From Nocardioidaceae bacterium (lineage in GTDB: Bacteria; Actinomycetota; Actinomycetes; Propionibacteriales; Nocardioidaceae), in the NCBI GenBank assembly GCA_013697585.1, contig JACCWP010000089.1, forward strand, positions 1-45,078: 45,078 nt of DNA, given 5' to 3'. Each line of letters starts with the position of its first letter. Positions within the stretch are counted from its first letter, which is position 1. Shown here in pieces: positions 1-45,078 of this stretch. Position numbers and translations under genes: made by a program. The notes under the pieces are model-generated. The model made no database searches, had not been told where the DNA came from, and saw only the letters and a list, made by a program, of their open reading frames with translations.

Positions 1-21
1 GTCCGGCTGGGAGAACGGCCG

Positions 22-936
22 GTGACCGATGGGCGCACACTTGGTCCGGACATCGTGATCGCCGGTGCGGCGCGCAGCGGCACCTCCTCGCTCGCTGCCC
101 AGCTCGGCACGCACCCCGATGTGGACCCCGGCAAGGTCAAGGAGCCGAACTACTTCAGCCGCGGCCTCGACAAGGGAGCCCAGTGGTACGACGCCCTCTA
201 TCAGCCTCGCCGCCGGGGCCTGCTCCGACTCGACGCCAGCGTGTCGTACACCTCGCCGCTGCATCCCGAGGCGCTCGATCGGCTCGCTGCGGAATCGCCG
301 TCTGCTTTCGTTGTATATGTCGTCCGCGACCCCATCCAGCGCGCCGTCTCGCATTTCCTGTTCCGCAGGCACTACTTCCACCTCGAGTCGGCTCCCGACT
401 TCGGCACCGCGCTTCGAGGGGGGTCCTACTACGTCGACGGTAGCGACTACTCCCGTTGGCTGACCTTGCTCACCGCGACATTCCCCCCCCAACAGCTGCT
501 GGTCGTACCGTTCGAGGTGGTCACAGCCGCGGTCCTCGAGGTCACGGCCACGATCCATGCTGAACTGAAACTCGACGCCTCGACGGCCGCTGCAGAGCAG
601 GCAGCGCACCACCGCAACCCAGTCGTCGAGTACCGCACCGAGGGCATGCGCCGCGCGGCCAGCCTGCTGCGGCAGAGCAGCCTGTACCCCCGGCTCCGTT
701 CGGCCGTGGGAGGGACCAGACTGCGCCGAATCAGGGGGGTCGTGACTCGCCGAGCCGCGGTGCCGACCGCCGAAGAGGCAATCGCGTCGTGCGCAGCGAG
801 CGAGCTCGAGCAGCTTCGCGAGCTGCAGGTCCGCTCGGGCGCGGCCGTACTAGCCCATCTGGACGAACAAGACCAGCGGCTCGGATTGTCCTGGCGCGAT
901 CGATCGTTTGCTCGGGCTCCCGACGACCATCATTGA
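22..936 (+). CDS. Sulfotransferase family protein (PAPS-dependent)
   Basis: Probably transfers sulfate from PAPS to a carbohydrate or lipid hydroxyl. The N-terminus carries the 5'-phosphosulfate loop GAARSGTSSL at residues ~15-24, and a 3'-phosphate-binding segment VVYVVRDPIQRAVSHFLF follows near residue 97, the two hallmarks of the fold. KEPNYFSR near residue 40 is typical of heparan-sulfate-type and bacterial sulfotransferases. The length of 304 aa is normal. The frame is open to the left edge, so the GTG at 22 is a choice. It has GGGAG about 8 nt upstream, which supports it. It is co-directional with a second sulfotransferase-like gene and convergent with the polysaccharide operon, so a role in sulfating that polymer is inferred. 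The acceptor is unknown. Confidence 0.85.
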   Translation: MTDGRTLGPDIVIAGAARSGTSSLAAQLGTHPDVDPGKVKEPNYFSRGLDKGAQWYDALYQPRRRGLLRLDASVSYTSPLHPEALDRLAAESPSAFVVYVVRDPIQRAVSHFLFRRHYFHLESAPDFGTALRGGSYYVDGSDYSRWLTLLTATFPPQQLLVVPFEVVTAAVLEVTATIHAELKLDASTAAAEQAAHHRNPVVEYRTEGMRRAASLLRQSSLYPRLRSAVGGTRLRRIRGVVTRRAAVPTAEEAIASCAASELEQLRELQVRSGAAVLAHLDEQDQRLGLSWRDRSFARAPDDHH

Positions 937-998
937 CCAATTGGCCCCAGCCACGCTCGGTACGACCCCCCATCGACGCAAAGGATGAACGACAGCAC

Positions 999-1796
999 AT
1001 GGCACCCTCACCCGACCACGTCCAGGAACCGTGGGCCCGAAGCGACGCGCCGCTGCTCGCGGGGGGGCGGCGGGTCGCCCAGGCTGTGCTGTCGCGCAAC
1101 ACGCGCTTCGAGCTCTACTTTAGGATGCTCGACACACCAATCATCTCCGAGTTGTACACCCTCGGCCGCGGCCGACTTCGGCACCGTCGTGTCAAGGCGT
1201 CGACTCGGGTCGTCATGGAAGGATTCCCCTCGTCGGGAAATACCTTCGCACGGCAAGCATTCCTGCTCGCGAACCCGCAGGTACATCCCGAAGACATTTG
1301 CAGTCACACGCACGCACCACGGGTCGCTGTCAAGGCAGTCGGAAGGGGCCTCCCGTGCATCGTGCTCGCACGCGACCCGCGCGACGCGGTGGCCTCCACC
1401 GTGCAGCGCTTCACCGGCATCCACCTGCTGAGTGCCTTCTCCTACTACGAGCGCTATTACCGCAAGCTGATGCCGATCAAGGATCGGTTCGTCGTGGCAC
1501 CCTTTCCCACCCTCATCGACGACTTTGGCTCAATCTTGCGACGGTGCAGCGACATGTACGGCGTCGACCTCACCGGGACACAGACCGACGTCTCGAACGA
1601 CGACGTGCTGCAGAGCATCGAGACCCGCACCCTGCGACGGCACGACGGCCGAGTTCCCGAGGAACGAGTATCGCGGCCCTCCAGCAAGAGACTCAAGGCC
1701 GATGAGTTCCTGAAGCACATCACCACTGACGAGCAGCGCGCCCTAGACCGAGCCCTCCTGGTCTTTGCGGAGTTCACAGCAGGGACCCTCACCTGA
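999..1796 (+). CDS. Divergent sulfotransferase-like protein
   Basis: Only the C-terminal 265 residues of the 335-aa track ORF look like protein; the upstream part is low-complexity read-through overlapping the previous gene. I place the start at ATG 999 (MAPSPDHVQ), with a weak AAGGA about 13 nt upstream. A P-loop-like GFPSSGNTFAR at ~residue 75 and IVLARDPRDAVAST at ~120 correspond to the 5' and 3' PAPS-binding segments, but the loop sequence differs clearly from the other three sulfotransferases here. It follows gene 22-936 by 62 nt and is likely co-transcribed. The substrate is unknown. It could also be a non-sulfotransferase P-loop protein of the same superfamily. Confidence 0.7.
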   Translation: MAPSPDHVQEPWARSDAPLLAGGRRVAQAVLSRNTRFELYFRMLDTPIISELYTLGRGRLRHRRVKASTRVVMEGFPSSGNTFARQAFLLANPQVHPEDICSHTHAPRVAVKAVGRGLPCIVLARDPRDAVASTVQRFTGIHLLSAFSYYERYYRKLMPIKDRFVVAPFPTLIDDFGSILRRCSDMYGVDLTGTQTDVSNDDVLQSIETRTLRRHDGRVPEERVSRPSSKRLKADEFLKHITTDEQRALDRALLVFAEFTAGTLT

Positions 1797-1823
1797 CCAA
1801 CCCTCACGATCGGCGCTGCTCCG

Positions 1824-3182
1824 TCAACCTGACGTCTGCCGCAGCAGGCCGATCCGCGGTCGGAGGGTCGGATGGGTCCACATCTGCATCCGCCTGCGGG
1901 TCACAACCCACAGCGTCAGGTAGAGGCAGACTGTCAGGGCGGCCGCACTCGCGCCGAGTCCGACCGCCCCGAAGGTATTGGCCGCCAACACGCCGGCCAA
2001 CACCCTGACCGCGAGAACTATCCATTGGATGGTGGCCACGACGCTCTCGTGTCGCGACATCGTCAGCGCGGTGCCGGACATCCCGGAGAGGACATGGCTC
2101 ATGCTGCCCACCGTGAGCAGCGCCAAGATCGGTGCCGCCTCGGCGAAGCCCTCCCCAAAGACGGCGCTCAGCACCGTTTCCGGCAGAATCAGCATCGGTA
2201 TCCACAGGACGGCGGTCACCACGGTCGCCATCGTGGCCCCGGTGCGCAGCAACTTCTCGAGCCGGGCGTTGTCGCTGTCGACCAGGCGTGAGACGACGGG
2301 CGAGAACACGACCCCCAACGAGACGAGGGGGATCGCCAGCAGCACCGACAACCGCTGGGCAGCGCTGAACAGGGAGGCGTCGAGACTGGTCAGGATGAGC
2401 GCTGCCAGCCAGATCTCCACCGTGCCGTTGAGATAACCGCCGAGCAGGTTGCTGGCGAAGCGCCAGTGCCTGCCAACCACACGCCGCAGGTCGCGAAACA
2501 CCGGGCCACGCCCGCTGACGTGCGACCACACGGGCAACATCCGCCGCCAGGCCACCGTCACCGGGATGGCGAGGCCGACAGCCAGCGCGGCCAGCGCCCC
2601 GGGCAGGCCCCACTCCGGCCGGAACAGCAGCACCGCGCCCAACAACAGCCCCTGGCACGCCGCGGCAAGCGCTCCACCAGACCGGCCCTCCAGAAGGCTG
2701 GCGAAACGTACCTGACCGAACCCACGCAGGTAGTTCGCCCACAGCTTTTGCAGCCCGCCGAACCACACCAGGACACCCATGCCGATGGCGATCGTCCATC
2801 TGGTCGCCGAGTCGACACCGTCGACCACGGCGAACGTGACCGCTGCCGTGACGAGGCTGGTAGACGGCAACAGCACCAGCGCCACGGCGCGCACGCCGCG
2901 ACGCAGCTCGCGCAATCCCTCGTCGTCGCCGGGCTCCAGTCGGGCTGCCTCGCGCAGACCGCCCCGGTGCACTCCCATCAGACCAAGTTGTCCGAGCAGC
3001 GTGGACACCGTAGCCGCCAGCACGAAGTAGCCGAAGGAGTCGTCGAGGAGGCGAGCCGCAAAGGCATTGACCGCGAGATAACCCAGGACTGCTCCGCCAT
3101 ACGAGACGGCGAACCACCCGATGGCGCCGCTCAGGGCGACCTGACCACGGCGGCCCTTCAGGGACGGTAGCGACGCCCTCAT
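1824..3182 (-). CDS. Polysaccharide flippase (Wzx-like, MOP superfamily)
   Basis: A 452-aa polytopic membrane protein with about 12-14 hydrophobic helices spread along its length, as expected for lipid-linked oligosaccharide flippases (RfbX/Wzx, polysaccharide biosynthesis family). The N-terminal GAIGWFAVSYGGAVLGYLAVN and the following FGYFVLAATVS helix fit the usual first bundle. It would move undecaprenyl-linked repeat units across the cytoplasmic membrane. It is the last gene of the leftward operon, 10 nt after the ligase/polymerase-like gene, matching a Wzx/Wzy-type export route. Family membership is based on length, helix pattern and context. No single catalytic motif exists for this family. 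Confidence 0.8.
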   Translation of the reverse strand: MRASLPSLKGRRGQVALSGAIGWFAVSYGGAVLGYLAVNAFAARLLDDSFGYFVLAATVSTLLGQLGLMGVHRGGLREAARLEPGDDEGLRELRRGVRAVALVLLPSTSLVTAAVTFAVVDGVDSATRWTIAIGMGVLVWFGGLQKLWANYLRGFGQVRFASLLEGRSGGALAAACQGLLLGAVLLFRPEWGLPGALAALAVGLAIPVTVAWRRMLPVWSHVSGRGPVFRDLRRVVGRHWRFASNLLGGYLNGTVEIWLAALILTSLDASLFSAAQRLSVLLAIPLVSLGVVFSPVVSRLVDSDNARLEKLLRTGATMATVVTAVLWIPMLILPETVLSAVFGEGFAEAAPILALLTVGSMSHVLSGMSGTALTMSRHESVVATIQWIVLAVRVLAGVLAANTFGAVGLGASAAALTVCLYLTLWVVTRRRMQMWTHPTLRPRIGLLRQTSG

Positions 3183-3192
3183 CTCCCGCGCC

Positions 3193-4473
3193 TCAGCGTC
3201 GTGCCTCCGTGAGGACCGGTGCCGTCTCCCGCCCCGCGACCTGCGTGCGGACGTGGGTCACGATCCCCATCGCAAAGGCCAGCGCGACCCACTCGATCGG
3301 TGGGATCAGGCCACCACCAGACGTTCCCATCCGGACCAGCGGCAGCGCGAGTGCCGCGGCGACCGGCACCAGCCACTCGGGCTGTTGTGGCAGGCTGATG
3401 ACGAGCCGCACGAACAGGGCAACCACGATCACGAGCATGGCCAGTGCGGGCAGCGCGGTAAAGATGCCTCCCCGCAGCATCGAGTCGACCACGAAGTTGT
3501 GCGAGCTGACTCCCCCCGTCTCGAAGCCACCGGTCAACCAGTGATCCGGAAGAGCCTCGAAGGCGGCGAAGTAGTTCTCGGCACGGGCGTCGTAACCGGT
3601 GGTGTCCGTGGTGAACCGGTTCCAGATCACCAGGCCCACGCCCGAGAAGGCCAGCCCAGCCGCCGCGACGATCGTGCCGGCGAGCCCCGCGACCTGGCCG
3701 GACGTCAAGCCACCGCGGCGCACGGAGCGGCTGAGCGCCAGTGCCGGCCAGACCAGGGCGGCGATGAGCACCGACCTGCTTAGCGACAGCGTGAGCAGGA
3801 CGACACCGGTGATCATCGCCATGCGGTAGGCAACATGCTGTGCCCGGGTGGTGACGGACGGACCGAAGCGCATGGCCCAGGTGGAGATCATCATCGACAG
3901 CAGGAGCGAGCCGAAGATCTCGTGTCGAAGGTTGCCCTTGACCATCTCCTCGTCAAGCCCGAAGCCCGCGAAGCTGGTCTTGAAGACCTCCTTCTGGAAC
4001 AGCTCGGGGTCGGCGGAGGCAATGGTGCGGCCGAGCACGGCGGCGGGGTTGACGCCGTTGACCAGCATGGCAACGGAGAATCCGATAACGACGGATGCGC
4101 ACGCCACCGGGGCGACCCAGCGCAGCGCGGTCGCCAGCCGCGGTTCCTCAGCGCTGGCGCCGCGGAAGAAGCAGGTCGACAAGGCGACAAAGACAGCCAG
4201 GTAGATCAGTTCCTGTACCGAGCCCCTGGGGAGCCTCCCGTTGTAGAGGTCCACAGCCGCCCAGGCGAGCAACCAGTAGAGGCTCATCACGACGAACAGC
4301 GCAGCCGTCCGGAGGACCGGCGCATGGGCTCGCAGTCGGTAGCAGGACAAGACGACCGCGGCGAAGCCCACCAGGGCGACCTGGTGCAACCGACCGGTGC
4401 CGAGCGGCGTGGAGCCGAGCCCGAACCACTGCAACGGCAGCAGCGCGAACAGCACGATCATGGGCACTCTCAC
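3193..4473 (-). CDS. O-antigen ligase / Wzy polymerase-like membrane protein
   Basis: A 426-aa protein with roughly 10-12 transmembrane helices and one larger extracytoplasmic loop around residues 270-330 (containing YDARAENYFAAFEALPDHW and the motif GGVSSHNFVVDSMLRGG). A long loop with a conserved SHN...LRGG-type segment is typical of the O-antigen ligase/polymerase family (WaaL/Wzy). It probably polymerises or attaches repeat units on the outer face of the membrane. The start GTG overlaps the stop of the upstream sulfotransferase by 4 nt (GTGA), indicating translational coupling. Another in-frame ATG lies four codons in. Polymerase versus ligase cannot be decided from sequence. Confidence 0.75.
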   Translation of the reverse strand: MRVPMIVLFALLPLQWFGLGSTPLGTGRLHQVALVGFAAVVLSCYRLRAHAPVLRTAALFVVMSLYWLLAWAAVDLYNGRLPRGSVQELIYLAVFVALSTCFFRGASAEEPRLATALRWVAPVACASVVIGFSVAMLVNGVNPAAVLGRTIASADPELFQKEVFKTSFAGFGLDEEMVKGNLRHEIFGSLLLSMMISTWAMRFGPSVTTRAQHVAYRMAMITGVVLLTLSLSRSVLIAALVWPALALSRSVRRGGLTSGQVAGLAGTIVAAAGLAFSGVGLVIWNRFTTDTTGYDARAENYFAAFEALPDHWLTGGFETGGVSSHNFVVDSMLRGGIFTALPALAMLVIVVALFVRLVISLPQQPEWLVPVAAALALPLVRMGTSGGGLIPPIEWVALAFAMGIVTHVRTQVAGRETAPVLTEARR

Positions 4474-5354
4474 GACGACGTCCAGCCCCAGCGCGCCTGC
4501 AGGTCCTGGCCCATCATCTCTTCCAGGCGCTCGATCTCGGGTCGCAGGCGTCCGCGCAGGTAGGCGGCGTCCTCCTCGCGGGGAGTGGGCCGGTCGTCCA
4601 GCTCCGTATACAGCAAGCGCTGCACCGCAGACGACCGCTTGACGCGACCGATGAGGGTGGTGGAACCGTGCTCGCGGGCCCAGTTGGCTCCCCGCTTGGC
4701 CGCCGAGGCCAGGTGCCGCGACCGGGCTCGGCTGGCAGGCAGCCGCGCGGCGAGCAGCTGGTCCTCGAGCCGCATCGGCTCGATGCGCAAGAAGTTCAGG
4801 ACGCCGTCGATGAAGCGCTGGGGATCCTCGACCAGGTCGTCGAAGAGTCCGAAGTGGATCTGGGAGCGGCCGAAGCAGTCGAGGTAGCGATCCAGCAAGG
4901 TGGCATAGCGCGAGTGCTCGAGCATGCCCGGACGGGTCTCCAGGGCCTCGCGGAAGGTTCCGTCGAAGACGCCGTGCTTGCGCATGTAGAGGTAGCCGGA
5001 GAACCCGCGGGCGACGGGGTCGCGAATGGTCACCATCAGGCGAACGTCGGGCCCGAGCAGGTCGTGCATGCGCTGCGGGGCCTCAGGGCAGGACAGGTAC
5101 TCCTGGCACACCTCCCCCACGACCGCGTGCTCGGGGCCGGCGTGCTTGAAGTGCTCGGCGTACCAGTCCGCGCCACGTTCGTAGTAGCGGTCGAAGAAGT
5201 ACAGGTCCTTGGCATCGGTCATGAAGACCTGGGAGTGGACCATCAGCACCTCGTGCAGCCAGGTGGAGCCCGCCTTGCTGGGCCCGATGTAGACGAAGTT
5301 GGGCAGGCGCGCTTGTCCGTGCTGTCTCCAGGAGACGTGGTCGCTGCTGGTCAC
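4470..5354 (-). CDS. Sulfotransferase domain protein
   Basis: A 294-aa PAPS-dependent sulfotransferase of the heparan-sulfate/NodH-like group. Visible motifs are VYIGPSKAGSTWLHEVL at ~residue 21 (5'-phosphosulfate loop), KDLYFFDRYYERGADWY at ~49 and LMVTIRDPVARGFSGYLYM at ~105 (3'-phosphate site). It lies between the second operon sulfotransferase and the ligase-like gene, overlapping the latter by 4 nt, so it belongs to the polysaccharide operon. The likely acceptor is the repeat unit or a lipid-linked intermediate in the cytoplasm, because PAPS is cytoplasmic. No PAPS synthesis gene (cysC, cysD or cysN) lies in the window. Confidence 0.87.
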   Translation of the reverse strand: MTSSDHVSWRQHGQARLPNFVYIGPSKAGSTWLHEVLMVHSQVFMTDAKDLYFFDRYYERGADWYAEHFKHAGPEHAVVGEVCQEYLSCPEAPQRMHDLLGPDVRLMVTIRDPVARGFSGYLYMRKHGVFDGTFREALETRPGMLEHSRYATLLDRYLDCFGRSQIHFGLFDDLVEDPQRFIDGVLNFLRIEPMRLEDQLLAARLPASRARSRHLASAAKRGANWAREHGSTTLIGRVKRSSAVQRLLYTELDDRPTPREEDAAYLRGRLRPEIERLEEMMGQDLQARWGWTSS

Positions 5355-5381
5355 GGTGACATCCCTGTCAGTTGCCGGGGG

Positions 5382-6332
5382 CTACGGCGTCGTGGTGTCG
5401 TCGGCCGCGCCCCGTGCTCGCTCGAGCCAGGGAGGGAGGTCGCCGGACACAAGTGAGGATAGTCTCATGAGGTCGCCGGTGAAGGCGTCCGCGAGATGCG
5501 CTCGGACATCCGGCGGCACGCCGCCCCGGCGCAGGCTCGAGCGGCGGATGCGCTCGCGGAACCGAAAGCTTGTCGTGCCCTTGATTGCGCGGCGCAGGGA
5601 CTCGTTGCGGGTCGCGGCCGCGATCGCCTTCTGCACCGCGGGCAGCCGCGGGGTGCCCGAGACGTTCACCCGGGGGACACCGACGGCCTCCTGGGTTTCC
5701 GGAGGCACCTCCAGCCAGCGAAGGACACTGCTCACGGTGCCGGCATAGTCGGTCTCGAGGTCGTCGTGGAACCAGACGCCCACGCGGTCGCGTCCGAGGC
5801 CCTGTTGCAACGTCGCCACGGCGTCGGCGTAGTGGCTCATCGCCCGGTAGTGCCAGAGGTGGTGCCAGTTCTCGGCGATCCGTCTCGGCTCATCGACCAG
5901 AGCCTGCACGGCGTCCTCGTACGGCTCGAAGCCCCGCGCACGCAGATAGGACCAGCTGGAGTAGGCCCGCTCCACCGGTTCGCGCAAGATGAGAACCACG
6001 CGCATCCGCGGGTTGACCCGCTTGATCTCGTCGACCGCGCGCTCGGCGTAGTAGAGCGTGGAGACCGAGCCATCGCCGAGCGCGAGGAAGTCGTGCTGGC
6101 GGGGGAAGAGGTCGAGGTAGTCGCTGCGGTTGGTCACCGCGACCCGGTTGATGGTGGCCGCGTCGCCGGGTCCGCGAAAGTCGGCAAGCTGTCCGTGCAA
6201 CGCGAAGTAGTGCGGCTCCTTGGGCTGGGTGACGAAGACGCGCGGGTGCGTCCGAAGGCCCTCCACGAGGCCGGTCGTCCCCGACCGGCCCGCCCCTGCG
6301 ACCAGGAAGGTGGGTCCTGCGACGGTCGTCAT
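5382..6332 (-). CDS. Sulfotransferase domain protein
   Basis: 316 aa, starting at ATG 6332, which overlaps the TGA of the upstream glycosyltransferase (ATGA). The 559-aa track ORF extends upstream only as a shadow of that gene. The PAPS-binding loop is FLVAGAGRSGTTGLVEGL at ~residue 9. KEPHYFALH follows near 38, and the 3'-phosphate motif VVLILREPVERAYSSWSYL lies near 119. It is clearly related to, but not a recent duplicate of, the neighbouring sulfotransferase. Tight coupling to the GT4 gene suggests that it modifies the sugar added by that enzyme or a nearby residue of the same repeat unit. Confidence 0.87.
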   Translation of the reverse strand: MTTVAGPTFLVAGAGRSGTTGLVEGLRTHPRVFVTQPKEPHYFALHGQLADFRGPGDAATINRVAVTNRSDYLDLFPRQHDFLALGDGSVSTLYYAERAVDEIKRVNPRMRVVLILREPVERAYSSWSYLRARGFEPYEDAVQALVDEPRRIAENWHHLWHYRAMSHYADAVATLQQGLGRDRVGVWFHDDLETDYAGTVSSVLRWLEVPPETQEAVGVPRVNVSGTPRLPAVQKAIAAATRNESLRRAIKGTTSFRFRERIRRSSLRRGGVPPDVRAHLADAFTGDLMRLSSLVSGDLPPWLERARGAADDTTTP

Positions 6333-7480
6333 CGAACGGCCTCCACGGCAGCTTGGTAGGCAGTGTCGAGCCGGTCCACGACGAGCCGGGGCGTGAAGGT
6401 CCCCACCACCCGGTCGCGACCGGCGGCGCCGAGCGCTCTGGCCCGGTCGGGCTGCGCCAGCAGCTCGCCCGTGGCAGCAAGCAGACCGGCAGTGTCGCCG
6501 AGCGAGACGACGACCCCGCCGGCCGGCCACGGTCCGTCGGTGACAGCCATCGCCGTGCCGTTGACCGCGGCAGCGACCACGGGCCGGCCGCACGCCATCG
6601 CCTCGGCCACCACGACCGCGACGGTCTCGTAGCGCGAGGCCAGGACGAGCACGTCGCTTGCCCACAAGAAGGGCCGGACGTCGGCCTGATCGCCGACCCA
6701 GCGCACGGTTTTGTCCCACTGCTGCGGCGCGAGCGCGCGCAGGGGTGCGGGGTCTCCTGGGCCCACCAGGACCAGCTCGGCGTCCGGCAGCGGCTGGCGC
6801 TCCCACTCGGCGACGAGCAGGTCTTGACCCTTCTGGCGGGCCAACCGGCCCAGGCACAGCACCATTCGCGAGGCGGTGGCGCCGGTCTCGGCTCGCCAGC
6901 GGTCGCGCTCGGCGTCGGGTACCAGGTGGAAGCGCTCGACATCGATCGGCACCCCCAAGGCGTGCCCGGGCGTGCGTACGCCGTGGCGCCTGCCCTGGTC
7001 GATCTCGTCGTCGCAGTTGCCCACCAGGACCTGGGTACGCCTGGCTGCCAGCCGCTCCCACAGCTGTGCGAGGGTGCGCGCGGTCGCGCCGCTGAAGGCG
7101 TCGAACGACCAGGCGTGCGGTTGATAGACCACCGGCACCGCACCGGTCAACGACAGCAGCGGCAGCCGTCCGAGGAAGCCGGCGAACGCCGAGTGCAGAT
7201 GGACCACGTCGGGCCGCGTCTGGCGGACCGCGGCGCGCAGCTCACCCAGTGCCCGCCGCCAGGTGGCCGGCCGTCCCCGTTCGATGCCCCACTCCAGCCG
7301 CCGCACGGACGGGTCCGGGAGGTTCGGGAAGGCCGGCGGGGCCAGCAGCGTCACCTCGTGCCCGCGGGCGGCCTGCTCGGACGTGAAGTCGCGCAGCAGG
7401 CTCACCACGCCGCCCCAGGCGACCTCACTCACGTGAAGCACGCGCACCGGGGAGCCTCGCTTCGGCGGAACGATTGCCAC
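6329..7480 (-). CDS. Glycosyltransferase, GT4 family
   Basis: A 383-aa retaining GT-B glycosyltransferase. The N-terminal acceptor domain begins VRVLHVSEVAWGGVVSLL. The C-terminal domain contains LCLGRLARQKGQDLLV and, near residue 290, ASRYETVAVVVAEAMACGRPVV, the E-x7-E-type nucleotide-sugar-binding segment of GT4 enzymes. It would transfer a sugar from an activated donor to the undecaprenyl-linked acceptor made by the upstream initiating transferase, 8 nt away. It is cytoplasmic or peripheral to the membrane. The first residues before VRVLHVSE are not conserved-looking, so an internal start is possible. Donor and linkage are unknown. It is the only ordinary glycosyltransferase in the cluster. 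Confidence 0.9.
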   Translation of the reverse strand: MAIVPPKRGSPVRVLHVSEVAWGGVVSLLRDFTSEQAARGHEVTLLAPPAFPNLPDPSVRRLEWGIERGRPATWRRALGELRAAVRQTRPDVVHLHSAFAGFLGRLPLLSLTGAVPVVYQPHAWSFDAFSGATARTLAQLWERLAARRTQVLVGNCDDEIDQGRRHGVRTPGHALGVPIDVERFHLVPDAERDRWRAETGATASRMVLCLGRLARQKGQDLLVAEWERQPLPDAELVLVGPGDPAPLRALAPQQWDKTVRWVGDQADVRPFLWASDVLVLASRYETVAVVVAEAMACGRPVVAAAVNGTAMAVTDGPWPAGGVVVSLGDTAGLLAATGELLAQPDRARALGAAGRDRVVGTFTPRLVVDRLDTAYQAAVEAVR

Positions 7481-7488
7481 GCAGCGGA

Positions 7489-8898
7489 CTAGGCCGCGCC
7501 GTCGCGGCGCAGGACGGCATTCACCGTACGTGCCACGATCGACAGGTCACCGGCGAGGGTCCAGTTGTCGACGTAGTCGAGGTCGAGCCGCACGGTCTCG
7601 TTCCAGCTCAGCCGGGATCGCCCGCTCACCTGCCACAAGCCGGTCATGCCCGGCCGGAGGCTGAGCCGACGACGGATCCACGCGTCATACTGGTCGGTCT
7701 CGCGCGGCAGGGCGGGGCGAGGGCCGACCAGAGACATGTCGCCCTTGAGCACGTTGACCAGCTGCGGCAGCTCGTCCAGCGACGATCGCCGCAGCCACCG
7801 ACCCATGCGCGTGACGCGCGGGTCGTGCATCAGCTTGAACAGCGGGCCCGCACCCTCGTTGTGCTTCTCGAGCTCGGCGCGGCGCTCCTCCGCATCGGTG
7901 CACATGGTGCGGAACTTGTACATGATGAACGGTCGTCCGACCCGACCGGCTCGGACCTGACGGAAGATTGCCGGCCCCGGGCTGTCGTTGCGCACGAGCA
8001 CCATCAACGTCGTGAGCAGTGGCGCGAGCAGCACGAGCATGATTGCGGCGACGGTCCGGTCGAAGGCCGACTTTATGAGCACGGCCAGCACGGGGCGCCG
8101 GGTAGGGCGCACCGACAGCAGCAGCCGGCGACCGAGCAGTCGTGGCTCGATCCGCCGTGGGACAGCACCGTGCACCTCGGCCGCCACGGCGAGCTCGACG
8201 TCGGAGTCCTCGAGGGCCCAGCTCAGCCGCCGCACGTCGTAGGCGGTCAGGACCGGCCCCGGCGCGACGACGACCTGCGGGATCTCCTGCGCCCGGGCGA
8301 GCAACGCAACATCCTCGAGGCCACCGACGACGGGGACGCCGCCGATCTGGGTCGGCTGGTCGTCGGCGTCGTCGTCCGGCTCGGCCAGGCAGATGCCGGC
8401 CAGCTGGATCTGGGGACGCGTCGCCCACTGGGTCACCAGGTGTGAGACCGCGACCCGGTCGCCGACCAGCAGGGTGGTGCGAGCAGGGGGGATCAGCTGT
8501 CGCACCCCTCGTACGACGACGGGCAGCACCAGCACAGCCGCCACCGACCACAGGCCCAGGCGCACCTCCGGCACGGTCAGCCACCCCAAGGCGACCAGCG
8601 TGAGCAGCAGCCCACCAGCGAGGGCCAACGTCCTGGCGACCGGGCGAAGCGACGAGTCTCGCTCGTAGGCGGGCAACGCCATGACCTCGGTCAGGAACAG
8701 GGTGCCGGACAGTGCCGGCACCAGCGCGAGCGTCCCGTACTCCCACAACAGCACGGTCGCCGCGGTCGCGACGGCGACGACCGCCGCGGTCTGCACCGGC
8801 ACGCGGCGAAAGCGACGGACGCGCTTGCTGATCGGCTCGGCAGGCAGGTCAACAGGTGCGAGAGCACCTGGCGCCAACACACTGTCGCTGAGAGTCAT
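7489..8898 (-). CDS. Initiating sugar-phosphate transferase (polyprenyl glycosylphosphotransferase)
   Basis: Transfers a hexose-1-phosphate to undecaprenyl phosphate, starting polysaccharide assembly at the inner membrane face. The N-terminal half has four to five transmembrane helices followed by a CoA-binding-like/Rossmann region. The C-terminal third has the bacterial sugar transferase domain: KSAFDRTVAAIMLVLLAPLL, FRQVRAGRVGRPFIMYKFRTM, a DELPQLVNVLKGDMSLVGPRP block and RPGMTGLWQVSGRS. I choose ATG 8898 rather than 8913 because GGAG sits 5 nt upstream of it. The product is 469 aa. It is the promoter-proximal gene of the leftward operon, as expected for the priming enzyme. Confidence 0.92.
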   Translation of the reverse strand: MTLSDSVLAPGALAPVDLPAEPISKRVRRFRRVPVQTAAVVAVATAATVLLWEYGTLALVPALSGTLFLTEVMALPAYERDSSLRPVARTLALAGGLLLTLVALGWLTVPEVRLGLWSVAAVLVLPVVVRGVRQLIPPARTTLLVGDRVAVSHLVTQWATRPQIQLAGICLAEPDDDADDQPTQIGGVPVVGGLEDVALLARAQEIPQVVVAPGPVLTAYDVRRLSWALEDSDVELAVAAEVHGAVPRRIEPRLLGRRLLLSVRPTRRPVLAVLIKSAFDRTVAAIMLVLLAPLLTTLMVLVRNDSPGPAIFRQVRAGRVGRPFIMYKFRTMCTDAEERRAELEKHNEGAGPLFKLMHDPRVTRMGRWLRRSSLDELPQLVNVLKGDMSLVGPRPALPRETDQYDAWIRRRLSLRPGMTGLWQVSGRSRLSWNETVRLDLDYVDNWTLAGDLSIVARTVNAVLRRDGAA

Positions 8899-9038
8899 TG
8901 TGTGTCTCCGCATGAACGCGTTCTAGCCCTCTCTGACGTGCGACCATGTGAGGAGCACGAAGTCAATCACCCGCGCGGCGATCCGTCAGCGAAAGGCCAA
9001 CAAAAGCAGCCCGAAATGGACACAAGGTCACCGTGCCA

Positions 9039-9638
9039 TCACCCGTTGAACACATTTTGTGCCTGCTCCAGCCCCGAGTGTAGAAGACTGTCAACCGCGT
9101 CGGCCGCGCGGGTGACCAGGTCGGGGAGCTCGCGGCGCTCGGCGGCCGACCACGCGGACAGCACGAAGTCGGCAGGATCCTGGCTTCCGGGCGGCCTGCC
9201 GATGCCCACCCGCAGCCTGCTGAAGTCGCCACTGCGCAGCGATGTCCGCATCGAGCGCACGCCGTTGTGGCCGTTGTCGCCGCCCCCCCGCTTGAGCCGC
9301 AACCGACCGAACGGCAGGTCGATCTCGTCGTGCGCGACGACCACATGGTCCGTGGGGACCCGAAGGTATGCCGCCACCGAAGCCACCGACCCGCCGCTCT
9401 CGTTCATGAAGGTACGCGGCCGCAGGAACACGACCCGCGGGGCGTCGGCATCGCCGGGGGTCCCCAGCCTGGCCTCCACGGTGTCGGCACGTCCCGTCCG
9501 GTGCCGCCGCCACGCCGTCGCTGACGAGTCGCGGGCGCGGTCGGCCAGCTCCTCGACGACGAGCCGACCGACGTTGTGCCGGGTCGCTGCGTAAGCCGAG
9601 CCAGGATTGCCCAGCCCGACCACCAACCACGTCGCCAC
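9039..9638 (-). CDS. pth: Peptidyl-tRNA hydrolase
   Basis: Releases tRNA from stalled peptidyl-tRNA. The 199-aa protein has the diagnostic GLGNPGSAYAATRHNVG at the N-terminus (active-site Asn and His), RPRTFMNESGGSV, VVVAHDEIDLPFGRLRLK with the catalytic Asp, and GGGDNGHNGVRSM. It follows rplY by 5 nt on the same strand, as in other Actinobacteria, where the two form an operon. Length is normal. A 140-nt gap separates its stop from the start of the polysaccharide operon downstream. Confidence 0.97.
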   Translation of the reverse strand: MATWLVVGLGNPGSAYAATRHNVGRLVVEELADRARDSSATAWRRHRTGRADTVEARLGTPGDADAPRVVFLRPRTFMNESGGSVASVAAYLRVPTDHVVVAHDEIDLPFGRLRLKRGGGDNGHNGVRSMRTSLRSGDFSRLRVGIGRPPGSQDPADFVLSAWSAAERRELPDLVTRAADAVDSLLHSGLEQAQNVFNG

Positions 9639-9643
9639 GGACG

Positions 9644-10342
9644 TCAGACGTCGTCCGACCTAGCATCCGTGTCCTCGGCGCCCTGGGTGCTCTCGCCGGC
9701 GCCCTCTCTCGCTTCGACACCCTCGGCAACGTCCGCGTCGGACTCGTCGCGCTCGATGCCGGCCTCGGCCTCGGCCTCGGCCAACTCGGCGTCCAGCTCG
9801 TCGGCGGTCGGCGCGGCGACCACGTTGACGACCAGCACGTCACCGTCGGTGACCAGGGTGGTGCCCTCCGGCAGCTCGAGGTCGGAGGCGTGCAGCTGTG
9901 AGCCCGCCTCGAGGCCCTCGACCGACACGGTGACCGACTCGGGCAGGTGAGTTGCCTCGGCCTCGACGGACAGCTGCCCGGTCTCGGTGACCACCAGCGC
10001 GTCGGACACCACCTGCCCAGTGATGGTCACCGAGATGTCGACCGTGACCTTCTCGCCGCTGCGCACCAGCTGCAGGTCGGCATGCTCGATGAAGTTCTTG
10101 ATCGGGTGCCGTTGCACCTGCTTGGCCAGCGCCAGCTGACCGCCGCCGTCGAGGGCGATGGACAGCAGGGCGTTGGGGTTCTTGAGAGCGAGCATGAGGT
10201 CGTGACCCGGCAACGACAGGTGCACCGGTTCGGACCCGTGGCCGTAAAGAACGGCCGGGACCTTGTCCTGGCGTCGGATCCGGCGGGCGGCGCCCTTGCC
10301 GAACTCGGTGCGCGGCTCGGCCGTGATGGCGATCTCGGACAC
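9644..10342 (-). CDS. rplY: 50S ribosomal protein L25/general stress protein Ctc
   Basis: Binds 5S rRNA in the large subunit. It has the two-domain CTC/TL5 form: an N-terminal L25 domain (EPRTEFGKGAARRIRRQ, VPAVLYGHG) and a C-terminal beta domain (LPESVTVSVEGLEAGSQLHA, LPEGTTLV), followed by a strongly acidic 40-residue tail common in actinobacterial homologues. I place the start at GTG 10342 (VSEIAITAEP), with GAGGAG 7 nt upstream. The longer ORF start at 10369 would run through that ribosome binding site. The product is 232 aa, in an operon with pth. Confidence 0.95.
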   Translation of the reverse strand: MSEIAITAEPRTEFGKGAARRIRRQDKVPAVLYGHGSEPVHLSLPGHDLMLALKNPNALLSIALDGGGQLALAKQVQRHPIKNFIEHADLQLVRSGEKVTVDISVTITGQVVSDALVVTETGQLSVEAEATHLPESVTVSVEGLEAGSQLHASDLELPEGTTLVTDGDVLVVNVVAAPTADELDAELAEAEAEAGIERDESDADVAEGVEAREGAGESTQGAEDTDARSDDV

Positions 10343-10552
10343 GCGTGAACTCCTCGCTGGGTCGTACATCGGTGTGCGCCACGGTCAGGGGCGCGGTCCG
10401 ACCCAGGGGAAACGTCCGCGTCGATCACGGGGAGGACCCTCCCCCTCGCCGAGGCAACCGCAGCAGTCTAGCCGCCCGCTGCCGGGGTGGAGAACGTGCC
10501 GCACGTCCGCAAGTTGTCGCGCCGCCAGGTTCGTCGGCAGGTCGATGCACGA

Positions 10553-10598
10553 ATCTCGAGACATTGCGGTCGTCTGGGCGACCACGATGTCTCGAGAT
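10553..10598. repeat. Dispersed palindromic repeat family A, copy 1
   Basis: Perfect 12-bp inverted arms ATCTCGAGACAT and ATGTCTCGAGAT enclose 22 nt, which contain a nested GGTCG/CGACC stem. The same core (ATTGCGG, GCGACCACGATGTCT, GAGATCGGTGCC) occurs 21.8 kb away at 32325-32370. It lies between genes and is not associated with a transposase in this window. Confidence 0.8.
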
Positions 10599-10664
10599 CG
10601 GTGCCTGGGCTCGCGGCCTGACCCGCGGACGAACTATCGGAGCTGACCACAAGACGCTCGCAGA

Positions 10665-10689
10665 CTGGGGTCGAGAGCTCCGACCCCAG
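10665..10689 (-). terminator. Hairpin terminator candidate after the secreted-protein gene
   Basis: CTGGGGTCG and CGACCCCAG form a perfect 9-bp stem with a 7-nt loop, 30 nt past the stop codon of the gene at 10720. No strong T-run follows on the minus strand, so it may need factors or act mainly as an mRNA-stabilising hairpin. Confidence 0.5.
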
Positions 10690-10719
10690 CCTGACGATGT
10701 CGCCTGGACGCTCGGCCTG

Positions 10720-11202
10720 CTACAGCGGACAGCCCAGGTTGTTGTCGTTGTCCAGCCGCGTGGCCAGGTCGAGCATGGTGGCGCGGTCGTCGCTGTCATA
10801 TGCCGCGTTGACGGTCGGGACGAGCGCTGGGCGACCGTCGAGGCCCGGCCGGTTGCGCCGCCACGGATAGCCGACGCCCTCGTGCGCGGCGTTCAGGTAC
10901 GCGGCGGTGGCGGCGCGAGCCAGGATGCGCTCGGCGCCGGAGACGCCGGGACCGCCCCGCAGGCCCAGGGCTTCGAGCATGGTGACCCCCGCGACTGAGC
11001 TCATGAGGACGGCGGAGTACTTGGTGGCAAGCAGATCGGTGGGCTGGGCCTCCTCCCAGTTGTCGGTGTGGTTCTTCCAGTAGCCGGGGGTGCAGCCCTC
11101 GTTGCCGATGTTGCTTGCCTGTGCCGGGGCACCGAACCCGACCAGGGTCACGGCGACAGCGGCCACTGCGAGGATGGTCCCGAGAACTTTGCGCAGCTGC
11201 AC
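10720..11202 (-). CDS. Secreted protein with CTPGYWKNH motif, function unknown
   Basis: A 160-aa protein with a clear Sec signal peptide (LGTILAVAAVAVTLVGFGAPAQASN, likely cleaved after AQA). The mature N-terminus is NEGCTPGYWKNHTDNW, a motif recurring in many uncharacterised bacterial exported proteins. The rest is soluble and mostly helical-looking, ending in ATRLDNDNNLGCPL. Two cysteines, one in the motif and one near the C-terminus, could form a disulfide outside the cell. The start GTG has AAAGGA about 6 nt upstream. It occupies the position between prs and rplY held by lipoprotein gene lpqT in mycobacteria (recalled). No function can be assigned. Confidence 0.85.
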   Translation of the reverse strand: MQLRKVLGTILAVAAVAVTLVGFGAPAQASNIGNEGCTPGYWKNHTDNWEEAQPTDLLATKYSAVLMSSVAGVTMLEALGLRGGPGVSGAERILARAATAAYLNAAHEGVGYPWRRNRPGLDGRPALVPTVNAAYDSDDRATMLDLATRLDNDNNLGCPL

Positions 11203-11354
11203 GATTGGTCCTTTCGAAGGGTGGTCGACCAGCGTTCAGCGTGCGGCACGCCTCGCCGAAAGGCAGGAGAATGCGCCAAAGAACACGGAGCGGGTGTACG
11301 CGATCACCTACTGCACAAAGTTGTTTCGGGCTGAATGCGACAAGACGCCTCAGG

Positions 11355-12335
11355 TCAGGCGCGGCCGTCGAACAGGCTCGTCACCGAGCCGTCCTCGAAG
11401 ACCTCGCGGATGGCGCGGCTGATCAGCGGCGCGATCGAGAGCGTCGTGAGCGAGTCGAAGTGCCGCTCGGAAGGGATCGGCAGCGTGTTGGTGACGATGA
11501 CCTCGCGAGCCCGGGAGTTCTTCAGCCGGTCGACCGCGGGGCCTGACAGCACCGCATGGGTCGCGGCCACGACCACCTCGGCAGCGCCGCCGTCCAGCAG
11601 CGCCTCCACCGCCTTGCAGATGGTGCTGCCGGTGTCGATCATGTCGTCCACCAGCACACAGGTGCGGCCCCTGATGTCGCCGACGACCCGGTTGGCGCGA
11701 GCCTCGTTGGGATGGCTGACGTCCCGGGTCTTGTGCACGAACGCCAGCGGCAACCCGCCGAGCCGGGCAGACCACTGCTCGGCGACCCGGATCCGACCCG
11801 CGTCCGGCGAGACCACCGCGAGGTCCGACCCGCCGTAGTGCGCGCCGACATAGTCGGCCAGGATCGGCATCGCCATCAGGTGGTCCACCGGGCCGTCGAA
11901 GTAGCCCTGGATCTGCGAGCTGTGCAGGTCGACACTGATCAGCCGGTTGGCGCCCGCCTGGCGGAACATGTCGGCGATCAGCCGGGCCGAGATTGGTTCG
12001 CGGCCGCGGTGCTTCTTGTCCTGCCGGGCATAGGGATAGAAGGGGATCACCACGGTGATCCGCTTGGCTGAGGCGCGCTTGAGCGCATCGACCATGATCA
12101 GCTGTTCCATGACCCACTGGTTGATCGGCGCGCCATGGCTCTGGATGACGAACGCGTCGCAGCCCCGGACCGACTCCTCGAACCGTACGTAGATCTCGCC
12201 GTTGGCGAAGTCGCGCAGCTCCTGCGGCACCAGGCCGCTGCCGAGCAGCGCCGTCACCTCCTCGGCCAGCTCGGGATGGGCCCGGCCCGAGAAGACCATC
12301 AGGTTCTTTTCCGTGGTGCGCTTCATGCCAGTCAC
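11355..12335 (-). CDS. prs: Ribose-phosphate pyrophosphokinase
   Basis: Makes PRPP from ribose 5-phosphate and ATP for nucleotide, histidine and tryptophan synthesis. The 326-aa class I enzyme shows VDLHSSQIQGYF, VVSPDAGRIRVAEQW and the PRPP loop VLVDDMIDTGSTI. N-terminal NLMVFSGRAHPELAEEV and IPFYPYARQDKKHRGREPI (ATP site) are also present. The start GTG overlaps the glmU stop by 4 nt (GTGA), so the two are translationally coupled, the conserved actinobacterial glmU-prs pair. An ATG lies three codons further in. Confidence 0.97.
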   Translation of the reverse strand: MTGMKRTTEKNLMVFSGRAHPELAEEVTALLGSGLVPQELRDFANGEIYVRFEESVRGCDAFVIQSHGAPINQWVMEQLIMVDALKRASAKRITVVIPFYPYARQDKKHRGREPISARLIADMFRQAGANRLISVDLHSSQIQGYFDGPVDHLMAMPILADYVGAHYGGSDLAVVSPDAGRIRVAEQWSARLGGLPLAFVHKTRDVSHPNEARANRVVGDIRGRTCVLVDDMIDTGSTICKAVEALLDGGAAEVVVAATHAVLSGPAVDRLKNSRAREVIVTNTLPIPSERHFDSLTTLSIAPLISRAIREVFEDGSVTSLFDGRA

Positions 12336-13900
12336 GGACGGGTCCCCTCGTCGAGAGTGGAGGGTGGCAGACCTCTACTGTGCCCCATCGGGTCGCCCTC
12401 CTCGACACCACTGGTGCGCGCCGCGATCGCCGCCCGCGCGCTTGCGGTGTCCCCCCGCCGCCGCAGCACCCAGTCGTCGATCTGCCGTTGCGTCCCACCC
12501 GAGACGGCCAGGGCCCCCGGCGCGACGTCGCGGCGCACCACGGTGCCCGCCCCGGTCGCGGCACCGTCGCCGATGCGTACGGGGGCGACGAAGACGTTGT
12601 CCGAGCCCGTCTTGCAGTGGCGCCCGACGATCGTGCGGTGCTTGGCGACGCCGTCGTAGTTGGCCGTGATGGTGCCTGCGCCGATGTTCGTGCCATCGCC
12701 GATCTCGGCGTCGCCGATGTAGGACAGGTGCGGCACCTTGGCGCCGCTTCCGATGCGCGCGTTCTTGGTCTCGACGTAGCTGCCGATCTTGGCGTGCTCA
12801 GCCAGCTCGCTGCCGGGGCGAAGGCAGGCAAAGGGGCCGACAGTCGCGCTGGCGCCGATGCTCGCAGCGGATCCGTGCGTGCGTACGACGCTGGCGCGTG
12901 CGCCGACGGTGACGTCGCTCAGCGTGGTGTCGGGTCCGACCATGGCGCCCTCGTCGACCCGCGTCGTCCCGAGCAGCTGCACGCCAGGCAGCAGCGTGAC
13001 GTCGCGCGCGAGCTCGACCCCCACGTCGATCCACGTGGTGGTCGGGTCGACCACCGTGACGCCGGCCCGCATCCAGCCGGCGAGGACGCGGCGGTTGAGC
13101 TCAGCACCCAGCTGCGCCAGCTGCACGCGGTCGTTGACCCCGGTGGCCTCGCACGAATCCTTCACCATCAGCGCACCGACGCCGCGGCCGTCGGCGTGCG
13201 CGAGCGCCACCATGTCAGTGAGGTAGGCCTCGCCGGCGGCGTTGTCCTGGTCGAGCCGCGCGAGGCCGTCGCGCAGCTGTCCTAGGTCGAAGGCGTACAC
13301 GCCCGCGTTGAGCTCGGTGGTTGCCAGCTGCGCTGTGGTGGCGTCGCGCTGCTCCACGATTGCCGTGGGAGTCCCGGACACGTCGCGGATGATGCGGCCG
13401 TACCCGGTCGGGTCGTCGAGCTCGAAGGTGAGCGCGGTGACGGCATTGCCCCCTGCCGCGTGCGCGCTGGCCAGCCGCCGCAGGGTGTCGCCGGTCAGCA
13501 GCGGGGTATCGCCCATGACGACCACGACGATCCCGGCCTCGGCGGCGAGGGCGTCGAGCCCGACAGCAGTGGCGTGCCCGGTGCCCCGCTGGTCGTGCTG
13601 GACCGCCGTACGGGCAGCGGGCTCGCAGTCCGCGACGTGCGAGACGACGAGGTCGCGGCCGTGGCCGACGACGACCACCGTCTCGTGCGGCTCCAGGGTC
13701 GACGCCGCGGCCAGCACGTGGCCGAGCAGGCTGCGCCCACCGATCCGGTGCAGCACCTTCGGGGTGGCCGAGCGCATCCGGGTGCCCTCTCCCGCAGCCA
13801 AGACCACGACCGCGGCGACCGGCGGCGCGACGCGCTCCGGAGCGGACGTGGTGTGCGACGAGGTGGGCGGTCGACCCGGTGGGCGACTCGGAGCGGTCAC
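12332..13900 (-). CDS. glmU: Bifunctional GlmU: glucosamine-1-P acetyltransferase / GlcNAc-1-P uridylyltransferase
   Basis: Catalyses the last two steps to UDP-GlcNAc for peptidoglycan. The N-terminal nucleotidyltransferase domain has VVVLAAGEGTRMRSATPKVL near residue 31. The C-terminal left-handed beta-helix has FACLRPGSELAEHAKIG, VETKNARIGSGAKVPHLSYI and IGAGTITANYDG. I choose GTG 13900 because AGGAGG lies 5 nt upstream; the track ORF starts 27 nt earlier. The product is 522 aa, slightly long because of a Pro/Ser-rich 30-residue N-terminal extension. Its gene precedes prs with a 4-nt overlap and follows tRNA-Gln. Confidence 0.96.
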   Translation of the reverse strand: MTAPSRPPGRPPTSSHTTSAPERVAPPVAAVVVLAAGEGTRMRSATPKVLHRIGGRSLLGHVLAAASTLEPHETVVVVGHGRDLVVSHVADCEPAARTAVQHDQRGTGHATAVGLDALAAEAGIVVVVMGDTPLLTGDTLRRLASAHAAGGNAVTALTFELDDPTGYGRIIRDVSGTPTAIVEQRDATTAQLATTELNAGVYAFDLGQLRDGLARLDQDNAAGEAYLTDMVALAHADGRGVGALMVKDSCEATGVNDRVQLAQLGAELNRRVLAGWMRAGVTVVDPTTTWIDVGVELARDVTLLPGVQLLGTTRVDEGAMVGPDTTLSDVTVGARASVVRTHGSAASIGASATVGPFACLRPGSELAEHAKIGSYVETKNARIGSGAKVPHLSYIGDAEIGDGTNIGAGTITANYDGVAKHRTIVGRHCKTGSDNVFVAPVRIGDGAATGAGTVVRRDVAPGALAVSGGTQRQIDDWVLRRRGDTASARAAIAARTSGVEEGDPMGHSRGLPPSTLDEGTRP

Positions 13901-13969
13901 GGTGTCCTCCTGAGCACGGCGGATCACGGTCGCCCCGGATCGCTGCTGCCGGCGCCGGTGCTCCCCGGG

Positions 13970-14048
13970 CTCCCCGGGTAGGAGTCGAACCTACGTCGCT
14001 TGTCCGCATTCAAAGTGCGGCGGGCCCTGCCGACAGACCAACCGGGGA
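13970..14048 (-). tRNA. tRNA-Gln (anticodon TTG)
   Basis: On the minus strand the acceptor arms TCCCCGG/CCGGGGA, the T-arm GTAGG-TTCGACT-CCTAC and an anticodon arm CCGCA-CTTTGAA-TGCGG (anticodon TTG) all fold. The D-arm GGTC...GGCC and the 9-nt variable loop are unusual, making it 79 nt long, so limits or identity should be confirmed. No CCA is encoded. A tRNA-Gln upstream of glmU is also the arrangement I recall from mycobacteria. Confidence 0.8.
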
Positions 14049-14099
14049 CGGTGCCGCACACAGTACGGAAGAAGCCGCGCCACCCGCCGTCCGGCTGGC

Positions 14100-14119
14100 A
14101 ACCTACGGACGCGTAGGTT
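14100..14119. promoter_or_regulatory. Palindromic operator upstream of the desaturase (TetR-type candidate)
   Basis: AACCTACG-GACG-CGTAGGTT is a perfect 8-bp inverted repeat with a 4-nt spacer. A further half-site GCGTAGGTAGG follows at about 14127-14137. It lies 74 nt before the desaturase start, and the TetR gene directly downstream of the desaturase is the obvious candidate ligand-responsive repressor. Confidence 0.6.
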
Positions 14120-14192
14120 ACGGTGGCGTAGGTAGGCCGCTTCGTCGTGATCGCGGCTCATCGTCTCCCCCGTCAGAACTGCGAGGAACCGG

Positions 14193-15206
14193 ATGCCCCC
14201 TCCCACCACCGCCCCCGTGCTCGATGCACCTGCCGGCAGCGCGACCACCGAGACGGTGGCCGCGGTGCCGCAGGCGAGCCCGGGCGAGCCGGCCACGTAC
14301 CCGTCGCGCGGTGAGCAGATCGCCCTCGCGGTGTTCATCGTGGTGCCGTTCCTCGCGATCGTGGCGGCCGTGCCGGTGGCGTGGGGCGGCTGGCTGGGCT
14401 GGAGCGATGTCGTCATCGCCTCCGTCATGTACGTGGTCAGCGGGCTCGGCATCACCGTCGGCTTCCACCGGCTGTTCACCCACAAGGCGTTCAAGCCGAA
14501 CCGCGGCGTCAAGATCGCCCTGGCGATCGCCGGCACCCTGGCCGTCCAGGGCCCCCTGATCCGCTGGGTCGCCGACCACCGCAAGCACCACAAGTTCTCC
14601 GACCGCGACGGGGACCCGCACTCGCCGTGGCGCTACGGCGAGTCCGTCCCGGGACTGCTCAAGGGCCTGGCGTACGCCCACATGGGGTGGCTGTTCGACG
14701 CCGAGCAGACGCCGCACCGCAAGTACGCCCCCGACCTGATGAAGGACCCGGACCTGCTCCGGATCTCACGGCAGTTCCTGCCATGGGTGGCCGTGTCGCT
14801 GATCGCGCCCGCCGTCGTCGGGGGTCTGTGGACGATGTCCTGGCAGGGCGCGCTCACTGCCTTCTTCTGGGGCACCCTGGTGCGCATCGCGCTGCTGCAC
14901 CACGTGACCTGGGCGATCAACTCGATCTGCCACGCCGTCGGCGAGCAGCCGTTTCGCAGCCGGGACCGCTCGGGCAACGTGTGGTGGCTCGCGATCCCGA
15001 GCTTTGGGGAGTCGTGGCACAACCTGCACCACGCAGACCCGACCTGCGCCCGTCACGGCGTGCTCCCGGGACAGGTCGACCTCTCCGCCCGGACCATCTG
15101 GATCCTCGAGAAGCTCGGCTGGGTAAGCGACGTCCGCTGGCCGGTGGCCGAGCGACTCGCCTCACGACGTGCTGCGGCCGACCCGGTCCACGGGCCGGCG
15201 GCGTGA
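14193..15206 (+). CDS. Acyl-CoA desaturase (delta-9 type fatty acid desaturase)
   Basis: Integral membrane di-iron desaturase that introduces a cis double bond into acyl-CoA and sets membrane fluidity. The three histidine boxes are present: HRLFTHK (~residue 91), HRKHHKFS (~129) and HNLHHADP (~277). Hydrophobic segments around residues 43-63, 68-88 and 185-235 fit the four-helix topology. 337 aa is the normal length for the actinobacterial DesA3/SCD1-like group. The N-terminal 35 residues are low-complexity. The next gene on the same strand is a TetR regulator 10 nt away, probably in the same transcript, with a palindromic operator upstream. Confidence 0.93.
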   Translation: MPPPTTAPVLDAPAGSATTETVAAVPQASPGEPATYPSRGEQIALAVFIVVPFLAIVAAVPVAWGGWLGWSDVVIASVMYVVSGLGITVGFHRLFTHKAFKPNRGVKIALAIAGTLAVQGPLIRWVADHRKHHKFSDRDGDPHSPWRYGESVPGLLKGLAYAHMGWLFDAEQTPHRKYAPDLMKDPDLLRISRQFLPWVAVSLIAPAVVGGLWTMSWQGALTAFFWGTLVRIALLHHVTWAINSICHAVGEQPFRSRDRSGNVWWLAIPSFGESWHNLHHADPTCARHGVLPGQVDLSARTIWILEKLGWVSDVRWPVAERLASRRAAADPVHGPAA

Positions 15207-15216
15207 CGATGCCCGG

Positions 15217-15876
15217 GTGAGCAGGCCCGACGAGGTCCCGACCGACGCGGTCCGTACGCGCCGCGGCTCGCGGCTTCGGATGACCGCGGCCGAGCGGCAC
15301 GAGCAGCTGATCGAGGTCGGCCGCGGCCTGATCGCCGCCCGCGGGGTCGAGGGCACCACGGTCGAGGAGATCGCCGCCAAGGCGGAGGTCTCGAAACCGG
15401 TGGTGTACGAACACTTCGGCGGCAAGGACGAGCTGTACGTGGTCGTGGTCGAGCGCGAGGTCGAGGTGTTGCTGGACATGATGCGCACGGCACTGGGCGG
15501 CGGCACACCGCGCGAGCTGCTCGAGCGGGCGGCATTCACCCTGCTCGACTACATCGAGCAACGCCCGGACGGGTTTCGGATCCTGGTCCGCGACTCTCCC
15601 GTCGGGTCCGCGACCGGCTCCTTCGTGTCGATCATCGGCGACGTCGCCAGCCGCGTGGAGCACATCCTCGCCGGTGAGTTCACGTCCCGCGGCTTCGACG
15701 ACAGGTTCGCCCCCATGTATGCCCAGATGCTGGTCGGCATGGTCGCGACCACCGGGCAGTGGTGGCTGCACGCCCGCCGTCCAGCCAAGGACGTCGTCGC
15801 CGCACACCTGGTCAACCTGGCATGGAACGGGCTGTCCGGCCTCGAGCAGCAGCCCCACCCCCTCCGCCACCCCTGA
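15217..15876 (+). CDS. TetR family transcriptional regulator
   Basis: 219-aa repressor-type protein. The helix-turn-helix region EEIAAKAEVSKPVVYEHFGGKDELY at ~residues 50-74 is the canonical TetR DNA-binding signature, and the C-terminal ~140 residues form the variable ligand domain. I start it at GTG 15217 (VSRPDEVPTD). The track ORF begins inside the desaturase gene. It lies 10 nt behind the desaturase, matching the position of TetR gene Rv1019 near glmU in M. tuberculosis (recalled). Likely role: sensing an acyl-CoA or fatty acid and controlling the desaturase through the palindrome at 14100-14119. Confidence 0.92.
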   Translation: MSRPDEVPTDAVRTRRGSRLRMTAAERHEQLIEVGRGLIAARGVEGTTVEEIAAKAEVSKPVVYEHFGGKDELYVVVVEREVEVLLDMMRTALGGGTPRELLERAAFTLLDYIEQRPDGFRILVRDSPVGSATGSFVSIIGDVASRVEHILAGEFTSRGFDDRFAPMYAQMLVGMVATTGQWWLHARRPAKDVVAAHLVNLAWNGLSGLEQQPHPLRHP

Positions 15877-15899
15877 CCGCCGCCGCGGCGCCGCGCCGC

Positions 15900-15986
15900 G
15901 CGCTTTTCGCTGGGTTACCAGCAAAAGGTGCGCTTCCCCAGCGTCGTTTCGCCCGGGAGGCGCACCTAACGCTGGGGCAGTGCGGC
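15900..15986. repeat. Dispersed hairpin repeat family B, copy 1
   Basis: Contains GCTTTTCGCTGGGTTACCAGC-like and GTGCGCTTCCC/GGGAGGCGCAC inverted arms. Its reverse complement aligns with 21721-21810, sharing TTTTCGCTGG, TACCAGC, CCCCAGCG, GGCGCAC and AGTGCGGC in the same order. It lies between the convergent TetR and VOC genes. Confidence 0.7.
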
Positions 15987-16045
15987 GCTGCACGGCCACG
16001 AAGCACTCGGTCGGCGCGGCGACAGCCCCGCGTGCCGCCTGGTCG

Positions 16046-16069
16046 TTTTCGCTGGGTCCCTTGCGAAAA
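16046..16069. repeat. Short hairpin related to repeat family B
   Basis: TTTTCGC and GCGAAAA form a perfect 7-bp inverted repeat. The segment CGTTTTCGCTGGGT resembles the start of the family B element 140 nt to the left. It lies 21 nt beyond the VOC stop codon, so it could also act as a terminator for that operon. Confidence 0.5.
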
Positions 16070-16089
16070 GCGCGCCAACCGGCGCCCGT

Positions 16090-16455
16090 TCAGCCCGCGG
16101 CGACCATCTCGACCCGATTGCCGTGGGGGTCGGCGGTGTAGAAGCGGCGGAAGCCGGGGAGGTCGTCGTCCCAGCGAACGGGGTAGCCGAGCCCCGCGAG
16201 CCGCAGCGCCACCGCCTCGAGGTCGTCCACGGCGAGAGCCGGGTGCGCCTTGCGAGCGGGGACGAACCTCTCCTCGACACCAACGTGCACCTCCACGGTG
16301 CCCCCGGGGTCGGCAGCACGGAACCAGGCTCCCCCGCGGGCCGCGAGGCCCGGCGGCTTCGCGACCTCGTGCAACCCGACCGCGTCGACCCAGAACGCGC
16401 GGGCGGCCTGCTCGCCACCGGGTGGACACGACAGCTGGACGTGATGGAACCTCAC
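16090..16455 (-). CDS. VOC (glyoxalase/bleomycin-resistance) superfamily protein
   Basis: 121 aa from GTG 16455 (VRFHHVQLSCPPGG). The longer track ORF is a shadow of the upstream acetyltransferase. Two betaalphabetabetabeta modules are visible: HHVQLSCPPGGEQAARAFW with EVHVGVE, then HPALAVDDLEAVALRLAGL with FYTADPHGNRVEMV. The terminal HGNRVEM is the usual metal-ligand segment of VOC proteins. The His in HHVQL and the Glu in RVEM are plausible metal ligands. The start overlaps the GNAT stop by 4 nt, placing it last in the tam operon. Substrate unknown. Confidence 0.85.
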   Translation of the reverse strand: MRFHHVQLSCPPGGEQAARAFWVDAVGLHEVAKPPGLAARGGAWFRAADPGGTVEVHVGVEERFVPARKAHPALAVDDLEAVALRLAGLGYPVRWDDDLPGFRRFYTADPHGNRVEMVAAG

Positions 16456-16907
16456 CGGTCGGCTCCGAGATACAGCTTCATCCCGACATGGGACGCGACG
16501 AAGCCGCACCGCTCGTACCAGCGGTGTGCCTCGGCGCGCTGACGGTTGGTGGTCAGCTGTACACGGACAGCACCGCGGACGCGTGCCGCATCGAGCACGA
16601 CGTCCACCAGCTGCCGACCCAGTCCAGCTCCCCGGTGCTCGGCGGCGACCCGGACCGCTTCCAGCTGGCAGATCAGCCCGCCGTCGTGGGTCAGGTGCCG
16701 CAACCAGTTGACCTGGCACGTGGCAACGACGCGTCCGTCGAGGTCGCCCACCAGCACGTCGGCGTCGGGATCGGCAACCAGCTCGGCCATCGCACGCCGC
16801 TGGGCGTCGGTCACCACGCTCGGCTCGGGGGTGGCCCGCACCACGTCGGCGCGGAGCAGGTCGAGCACTGCCTCGAGATCGGCCTGCGTGGCCTGGCGAA
16901 CGCGCAT
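16452..16907 (-). CDS. GNAT family N-acetyltransferase
   Basis: 151 aa from ATG 16907 (MRVRQATQADLEAVLDLL). The acetyl-CoA-binding motif VAAEHRGAGLGRQLVDVVL (R/Q-x-x-G-x-G/A) lies near residue 92, and the C-terminal RAEAHRWYERCGFVAS is the standard GNAT beta6-alpha4 segment. ATG 16907 overlaps the TGA of the upstream methyltransferase by one base and its own stop overlaps the VOC gene start by 4 nt, so all three are translationally coupled. The acyl acceptor is unknown. It may act on a small molecule related to the methyltransferase pathway, but that is inference. Confidence 0.9.
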   Translation of the reverse strand: MRVRQATQADLEAVLDLLRADVVRATPEPSVVTDAQRRAMAELVADPDADVLVGDLDGRVVATCQVNWLRHLTHDGGLICQLEAVRVAAEHRGAGLGRQLVDVVLDAARVRGAVRVQLTTNRQRAEAHRWYERCGFVASHVGMKLYLGADR

Positions 16908-17692
16908 CACGCGAACTCCGTCTGCGCCACGCAGAACACTCGACGAAACGGCAGCACGGTCCCGTACGCGCGCGGGGGGTAAGCCGCTCGGAGCGCGGCG
17001 GCGTAGTCGGCCTCGAAACGCGCTCGCAGCGCAGGGTCGACCTCGCCGAGGGCGTCCAGCACGGGCCGGGCGCCGGTGCCTGCGACCCACCGCAGCACGG
17101 GGTCAGGACCAGTCAGCAGGTGCAGGTAGGTGGACTCCCAGGCGTCGACCCGCCACCCCGGCCGCGCCAACGCGTCGAGGTACGTTGCCGGGTCGTGCGC
17201 GGCCGGCCGCTCCAGGCCGGCGGTGTGCGCTGCATAGGGCTCGGCTCCGGCGAGCTCGCGCAGCAGCGCGTGGCTCGGCGCAGCGAAGTTGCCCGGCACC
17301 GAGAAGGCCAGGCACCCGCCGGTCCCCAGCTCGTCGGCCAGTCCCGGCAGCAGATCGAGGTGGCCCGGCACCCACTGCAAGGCCGCGTTGGACACCACGA
17401 GGTCACAGATTGGACCGGCGCGCCAGGCACGCAGGTCGCCCTGTCGGTACGTGACCAGCGGGTCGGTGTTGTCGGCGACCGCCCGCTGCACCATCTCTGA
17501 GGATGCGTCGATGCCCTCGACTGATGCTGCAGGCCAGCGGGAGCGCAGCAGCGGGGTCAGCTGCCCGGGACCGCAGCCGAGATCGGTGATCTGTCGTGGG
17601 TCGACGTCCACCCGGGCGAGCAAGTCGACAAAGGGTCGGCTCCGCTCGTCGGCGAAACGCAGGTACGCCTGCGGATCCCAGTCGGCGGCCAC
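16907..17692 (-). CDS. tam: Trans-aconitate 2-methyltransferase
   Basis: SAM-dependent methyltransferase that detoxifies trans-aconitate, an inhibitor of aconitase, by making its monomethyl ester. Class I Rossmann fold with motif I TDLGCGPGQLTPLL (~residue 36) and the Tam signature SNAALQWVPGHLDLL near 106. The N-terminal WDPQAYLRFADERSRPFVDLL is characteristic. 261 aa is normal. The GTG start is preceded by GGAGGTGG. It is divergent from a MarR-family gene with an operator-like palindrome between them, the TamR/tam arrangement known from Streptomyces coelicolor. Confidence 0.93.
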   Translation of the reverse strand: MAADWDPQAYLRFADERSRPFVDLLARVDVDPRQITDLGCGPGQLTPLLRSRWPAASVEGIDASSEMVQRAVADNTDPLVTYRQGDLRAWRAGPICDLVVSNAALQWVPGHLDLLPGLADELGTGGCLAFSVPGNFAAPSHALLRELAGAEPYAAHTAGLERPAAHDPATYLDALARPGWRVDAWESTYLHLLTGPDPVLRWVAGTGARPVLDALGEVDPALRARFEADYAAALRAAYPPRAYGTVLPFRRVFCVAQTEFA

Positions 17693-17729
17693 GACACCAC
17701 CTCCGGCGGCGAGTCTCGGCCAAGGATTG

Positions 17730-17743
17730 TCTCGACGTCAAGA
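17730..17743. promoter_or_regulatory. TamR/PecS-type operator between tam and marR
   Basis: TCTCGACGTCAAGA is a near-perfect palindrome (12 of 14 positions), followed by another half-site CTCTTGACTC. TCTTGAC/GTCGAGA half-sites resemble the sites of PecS/TamR-like MarR regulators. It overlaps the expected -35 region of the marR promoter and lies 37 nt before the tam start. Confidence 0.6.
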
Positions 17744-17754
17744 CTCTTGACTCA

Positions 17755-17760
17755 TAGGCT
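17755..17760 (+). promoter_or_regulatory. -10 element of the marR promoter (leaderless)
   Basis: TAGGCT ends 6 nt before the GTG at 17767, so transcription would begin at or next to the start codon. The operator at 17730-17743 lies just upstream. Confidence 0.45.
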
Positions 17761-17766
17761 GCGCCG

Positions 17767-18258
17767 GTGCGCGACGAGGTGGACCGGCTCGTCGAGGCCT
17801 GGTGCCGCGAGCGGCCTGACCTCGACGTGGTGCCCATGCAGGTGCTCAGCCGGGTCACCCGGCTGGCCCGACACCTCGACCGCGCCCGGCGCGGCGCGTT
17901 CGCTGCGCACGGCCTGGAGACCTGGGACTTCGACGTACTCAGCGCCCTTCGCCGCGCCGGCAACCCGTACGAGCTGTCACCCGGCGCGTTGTTGCGGGAC
18001 ACGATGGTCACCAGCGGCACGATGACCAACCGGGTCGATCGGCTCGCCGAGCGCGGGCTGGTCGAACGACACCCCGACCCCGCTGACCGCCGCGGGGTGC
18101 TGGTCCGGCTGACGGCGCACGGTCGTGAGGTCGTCGACGCCGCCTTCGCGGCGCTGCTGGCACGCGAACGCGAGCTGCTGGCCGGGCTCGGTCCCGCTGA
18201 GCAACGTCGGCTGGCTAACCTGCTGCGGATGCTCACCGCGCCCTTCGACGGCAGCTGA
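17767..18258 (+). CDS. MarR family regulator, TamR-like
   Basis: 163-aa winged-helix regulator. The N-terminal 45 residues (VDRLVEAWCRERPDLDVVPMQVLSRVTRLARHLD) form an extra helix typical of the PecS/TamR/HucR branch. The winged helix contains LSPGALLRDTMVTSGTMTNRVDRLAERGLVER, followed by the wing DPADRRGVLVRLTAHG. In that branch, binding of trans-aconitate, cis-aconitate or citrate releases DNA (established for Streptomyces TamR). Divergence from tam and the intervening operator make that role likely here, together with autoregulation. No classical ribosome binding site is seen; the transcript is probably leaderless. Confidence 0.9.
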   Translation: MRDEVDRLVEAWCRERPDLDVVPMQVLSRVTRLARHLDRARRGAFAAHGLETWDFDVLSALRRAGNPYELSPGALLRDTMVTSGTMTNRVDRLAERGLVERHPDPADRRGVLVRLTAHGREVVDAAFAALLARERELLAGLGPAEQRRLANLLRMLTAPFDGS

Positions 18259-18286
18259 CCCCCGCCCGTGGCCCCCCACCCCCCAT

Positions 18287-18353
18287 CCGCGGAACTGGCG
18301 GCGACACGCCGCCGACACGCCGGTCGAGCCCGGCACCTTCCGCCAGTTCGCGG
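18287..18353. repeat. Long inverted repeat / hairpin between convergent marR and ispE
   Basis: CCGCGGAACTGGCGG and CCGCCAGTTCGCGG pair along 14 bp with one bulged G, enclosing 38 nt that contain a duplicated CGACACGCC. It lies between two convergent genes, so bidirectional termination is possible, though no T-run follows either arm. Confidence 0.65.
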
Positions 18354-18359
18354 TCGCGT

Positions 18360-18455
18360 GATCGGGCGCAGGGCGGATCGGGCGCAGGGCGCGGGCGCGA
18401 TCGGGCGCAGGGCGGATCGGGCGAAGGGCGCAGGGTGCGGATCAGGCGCAGGGCG
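18360..18455. repeat. 16-bp tandem/dispersed direct repeats
   Basis: The unit GATCGGGCGCAGGGCG occurs at 18360, 18376 and 18399, with variants at 18415 (GATCGGGCGAAGGGCG) and 18440 (GATCAGGCGCAGGGCG), separated by short GC spacers. The array ends 17 nt before the stop codon of ispE. Confidence 0.8.
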
Positions 18456-18472
18456 CGGTACGGGGCGGCGGA

Positions 18473-19417
18473 TCAGCCGACGCGTTGCGCGCCGGGGACG
18501 GGGCCAGTCAGCAGGTGCACCCCGTCGACATCGATGCGTCCGAGCAGCTGTGCGGCGAGCCGGCTTGCGTGCGAGCGATCGGCACCGAGGAACAGCACGG
18601 TCGGCCCGGAGCCAGCCAACATGGCCAGCCGGGCGCCGGCCTGGGCGCCGGCGCGCACCAGCTCGCCCAACCCCGGTCGGAGCGCCATCGCGGCGGGCGT
18701 CAGGTCGTTGCGCGCCGTCGTCAGCAACGCATCCACCAGCCCCGCACCGTCGCCACGGAGCGCGTCGAGCAGTGCGGTCGGCAGCTCGGCGACCCGCGCG
18801 CGTTCCCGCCCCCGCAACCGGTCGAGCTCGGCATAGCAACGCGGGGTGGACAAACCCCGGCTGCTGGTTGCCGCCACCCACGTCAACCGAGGCCCGGCAG
18901 GCTGCGCCGTCACCAGCTCGCCGCGACCGGTGCCGGTGCACGTGCCGCCCACCAACGCGAACGGGACGTCACTACCCAGCCGGCGCGCCAGCCCGAGCAA
19001 CGCTTCGAGGTCGAGACCGGTCCTCCACAGCGCGTCGCAGGCGAGCAGGGTGGCCGCAGCGTCGGCCGAGCCGCCGGCCAGGCCGCCCGCGACGGGGATC
19101 CGCTTGAGCACGTGCAGCGCGACCCCGGTCGTGGTCAACCCGGTGTGTGCGCGCAGCAGCAGGGCGGCGCGTACGCACAGGTTGCTGCCGTCACTGGGGA
19201 CACCTAGTACGGGGTCGCCTGCGGCGTCAGCGACCGTCACTGTCACGGCGCCGGAGCCGTCGCGACGCGCGTGGACCGTGTCGTACAGGTCGACCGCCTG
19301 GTAGAGCGTGGCGAGCTGGTGGAATCCATCGGGTCGGGTCGCCCCGACCGCGAGGTGCAGGTTGATCTTGGCGGGCGCGCGCACCTTGACCGCCCGCAGC
19401 GCCGCCACGGCCCTCAT
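18473..19417 (-). CDS. ispE: 4-diphosphocytidyl-2-C-methyl-D-erythritol kinase
   Basis: Phosphorylates CDP-methylerythritol in the non-mevalonate isoprenoid pathway. The GHMP-kinase fold is visible: [14 protein letters not shown] at ~residue 10, the ATP loop [20 protein letters not shown] near 94, and a C-terminal [14 protein letters not shown]. Start ATG 19417 overlaps the ksgA stop (ATGA), giving 314 aa. The 747-aa track ORF is this gene plus a spurious upstream reading frame through ksgA and rpfB. The order rpfB-ksgA-ispE is conserved in Actinobacteria. Confidence 0.95.
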
Positions 19418-20304
19418 GACAAGGCGTCCATGGCTGCAGCCAACGCGATGAACGCGTCGACGTCGAGCTGCTCGCCGCGGCTTGCGGGGTCGATCCCGGC
19501 CTCGTGCAGCGCCGCCTCCGCCGCGGCGGCCGAACCGGCCAGACTGGCCAGCGCCTGACGCAGGGTCTTGCGGCGCTGGGCGAACGCGGCGTCGACGACG
19601 CCGAACACCCGGCTCCGGTCGATGCCCGCCCGCTCGGTGTCGGACCGGCGCCAGGCGACCAGCGCCGAGTCGACCCGCGGCACCGGCCAGAACACCGCGC
19701 GACTGACCTTCCCGACAGGGCGCGCGTGGCCGTACCACGCGGTCTTGACGCTGGGGACCCCATAGGTACGCGAGCCGGGTGCGGCCACGAGGCGGGCAGC
19801 CACCTCGGCCTGCACCAGCACGAGCGCTCGTCGTAGGGTCGGCGACAGCGCCCACAAGTGCAGGAGCACCGGCACCGCGACGTTGTACGGCAGGTTGGCA
19901 ACGAGCGCCGTGGGGGCTTGGCCGGGTATGTGGTCGAGACGCAGCGCATCGCCGGTGACCACCGTGAGCAGGTCCGCGCGGCCGGGTGCCCGCTCGGCGA
20001 CCGTGGTGGGCAGCACCGTGGCAAGCAGCGGATCGACCTCCACTGCGATCACCCGCCCGCGCGGGCCGATGGCGTCGAGCAGCGCCAGGGTCAGCGACCC
20101 GAGGCCCGGCCCGACTTCGAGCACGATGTCGTCGGGGGCGAGGTCGGCCGTGCGGGCGATCCGCCGCACGGTGTTCGCGTCGACAACGAAGTTCTGCCCA
20201 CGCTGCTTGCTGGGCCGCAGGCCCAGTCCGGCGGCCAGCGCCCGGACATCGCCCGGGCCGAGCAGCCTGCTGCTCAGGTGGGCAGACCGAGCTCGGCCGC
20301 GCAC
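19414..20304 (-). CDS. ksgA: 16S rRNA (adenine1518/1519-N6)-dimethyltransferase
   Basis: Dimethylates two adenines in helix 45 of 16S rRNA during 30S maturation. The protein shows the family N-terminus [21 protein letters not shown], motif [18 protein letters not shown], the catalytic [16 protein letters not shown] and [12 protein letters not shown]. The start is uncertain: no ATG lies near the conserved region. GTG 20304 (or 20313) would overlap the end of rpfB by 31-40 nt, while a CTG at 20277 would overlap it by 4 nt (CTGA). I chose 20304, giving 296 aa. It is coupled to ispE downstream. Confidence 0.93.
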
Positions 20305-21503
20305 GCCGGCCACGAACCGTAGCTGCCCCCATTGGCGTCGCGCAGCTTGGTCGCGATCGCGATCTGCTGCTCGCGGGTCGCCTCGTGCGGGTACGCCGCG
20401 TACGCCCCGCCTCCGTACGCCTGCCATGTCGGCAGCGAGAACTGCAGGCCGCCGTAGTAGCCGTTGCCGGTGTTGATCGCCCAGTTGCCGCCCGACTCGC
20501 ACTGGGCGAGCTCGTCCCAGACGCCCGGGTCGGTGACGACCGGGGTCGGCGCTGGAGCGGGCGCGGGGGTCGGCGCTGGCGCGGGCGCGGGAGTCGGCGC
20601 TGGAGCGGGCGCGGGGGCAGGGGCGGGGGCCGGCTCTGGCTCGGGGGCCGGTTCCGGCTCCGGCTCGGGGCGCGCCGCGGTGCCCTGTACCTCGACCCGG
20701 GCCACGGGTGCGGCAACGAGCGTCTTGTCGAGCACGATGCGATCGCGCAGCTTGCCGTTGGCCAGGATCTCGCGAATCTCGATCCGCCGGGTCCCGCTCT
20801 CGCCGTCCCGCACGACGTCGCGCTGGTCCTCGTACAGATCGTCGGAATAGCGCAGCTCGGTCGAGTACGACACCGACTCGGTGATCGAGCGCACCCGCTT
20901 GTCGATCGTGGTCACGACGATCCGGGTCTTGTCAGAGAGCTCGCGCTTGCCGGCCGGCTGCAGCTCGTCGTCGCGGTCGACCTCGACGCCCGCCTCCGCG
21001 ACGGCGTCGGCGACGGTCCTCTCGGTGGTGGAGAATCGACGCTTGCCGTCCATCGTCACCAGCGTGATCGCCTTGGGTGTGGCCACCCTGAGCGACAGAC
21101 CCTCGCGACCGAGGCTGCTGCTGCGGCTGGTCGACAGCTCGGCGCCCGCGAAGCGACGCCCGATCTGGGCGAGCGCGTCGCCGACGTTGGTCGCGGTCAC
21201 CCAGTACGACGCCTGGTCGCCATCGACGTTCAGGCTCAGCTCGCGGGCATAGCGCACGGCGATCTTGGTCCCGTCGCTGATCGAGCTGCCCGGTGCCGGG
21301 AGCACCACGTCGCGGTCCGACAGCTCGATGCCCTCGGCGGCAAGGACGTCACCCACGTCGTCGCCGAAGGTGGTGAGCTCGGTCTCCTCGCCGTCGACCG
21401 AGAGCGTCACGGTCTTGTTCATCGCCGCGTACGCGACGGTGCCGACGACCAGTGCCAGGACGACCGCAACGCTCGCGGTGATGATCAGAACTCGGGTACG
21501 CAC
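20274..21503 (-). CDS. rpfB: Resuscitation-promoting factor RpfB
   Basis: Extracytoplasmic muralytic enzyme that helps dormant cells resume growth. Domains in order: an N-terminal membrane/signal segment ([17 protein letters not shown]), three DUF348 repeats (e.g. [21 protein letters not shown]), a G5 domain (~residues 205-275), an Ala/Pro linker of about 50 residues and a C-terminal transglycosylase-like domain ([22 protein letters not shown]) with catalytic Glu in CESGGNW. Start GTG 21503 is preceded by GGAG 4 nt away; the track start at 21542 has no such site. No lipobox Cys is seen, unlike the recalled mycobacterial RpfB. Order with ksgA and ispE is conserved. Confidence 0.95.
20545..20616. 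repeat. 24-bp tandem repeat encoding the RpfB Ala-Pro linker
   Basis: Three near-identical 24-bp units beginning GTCGGCGCTGG (at 20545, 20569, 20593), followed by degenerate GGGGGCAGGGGCG repeats, encode APAPAPTP-type linker. Repeat-number variation would change the linker length without shifting frame. Confidence 0.8.
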
Positions 21504-21864
21504 ACTGCTCCAGGAGGTCGGGCTCAGGTGGGCGCGCCACACTCAGACGAGGAGCGAGGGCGACCCTGCGGGCAAGTTCCCGACCATAACGAGATGGTCA
21601 CGACGGGCCAAATCGCGCTGCCCCAGTGGTGCGGTTGTGGCGCCAGCGGCCAATGGGAAGCCGAACAGCTGAGTGGAGGGCGCCACGGCGGCCGCCGCCC
21701 GAGGGAAGCCGGCGCGTGCCGCCGCACTTCCCCGGCGTACGGTGCGCTTTCCCAGCGCTATTTCGCTGGGGAGGCGCACATGTCGCTGGTATACCAGCGA
21801 AAACGGCGCAGGGTGGGCGCGGCCGGGGCCGGGACGCGCGGGACGGAAGCACCCGGCTGCTGGC
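21504..21864. other. 361-nt region between rpfB and tatD
   Basis: Upstream region of rpfB (minus strand) and trailer of tatD. Apart from repeat family B copy 2 at 21721-21810, I see no gene. The track ORFs through it are antisense shadows. Confidence 0.65.
21721..21810. repeat. Dispersed hairpin repeat family B, copy 2
   Basis: Holds an 18-bp perfect palindrome TCGCTGGTATACCAGCGA (21783-21800) and a long stem, GTGCGC-TTT-CCCAGCG / CGCTGGG-GAG-GCGCAC, with a CTATTT loop. In reverse complement it aligns with 15900-15986. It lies between two co-directional genes. Confidence 0.75.
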
Positions 21865-22794
21865 CTACCACCTGCCGCCGAAGGCGGCGTCGGTGTTGGC
21901 ATCCACCGCGGCGCAGACATGGGTCAGGTCGCGTCCGAGCACCTCAGCCATGGCGCGCAGGGTCACCGGGACCAGGTAGGACGCGTTGGGCCGGCCCCGG
22001 TACGGCATCGGGGCGAGGTACGGCGCATCGGTCTCGACGAGCACTCGATCGAGCGGTGTGCCGGCCAGCGCCTCGCGCAGCGCCGCCGCACGGGCAAAGG
22101 TCACTGTGCCGGCGAAGCTCAGGTAGGCGCCGCGGTCGACGCAGGCCCGGGCGAAGTCGGTGTCACCCGAGAAGCAGTGCATGACGATGCGAGGTGGGAG
22201 CTGCTCGTCGTCGAGCACCCGGAGCACGGCGTCGTGGGCGTCCCGGTCATGGATGACGAGGGTCTTGTCCAGCCTGGCGGCCAGGCCGATGTGGGCACGG
22301 AAGGAGCGCTCCTGGTCGTCGCGCCCGTCCGGTCCGGTGCGATAGAAGTCCAGGCCGGTCTCACCGACCGCCCGCACCCGCTCCGACGACGCGGCGAGCT
22401 CCTCGATCTCGGCCATTGCGTCGTCGAGCGCCCCGGCCCTGGCCAGCCGCGGCGCCTCGTTGGGGTGCAGCGCGACCGCAGCAACCAGACCGGGATGGCG
22501 TTCGGCTTGCTCGACCGACCACCTGGCGCCGGCCAGGTCACAGCCGATCTGCACCACGCGCGGCACGCCGACCGACGAGGCAGCCTCGAGCAGCGCCTCG
22601 AGGCTCGGCTGGTCGCCGTCGGCTGCGTCGACGATGTCGAGGTGGCAGTGGTTGTCGACCACGGGGTGCGGCAGCGGGTCAGGTAGCGGCGGACGACTGC
22701 GGTCACGCCGTCGCCCGCTCTTCTCCTCGGTCGCCGCTCGCTGTCGTGGCGGCGCCTCCGGCGACCCCGGGTCGTCGGGGTGCGGCGAGGTCAC
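21865..22794 (-). CDS. tatD: TatD family metal-dependent hydrolase (DNase)
   Basis: Metal-dependent TIM-barrel nuclease/hydrolase. Metal ligands are visible in [12 protein letters not shown] (~residue 46), [25 protein letters not shown] and [20 protein letters not shown] 22794 overlaps the metS stop (GTGA), giving 309 aa; the longer track frame runs inside metS. The first 40 residues are basic and low-complexity, an extension not needed for the fold. metS-tatD coupling is conserved across Actinobacteria. The physiological role (DNA repair, turnover of aberrant nucleotides or D-aminoacyl chemistry) varies in the family. Confidence 0.94.
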
Positions 22795-24587
22795 CCGCCG
22801 GCCTCGCGCTCCAGCATGGCCAGCTCGTCGTCGACGACAGACGGATCGAGCTTGGTGAACACCGGCGTCGGCGTTGGCACGGGGTGGCCGATCTCGACCG
22901 GCTGTGACTCCCACGCGCCCTGGTCGGCGTAGTCGCCGGTGATGACCGGGTAGGACAGCCCGCCGTCGAGGTCGTCCACCTCGCGGATCTGTGGACCCGG
23001 CGACACCTGACCGGACCGGCCGAGCGCCTCGTGGACGTGCTGGGACGAGTGCGGCAGGAACGGTGCCAGCAGCCGATTGGTGTCGTCAACGACCTGCGCC
23101 GCGACGTGGAGCACGGTGCGCATCCGCTCGGGATCGGTGTTCTTGAGCGCCCACGGAGCCTGCTGGCTGAGATAGACATTGGCCTCACTGGCCACCCGCA
23201 TGGCCGCGGCGATGGCCTGCTTCTGTCGGTGCCGCTCGATCAGGCCGCCCACCTCGCCGAACGCGCCCCCCGACAGCGTGAGCAGCTCCCGGTCGCCGGC
23301 CGCGAGCTCACCGGGAGGTGGGATGCTGCCGACATTCTTGGCGATCATCGACGCGGTGCGGTTGACCAGGTTGCCCCACGTGCTGACCAGCTCGTCGTTG
23401 TTCCGCCGGACGAACTCGGCCCAGGTGAAGTCGGTGTCCTGCGTCTCCGGTCCGGCGACCGCGATGAAGTAGCGGAGCGCGTCGGCGTCGTAGCGCTCGA
23501 GGAAGTCGCGGACGTAGATCACGACCGAGCGGCTGGTCGAGAACTTGCGGCCCTCCATGGTGAGGAACTCGCTGCTCACCACCTCGGTTGGAAGGTTGAG
23601 CTTGCCGTGGTCGCCGGGCTTGCCACCCCGGGTGCCGAGACCGTTGTAGGCCAGCAGCTCTGCCGGCCAGATCTGGGAGTGGAAGGTGATGTTGTCCTTG
23701 CCCATGAAGTAGGAGGACCGGGCCGCCGGGTCGTTCCACCAGGCGCGCCAGGCGTCGGGGTCACCGCTGCGCCGCGCCCACTCGACCGACGCCGAGAGGT
23801 AGCCGATGACGGCGTCGAACCAGACGTACAACCGCTTGTTGGCGTTGGTCTCCCAGCCCTCGAGCGGCACCGGTATGCCCCAGTCGATGTCGCGGGTCAT
23901 GGCCCGCGGTCGGACGTCGTCGAGCAGGTTCAGCGAGAACTTCAGCACGTTGGGGCGCCAGCCGGTCCGGGTCTGCAGCCAGGTCCCCAGCGCGTCCGAC
24001 AGCGCCGGCAGGTCGAGGAAGAAGTGCTCGGTCTCGACGAACTTCGGCGTCTCGCCGTTGATCCGCGAGCGCGGGTTCTTGAGCTCGGTGGCGTCCAGCT
24101 GGTTGCCGCAGTTGTCGCACTGGTCGCCGCGCGCGCCGTCGGAGCCGCAGATGGGGCAGGTGCCCTCGATGTAACGGTCCGGCAGTGTCCGTCCGGTCGA
24201 CGGGGAGATGGCGCCCATGGTGCGCTGTTCGACCAGGTAACCGTTGCGGTGCACCGTGCGAAACAGCTCCTGCGCCACCGCGTAGTGGTTGCCGGTGGTG
24301 GTCCGCGTGAACAGGTCGTACGAGAGCCCCAACGCGTGCAGGTCCTCGACGATCACCCGGTTGTACCGGTCGGCGAGATCGCGTGGGCTGACGCCCTCCT
24401 TCTCCGCCTGCACGAGGATCGGCGTTCCGTGCTCGTCGGTCCCCGACACCATGAGCACGTCGTTGCCCGCCATCCGCATGTACCGGCTGAAGATGTCGGC
24501 GGGCACCCCGAAGCCAGACACGTGTCCGATGTGGCGCGGTCCGTTCGCGTACGGCCACGCGACGGCCGTGAGCACGCGACGAGACAT
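22791..24587 (-). CDS. metS: Methionyl-tRNA synthetase
   Basis: Charges tRNA-Met. The 598-aa class I synthetase has the HIGH box in [28 protein letters not shown], a four-cysteine zinc knuckle ([20 protein letters not shown] near residue 142) and a KMSKS variant [14 protein letters not shown]. The alpha-helical anticodon domain follows, and an EMAPII-like C-terminal domain is absent. Length fits the actinobacterial form. It heads a coupled metS-tatD operon. The KMSKS region being KFSTS rather than KMSKS is normal for this subgroup. Confidence 0.96.
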
Positions 24588-24615
24588 GCCGCGATCCTAT
24601 GGGGGTGGCTCCGCC

Positions 24616-26970
24616 TCAACCCGCAGGTGCCAGCGGCCGGTCCGCGACCGAGGACAGGACCCGTACGGACGGCCGCGGCGCCTCGTCGGCAAGCGTGGCC
24701 AGCGTTCGCGCCAACGGCTCCGGGCGGGCGAAAAGGAATCCCTGGGCAAGCCCGGCCTCGCAGTGCTCGGTGACGTGCGCGAGCTGCGACTCACGCTCGA
24801 TTCCCTCGACCACGACGTCCAGGCCCAGCCCACTGCCCATGAGCACCATGGAGTGCAGCAGGTCGCAGGCTCGACTGTCCGAATCCACCGAGGTGACGAA
24901 CGATCGATCGATCTTGAGGATGCGTACGGGCAGGCGCTGGAGGTAGCCGATGGACGAGAAGCCCACGCCGAAGTCGTCGATCGCAAACCGGACGTCCTCG
25001 GCCGCAAGCTCCTCCATCGTCGCCAGCGCTTGCCCGCCGTCGCCCACGAAGTCGTGCTCGGTCACCTCGATGACCAGATTGAGGTCACGCATCGCCGCGC
25101 GGGTGCGGCGGACAACACCAGCAAAGGAGGGGGAACGCAGCTGTCGAGCTGTGGCGTTGACGGCAACCGTGATCGACCGCCCTGCAGCCGCGCGAATGGC
25201 TGGCGCATCGTCAGCCACGAGATCCAGCACAAGCTCACCGAGCGCCACGATGAGCCCGGTCTCCTCGGCCACCGGGATGAAGACATCTGGGGCGATCAAT
25301 TGGCCGTCGCATCGCCAGCGCACCAAGGCTTCCAGCCCCAGCACCTCGCCGCTGAGTATCGCGACGACCGGCTGGTAGTGCACCTCGAATTCGCCGGCGG
25401 CGATGGCGCGGCGCAGCCGGTCCACCAGCTCGATCCGGTGCAGCCGGTCGTCGAGCAAGGAGACGTGGTAGATCTCCTGCCGGTCCTTGCCCTGGGACTT
25501 GGCGTGGTACATCGCCATGTCGGCGTTGCGCAGCAGCGCCTCGGCGCTCGCCCCCGGCTCGCCATGCGCGACACCGATGCTCGTCGTCACCGCCACCGGG
25601 TGGCTCACCACCACGATCGCCGGCCGAAGTGCGGCCAGGATGCGCTCACCCGTGGCTTGGACGGAAGCGAACTCCACGTCCTCGAGCACTATGGCGAACT
25701 CGTCACCGCCCAGGCGTGCCACCGTGTCGCCATCGCGAACGCAGGAGACGATCCTCCGGCCGACCTCCTGGAGCAGCACGTCTCCGGCGGCGTGACCGAA
25801 CCGGTCGTTGACCTGCTTGAAGCCGTCGAGATCACAAAAGAGGACGGCCAGCCGGCCGCCGGTGGCCCCGTCGGCCGCGAGCGCCTGCTCGACCCGCTCG
25901 AGCAGGCGGGTGCGGTTGGCCAACCCAGTCAGCGCGTCGAAGCGCGCCAGGTGGGACAGCTCGTCGACCAGCCGCAGCCGGGAGAACGTGTCTTCGGCGA
26001 CCGCGACTAGAGCCTGCAACGCCCGCCCGTCCGTCCCCACGGTGGATCGGGCCCCGACCCTTGCCGGTGCGGTGACCCATAGGCCGCGCTCGCCCGGCAC
26101 CACGACGGCACCGATCTCGCCGGCTCCAGGGGGTTGCTCGCGCAGTGCGACCCTGCGATCTCGCAGCAGGTCACGCGCAGCGTCGCGGACCATGGCGAGA
26201 GCGGCGGCCCGGTCGTGGACCGTCTGCGCCCGCTGGGCGGCGGCGAACAGCACGTGCAGGCGACGAGCATGCTCCTCGCCGCGGGAGCGGGCCCGCGCAG
26301 CGAAGAGGATGGTGGCGAGCGGCGCGGCTAGCAGCAGCATCACCCACAGCGGCTGGTTGCGAAACACCAGCGCTGCAAGGTAGCCGAGCGAGTCGATGGC
26401 GACGAAGACAACCAGGCCGCCGAGCACACCAGGTTGGGTCAGCTCAGTGCGGATGCTGGTGCCGTCTTCCAGCGCCACCGAGACCGCCGAGATGACCCAG
26501 TCAGCGCCGAAGTACGCGGCGCAGGCCAGGCCCACGAGCAGCAGCTCTCTCGGGCTGTTGTCGGGTGCGCGCTGCCCCGACCAGAGCACACCGACGGCCA
26601 CCGCCCCGCACAAGGTGGTGAGCCCGCTGTTGAACGCCTTGGCCCGTAGGCGCTTTGACGACAGCAACTGGGCCGCCAGGGACCCGATTGTCCACACGGC
26701 CAGGGACAGGTACGGATCGACCACACAGGCAAGGAAGATCAGCACGCACGACTCGAACCCGATCTCGATGCCGCCCTCACGGCTCATCGGCCATGGGAAC
26801 CGCGCCATGACAGCGACCACGACGATCCCGAGGAGCGCGGCCACGGAGAATCGTTGCGGGTCGTCGACCAGCACGAGGATCGCCCATGCCCCGGGAAGCA
26901 GGCCCGCCACTGCCACGAACGCATCGAAGCCGTTGCTCGCAGCGGGTGGCGAGCTCTCGCCGTCACCCAT
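24616..26970 (-). CDS. Membrane-bound GGDEF-EAL cyclic-di-GMP enzyme
   Basis: 784-aa protein. Residues ~15-230 form about seven transmembrane helices (a MASE-like sensory region), then a short cytoplasmic linker. GGDEF domain: active site RLGGDEFAIVLED (GGDEF 421-425) with an RxxD inhibitory site RDGD five residues upstream, so diguanylate cyclase activity with product inhibition is plausible. EAL domain: GLEALVRW (547-549), VNATARQL, VIEVTEHDF, AIDDFGVGFSSIGYLQ, LKIDRSFV and VVVEGIE keep the catalytic residues, so phosphodiesterase activity is also plausible. Start ATG is preceded by GAGGAGG. It is monocistronic. The sensed signal is unknown. Confidence 0.94.
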   Translation of the reverse strand: MGDGESSPPAASNGFDAFVAVAGLLPGAWAILVLVDDPQRFSVAALLGIVVVAVMARFPWPMSREGGIEIGFESCVLIFLACVVDPYLSLAVWTIGSLAAQLLSSKRLRAKAFNSGLTTLCGAVAVGVLWSGQRAPDNSPRELLLVGLACAAYFGADWVISAVSVALEDGTSIRTELTQPGVLGGLVVFVAIDSLGYLAALVFRNQPLWVMLLLAAPLATILFAARARSRGEEHARRLHVLFAAAQRAQTVHDRAAALAMVRDAARDLLRDRRVALREQPPGAGEIGAVVVPGERGLWVTAPARVGARSTVGTDGRALQALVAVAEDTFSRLRLVDELSHLARFDALTGLANRTRLLERVEQALAADGATGGRLAVLFCDLDGFKQVNDRFGHAAGDVLLQEVGRRIVSCVRDGDTVARLGGDEFAIVLEDVEFASVQATGERILAALRPAIVVVSHPVAVTTSIGVAHGEPGASAEALLRNADMAMYHAKSQGKDRQEIYHVSLLDDRLHRIELVDRLRRAIAAGEFEVHYQPVVAILSGEVLGLEALVRWRCDGQLIAPDVFIPVAEETGLIVALGELVLDLVADDAPAIRAAAGRSITVAVNATARQLRSPSFAGVVRRTRAAMRDLNLVIEVTEHDFVGDGGQALATMEELAAEDVRFAIDDFGVGFSSIGYLQRLPVRILKIDRSFVTSVDSDSRACDLLHSMVLMGSGLGLDVVVEGIERESQLAHVTEHCEAGLAQGFLFARPEPLARTLATLADEAPRPSVRVLSSVADRPLAPAG

Positions 26971-27121
26971 TGGACCTCCTCGGTGTCACGACACAGGCGC
27001 AACCTCCAGTGTCGGCAGGCACGGCCCTTGTGGACTACCCACGTGACAGTCCGTGGCCACTCGGTCCATCCCAGGTGGTCCGAACGGGTGACTGCGCCCG
27101 GCCCAGGCGAGGCCTGCGCGC

Positions 27122-27955
27122 TCAGGGCCAGGGCTGGTGCGCTGCGTCATAGACCACGCGCTTGCTGGCGCCGGTCGCCGACACCACGGCCGCGATCGCG
27201 TCGCGCCGGGTCAGGCCGTCGTCCTCGCGCTCGGCAACCAGGTTCCGCAGCGCCGCGGCGTCGAGATCGGACCGGGCGAGGGCGGGGGCGCCGGCCACAA
27301 CGACCGTCACCTCGCCACGGACACCGCTGTCGGCCCAGCCGACGAGCTCGGCCAGGGGGCCGCGACGGATCTCCTCGTGCGTCTTGGTCAGCTCGCGGCA
27401 GACGGCTGCGCGCCGATCGGCACCAAGGGCGTCAGCCATCGACCGCAAGGTGGCGGCGGTGCGGTGCGGCGCCTCGAAGAAGACCATCGTGCGCGGCTCG
27501 GCCGCCAGACCGTCGAGGCGCCGGCGCCGCTCGCCGGCCTTGCGCGGCAGGAATCCCTCGAAGCAGAACCGGTCCACCGGCAGCGCGGACACCGCCAGAG
27601 CGGTGATGACTGCCGAGGGACCAGGCACGGCCGTCACCGGCAGTCCTGCCTCGGCCGCGGCCACCACCAGCCGGTAGCCGGGGTCTGACACGCTGGGCAT
27701 GCCGGCGTCGGTGACCAGCACCACACGGTCACCGACTCGCAGCGCGTCGAGCAGCTCGGGGACCCGCGCCCGCTCGTTGCCGTCAAAGTACGAGACCACG
27801 CGGCCGCCGATCGAGACCTGCAGGTCAGAGCACAACCGCCGCAGACGCCTGGTGTCCTCGGCGGCGACCACATCGGCGGTGGCGAGCTCAGCGGCCAGCC
27901 GAGCCGGGGCGTCGGCCGCTCGGCCGATCGGCGTCGCGGCGAGCACGAGGGTCAC
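27122..27955 (-). CDS. rsmI: 16S rRNA (cytidine1402-2'-O)-methyltransferase
   Basis: Methylates the ribose of C1402 in 16S rRNA. The 277-aa tetrapyrrole-methylase-fold protein has VLAATPIGRAADAP, VVAAEDTRRLRRL, VVSYFDGNE, LVTDAGMPSVSDPGYRLV and VPGPSAVITALAVSALPVDRF, all family hallmarks. It is divergent from the protein mannosyltransferase gene with only 34 nt between start codons, the conserved actinobacterial rsmI/pmt pair, so the two promoters must overlap. Confidence 0.95.
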   Translation of the reverse strand: MTLVLAATPIGRAADAPARLAAELATADVVAAEDTRRLRRLCSDLQVSIGGRVVSYFDGNERARVPELLDALRVGDRVVLVTDAGMPSVSDPGYRLVVAAAEAGLPVTAVPGPSAVITALAVSALPVDRFCFEGFLPRKAGERRRRLDGLAAEPRTMVFFEAPHRTAATLRSMADALGADRRAAVCRELTKTHEEIRRGPLAELVGWADSGVRGEVTVVVAGAPALARSDLDAAALRNLVAEREDDGLTRRDAIAAVVSATGASKRVVYDAAHQPWP

Positions 27956-27977
27956 CCCCGCAACCTACGGCGCGACC

Positions 27978-27983
27978 TACGAT
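27978..27983 (+). promoter_or_regulatory. -10 element for the protein mannosyltransferase gene
   Basis: TACGAT ends 6 nt before GTG 27990, consistent with a leaderless transcript in a divergent promoter of only 34 nt. Confidence 0.45.
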
Positions 27984-27989
27984 GCCGCC

Positions 27990-29651
27990 GTGACGGCGAC
28001 CCGGGAGAACGCCGGCGACCTGCGCCCGCTCGGCGTCACCGCCGACGGAAGCCCGCTGCCACCGGTGCGTACCCGCTTCGCGACCGCGGTGGGCGGGTCT
28101 CGCTCGGCCGGGTGGTTCGGCCCGCTCGCCGTGGCGTCACTTGCCCTCGGGCTGCGTCTGGTCGACCTCGGCGAGCCGGACCAGATCACCTTCGACGAGA
28201 CCTACTACGCCAAGGACGCCTACTCCCTGCAGGAGTTCGGCTATGTCCGCGAGTTCGTCGAAGCCGCCGACGACCGGATCAACGCCGAGGACGTCGACGC
28301 GCGATTGTTCAAGGACGGTCCCGCGCAGATCGTCCACCCGGAGGTCGGCAAGTGGCTGATCGCCATCGGCATCCGGATGTTCGGGATGGACCCGTTCGGC
28401 TGGCGGATCGCGGCCGCGGTCATCGGCGCCTTGACGGTGCTGGTCCTCGCCCGGATGGTGCGCCGGCTGGCGGGTTCGACCCTCATCGGCTGCCTGGCGG
28501 GCCTGCTGCTGTGCTTCGACGGGCTGCACCTGGTGATGTCTCGCACCGCGCTGCTGGACGGGTTCCTCGCGTTCTGGTGCGTGTGCGCGGTCGCCTGCCT
28601 GGTCACCGACCGAGACTGGGGCAGGAGGCGGCTGCTGGTGCTGACCGAGCCGTCAGTTGCGGTAGCGGGGTGGGGTCCGGTCCGGGCAACGCTCTGGCGG
28701 CCGTGGCGAATCGGTGCCGGAGTCTGCTTCGGACTGGCCTGCGGCACCAAGTGGAACGGCGTGTTCGTCCTGGCGGCCTTCGGGCTGCTCTGCTGGGCCT
28801 GGGACGCCGGCGCCCGCCGCGCTCTCGGGGTGTCGTGGGCCTGGGCGAGATCGGCCCTGGTCGACGCGGTGCCTGCGTTCGTCTCCCTGGTCGGGGTTGC
28901 CGTCGTGGTCTACCTGGCCAGCTGGGGCGGCTGGTTGGTGCACCACGACGAGATGCAGGACGCGTACGCCGACTACTACGCGTGGGGCTCCTATGCCGAG
29001 GAGGAGCCGGATGCGTGGCCCGCGGAGACCGCGCAGGCACTGCGCGACCTGTGGAACTACCACGAGCAGATCTGGCGGTTCCACACCGTCGACGTGGTCG
29101 ACACCACGAGTGAGGACCCGCATCCGTACGAGTCGTCACCCCGGGGTTGGCTGCTGCTCAACCGCCCCGTCGGCATCGACCTGCAAGGCGACATCAAGCC
29201 CGGCGACCAGGGCTGCACCGCCGCCGAGGGATCGACCTGCCTGCGGCAAGTGCTGGCGCTCGGCAACCCCGCGGTCTGGTGGTTCGGTGCCGCTGCCCTG
29301 GGGGCCAGCCTGTGGTGGTGGTGGGCGCGTCGCGACTGGCGCTTCGGCGTGCCGGTGGTCGCGGTCGCGGCGAGCTGGCTGCCCTGGTTTGCGTTCGACG
29401 ACCGGTCGATCTTCTCCTTCTATGCGGTCACGATCGTCCCCTTCACCTGCGCCGCAACCGCCCTGGTGCTGGGCAAGGCCCTTGGGCCGATCGAGGCGTC
29501 AGTGCGGCGACGAAGGTGGGCCGCTGCCGGTATCGGGCTGGTGCTCCTGGCGGTCGTTGCCTGCTGTGCGTTCTTCTGGCCGATCTGGACCGATCAGCTG
29601 ATCACCAACGATGACTGGCAACGTCGCATGTGGTTGGACCGCTGGATCTGA
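27990..29651 (+). CDS. Protein O-mannosyltransferase (GT39 family)
   Basis: Transfers mannose from polyprenyl-phosphate-mannose to Ser/Thr of exported proteins. The first extracytoplasmic loop carries the GT39 acidic motif DQITFDETYYAKDAYSL (~residue 58), and about ten transmembrane helices follow. The C-terminal region WLPWFAFDDRSIFSFYAV is the usual PMT four-helix signature. 553 aa from GTG 27990; the track ORF extends upstream into rsmI antisense. It is homologous in position to Rv1002c of M. tuberculosis (recalled). Likely substrates are secreted or cell-wall proteins, possibly including RpfB with its Pro-rich linker (inference). Confidence 0.94.
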   Translation: MTATRENAGDLRPLGVTADGSPLPPVRTRFATAVGGSRSAGWFGPLAVASLALGLRLVDLGEPDQITFDETYYAKDAYSLQEFGYVREFVEAADDRINAEDVDARLFKDGPAQIVHPEVGKWLIAIGIRMFGMDPFGWRIAAAVIGALTVLVLARMVRRLAGSTLIGCLAGLLLCFDGLHLVMSRTALLDGFLAFWCVCAVACLVTDRDWGRRRLLVLTEPSVAVAGWGPVRATLWRPWRIGAGVCFGLACGTKWNGVFVLAAFGLLCWAWDAGARRALGVSWAWARSALVDAVPAFVSLVGVAVVVYLASWGGWLVHHDEMQDAYADYYAWGSYAEEEPDAWPAETAQALRDLWNYHEQIWRFHTVDVVDTTSEDPHPYESSPRGWLLLNRPVGIDLQGDIKPGDQGCTAAEGSTCLRQVLALGNPAVWWFGAAALGASLWWWWARRDWRFGVPVVAVAASWLPWFAFDDRSIFSFYAVTIVPFTCAATALVLGKALGPIEASVRRRRWAAAGIGLVLLAVVACCAFFWPIWTDQLITNDDWQRRMWLDRWI

Positions 29652-29654
29652 TCC

Positions 29655-29685
29655 TTGACTTCAGGTTTAGTTGAAGTTCTAGCGT
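29655..29685 (+). promoter_or_regulatory. MerR-type promoter with 19-bp spacer
   Basis: -35 TTGACT (29655-29660) and -10 TAGCGT (29680-29685) are separated by 19 nt, with the inverted repeat ACTTCA-N8-TGAAGT (29658-29677) filling the spacer. This over-long spacer with a central dyad is the classic layout of promoters activated by MerR-family regulators. The -10 ends 7 nt before the SDR start codon. Confidence 0.75.
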
Positions 29686-29692
29686 CGTCGGC

Positions 29693-30442
29693 ATGATGAC
29701 AGCACCGACCTTCGACCCAGCTGGCAGCGACGGCACGGTCCACGACGCCCCGCTCGCCCTGATCACCGGCGCCTCCCGCGGTTTCGGCCGTGAGCTGGCC
29801 CGCAGCCTCGCCGCGGACGGCTGGCGACTGCTGCTCGACGCGCGCGGCGCCGACGCCCTCGCGGAGACCGCAACCGAGCTTGGCCCGGCAGTCTGGGCAG
29901 CCATCGCCGGCGACGTCGCCGACCCGAGGCACCGTCGCGACCTGGCCGAGGCGGTCGACGCAGCCGGGCACCTGGACCTGCTGGTGCACAACGCGAGCAG
30001 CCTCGGCGCCAGCCCCATGCGTCGACTCGCCGACCTCGACCTCGGCGCGTTCGTCGCCGCCCACGCGACCAACACCGTTGCCCCGTTGGCGATCACCCAG
30101 ATGCTGCTGCCGCAGCTGCGATCGGCGGGCGGCACGGTCGTCTCACTGAGCTCCGACGCCGCCGTCGAGGCGTACGAGACCTGGGGAGCGTACGGGTCGT
30201 CCAAGGCCGCGCTCGACCATCTGACCCGGACTCTCGGCGTCGAGGAGCCACTGCTGCGCGCCTATGCGTTCGACCCGGGTGACATGCGCACCCAGCTGCA
30301 CCAGGAGGCGTTCCCGGGCGAGGACATCTCGGACCGGCCGTTGCCGGAGGCGGTCGTCCCCGCGCTGCTGCGACTGCTGTCCGAACGCCCGGGCAGTGGC
30401 CGCTACCACGCGGCCGACCTGCTCGCGGAGGTACCGCGATGA
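29693..30442 (+). CDS. Short-chain dehydrogenase/reductase
   Basis: 249-aa NAD(P)-dependent oxidoreductase. Visible are the cofactor loop LITGASRGFGRELAR (~residue 22), LLVHNASSLGASP (NAG-like motif), the catalytic Ser in VVSLSSDAAVEAYE and the YxxxK motif in WGAYGSSKAALDHL. It ends in a 4-nt overlap (ATGA) with the QueA-like gene, so the two are coupled. The gene is directly downstream of a MerR-type promoter, suggesting induction by a toxic compound or redox stress. The substrate cannot be told from sequence. Start at ATG 29693, with another ATG immediately after. Confidence 0.92.
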   Translation: MMTAPTFDPAGSDGTVHDAPLALITGASRGFGRELARSLAADGWRLLLDARGADALAETATELGPAVWAAIAGDVADPRHRRDLAEAVDAAGHLDLLVHNASSLGASPMRRLADLDLGAFVAAHATNTVAPLAITQMLLPQLRSAGGTVVSLSSDAAVEAYETWGAYGSSKAALDHLTRTLGVEEPLLRAYAFDPGDMRTQLHQEAFPGEDISDRPLPEAVVPALLRLLSERPGSGRYHAADLLAEVPR

Positions 30443-31515
30443 CCGTGGTGGCTCGCGCGCCCGCGACGACGTTCGACCTGCCGGCCGAGCTGTCCGCGAA
30501 GGAACCCGCCGAGGAACGCGGACAGGACCGCTCCGACGTCCGGCTGCTGGTGGCTACCGCGACCGGGGTGGAGCACACCCGCTTCCCGTCGATCGTCCAC
30601 CACCTGCGGTCCGGTGACCTGGTGGTGGTCAACACCTCGGCCACCACTGCGGCAGCCCTCGACGGCGTACGCAGCGACGGGCGCCCCGTCGCCGTGCACG
30701 TGTCCAGCCCGGTGGCCGACGACACCTACGTCGTCGAGCTGCGCTGCGCCGACGGCTCCTGCCGGGTGCTTGACGCCCGGGCCGGCGAGGTCGTCCGGCT
30801 GGTCGATGGCGCGCTGACGCTGCGATCGGCTCACCCCAACGGGCTGGTGCGCGTCGGGTCGCGGCTGTGGCGGGTGTCGTTCGACGTGCCAGGTGGCGTG
30901 GGTGAGCACCTGTCCCGGCACGGCCGACCGGTTGGCTACGGCTACGTCGCACGCAAGTGGCCATTGACGGCGTACCAGACCGTGTTCGCTCGCCACGACC
31001 ATGACGGCGCCAGCACAGGCATGTCGAGCGCGGAGATGCCGAGTGCCGGCCGGCCGTTCAGCGACCGGTTGGTCACCGACCTGATCACCGCAGGCGTGCA
31101 GGTGGCGCCGTTGACCCTGCACACCGGGCTCTCATCGCTCGAGGCGGGCGAGGAGCCGATGCCCGAGCGATACGACGTGTCCGCGAGCACTGCCCGGCTG
31201 GTGAACCAGACCCGCGCCGCCGGGGGGCGAGTGGTGGCGGTCGGCACCACCGTCACCCGGGCCGTGGAGACGGTCGCCGACCTGAACGGCTGGGTCCGCG
31301 CCGGCAGCGGATGGACCGACCTGGTGCTCGGTCCCGACCGGCCCGCCCGCGTGGTGACCGGCCTGGTCACCGGCTGGCACGACCCGCAGGCCAGCCACCT
31401 GCTGCTGCTGGAGGCCGTCGCCGGCGCCGACCTGGTCCAGCGCGCTTACGCCGCCGCGCTCGCCGACGGTTACCTGTGGCACGAGTTCGGAGACAGCGCG
31501 CTGCTGCTGCCGTGA
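30439..31515 (+). CDS. QueA-like S-adenosylmethionine:tRNA ribosyltransferase-isomerase
   Basis: 358-aa member of the QueA family, which adds the ribosyl part of SAM to 7-aminomethyl-7-deazaguanine in tRNA to make epoxyqueuosine. Family segments: FDLPAELSAKEPAEERGQDRSDVRLL, HHLRSGDLVVVNTSATTAAAL, YGYVARKWPLTAYQTVFA, STGMSSAEMPSAGRPFSDRLV and VQVAPLTLHTGL. Sequence after residue 250 (VNQTRAAGGRVVAVGTTVTRAVE) is typical. Classical QueA has HYASVPGSAEMP-like text here; STGMSSAEMPSAGRPFS is similar but not identical. No other queuosine gene is in the window, so the true substrate is uncertain. Overlaps the SDR stop. Confidence 0.85.
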   Translation: MTVVARAPATTFDLPAELSAKEPAEERGQDRSDVRLLVATATGVEHTRFPSIVHHLRSGDLVVVNTSATTAAALDGVRSDGRPVAVHVSSPVADDTYVVELRCADGSCRVLDARAGEVVRLVDGALTLRSAHPNGLVRVGSRLWRVSFDVPGGVGEHLSRHGRPVGYGYVARKWPLTAYQTVFARHDHDGASTGMSSAEMPSAGRPFSDRLVTDLITAGVQVAPLTLHTGLSSLEAGEEPMPERYDVSASTARLVNQTRAAGGRVVAVGTTVTRAVETVADLNGWVRAGSGWTDLVLGPDRPARVVTGLVTGWHDPQASHLLLLEAVAGADLVQRAYAAALADGYLWHEFGDSALLLP

Positions 31516-31537
31516 GGGGCGGGGCGAAGCGCACCCC

Positions 31538-31543
31538 TACCGT
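31538..31543 (+). promoter_or_regulatory. -10 element for the siderophore-interacting protein gene
   Basis: TACCGT ends 8 nt before GTG 31552, a spacing again compatible with a leaderless transcript. Confidence 0.4.
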
Positions 31544-31551
31544 GGGTCGGC

Positions 31552-32280
31552 GTGACGCAGCCCGAGACGTCCAGCGGCAACCGCCGCGGTCAGGAGCAGT
31601 GGCCGATGACTGTCACGGCGGTCGTCGACCTGCTGCCTCGGCTGCGCCGGATCACGCTCACCGCCGAGGAGTTCCGCGCCTTCGTCCGCGCGGGAGCCGA
31701 CGAGTGCTTCGGGTTGCTGGTACCCGCCGACGGGCGGCCGCACCTGCGCTGGTACACGGTGCGCGAGCACCGGCCAGGCTTGGCTGAGATCGACGTGGAC
31801 GTCGTGCTGCACGACCACGGTGGTCCCGCGGTGCGCTGGGCGCTCGCGGCCCGGCCCGGCACCCGGATCGACTTCCGCCGCAGCGGGGCTTCGTACGCGC
31901 CGCCGCCAGACTGCGGCACCCAGCTGCTCCTCGCCGACGAGACGGCGCTGCCGGCGCTTGCCGCGATCGTCGAGTCGCTGCCGCCTGGCACCGCAGGCGT
32001 GCGGGCCGTGGTCGAGCTGCCGAACACGTCCTGGACGTACGACGTCGGTGGCGACGTGGAGATCGAGTGGCGCCCACGCGACGGCACGGCGCCGGGGACC
32101 CGGCTGCTGGAGGCGGTGGTCGAGCCGGGACGCGTCGGCTACGCGTGGGTGTGCGGCGAGGCCGCTGGGGTCAAGGCGGTGCGGCGCGACCTGATCCGCG
32201 GGTGGGGTCTCGATCGGCGACGCATCACGTTCTCGGGCTACTGGCGCGTCGGCCGAGAAGACGGCTACGACCAGGGGTGA
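31552..32280 (+). CDS. Siderophore-interacting protein (ferric-siderophore reductase-like)
   Basis: 242-aa FAD-binding reductase of the ViuB/SIP family. The N-terminal FAD-binding barrel contains HLRWYTVREHRPGLAEIDVDVVLH, with the RWYTVR FAD-contact motif and LHDHGGPAVRWA. The C-terminal SIP domain contains LLLADETALPALAAIVE, the ELP acceptor segment and YAWVCGEAAGVKAVRRDLI. It would reduce imported Fe(III)-siderophores with NAD(P)H to release iron. It lies 36 nt after the QueA-like gene with its own apparent -10. No siderophore transporter or synthesis gene is nearby. Confidence 0.92.
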   Translation: MTQPETSSGNRRGQEQWPMTVTAVVDLLPRLRRITLTAEEFRAFVRAGADECFGLLVPADGRPHLRWYTVREHRPGLAEIDVDVVLHDHGGPAVRWALAARPGTRIDFRRSGASYAPPPDCGTQLLLADETALPALAAIVESLPPGTAGVRAVVELPNTSWTYDVGGDVEIEWRPRDGTAPGTRLLEAVVEPGRVGYAWVCGEAAGVKAVRRDLIRGWGLDRRRITFSGYWRVGREDGYDQG

Positions 32281-32291
32281 TACCGCGGCAC

Positions 32292-32333
32292 CCCAGATCT
32301 CGAGGCCCAGATCTCGAGGCCCAGATCTCGAGG
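32292..32333. repeat. Three perfect 14-bp tandem repeats leading into repeat A
   Basis: CCCAGATCTCGAGG occurs three times head to tail (32292, 32306, 32320). The last copy merges with the left arm of palindromic repeat family A, as if that arm had been amplified. Confidence 0.85.
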
Positions 32334-32370
32334 CATTGCGGCCGTCCGCGCGACCACGATGTCTAGAGAT
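32325..32370. repeat. Dispersed palindromic repeat family A, copy 2
   Basis: Arms ATCTCGAGGCAT and ATGTCTAGAGAT (two mismatches) enclose 22 nt closely matching 10565-10586, and the downstream GATCGGTGCC is shared too. It lies between the SIP gene and tRNA-Ala. The arms have diverged more than in copy 1. Confidence 0.8.
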
Positions 32371-32425
32371 CGGTGCCGGGGGCGCTCGGCATGCCCCCCG
32401 ACGACGCATCGGAGGCGGCAATCGG

Positions 32426-32499
32426 TGGAGCTGAGGGGATTTGAACCCCTGACCCCCTCGATGCGAACGAGGTGCGCTACCGGCCTGCGCCACAGCCCC
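32426..32499 (-). tRNA. tRNA-Ala (anticodon CGC)
   Basis: A 74-nt cloverleaf on the minus strand: acceptor GGGGCTG/CAGCTCC, D-arm within GCGCAGGCCGGTAGCGC, anticodon arm CCTCG-TTCGCAT-CGAGG (anticodon CGC, reads GCG), T-arm AGGGG-TTCAAAT-CCCCT, discriminator A. No encoded CCA. Confidence 0.95.
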
Positions 32500-32551
32500 A
32501 ACGTAGCCGTGCGAAACTCGCACGACCGCCCGAAACCGTAGCACGCAGCGG

Positions 32552-33496
32552 TCAGTCGCCGACCGCTCGGCGGGGAGGTTCGGAGCCGCCGCCGGCGCCA
32601 GCTGCGACCGGGGCTTCAGCCGCGTCGGCGGCCCCGGGGTCGACCTCGACGTCTGCCCCATTGTCAACCGGGTTGTCGACCGGGTTGTCGACCCCGCTGT
32701 CGACGCCGGTCGTGGCGACTTCGGTGTCCGCGTCGGCGAGCGGCCGACCTGGCGTCCGCGCGCCCTGGCCAGTGAGGTCGACGGTACGGATGCTGCGTTC
32801 GGCGCGAGGTTTGGACACGTACGTCGGAAGCGTGACCGGCAGCGGGTCCCACAGCGCATCGCCGTCGACGGTCAGCACGGCAGCCGCCACCACCTGCCGC
32901 TCCATGAGAACGGCCGCAAGCTCCTCGGTCGGGGCGTCGTCGGGCTGGTCCCCGACTGGCTCGACCGTGACTCGGACCTGCGCGGGTGGCCCGGGCTCGT
33001 CGGTGCGCAGCGCACGTTCCCACGTGCTCATCCGCGCGCGGCGCACCTGGGACCGGGCCACGACCAGGAACACCAGCACGAATCCGCCGGGCACGGCGAC
33101 CGACCACGACGGCAGCAGCCCGATGCCAGCGGCACCGCCGACCGCGCCGGTGGCTGCCAGCAGGACGGCAAGCACGCGTCGCCGGCGCGCAGCAGCAGCC
33201 CGAGCCGCCCGGGTCGCCGCCCTCTTCGAGACCCGGCGAGGATCCCGCGAAGCCTCGGTTGCCGTCCCGTCCACGACGGCTCGCTGCCGGAGCAAGGGTC
33301 GGTGAGCGACCCCGTCACGACGGGTGGCCCATCGGGTCGGCTGCGGGTTGGCGCGGCCAAGAACCCGCATCGCGGAGGAGAACCGGTCGATCGACCTGGT
33401 GCGCGCCGCCTCGTCGTATCGGCGCAGGGCCAGCGGAACGAGATAGCACAGCCACAAGGCGACGATGCCGCCGTAGATGATGCCCGTCAGACCCAC
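32552..33496 (-). CDS. GlpR/SepX-like actinobacterial divisome membrane protein
   Basis: 314 aa from GTG 33496 (VGLTGIIYGGIVALWLCYLVPLALRR); upstream track residues are spurious. The N-terminal helix ends in a basic R-x-D segment, followed by a cytoplasmic stretch, a helical pair RRVLAVLLAATGAVGGAAGI and VPGGFVLVFLVVA, and a C-terminal region with EVDPGAADAAEAP-type disordered text containing three VDNPVDN repeats. Architecture and position (after rimJ and a MoeA-like gene) match GlpR/Rv0996 of Corynebacteriales and SepX of Streptomyces, which link FtsZ and the MoeA-like protein Glp to the membrane. Assignment is by architecture and context. Confidence 0.75.
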   Translation of the reverse strand: MGLTGIIYGGIVALWLCYLVPLALRRYDEAARTRSIDRFSSAMRVLGRANPQPTRWATRRDGVAHRPLLRQRAVVDGTATEASRDPRRVSKRAATRAARAAAARRRRVLAVLLAATGAVGGAAGIGLLPSWSVAVPGGFVLVFLVVARSQVRRARMSTWERALRTDEPGPPAQVRVTVEPVGDQPDDAPTEELAAVLMERQVVAAAVLTVDGDALWDPLPVTLPTYVSKPRAERSIRTVDLTGQGARTPGRPLADADTEVATTGVDSGVDNPVDNPVDNGADVEVDPGAADAAEAPVAAGAGGGSEPPRRAVGD

Positions 33497-33557
33497 GGTG
33501 CTGACCGTAGGCCGCCACGCGGCACCGCACGGGCACCGGCGTCGGTGTGTCGCGAGA

Positions 33558-34163
33558 TCAGTCCTGTGACTGGAGTGACTCGAGGGCGCGGACGAGCAGG
33601 CCGCTCGGCACCTCCTCGCGGGTGATGGCAAAGAGCAGATGGTCGCGCCAGTCGCCGTCGATGTGCAGATACCTGGGTGCGGCGCCCTCCTGGCGCAGCC
33701 CGAGCTTGGCAACGACCGCGAGGCTCGCGGTGTTCTCGGGACGGATGGCCACCTCCATCCGGTGCAGGCCCACCACCGTGAAGCAGTGGTCGATCACGAG
33801 AGCGACGGCCGTGGGGGTGATGCCCCTGCCGGCGCATGCGTTGTCGATCCAGTAGCCCAGGTTGGCCGAGCGCGAGGAACCCCACGCGATCCCGGACACT
33901 GTGACCTGACCGACCATGCGGCCGTCGTAGGTCATGACGAACGGCAGCCCGCGACCGGCCCGAGCCTGCCGCCGCAGGTCGCGCGCGGTCACCCGGAACG
34001 ACGGCGGTCGCTGACCGGCACCAGGCGGCAGCGTCGCCTCCCACGGCGTGAGCCAGGCTCGGTTGCGGGCACGGATCTGTCGCCAGACCGGCGCGTCTCG
34101 TACCGAGATCGGCCGGAGCCCGATCCGGCCGTAGGCCAGCTGCGCCGGCCAGCCCTGCGCCAC
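33558..34163 (-). CDS. RimJ/RimL-type GNAT acetyltransferase
   Basis: 201-aa N-acetyltransferase of the ribosomal-protein-Ser/Ala family. Segments: RIGLRPISVRDAPVWRQIRARN, ANLGYWIDNACAGRGITPTAVALVIDHCF (acetyl-CoA loop CAGRGI) and LHRMEVAIRPENTASLAVVAKLGLRQEG, the standard RimJ C-terminus. It may acetylate a protein N-terminus. Position equals Rv0995 (rimJ) between moeA1 and the glpR-like gene in M. tuberculosis (recalled). Start is GTG 34163, directly adjacent to the stop of mogA. Confidence 0.92.
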   Translation of the reverse strand: MAQGWPAQLAYGRIGLRPISVRDAPVWRQIRARNRAWLTPWEATLPPGAGQRPPSFRVTARDLRRQARAGRGLPFVMTYDGRMVGQVTVSGIAWGSSRSANLGYWIDNACAGRGITPTAVALVIDHCFTVVGLHRMEVAIRPENTASLAVVAKLGLRQEGAAPRYLHIDGDWRDHLLFAITREEVPSGLLVRALESLQSQD

Positions 34164-34655
34164 CTACCCGCCGCCCGTGCTCGCCTCGTGGTCAACGCCA
34201 CGCAGCTGGTCGACGGCGTGCCGCAGCACCGGCTCCAGCACCGCGAGACCGTCTCGCACGCCACCGGTCGAGCCGGGCAGGTTGACGATCAGGGTGCGAC
34301 CCGCGACACCGGCCAACCCGCGCGACAGCACGGCGGTCGGCACGCCCTGAGCGGCGCCGTGCGCCCGGATCGCCTCCGCCAGCCCGCTGACCTCGTAGTC
34401 GAGCACCGCTCGGGTCTGGTCCGGCGTCACGTCGGTCGGGCTGATGCCCGTGCCGCCCGTCGTCAGCACGACGTCGACGCCGGAGGCAACAGCCTCCTGC
34501 AAGGCATCACCCACCGCAGGCCCATCGGGTACGACTCGCGGCCCGTCGACGTCGAATCCCCACGCCACGAGGCGGTCGACGATCAGCGGACCGCCGGTGT
34601 CGGTATAGACACCGGCGGCGGCCCGGTTGGACGCCGTCACCACGGCCGCCCTCAC
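34164..34655 (-). CDS. mog: Molybdopterin adenylyltransferase (MogA/MoaB family)
   Basis: Adenylylates molybdopterin before metal insertion. 163 aa from GTG 34655 (VRAAVVTASNRAAAGVYTDTGG), overlapping the moaC stop by 4 nt. The molybdopterin-binding motif VVLTTGGTGISPTDVTPDQT lies near residue 65, with PGSTGGVRDGLAVLEPVLRHAV near the C-terminus. It belongs to the MoaB/MogA fold shared with the MoeA N-terminus and gephyrin G domain. Directly coupled to moaC. The longer track ORF is a shadow of moaC. Confidence 0.92.
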   Translation of the reverse strand: MRAAVVTASNRAAAGVYTDTGGPLIVDRLVAWGFDVDGPRVVPDGPAVGDALQEAVASGVDVVLTTGGTGISPTDVTPDQTRAVLDYEVSGLAEAIRAHGAAQGVPTAVLSRGLAGVAGRTLIVNLPGSTGGVRDGLAVLEPVLRHAVDQLRGVDHEASTGGG

Positions 34656-35164
34656 GCCGGCTCGCTCTCGCGTCGCCACGGGCCACGGCGGCCGCCGTCC
34701 TTGGCCTCCAGCCGGACCCGTTCGACCACGGCGCCGCGGTCGACGGACTTGACCATGTCGATCACGGTGAGCGCAGCCACCGAGACAGCCGTCAGGGCCT
34801 CCATCTCCACCCCGGTGCGGTCGGCGGTGCCCACCGTGGCCGTGATCTCGACTGCGTCGTCGGCCACCTGCAGATCGAGCTCGGCCCGGCTCAGCGCGAT
34901 CGGGTGGCACAACGGAATCAGGTCAGGGGTGCGCTTGGCCGCCATGATGCCGGCGATCCGGGCGATCGCCAGGGCGTCTCCCTTGGGCATGCCGCCGTCG
35001 GGACCGGTGTCGCGCAGCAGCCCGACCACCTCGGTCGAGACTCGCACCCGGCCGGTGGCGGTGGCGGTGCGGCCGGTGACGTCCTTGCCCGACACGTCGA
35101 CCATCCGGGCGGCACCGCGGTCGTCGAGGTGCGTGAGGCGCGCGCCGCCACCACCGTCGGACAT
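34652..35164 (-). CDS. moaC: Cyclic pyranopterin monophosphate synthase
   Basis: Converts 3',8-cyclo-GTP to cyclic pyranopterin monophosphate, with MoaA, in molybdenum-cofactor synthesis. The 170-aa protein has ARMVDVSGKDVT at the N-terminus, GDALAIARIAGIMAAKRTP, LIPLCHPIALSRAELDL and GVEMEALTAVSVAALTVIDMVKSVDRG, all MoaC hallmarks including the active-site Lys and His-Pro. ATG 35164 is preferred over GTG 35173 because AAGGAG lies 8 nt upstream of it. No moaA, moaD or moaE gene is in the window. Confidence 0.95.
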   Translation of the reverse strand: MSDGGGGARLTHLDDRGAARMVDVSGKDVTGRTATATGRVRVSTEVVGLLRDTGPDGGMPKGDALAIARIAGIMAAKRTPDLIPLCHPIALSRAELDLQVADDAVEITATVGTADRTGVEMEALTAVSVAALTVIDMVKSVDRGAVVERVRLEAKDGGRRGPWRRESEPA

Positions 35165-35179
35165 CGCTCCCACTCCTTG

Positions 35180-36412
35180 TCAGAAGTCTCGGTCGAGCAC
35201 AAGCACAGAGACGGTGTCGTCGGCAGCGACCGCGGTGACGTCCTGACCGATGACCACGAGTGCGTTGGAGTGTGCCAGCCCACCCAACAGGTGGGAACCT
35301 GCGCCGCCCACCGGGGTCACGGTCGCTCCAAGGTGGCCCATGTCGAAGCGAGCACGCAAGAACTGCCGACGGCCGCGCATCGACGCCACGCCCTGGGTCA
35401 GCACCGCCTGTACCAAGGGCCGTCGGTACGGCTGCCGACCCATCAGGCGGCGCAGCGCCGGCACGCAGAAGACCTCGAACGACACGTACGACGACACCGG
35501 GTTGCCTGGCAGGGTGAAGATCGGCGTCACGTCCTCGCCCACGTGGCCAAAGCCCTGCGGCTTGCCGGGCTGCATTGCCACCTCGCAGAACTCCACCGTG
35601 CCGAGCCTCGACAACACGTCCTTCACGACGTCGTAGGCGCCCTTGCTCACCCCCCCGCTGGTGACGACCACGTCGGCGCGGACCAGCTGGTCGGAGAGCG
35701 CATCGGAGAACGTGTGCGGGTCGTCGCCGACCACCCCGACCCGGTAGGGAATCGCCCCAGCCGCTCGCACCGACGCCGCGAGCAGATAGCTGTTCGCGTC
35801 ATAGATCGAGTCGAAGCCCAGCGGTTGACCGGGATCACGAAGCTCGTTGCCGGTGGAGAGCACGACGACGCGCGGCCGTGGACGCGCTCGCACCCGCGGT
35901 CGGCCGACGCCCGCCAGCAGGCCGATCTCGCGCGGGCCGAGCAGCGTTCCCTCCTCCAGCAACAGCTCGCCCTCGGCAACGTCCTCGCCGGTGTGGCGCA
36001 CGTGCTGACCCAGCTCGGGCGGCTGGCGCACCTGGACGGTCGCGGTGCCGTGGTTGGTCCACTCGATCGGCACGACGCTGTCTGCCCCCGACGGCAGTGG
36101 TGCGCCGGTCATGATGCGCATCGCCGTTCCCGGCGGCAGGCCGTACGGTCCCGACGACCCAGCCGCCGACTCGCCGACCACGGGCAGGTGCACCGGTGCC
36201 TCCGATGCCGCCTCGGCGACATCCACATGGCGTACGGCATAACCGTCCATCGACGAGTTCGGGAAGCGGGGCAAAGCGATCGGGGAGCGCACGTCCTCGC
36301 ACAACGGCAGACCCGCAGCGTCGAGCAGTGGCTGGTCGTAGGGCGACAGCGGCGTGATCGCGTCGAGGATGGTGGCCAGGTGGTCGTCGACCGACCGCGG
36401 CCCGATCGTCAT
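35180..36412 (-). CDS. MoeA/Glp: molybdopterin molybdenumtransferase-like protein
   Basis: 410-aa MoeA-family protein. Visible: PRFPNSSMDGYAVRHVDV, VGESAAGSSGPYGLPPGTAMRIMTGAPLP, LSTGNELRDPGQ, VVTSGGVSKGAYDVVKDVL and FTLPGNPVSSYVSFEVFCVPAL, covering domains I-IV. MoeA enzymes insert molybdate into adenylylated molybdopterin. In Corynebacteriales the homologue in this neighbourhood, Glp, instead binds FtsZ and the membrane receptor GlpR during division. Adjacent moaC and mog argue for cofactor synthesis, the GlpR-like gene for a division role, and both are possible. It is coupled to the pyrophosphorylase gene by ATGA overlap. Confidence 0.93.
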   Translation of the reverse strand: MTIGPRSVDDHLATILDAITPLSPYDQPLLDAAGLPLCEDVRSPIALPRFPNSSMDGYAVRHVDVAEAASEAPVHLPVVGESAAGSSGPYGLPPGTAMRIMTGAPLPSGADSVVPIEWTNHGTATVQVRQPPELGQHVRHTGEDVAEGELLLEEGTLLGPREIGLLAGVGRPRVRARPRPRVVVLSTGNELRDPGQPLGFDSIYDANSYLLAASVRAAGAIPYRVGVVGDDPHTFSDALSDQLVRADVVVTSGGVSKGAYDVVKDVLSRLGTVEFCEVAMQPGKPQGFGHVGEDVTPIFTLPGNPVSSYVSFEVFCVPALRRLMGRQPYRRPLVQAVLTQGVASMRGRRQFLRARFDMGHLGATVTPVGGAGSHLLGGLAHSNALVVIGQDVTAVAADDTVSVLVLDRDF

Positions 36413-37851
36413 GCCGAGTCGCCGATCCGGGCGCCAGCGGCGACCTCGCCCCTGCCGCCGTCCAGCAGGCCGTTGCCCAGGACGACAACCCCCTCGCCGA
36501 ACGTCCAGTCACCGTGGACGGTCAATGACTCCGCCTGCCGCAGCGACGGCGGACCCGCTGGGAACCGGCGGTCGAACTTCGCGATCGAGGAATAGTGCTG
36601 ACGATCGAGGTCGACCATCGGGATCCGGTCGAGCTGTGTCGAAAGAATGCCGTCGTCACCCAGCACGTACACGTCGGAGCGCATCACGAGCAGGTCGTTG
36701 GTGGTCTTGACCGGCAGGAACCGCGACCGGTCGACCTCGATCGCTCGCGCGCCCGGGAAGACCTCCACGGCCGCGCCCATCGCGGTCTCGACCTGCACCA
36801 CCCCTGGGGACGTGGGGTCTGACGGGTCGACGGTCTTGTCGTTGCGGATCAGCGGAAGCCCAAGCACGCCGTCGCGCTCGGCGAGCGTGGTCGCCAGCAC
36901 CCGCAGGTCGAACCACAGGTTGTTGGTGTGAAAGTACGGATGGCGGTCGATGTCGGCGGCGACGTCAGCGTCCTCGGCCCTGATCTGAGCGGTCTCGCGC
37001 AGCACCAGGCGGCCGTCGCTGCGCCGCCTGACCAGGTGCCCGCCCTTGCGGTCGGCAGGCGTCCGGCGACAGACCTCGGCGGCATACGGTGCCGCGCTGG
37101 ATGCGAACCAGCCAGCCATGGTTGCGTTCGGCGCCGCACCGAGGTTGTCCGCGTTGGACACGCTCGCGTAGCGGTAGCCCGAGTCGAGGAGGGCCCGCAG
37201 CGTCCCAGAGGTCTCGAGCGCGGTGTAGAGATCGCCGTGTCCGGGCGGACACCACTCCAGGGTCGGGTCAGCCGGCCACTCGACCGGGCTCAGATCGTCA
37301 GCGAGCAGCTTGGGCTCGCGGTTCTGGATGAAGTCCATCGGGAGGTCGTCCACGGCGAGCCCGGGATGCTCGCCCAACGCGGCCAGGGTGTCGTCGTGGG
37401 TGCGAAAGCTGTTCATGAACAGGAGAGGCAACTTGACGCCGTAGCGCGTGCGCACGGCGAACACCTGCTGGGCGATCACGTCGAGGAAGGTGTGCTGATC
37501 GCGCACCGTCAGCAGCGACTTGGCTCGCGCCATCCCCATCGACGTGCCCAGTCCGCCGTTGAGCTTGACGACCACGGTCGCCGACAGCGCTTCGCGGGCC
37601 TGCTCCTCGTCGATGTCCACCGCGCTCAAGGACGGGAGGCCGACCACGGGCTCGATGTCGTCCTCGACGATGACGCCCGTCACGCCCGACTCGAGCTGGC
37701 GGTAGTAGTGGCTGAAGACGTCGATAGCGCGGGGATGCACGTCTCCGTCGACCATGACCTGCCGGGCTCGTTCGAGTCCCGACTCAGCTCGCGGACCCGC
37801 GGCCCGGTCGAGCCCGAGATCAGGCCCGGGATCAGGCCCGGGATCAGGCAT
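36409..37851 (-). CDS. UTP--glucose-1-phosphate uridylyltransferase, eukaryotic-type
   Basis: Makes UDP-glucose for envelope polysaccharides and glycogen/trehalose metabolism. The 480-aa protein has VVVKLNGGLGTSMGM (~residue 95), FMNSFRTHDDT, WCPPGHGDLYTAL, VSNADNLGA and FLPVKTTNDLL, the signatures of the UGP2-type family rather than bacterial GalU. The N-terminus MPDPGPDPGPDLG comes from a 12-bp DNA repeat and is probably disordered; a shorter start cannot be excluded. It occupies the position of galU (Rv0993) next to moeA1 in M. tuberculosis (recalled). Divergent from the FTHF cyclo-ligase gene. Confidence 0.93.
   Translation of the reverse strand: MPDPGPDPGPDLGLDRAAGPRAESGLERARQVMVDGDVHPRAIDVFSHYYRQLESGVTGVIVEDDIEPVVGLPSLSAVDIDEEQAREALSATVVVKLNGGLGTSMGMARAKSLLTVRDQHTFLDVIAQQVFAVRTRYGVKLPLLFMNSFRTHDDTLAALGEHPGLAVDDLPMDFIQNREPKLLADDLSPVEWPADPTLEWCPPGHGDLYTALETSGTLRALLDSGYRYASVSNADNLGAAPNATMAGWFASSAAPYAAEVCRRTPADRKGGHLVRRRSDGRLVLRETAQIRAEDADVAADIDRHPYFHTNNLWFDLRVLATTLAERDGVLGLPLIRNDKTVDPSDPTSPGVVQVETAMGAAVEVFPGARAIEVDRSRFLPVKTTNDLLVMRSDVYVLGDDGILSTQLDRIPMVDLDRQHYSSIAKFDRRFPAGPPSLRQAESLTVHGDWTFGEGVVVLGNGLLDGGRGEVAAGARIGDSA
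37819..37850. repeat. 12-bp tandem repeat at the UGPase N-terminus
   Basis: ATCAGGCCCGGG is repeated at 37819 and 37831 and continues partly to 37850, encoding the Pro-Asp-Pro-Gly repeats on the minus strand next to the start codon. Confidence 0.7.
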
Positions 37852-37870
37852 GGCGCTCGCTCATACAAGG

Positions 37871-37876
37871 GATGCT
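37871..37876 (+). promoter_or_regulatory. -10 element for the FTHF cyclo-ligase gene
   Basis: GATGCT ends 6 nt before GTG 37883 within a 31-nt divergent intergenic gap, again suggesting a leaderless transcript. Confidence 0.35.
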
Positions 37877-37882
37877 AGGACA

Positions 37883-38485
37883 GTGGACCAGCAGAACCGC
37901 GGGCCGGACGCCGAGCACCGCGTGCGCAAGCAGTGGGTACGCGACCAGGTGCGGCGACGCCGGATCACCCGCGGCACGGAGGACAACGCCCGGCTGGCGC
38001 ACCTGTTCTGCGCCCGAGTCCTTGCCCTGCCCGAAGTCGACGGCGCGGACACGGTGGCGGCCTACGTCTCCACTGCCTCCGAACCCGGAACCGGGCCGTT
38101 GCGATCGGCGTTGCGCCTGCGCGGCACCCGCGTGCTGCTTCCGGTGCTCCGCGGCGACGACGACCTCGACTGGGCCCTGGACGAGGGGCCGCTGGCACCG
38201 GGTCGCCGACCCGGCATCAGTGAGCCGATCGGGCCGCGACTGGGTCCGCAGGCGCTGGAAGGCGCGGCCGTGGTGGTGTGCCCCGCCACCTCGGCGGCGC
38301 GCAACGGCACCCGGTTAGGCCAAGGCGGCGGGTCGTACGATCGCGCGCTGGCGCGGGCGACGGGATTGGTCGCCGCGCTCGTGCACGACGACGAGGTGGT
38401 CGACGAACTGCCTCGAGCGCCGCACGACCGCCCGGTGGACCTGGTGGTCACACCGACGAGGACGCTGCGGGTCAACCCGTCCTGA
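37883..38485 (+). CDS. 5-formyltetrahydrofolate cyclo-ligase
   Basis: ATP-dependent conversion of 5-formyl-THF to 5,10-methenyl-THF, recovering stored folate. 200 aa from GTG 37883 (VDQQNRGPDAEH); the longer track ORF lies antisense to the UGPase gene. Family motifs: VRDQVRRRRITRG, VAAYVSTASEPGTGPL, TRVLLPVLRGDDDLDW and the C-terminal LGQGGGSYDRALARA with LVHDDEVVDELPRAPHDRPVD, the substrate-binding and ATP-binding parts. Position next to the UDP-glucose pyrophosphorylase is conserved (Rv0992c/Rv0993, recalled). Confidence 0.93.
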   Translation: MDQQNRGPDAEHRVRKQWVRDQVRRRRITRGTEDNARLAHLFCARVLALPEVDGADTVAAYVSTASEPGTGPLRSALRLRGTRVLLPVLRGDDDLDWALDEGPLAPGRRPGISEPIGPRLGPQALEGAAVVVCPATSAARNGTRLGQGGGSYDRALARATGLVAALVHDDEVVDELPRAPHDRPVDLVVTPTRTLRVNPS

Positions 38486-38511
38486 GGGGTGCGCCAGCAG
38501 AGCCGTACCCC

Positions 38512-41073
38512 CTACGCCTCGGGGACGAGCAGCAGCACATCCTCGCCCGTGGCGTCGACCGCCTCTGCGCTGAACGGCCAGGGCACCGTGTCGCCCGCGG
38601 CCCACCGCTCGGTCTGGTCGTCGTAGTGGTCGGAGAAGGCGTGCCCGGACGCGCCACCCACGACGATCCAGCGAGCGGCACCGAGGTCGTCGAGAGGCAC
38701 GACCATCCGCATCGACGCGACGGCGGTTGCGGCAAACCCCTCGTCGGCCGACCAGGAGGAGGCGTCGACCGCCCCGCTGCCGCCGCTCAACGGATAGGGA
38801 CCACGGTTGAACAACGCCTCCACCGCAGCGACCCCCGACTCGCCGAGCGTCTGGTTGACCAGCGTGAGGTGGTGGATCGCCCCCCAGGTCCAGTCGTCAG
38901 GGTCCTGTGCCTGCAGCCGGGTCAGGTCGTCGCGGGCCTGCTCCATTGCCGCGACGAGCACGTCGTCGCGGTCCTCGCGTACACCGTCGGTGGACACGTC
39001 GTCCCACCACTTCGAGCCCGGCTCGTCCAGCAGCAGCCGCACCACCTCGCACCACCGCTCGTCGCCCTGCGGCCAGGCCGCCTTCGGCAGCTGGTCGGTG
39101 AACGTGAGCAACAACAGGTTTCGCCAGACCACGTTGAAGTACGCCGCCGCGCCGGAGTCGGCGGGTTGGGTCCCGTCCCAGCCGACCAGCAGCTCCTGCC
39201 CCTGCCGGTGGTACGGGGTGCTGAGCGGTTGCCTGAGCAGTGCCGGCACGAGAGCCTCGGCCATCGGGTGCAGGGAGTCGGTCTGCAACGCGGCGGAGGC
39301 CTCGACCGTCCAGTCGTCGCGCGTGGCAAGCAGGTCGACGATGCGTTGCGACCGATAGCCGTACGCGGTGTCCGCACCGAGTTCGAAGCGATACCCGTCG
39401 GGGTCGACCACGGCCTGGTTCGCGGTGACGATGACTCCGCCCGGCGGGTCGAGCGTCCACGGCAGCTGACGGAACGGCACGCTGCCGCTCCACCCGTACC
39501 GCGCGTCCCAGCCCGGCACCGGCCACCTGCCGTCACCGAGCCGTCGGACGGGGATGGTGCCAGGCGCCTGGTAACCGATGTGGCCGTCGACGTCGGCGTA
39601 GACGAGGTTCTGTGCCGGCACCTCGAAGAGCCGGGCGGCGGCACGGAAGTCGTCGAACGACCGGGACAGGTCGAGACCGAACACCGCATCCATGGTTCGG
39701 CCGGGCTCGAGCGCGGTCCACTGCAACGCCACGGCGTAGTCCTCGCCGCCGGCCGGACGCGCCACGGGCGCCTCGTCGGCGACTCGAGCGGCATCGTCGT
39801 CGATGTCCGACAGGAGCGGCCCGTGCCGAGTGGCACGGACGGTCCGGGTCACCGGTTCGTCCTCGCCCGCGACCTCGAACTCCTCCTCGCGCACGCTCAT
39901 CTCGACCCAGCGACCGTCGAACAGATACCTGTTGCCGTCGACCTGCTCGACGTAGAGGTCGGCCACGTCCGCGTACATGGACGTGAGTCCCCACGCGACC
40001 CGGTCGTTGTGACCGACCACGACACCCGGCAGGCCGGAGAACGTCGTCCCCGCGACATCGAACGGGCACTCGGCGGTCAGCTCGCGGCAGTGCAGACCCA
40101 TCTGCTCCCAGACGCCGGGCATGGCAGGCGCGAGGTGGGGATCATTGGCCAGGATCGGGGCACCGCTGGCGGTGTGCTCACCAGAGATGACCCAGGAGTT
40201 GCTGCCGATCCCGTCGCCGGTGCCCAGCAGGGTCGGCACCTGTGCGTCGACCTTGGCTGCCGCGGCCAGGTCGGTGCCGAGCCCGCCCGCGATCGCGGCT
40301 CGCACGGCGGGCGCCAGCGGCGGTCGTGCGGCTGCTGACGAGGGCTCTGCGGAAGGGTCGAAGCGCCCGGCCACAACGGCGCCCGGCTCGAGAATCGGCC
40401 GGTGCTCCTCGGTGGGGTAGTCGGGGTAGAGCTCGCCGATCGCCCCCTGTCCCACCGAGGCCGCGGCCAGCGTTCGGTCGATCTCGTCGCTCACGTTGCT
40501 GCGCAGGTCCCACGCCAGTGCCTTGAGCCAGGCCAACGAGTCGGTGGGCGACCAGGGCTCCGGGACGTAGTCGGGGCCGGTGACGCCCAGGACGGCGTAC
40601 TCCAAGGACAGCTCGGCAGGGGCTCGGTCCTCGACGTAGGCGTTGACGCCGTCGGCATAGGCCTGCAGGTATGTCCGGGAGGACGAGTCCAGCAACGCAA
40701 GCTCCTGCTCGGCCACCTCGTACCACCCGAGCGACCGTACGTAGACGTCGGTGTCGAGACCGCTCGAGCCCACGAGCTCGGCCAACCGGCCCTGGGTCAC
40801 GTGCCGGCGGAAGTCCATCTCGAAGAACCGGTCCTGGGCATGAACGAAGCCCTGGGTGAAGAACAGGTCCTCGGCTGTGTCGGCATAGATCTGCGGGATC
40901 CCGTAGTCGTCGCGGACGACCTCGGCAGCACGCTCCAGTCCGGCGACGACCAGCTCGCCGTCGACCTGCGGGAACGACCGGCGCGCGGTCCACCCGCCCC
41001 AGGCCACGGCCGCGACGAGCAGCACCGCGATGCCGCCGGCGACCCACACGGTGATCCTGCCGGCGCGACCCAC
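38512..41073 (-). CDS. Membrane-anchored penicillin acylase family Ntn-hydrolase
   Basis: A self-processing hydrolase of amide bonds such as beta-lactams or acyl-homoserine lactones. An N-terminal basic stretch and single helix (ITVWVAGGIAVLLVAAVAW) anchor it outside the cell. The alpha chain contains DDYGIPQIYADTAEDLFFTQGFVHAQDRFFEM. The autoprocessing site is GIGSNSWVISGEHTASG, with the catalytic Ser (Ser291 from this start) after Gly. The beta chain includes ANDPHLAPAMPGVWEQ, LPGVVVGHNDRVAWGLTSM and IVTANQAVVDPDGYRFE. The start is GTG 41073 or 48 nt earlier. The substrate is unknown. Convergent with the cyclo-ligase gene. Confidence 0.93.
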   Translation of the reverse strand: MGRAGRITVWVAGGIAVLLVAAVAWGGWTARRSFPQVDGELVVAGLERAAEVVRDDYGIPQIYADTAEDLFFTQGFVHAQDRFFEMDFRRHVTQGRLAELVGSSGLDTDVYVRSLGWYEVAEQELALLDSSSRTYLQAYADGVNAYVEDRAPAELSLEYAVLGVTGPDYVPEPWSPTDSLAWLKALAWDLRSNVSDEIDRTLAAASVGQGAIGELYPDYPTEEHRPILEPGAVVAGRFDPSAEPSSAAARPPLAPAVRAAIAGGLGTDLAAAAKVDAQVPTLLGTGDGIGSNSWVISGEHTASGAPILANDPHLAPAMPGVWEQMGLHCRELTAECPFDVAGTTFSGLPGVVVGHNDRVAWGLTSMYADVADLYVEQVDGNRYLFDGRWVEMSVREEEFEVAGEDEPVTRTVRATRHGPLLSDIDDDAARVADEAPVARPAGGEDYAVALQWTALEPGRTMDAVFGLDLSRSFDDFRAAARLFEVPAQNLVYADVDGHIGYQAPGTIPVRRLGDGRWPVPGWDARYGWSGSVPFRQLPWTLDPPGGVIVTANQAVVDPDGYRFELGADTAYGYRSQRIVDLLATRDDWTVEASAALQTDSLHPMAEALVPALLRQPLSTPYHRQGQELLVGWDGTQPADSGAAAYFNVVWRNLLLLTFTDQLPKAAWPQGDERWCEVVRLLLDEPGSKWWDDVSTDGVREDRDDVLVAAMEQARDDLTRLQAQDPDDWTWGAIHHLTLVNQTLGESGVAAVEALFNRGPYPLSGGSGAVDASSWSADEGFAATAVASMRMVVPLDDLGAARWIVVGGASGHAFSDHYDDQTERWAAGDTVPWPFSAEAVDATGEDVLLLVPEA

Positions 41074-41123
41074 GCCCCGATTCTGCCTGTCCGGTCTCGT
41101 GGCACCGCTCGCAAGTGGCACAC

Positions 41124-41150
41124 TTGGCAGTCGACGGGTGAGAGTGCCAG
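41124..41150 (+). promoter_or_regulatory. CIRCE-like HrcA operator before the FmdB/Ruc gene
   Basis: TTGGCAGTC-N9-GAGTGCCAG matches the CIRCE layout TTAGCACTC-N9-GAGTGCTAA with exactly 9 nt between arms. The arms pair at 7 of 9 positions. It ends 14 nt before the start codon, where it would affect the promoter or leader. Confidence 0.7.
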
Positions 41151-41164
41151 ACGAGGAGACGGTC

Positions 41165-41596
41165 GTGCCGACCTACCAGTACGCCTGCACCAGCTGCGCG
41201 CGCCCGCACGAGGTGCAGCAGAGCTTCACCGACGCCACCCTCACCCAGTGCCCGCACTGCGAGGGCCGGCTGCGCAAGGTCTTCTCGGCGGTCGGCGTCG
41301 TGTTCAAGGGCTCGGGCTTCTATCGCAACGACAGTCGCGCCGCCGCCGAGACCACGAACGGCGCGGCCGCCGAGTCGGGATCCAGCTCGGATTCGGGCTC
41401 GGGGTCGGATTCGGGCTCGGGGTCGGACCCGGGCACCGGCTCAGGCTCAGGCTCAGGCTCGGACAAGCCGTCCAAGGAACCTGCGGCCGCGGGCAGTGCT
41501 GAGAAGTCGGGCACCGGGTCGAAGCGTTCCTCCGAAGGCTCGACTAGCGCGAAGCCGTCCCGGTCGACCAGCTCGTCGGCCGGCTCGGCCGCCTGA
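41165..41596 (+). CDS. FmdB-type zinc ribbon protein, Ruc-like
   Basis: 143 aa from GTG 41165 (VPTYQYACTSCARPHEVQQ), with GAGGAG 6 nt upstream. The N-terminal ~55 residues form an FmdB zinc ribbon with CTSC and CPHC ligand pairs. The remaining ~85 residues are a Ser/Gly/Ala/Lys-rich disordered tail. This is the architecture of Rv0991c (Ruc), a redox-activated chaperone of M. tuberculosis that works with DnaK, encoded at the same place in the gene order (recalled). The CIRCE-like operator just upstream fits heat-shock co-regulation. Confidence 0.85.
   Translation: MPTYQYACTSCARPHEVQQSFTDATLTQCPHCEGRLRKVFSAVGVVFKGSGFYRNDSRAAAETTNGAAAESGSSSDSGSGSDSGSGSDPGTGSGSGSGSDKPSKEPAAAGSAEKSGTGSKRSSEGSTSAKPSRSTSSSAGSAA
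41389..41463. repeat. Low-complexity repeat in the Ser/Gly-rich tail
   Basis: Repeats built on TCGGATTCGGGCTCGGGG and later GGCTCAGGCTCAGG encode SDSGSGSDSGSG and GSGSGSG in the FmdB tail. It is prone to slippage. Confidence 0.6.
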
Positions 41597-41676
41597 CCGG
41601 CCGCCGGTTGGCCGGTTGTCGATGCCAGCCAAGCCATCGCCTGTGGACAGGACCCCCCGGTGGCCGCACAGCCGCC

Positions 41677-41682
41677 TAGCGT
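41677..41682 (+). promoter_or_regulatory. -10 element for the SAF-domain gene
   Basis: TAGCGT ends 6 nt before GTG 41689, compatible with a leaderless transcript. It is the same hexamer as the -10 of the SDR promoter. Confidence 0.45.
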
Positions 41683-41688
41683 CTGGGG

Positions 41689-42312
41689 GTGGAAGCCCGA
41701 TGGCGCGCCCGGCGCCGTGACCTGTCCCGCACCATCGTGCGTTGGCGACGGCCGCTCGCCGCGGTTGCGGGCGGCCTCGCCGTGCTGAGCGGTCTGGCGG
41801 CCGTCCAACCCCACCCGCTCCCGGTCGAGCAGGTCACGGTGGCAGGCCGCGACCTGCCGAGCGGCACCAGGATCAGCCATGCCGACGTCACGACCGTCGC
41901 GTTGCCGCCCGCGGCGGTTCCTGACGGCAGCTATTCGCCCGGAGACGCACCCATCGGGCGGTTGGTCGCAGCACCGGTCCGACGCGGGGAGCCGCTGACC
42001 GATGCGGGGATCGTCGGACCTGGGCTGGCGGCTGAGCTGGCGGCCGGCGAGGTGCTCACCAGCATCGAGGTGCCGGTGGCAACCGCATGGCTCGTACGGC
42101 CGGGAGACGTTGTCGAGGTGGTCGCAGGCAACCCGCGGGGGGCCGATGCAGCCGACGTGGTCGCGACATCGGCCACCGTCGTCGCAACCCCCCGCGACGC
42201 CGACGGCCCTGACGACCGAGCAGTGGTGCTGGCACTCGACGGCGCGGCGGCGCTCCACGTCGCCCAGGCGGCGCTGGGGTCGCCGCTCGCCCTGCTCGTC
42301 CGCGGGCCATGA
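41689..42312 (+). CDS. SAF-domain protein (RcpC/CpaB-like N-terminal region)
   Basis: 207 aa. An N-terminal basic segment and one helix (PLAAVAGGLAVLSGLAAVQP) are followed by a SAF domain (VEQVTVAGRDLPSGTRISHADVTTVALPPAAVPDG) and a second beta-rich domain (VEVVAGNPRGADAADVVATSATVVATP). RcpC/CpaB proteins of this kind help assemble Flp/Tad pili. No other tad gene is in the window, and a free-standing SAF protein is common in Actinobacteria upstream of mscL, so the pilus role is doubtful. It is probably anchored in the membrane with the SAF domain outside. Confidence 0.85.
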   Translation: MEARWRARRRDLSRTIVRWRRPLAAVAGGLAVLSGLAAVQPHPLPVEQVTVAGRDLPSGTRISHADVTTVALPPAAVPDGSYSPGDAPIGRLVAAPVRRGEPLTDAGIVGPGLAAELAAGEVLTSIEVPVATAWLVRPGDVVEVVAGNPRGADAADVVATSATVVATPRDADGPDDRAVVLALDGAAALHVAQAALGSPLALLVRGP

Positions 42313-42391
42313 GCGCGCCGGTCGGCCAACCGCCCCGGGCCTCACTACGGTGTGCCCGGCGCACGCGGCGCTACCCGTTCCTGGAGGGGAC

Positions 42392-42808
42392 ATGCTCAAG
42401 GGCTTCAAGGAGTTCCTGCTTCGCGGCAACGTCATCGACCTCGCGGTCGCGGTGGTCATCGGCACCGCGTTCGTCGCTCTCGTCACGGCGTTCACGACGT
42501 ACTTGATCGATCCGATCATCGCGGCCGCCGGTGGTGACGACGCGGTGCAGGGACTGGGGTTCGAGATCCGCGACGGCAACGCGGCGACCTTCGTCGACGT
42601 CGGCGCCATCATCACCGCGATCATCACGTTCGTCCTGGTCGCGGCGGTGGTCTACGTCGTGTTCGTCGTTGCGATGAAGCGGCTGACGGCGCTGGTTGCC
42701 AACGCCCCCGAGCCGGCCGCGGCACCCCCAGACGTGCAGCTGCTCACCGAGATCCGTGACCTGCTGCGGCAGCGGCAAGGAGGGGGCGTCCCGCCGCCGA
42801 CGGCCTGA
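42392..42808 (+). CDS. mscL: Large-conductance mechanosensitive channel
   Basis: Pentameric channel that opens under membrane tension and protects cells from hypo-osmotic shock. The 138-aa protein begins MLKGFKEFLLRGNVIDLAVAVVIGTAF (N-terminal amphipathic helix and pore helix TM1). A periplasmic loop follows, then TM2 AIITFVLVAAVVYVVFVVAMK and a cytoplasmic helix ending LLTEIRDLLRQRQGG. GGAGGGG precedes the ATG at 42392, and a TACGGT -10 candidate lies at 42346-42351, giving a leader of about 35 nt. The longer track ORF is spurious upstream. Confidence 0.96.
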   Translation: MLKGFKEFLLRGNVIDLAVAVVIGTAFVALVTAFTTYLIDPIIAAAGGDDAVQGLGFEIRDGNAATFVDVGAIITAIITFVLVAAVVYVVFVVAMKRLTALVANAPEPAAAPPDVQLLTEIRDLLRQRQGGGVPPPTA

Positions 42809-43855
42809 TCAGTGGTGCGGGGGCACCTCGCGGCGCAGGTCGTCGTCGCGGTCGTTCCCGTCCGACCAGCCACCCTCCGACCAGCCCTCGTCGCTGTCAT
42901 CGGCCGAGCGGCTCGCGTACGCGTCGCCCAGGGCTGCCAGCCGTCGACGTCGCTGCCCGGACCGGCCAGGGAGTACCCATTCGGTGGACAGCTCCCCGTG
43001 GCGTGGCTTCCATCCCGTCGCTCGGCAGAAGGCTCGCGAGCTGACCCGGTGCGAACGGGTGAGCATCTCGACCCGCTCGCCGCCGAGCCGCAGCAGGGGT
43101 CGGGTCAAGAACCGAGACCGGTCTCGGCCCACGGCGTGGGTGAGCAGCTGGGCGAGGTCACGGCGGCGCACCGGTTCCGCCCCGACGTTGTAGGTCCCGG
43201 CTGGAGCGGTGAGCGCGGCCAGGACCGCCGTGCCGACGTCCTCGGCGTTGATCACGTGCATCCAGCCGTCCGGAGCGCCGTAGGCGACCGGCTGGCCCGA
43301 TCGGGCACGGGCCAGCCGCCAGCGGGTGTAGTCGTCGTCACCCACGATCGAGCCGAACCGCAGGACCACGTGATGTCGCGTCCCGTCGGTGAACTCCTGG
43401 GCGTGGGTCTCTGCCATCGCCAGCGGCTCGGTTGCTCGGTTGACGGCGATCGGGCTGTCCTCGGTGAGCCATTGGTCGCCACCATCGGCATACAGCAGGC
43501 TCGCCGACTCCTGCACGAACCGCCGGACTCCGGCTGCCCGAGCGGCTTGCGCGACGACTCTGGATCCCTCGCCCCGGATCCGATCACCGACCCGCCACGC
43601 GCCGGGGCGTACGGCAGCGAACCCGGCCGGGACGTGGCTGGCGAGGTTGCAGACGACGTCACACCCCGAGAAGGCGACGACGAGACCGTCGGGGTCGAAC
43701 AGCCCGCCGACGACGGGCTCAACCCCGTCGTCCTGCAGCCGGCCGGCCTGCTCGCCCGAGCGGGCCAGTGCGCGCACGTCGTGCCCGGCGCCCAGCAGCG
43801 CCACCACCACCGAGCGCCCCATGACACCGCTGGCGCCCGTGACAAAGACCTGCAC
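42809..43855 (-). CDS. NAD(P)-binding epimerase/dehydratase-like protein
   Basis: 348 aa from GTG 43855, with GAGGAG about 8 nt upstream. The Rossmann glycine motif is VQVFVTGASGVMGRSVV at the start, followed by VVCNLASHVPAG. Extended SDRs normally have YxxxK where this protein reads EPLAMAETHAQEF, so the catalytic Tyr and Lys seem absent. It may be a ligand-binding or atypical enzyme, like NmrA/DUF-type proteins. The C-terminal 45 residues (ADDSDEGWSEGGWSDGNDRDDDL) are acidic and disordered. It is divergent from the AIM24 gene across 121 nt. Function unknown. Confidence 0.82.
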   Translation of the reverse strand: MQVFVTGASGVMGRSVVVALLGAGHDVRALARSGEQAGRLQDDGVEPVVGGLFDPDGLVVAFSGCDVVCNLASHVPAGFAAVRPGAWRVGDRIRGEGSRVVAQAARAAGVRRFVQESASLLYADGGDQWLTEDSPIAVNRATEPLAMAETHAQEFTDGTRHHVVLRFGSIVGDDDYTRWRLARARSGQPVAYGAPDGWMHVINAEDVGTAVLAALTAPAGTYNVGAEPVRRRDLAQLLTHAVGRDRSRFLTRPLLRLGGERVEMLTRSHRVSSRAFCRATGWKPRHGELSTEWVLPGRSGQRRRRLAALGDAYASRSADDSDEGWSEGGWSDGNDRDDDLRREVPPHH

Positions 43856-43976
43856 GGTGCTCTCCTCTCGCCACCCCGCGAGCGCGCACGTCACGATCGG
43901 ATAACGCCGAGGTGCACTGTACGCCCCGTGCCCGCGGTTTACGACGGCAGCCGCGACGATAGGCAAGGATGCTGCC

Positions 43977-44648
43977 ATGCGTAGCGAACTGTTCGCCCAG
44001 GACCACCAAGAGCAGCAGACCGTCGAGCGGTGGACCCTGCAGAGCAAGAAGATGCTGCGGGTCGCGCTCGGAGAGGACCTGCTGACCGCCAAGGGCGCGA
44101 TGGTGGCCTTCCAGGGTCAGATCCAGTTTCACCACGAGGGCGCGGGCAGCCTCGGCAAGCTGATGAAACGTGCGCTCACCAGCGAGGACACCCCGCTGAT
44201 GCGGGTGTCCGGCCAGGGCGAGGCGTTCTTTGCCCGCGAAGCGGCCGAGGTCTTCCTCATCCAGCTCGAGGGTGACGGCGTCAGCGTCAACGGCAGCACG
44301 CTGTTGGCCTTTGACGCGGCGCTGCACCATGACATCCACCGCACCAAGGGCGCCGGCATGATGACCGGCGGCTTGTTCAACACCCTGATCCAGGGCCACG
44401 GCACGGTGGCGCTGACCTCCGACGGCGACCCGCTGCTGCTCGACTGCTCGCAGCAGCCGACCTTCGTCGACCCGCAGGCGGCGGTGTGCTGGTCGGCCAA
44501 CCTGGTGCCCGAGGTGGTGAGCAGCATGAACGTCACGTCGCTGTTGCGGGGCGGGTCGGGTGAGGCGTTCCAGTACAAGTTCCATGGACCCGGGTTCGTC
44601 GTGGTCCAGCCCTCCGAAGGACCCACGGTGCCCCCGCACACGCATTGA
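43977..44648 (+). CDS. AIM24 family protein
   Basis: 223-aa soluble beta-rich protein of the AIM24 (DUF124, TerD-like fold) family. Typical segments are MLRVALGEDLLTAKGAMVAFQGQIQFHHEGAG, FFAREAAEVFLIQLEGDGVSVNGSTLLAFDAALHHDI and FNTLIQGHGTVALTSDGDPLLLD, ending in QYKFHGPGFVVVQPSEG. The molecular role in bacteria is not known; the yeast namesake affects mitochondrial membrane organisation. AAGGA lies 7 nt before ATG 43977. A TetR gene follows 75 nt downstream. Confidence 0.9.
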   Translation: MRSELFAQDHQEQQTVERWTLQSKKMLRVALGEDLLTAKGAMVAFQGQIQFHHEGAGSLGKLMKRALTSEDTPLMRVSGQGEAFFAREAAEVFLIQLEGDGVSVNGSTLLAFDAALHHDIHRTKGAGMMTGGLFNTLIQGHGTVALTSDGDPLLLDCSQQPTFVDPQAAVCWSANLVPEVVSSMNVTSLLRGGSGEAFQYKFHGPGFVVVQPSEGPTVPPHTH

Positions 44649-44676
44649 TCGGCACCGCGCTAGGGTCCTGGTAAGG

Positions 44677-44693
44677 AACGAAACCGTTTCGTT
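44677..44693. promoter_or_regulatory. TetR-type operator before the window-end TetR gene
   Basis: AACGAAACCGTTTCGTT is a perfect 8-bp dyad about a single central base, 30 nt before the regulator's start codon. Position and symmetry fit an autoregulatory TetR site. Confidence 0.7.
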
Positions 44694-44723
44694 TCAACCA
44701 GGTGAACGCAGGGATGCCAACAG

Positions 44724-45078
44724 GTGCCGCCAGGGCTACGACCTCGGGTGACCGGGGAGCGTGAGGACGAGATCCTCGACGCGACCGTACGGGTGTTGGC
44801 GGAGCTTGGATACGACCGTCTCACCTTCGATCAGGTTGCTGCCGAGGCGCACGCCAGCAAGGCAACGCTCTATCGACGCTGGGACGGCAAGGCGGCGCTG
44901 ATCGTCGATGCGCTCAGCCGGGCCAAGGGCCTGCCCGACCCGGCCGTATCGGATACCGGCTCGTTGCGCGGAGACCTGCTGGCCGTGTTCTGCGGTCCGG
45001 CCGGACTCTCCGAGCGGCTCCCGATGTCGGTGCTGGGTGCTGTGATGACCGCACTGCACACCGATGCAGAGCTGTCCG
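44724..45078 (+). CDS. TetR family regulator, truncated by the window edge
   Basis: Not in the ORF track because the window ends before a stop codon. Translating from GTG 44724 gives VPPGLRPRVTGEREDEILDA, then VRVLAELGYDRLTFDQVAAE and AHASKATLYRRWDGKAALIV, the canonical TetR helix-turn-helix with its TLYRRW recognition segment. At least 118 residues are visible. GTG 44748 (VTGERED) is an alternative start. The perfect palindrome just upstream is its likely operator. Ligand and regulated genes lie beyond the window or include the adjacent AIM24 gene. Confidence 0.9.
   Translation, partial: MPPGLRPRVTGEREDEILDATVRVLAELGYDRLTFDQVAAEAHASKATLYRRWDGKAALIVDALSRAKGLPDPAVSDTGSLRGDLLAVFCGPAGLSERLPMSVLGAVMTALHTDAELS

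Follow-up and report, generated by a model that had tools for sequence, protein, structure and literature searches.

A predicted HrcA operator before the gene for a putative Ruc-type redox chaperone, conserved across most Actinomycetes

An inverted repeat just upstream of an FmdB-type zinc-ribbon gene in a Nocardioidaceae bacterium is best explained as an operator for the heat-shock repressor HrcA. On this reading, to which we give a probability of about 0.92, the repeat lies across the -10 region and start site of the gene and keeps it repressed until unfolded protein removes HrcA, and the product is a redox chaperone of the type described as Ruc in Mycobacterium tuberculosis. The window analysed here is the whole stretch of 45,078 nucleotides in which the repeat was noticed, one contig of a 2.94 Mb assembly. 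The site, its conservation, its genomic company, the hrcA gene and the cysteine pattern of the product were all obtained from sequence; HrcA binding, heat induction, the position of the transcription start and the chaperone activity of the window Ruc are predictions built upon them.

The CIRCE-type dyad and the genes around it

The features of the window that matter to the argument are as follows.

38512-41121, minus strand: divergent penicillin-amidase-family gene (PF01804)
41119-41124, plus strand: putative -10 hexamer CACACT (xAxxxT), whose final T is also the first T of the dyad's left arm
41124-41150, plus strand: CIRCE-type dyad, predicted HrcA operator, TTGGCAGTC-GACGGGTGA-GAGTGCCAG, its left arm in the ruc-typical GCAGTC form
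41153-41158, plus strand: Shine-Dalgarno-like sequence GAGGAG
41165-41596, plus strand: ruc orthologue with a GTG start, encoding a 143-aa FmdB zinc ribbon with a Ser/Gly/Ala-rich tail
41689-42312, plus strand: SAF/CpaB-like gene, 92 nt 3' of ruc
42386-42808, plus strand: mscL (PF01741, E 1e-32)

The dyad does have the CIRCE geometry that the earlier note on this DNA had claimed for it, two 9-nt arms separated by a 9-nt spacer, and the distance of 14 nt given there between the repeat and the GTG at 41165 is also correct. Within the dyad, 17 of 18 arm positions match the degenerate actinobacterial CIRCE element YTRGCACTC-N9-GAGTGCYAR, and the two arms pair with each other at 7 of 9 positions, positions 1 and 7 of the arm being mismatched. 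The classical low-GC consensus, TTAGCACTC-N9-GAGTGCTAA, gives no match at three or fewer mismatches, the window dyad agreeing with it at only 14 of 18 positions; it fails because high-GC actinobacterial sites use YTRGCACTC. In all likelihood the dyad is bound by HrcA, though the departure from a perfect arm at position 7 may lower its affinity. Two further copies resembling the half-site TGGCAC, at 41100 and 41116, are found 5' of the dyad (window 41100-41129), and Nocardia loci (e.g. L349) have a comparable duplicated TTGGCACTG immediately upstream of theirs.

The gene that follows had been described as encoding an FmdB zinc ribbon with a disordered, Ser-rich tail, and this description stands. 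Its product matches two models of the family (TIGR02605, E 1e-17; PF09723, E 5e-13) and contains a CX2C-N17-CX2C zinc ribbon (C8, C11, C29, C32), followed by a tail of 89 residues composed only of A, G, S, P, E, K, R, D, T and N, which would, by composition only, be hydrophilic and disordered. This tail is longer than the tails of 7-61 residues described for Ruc homologues and is encoded in part by a near-tandem Ser-Gly/Asp repeat region (41395-41465). A PDB sequence search with the window Ruc returned no FmdB structure, its matches covering the low-complexity tail. Downstream, a simple scan found no terminator-like site between ruc and the SAF/CpaB-like gene, and the two are possibly co-transcribed.

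HrcA and the other CIRCE-type sites in the source genome

Two checks proposed in the earlier note, the presence of an hrcA gene and a comparison with the CIRCE sites of the genome's own groES and groEL, were both borne out. HrcA is encoded in the source genome (C232:12122-12784, E 1e-57), and a genome-wide palindromic search for CIRCE returned exactly seven sites, six of them before heat-shock genes and the seventh before ruc in the window. The six belong to hrcA (one site, on C232), groES (two, on C235), groEL (two, on C173) and hsp20 (one, on C158); that the C232 site directly precedes hrcA is judged from how far it lies from the match to the HrcA domain. Like the actinobacterial CIRCE elements of groES, groEL and hrcA in general, these sites of the same genome share geometry and arm letters with the window dyad. 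A reversed-pattern control, with one mismatch allowed, yielded three sites per strand in the source genome, and therefore the identity of the genes behind the sites matters more than the number of sites. The hsp20 site (C158:12014-12040, L005) is a perfect CIRCE-type site 5' of an Hsp20/alpha-crystallin gene, and by this evidence hsp20 appears to belong to the HrcA regulon of the source organism.

Conservation before ruc orthologues

Every one of the 149 genomes surveyed from the order has a ruc orthologue, as do 292 of the 297 surveyed from the class. The regions upstream of 186 of these genes (up to 300 nt each), drawn from 100 genera and 42 families of Actinomycetes, were compared with the actinobacterial element. 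A dyad scoring 16-18 out of 18 is present in 142 of the 186 and occurs in 73 of the 100 genera and 36 of the 42 families, while the best score reached in three rounds of shuffling the same regions was 14 of 18. Conservation of the dyad before orthologues, another of the checks suggested beforehand, is thus plain, and the association between ruc and a predicted HrcA operator is conserved across most Actinomycetes. Of 40 genomes from other classes of the phylum, six have the dyad upstream of ruc.

The 142 ruc sites are invariant at arm positions 4, 5, 6, 8, 19, 20, 22, 23, 24 and 26 and freely variable at spacer positions 11-18. Their distance to the start codon ranges from 9 to 147 nt, with a median of 26. 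Nocardioides zhouii and N. daejeonensis carry TTGGCAGTC-N9-GAGTGCCAG before ruc, and dyads also occur at ruc in Kitasatospora, Nocardia, Rhodococcus, Gordonia, Pseudonocardia, Saccharothrix and many mycobacteria.

The operator is absent from the remaining 44 upstream regions (300 nt). Six sampled families are entirely without it, as are some genera of the families labelled f1, f2, f28, f31 and f32. Loss of HrcA as the cause is rejected: each of the 80 genomes checked for it encodes the protein, including those with no operator, so it is the link that is absent there and not the regulator. The link between HrcA and ruc is accordingly not obligatory, some lineages holding both genes without the operator. 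Replacement by the HAIR element of HspR was also considered for the operator-less lineages, and no sign of one was seen before ruc, the best match (10 of 14) being no better than elsewhere. As a separate observation, in four genomes of family f25 (G169, G231, G306 and G401), small-genome relatives whose HrcA frames are about 245 aa long, only a C-terminal stretch of the family, positions 124-215, is matched, hinting that HrcA has diverged or been shortened in these relatives.

Predicted promoters at ruc

The -10 hexamer assigned in the window, CACACT, is a putative one and follows a pattern common to the orthologous sites. At 112 of the 142 sites the last base of an xAxxxT hexamer coincides with, or adjoins, the first T of the left arm, against a background of 5.6%. 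In most lineages, then, the left arm of the ruc dyad abuts or overlaps a predicted -10 element of sigma-A-like type. Mycobacteria, Nocardia, Rhodococcus, Kitasatospora and Streptomyces-like genomes instead have GGAAT-N18-GTT, a promoter motif of the SigH/SigR type, whose GTT touches or overlaps the left arm. Motifs of this type occur in 27 of the 142 operator-bearing and 7 of the 44 operator-less regions (shuffle means 1.0 and 0.13, respectively), giving a predicted SigH/SigR-type promoter before ruc in 34 of the 186 sampled genomes. No GGAAT/C-N17-19-GTT promoter was found before the window ruc, and a simple scan of the window gave no consensus sigma-70 promoter. With either type of promoter, HrcA would sit on the transcription start.

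A SigR-like GGAAY-N16-20-GTT motif stands before CIRCE-less ruc genes of f1g5 and of several f2 genera (operator-less regions L010, L045, L193, L194, L199, L200 and L201), suggesting that control of ruc there may have switched from heat to thiol stress.

The direction of the promoter bears on a different assignment of the dyad, namely that it is a CIRCE element chiefly serving the divergent penicillin-amidase gene, with ruc as a bystander. In its longest reading frame that gene starts at position 41121, leaving 3 nt between it and the dyad, and it could share the operator. However, the -10-like hexamer faces ruc, and it is ruc that the dyad accompanies through 36 families; a bystander role for ruc is, in our judgement, very improbable.

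Proposed regulation and its relation to known systems

An operator serving ruc itself, the preferred reading, would work by occlusion. HrcA bound to the dyad would span the promoter -10 and the transcription start, blocking RNA polymerase and keeping expression low. On heat or unfolded-protein stress, unfolded protein would titrate or remove the repressor, and ruc would be derepressed together with hrcA, groES, groEL and hsp20. The window Ruc is expected to be zinc-bound and inactive at first and, once its four cysteines are oxidised, to become a client-holding chaperone in the manner of its M. tuberculosis counterpart.

A relationship between HrcA and ruc is not new in kind, having been established in M. 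tuberculosis (PMC7448276). There HrcA directly represses groES, groEL1, groEL2 and ruc, and SigH activates ruc (PMC7448276, PMC8223512; the SigH effect also in PMC4803200); at ruc the sites for the two regulators are described as overlapping (PMC7448276). Both heat and mutation of hrcA raise the level of Ruc strongly (PMC7448276; PMC8223512). The oxidised protein, but not the reduced one, prevents aggregation of luciferase, and the disordered tail is required (PMC7448276). The window gene is orthologous to this gene (Rv0991c), with cysteines 8, 11, 29 and 32 bearing the numbers of those mutated in M. tuberculosis Ruc, and its predicted operator resembles the M. tuberculosis one (PMC7448276) in lying 5' of the start codon and overlapping the promoter, in the window a putative one. 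The sites themselves differ: the mycobacterial ruc operators sampled read CTAGCACTT-N9-GAGTGCTAA behind a SigH-type GGGAAT-N18-GTT, whereas the window site, TTGGCAGTC-N9-GAGTGCCAG, has no preceding GGAAT-N18-GTT.

The earlier note had seen in the dyad a direct HrcA link outside mycobacteria and support for a chaperone function of the family. The first claim holds as a predicted operator reaching across 36 of 42 families, though the M. tuberculosis work deprives it of novelty in kind. Beyond mycobacteria, the relationship was not reported in the open-access literature searched, which yielded no pairing of HrcA with FmdB, COG2331 or zinc ribbon and none of CIRCE with Rv0991c; a prior computational prediction, for example in a regulon database such as RegPrecise, may exist. 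Chaperone gene neighbourhoods in other phyla have been described, in a paper whose main text makes no mention of CIRCE or Streptomyces (PMC7448276). The second claim stands in part: the conserved, shared operator supports co-regulation with chaperones but does not alone establish chaperone activity, and a chaperone function for the window Ruc is carried over from M. tuberculosis by orthology and co-regulation. A parallel with Hsp33, in which zinc release upon cysteine oxidation activates the chaperone, has been drawn for Ruc (PMC7448276). A different activation mechanism is nevertheless expected, Ruc having a single small zinc-binding region, with more than half of the protein disordered (PMC7448276).

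Many bacterial phyla encode FmdB-type zinc ribbons, often with no annotation beyond that of a putative regulator. A predicted operator in 36 of 42 families would tie the FmdB/Ruc family to protein quality control beyond the one species in which this has been shown, and its conservation makes Streptomyces, Nocardioides and their relatives convenient laboratory hosts for work on the chaperone model.

The GCAGTC arm of ruc operators

Left-arm position 7, at which the window dyad departs from a perfect arm, sets many ruc operators apart from those of groES. G is found there (GCAGTC) in 83 of the 142 ruc sites, as in the window, and C in 58; by genus, 37 have mostly G7 and 34 mostly C7, with the qualification that related genomes make these counts non-independent. 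Whereas ruc has one site, groES usually has two in tandem with an intact left arm, position 7 being C in 119 of 120 sites from 69 genomes and the G-type deviation base occurring in one. Twenty-two genomes have G7 at ruc together with a groES site that could be read, and in these groES keeps C7 (GCACTC), so the change is in the operator and the specificity of HrcA is unchanged; altered HrcA specificity is accordingly rejected as the source of the GCAGTC arm. Nor do the counts support G7 as the purine of a start site coupled to the sigma-A-like -10, 39 of the 58 C7 sites having the same hexamer.

An exact search for the G7 form through 148 genomes returned 66 sites, and the reversed control none. 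In a hand tally, made from coordinates and from reading the sequences, 52 of the 66 stand immediately 5' of ruc, one of these on the mirrored strand, three are mirror images of groES sites, eight lie elsewhere and three could not be assigned.

The same position helps to distinguish a DNA operator from an RNA structure, a hairpin or attenuator in the ruc 5' leader. An inverted repeat close to the transcript start could fold, and a role of CIRCE at the level of mRNA has been suggested previously. Most ruc sites, however, have a pair-breaking base in the left arm, and the compensating change (G7 with C21) is seen in none of the 142. This is the reverse of the pattern that selection for a hairpin would leave. 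An arm-breaking change that is never compensated points to an operator bound by protein and away from a hairpin in the RNA, and we give the latter very little credence. A chance resemblance near a gene, expected 0.12 times per window when up to three mismatches are allowed, is refuted by the conservation before 142 orthologues and the absence of any reversed-pattern match over 148 genomes.

With the dyad taken as an HrcA operator, it is conceivable, if on balance doubtful, that the promoter-side GCAGTC arm has been selected in many Actinomycetes: it would lower the affinity for HrcA, and for one and the same fall in HrcA the response of ruc would then precede or exceed that of groESL. Were this true, single operator bases would set the order of release within the HrcA regulon. 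The ruc-specific arm variants also provide a natural operator series with which to study target ranking by HrcA.

The two tandem CIRCE sites of groES, present in most Actinomycetes sampled (C235:2505-2577, L004, in the source genome; loci L229-L298), show a variation of their own. The upstream site is usually perfect, and the gene-proximal site usually has one altered base, most often in the right arm (GGGTGC, GTGTGC, GATTGC or GACTGC).
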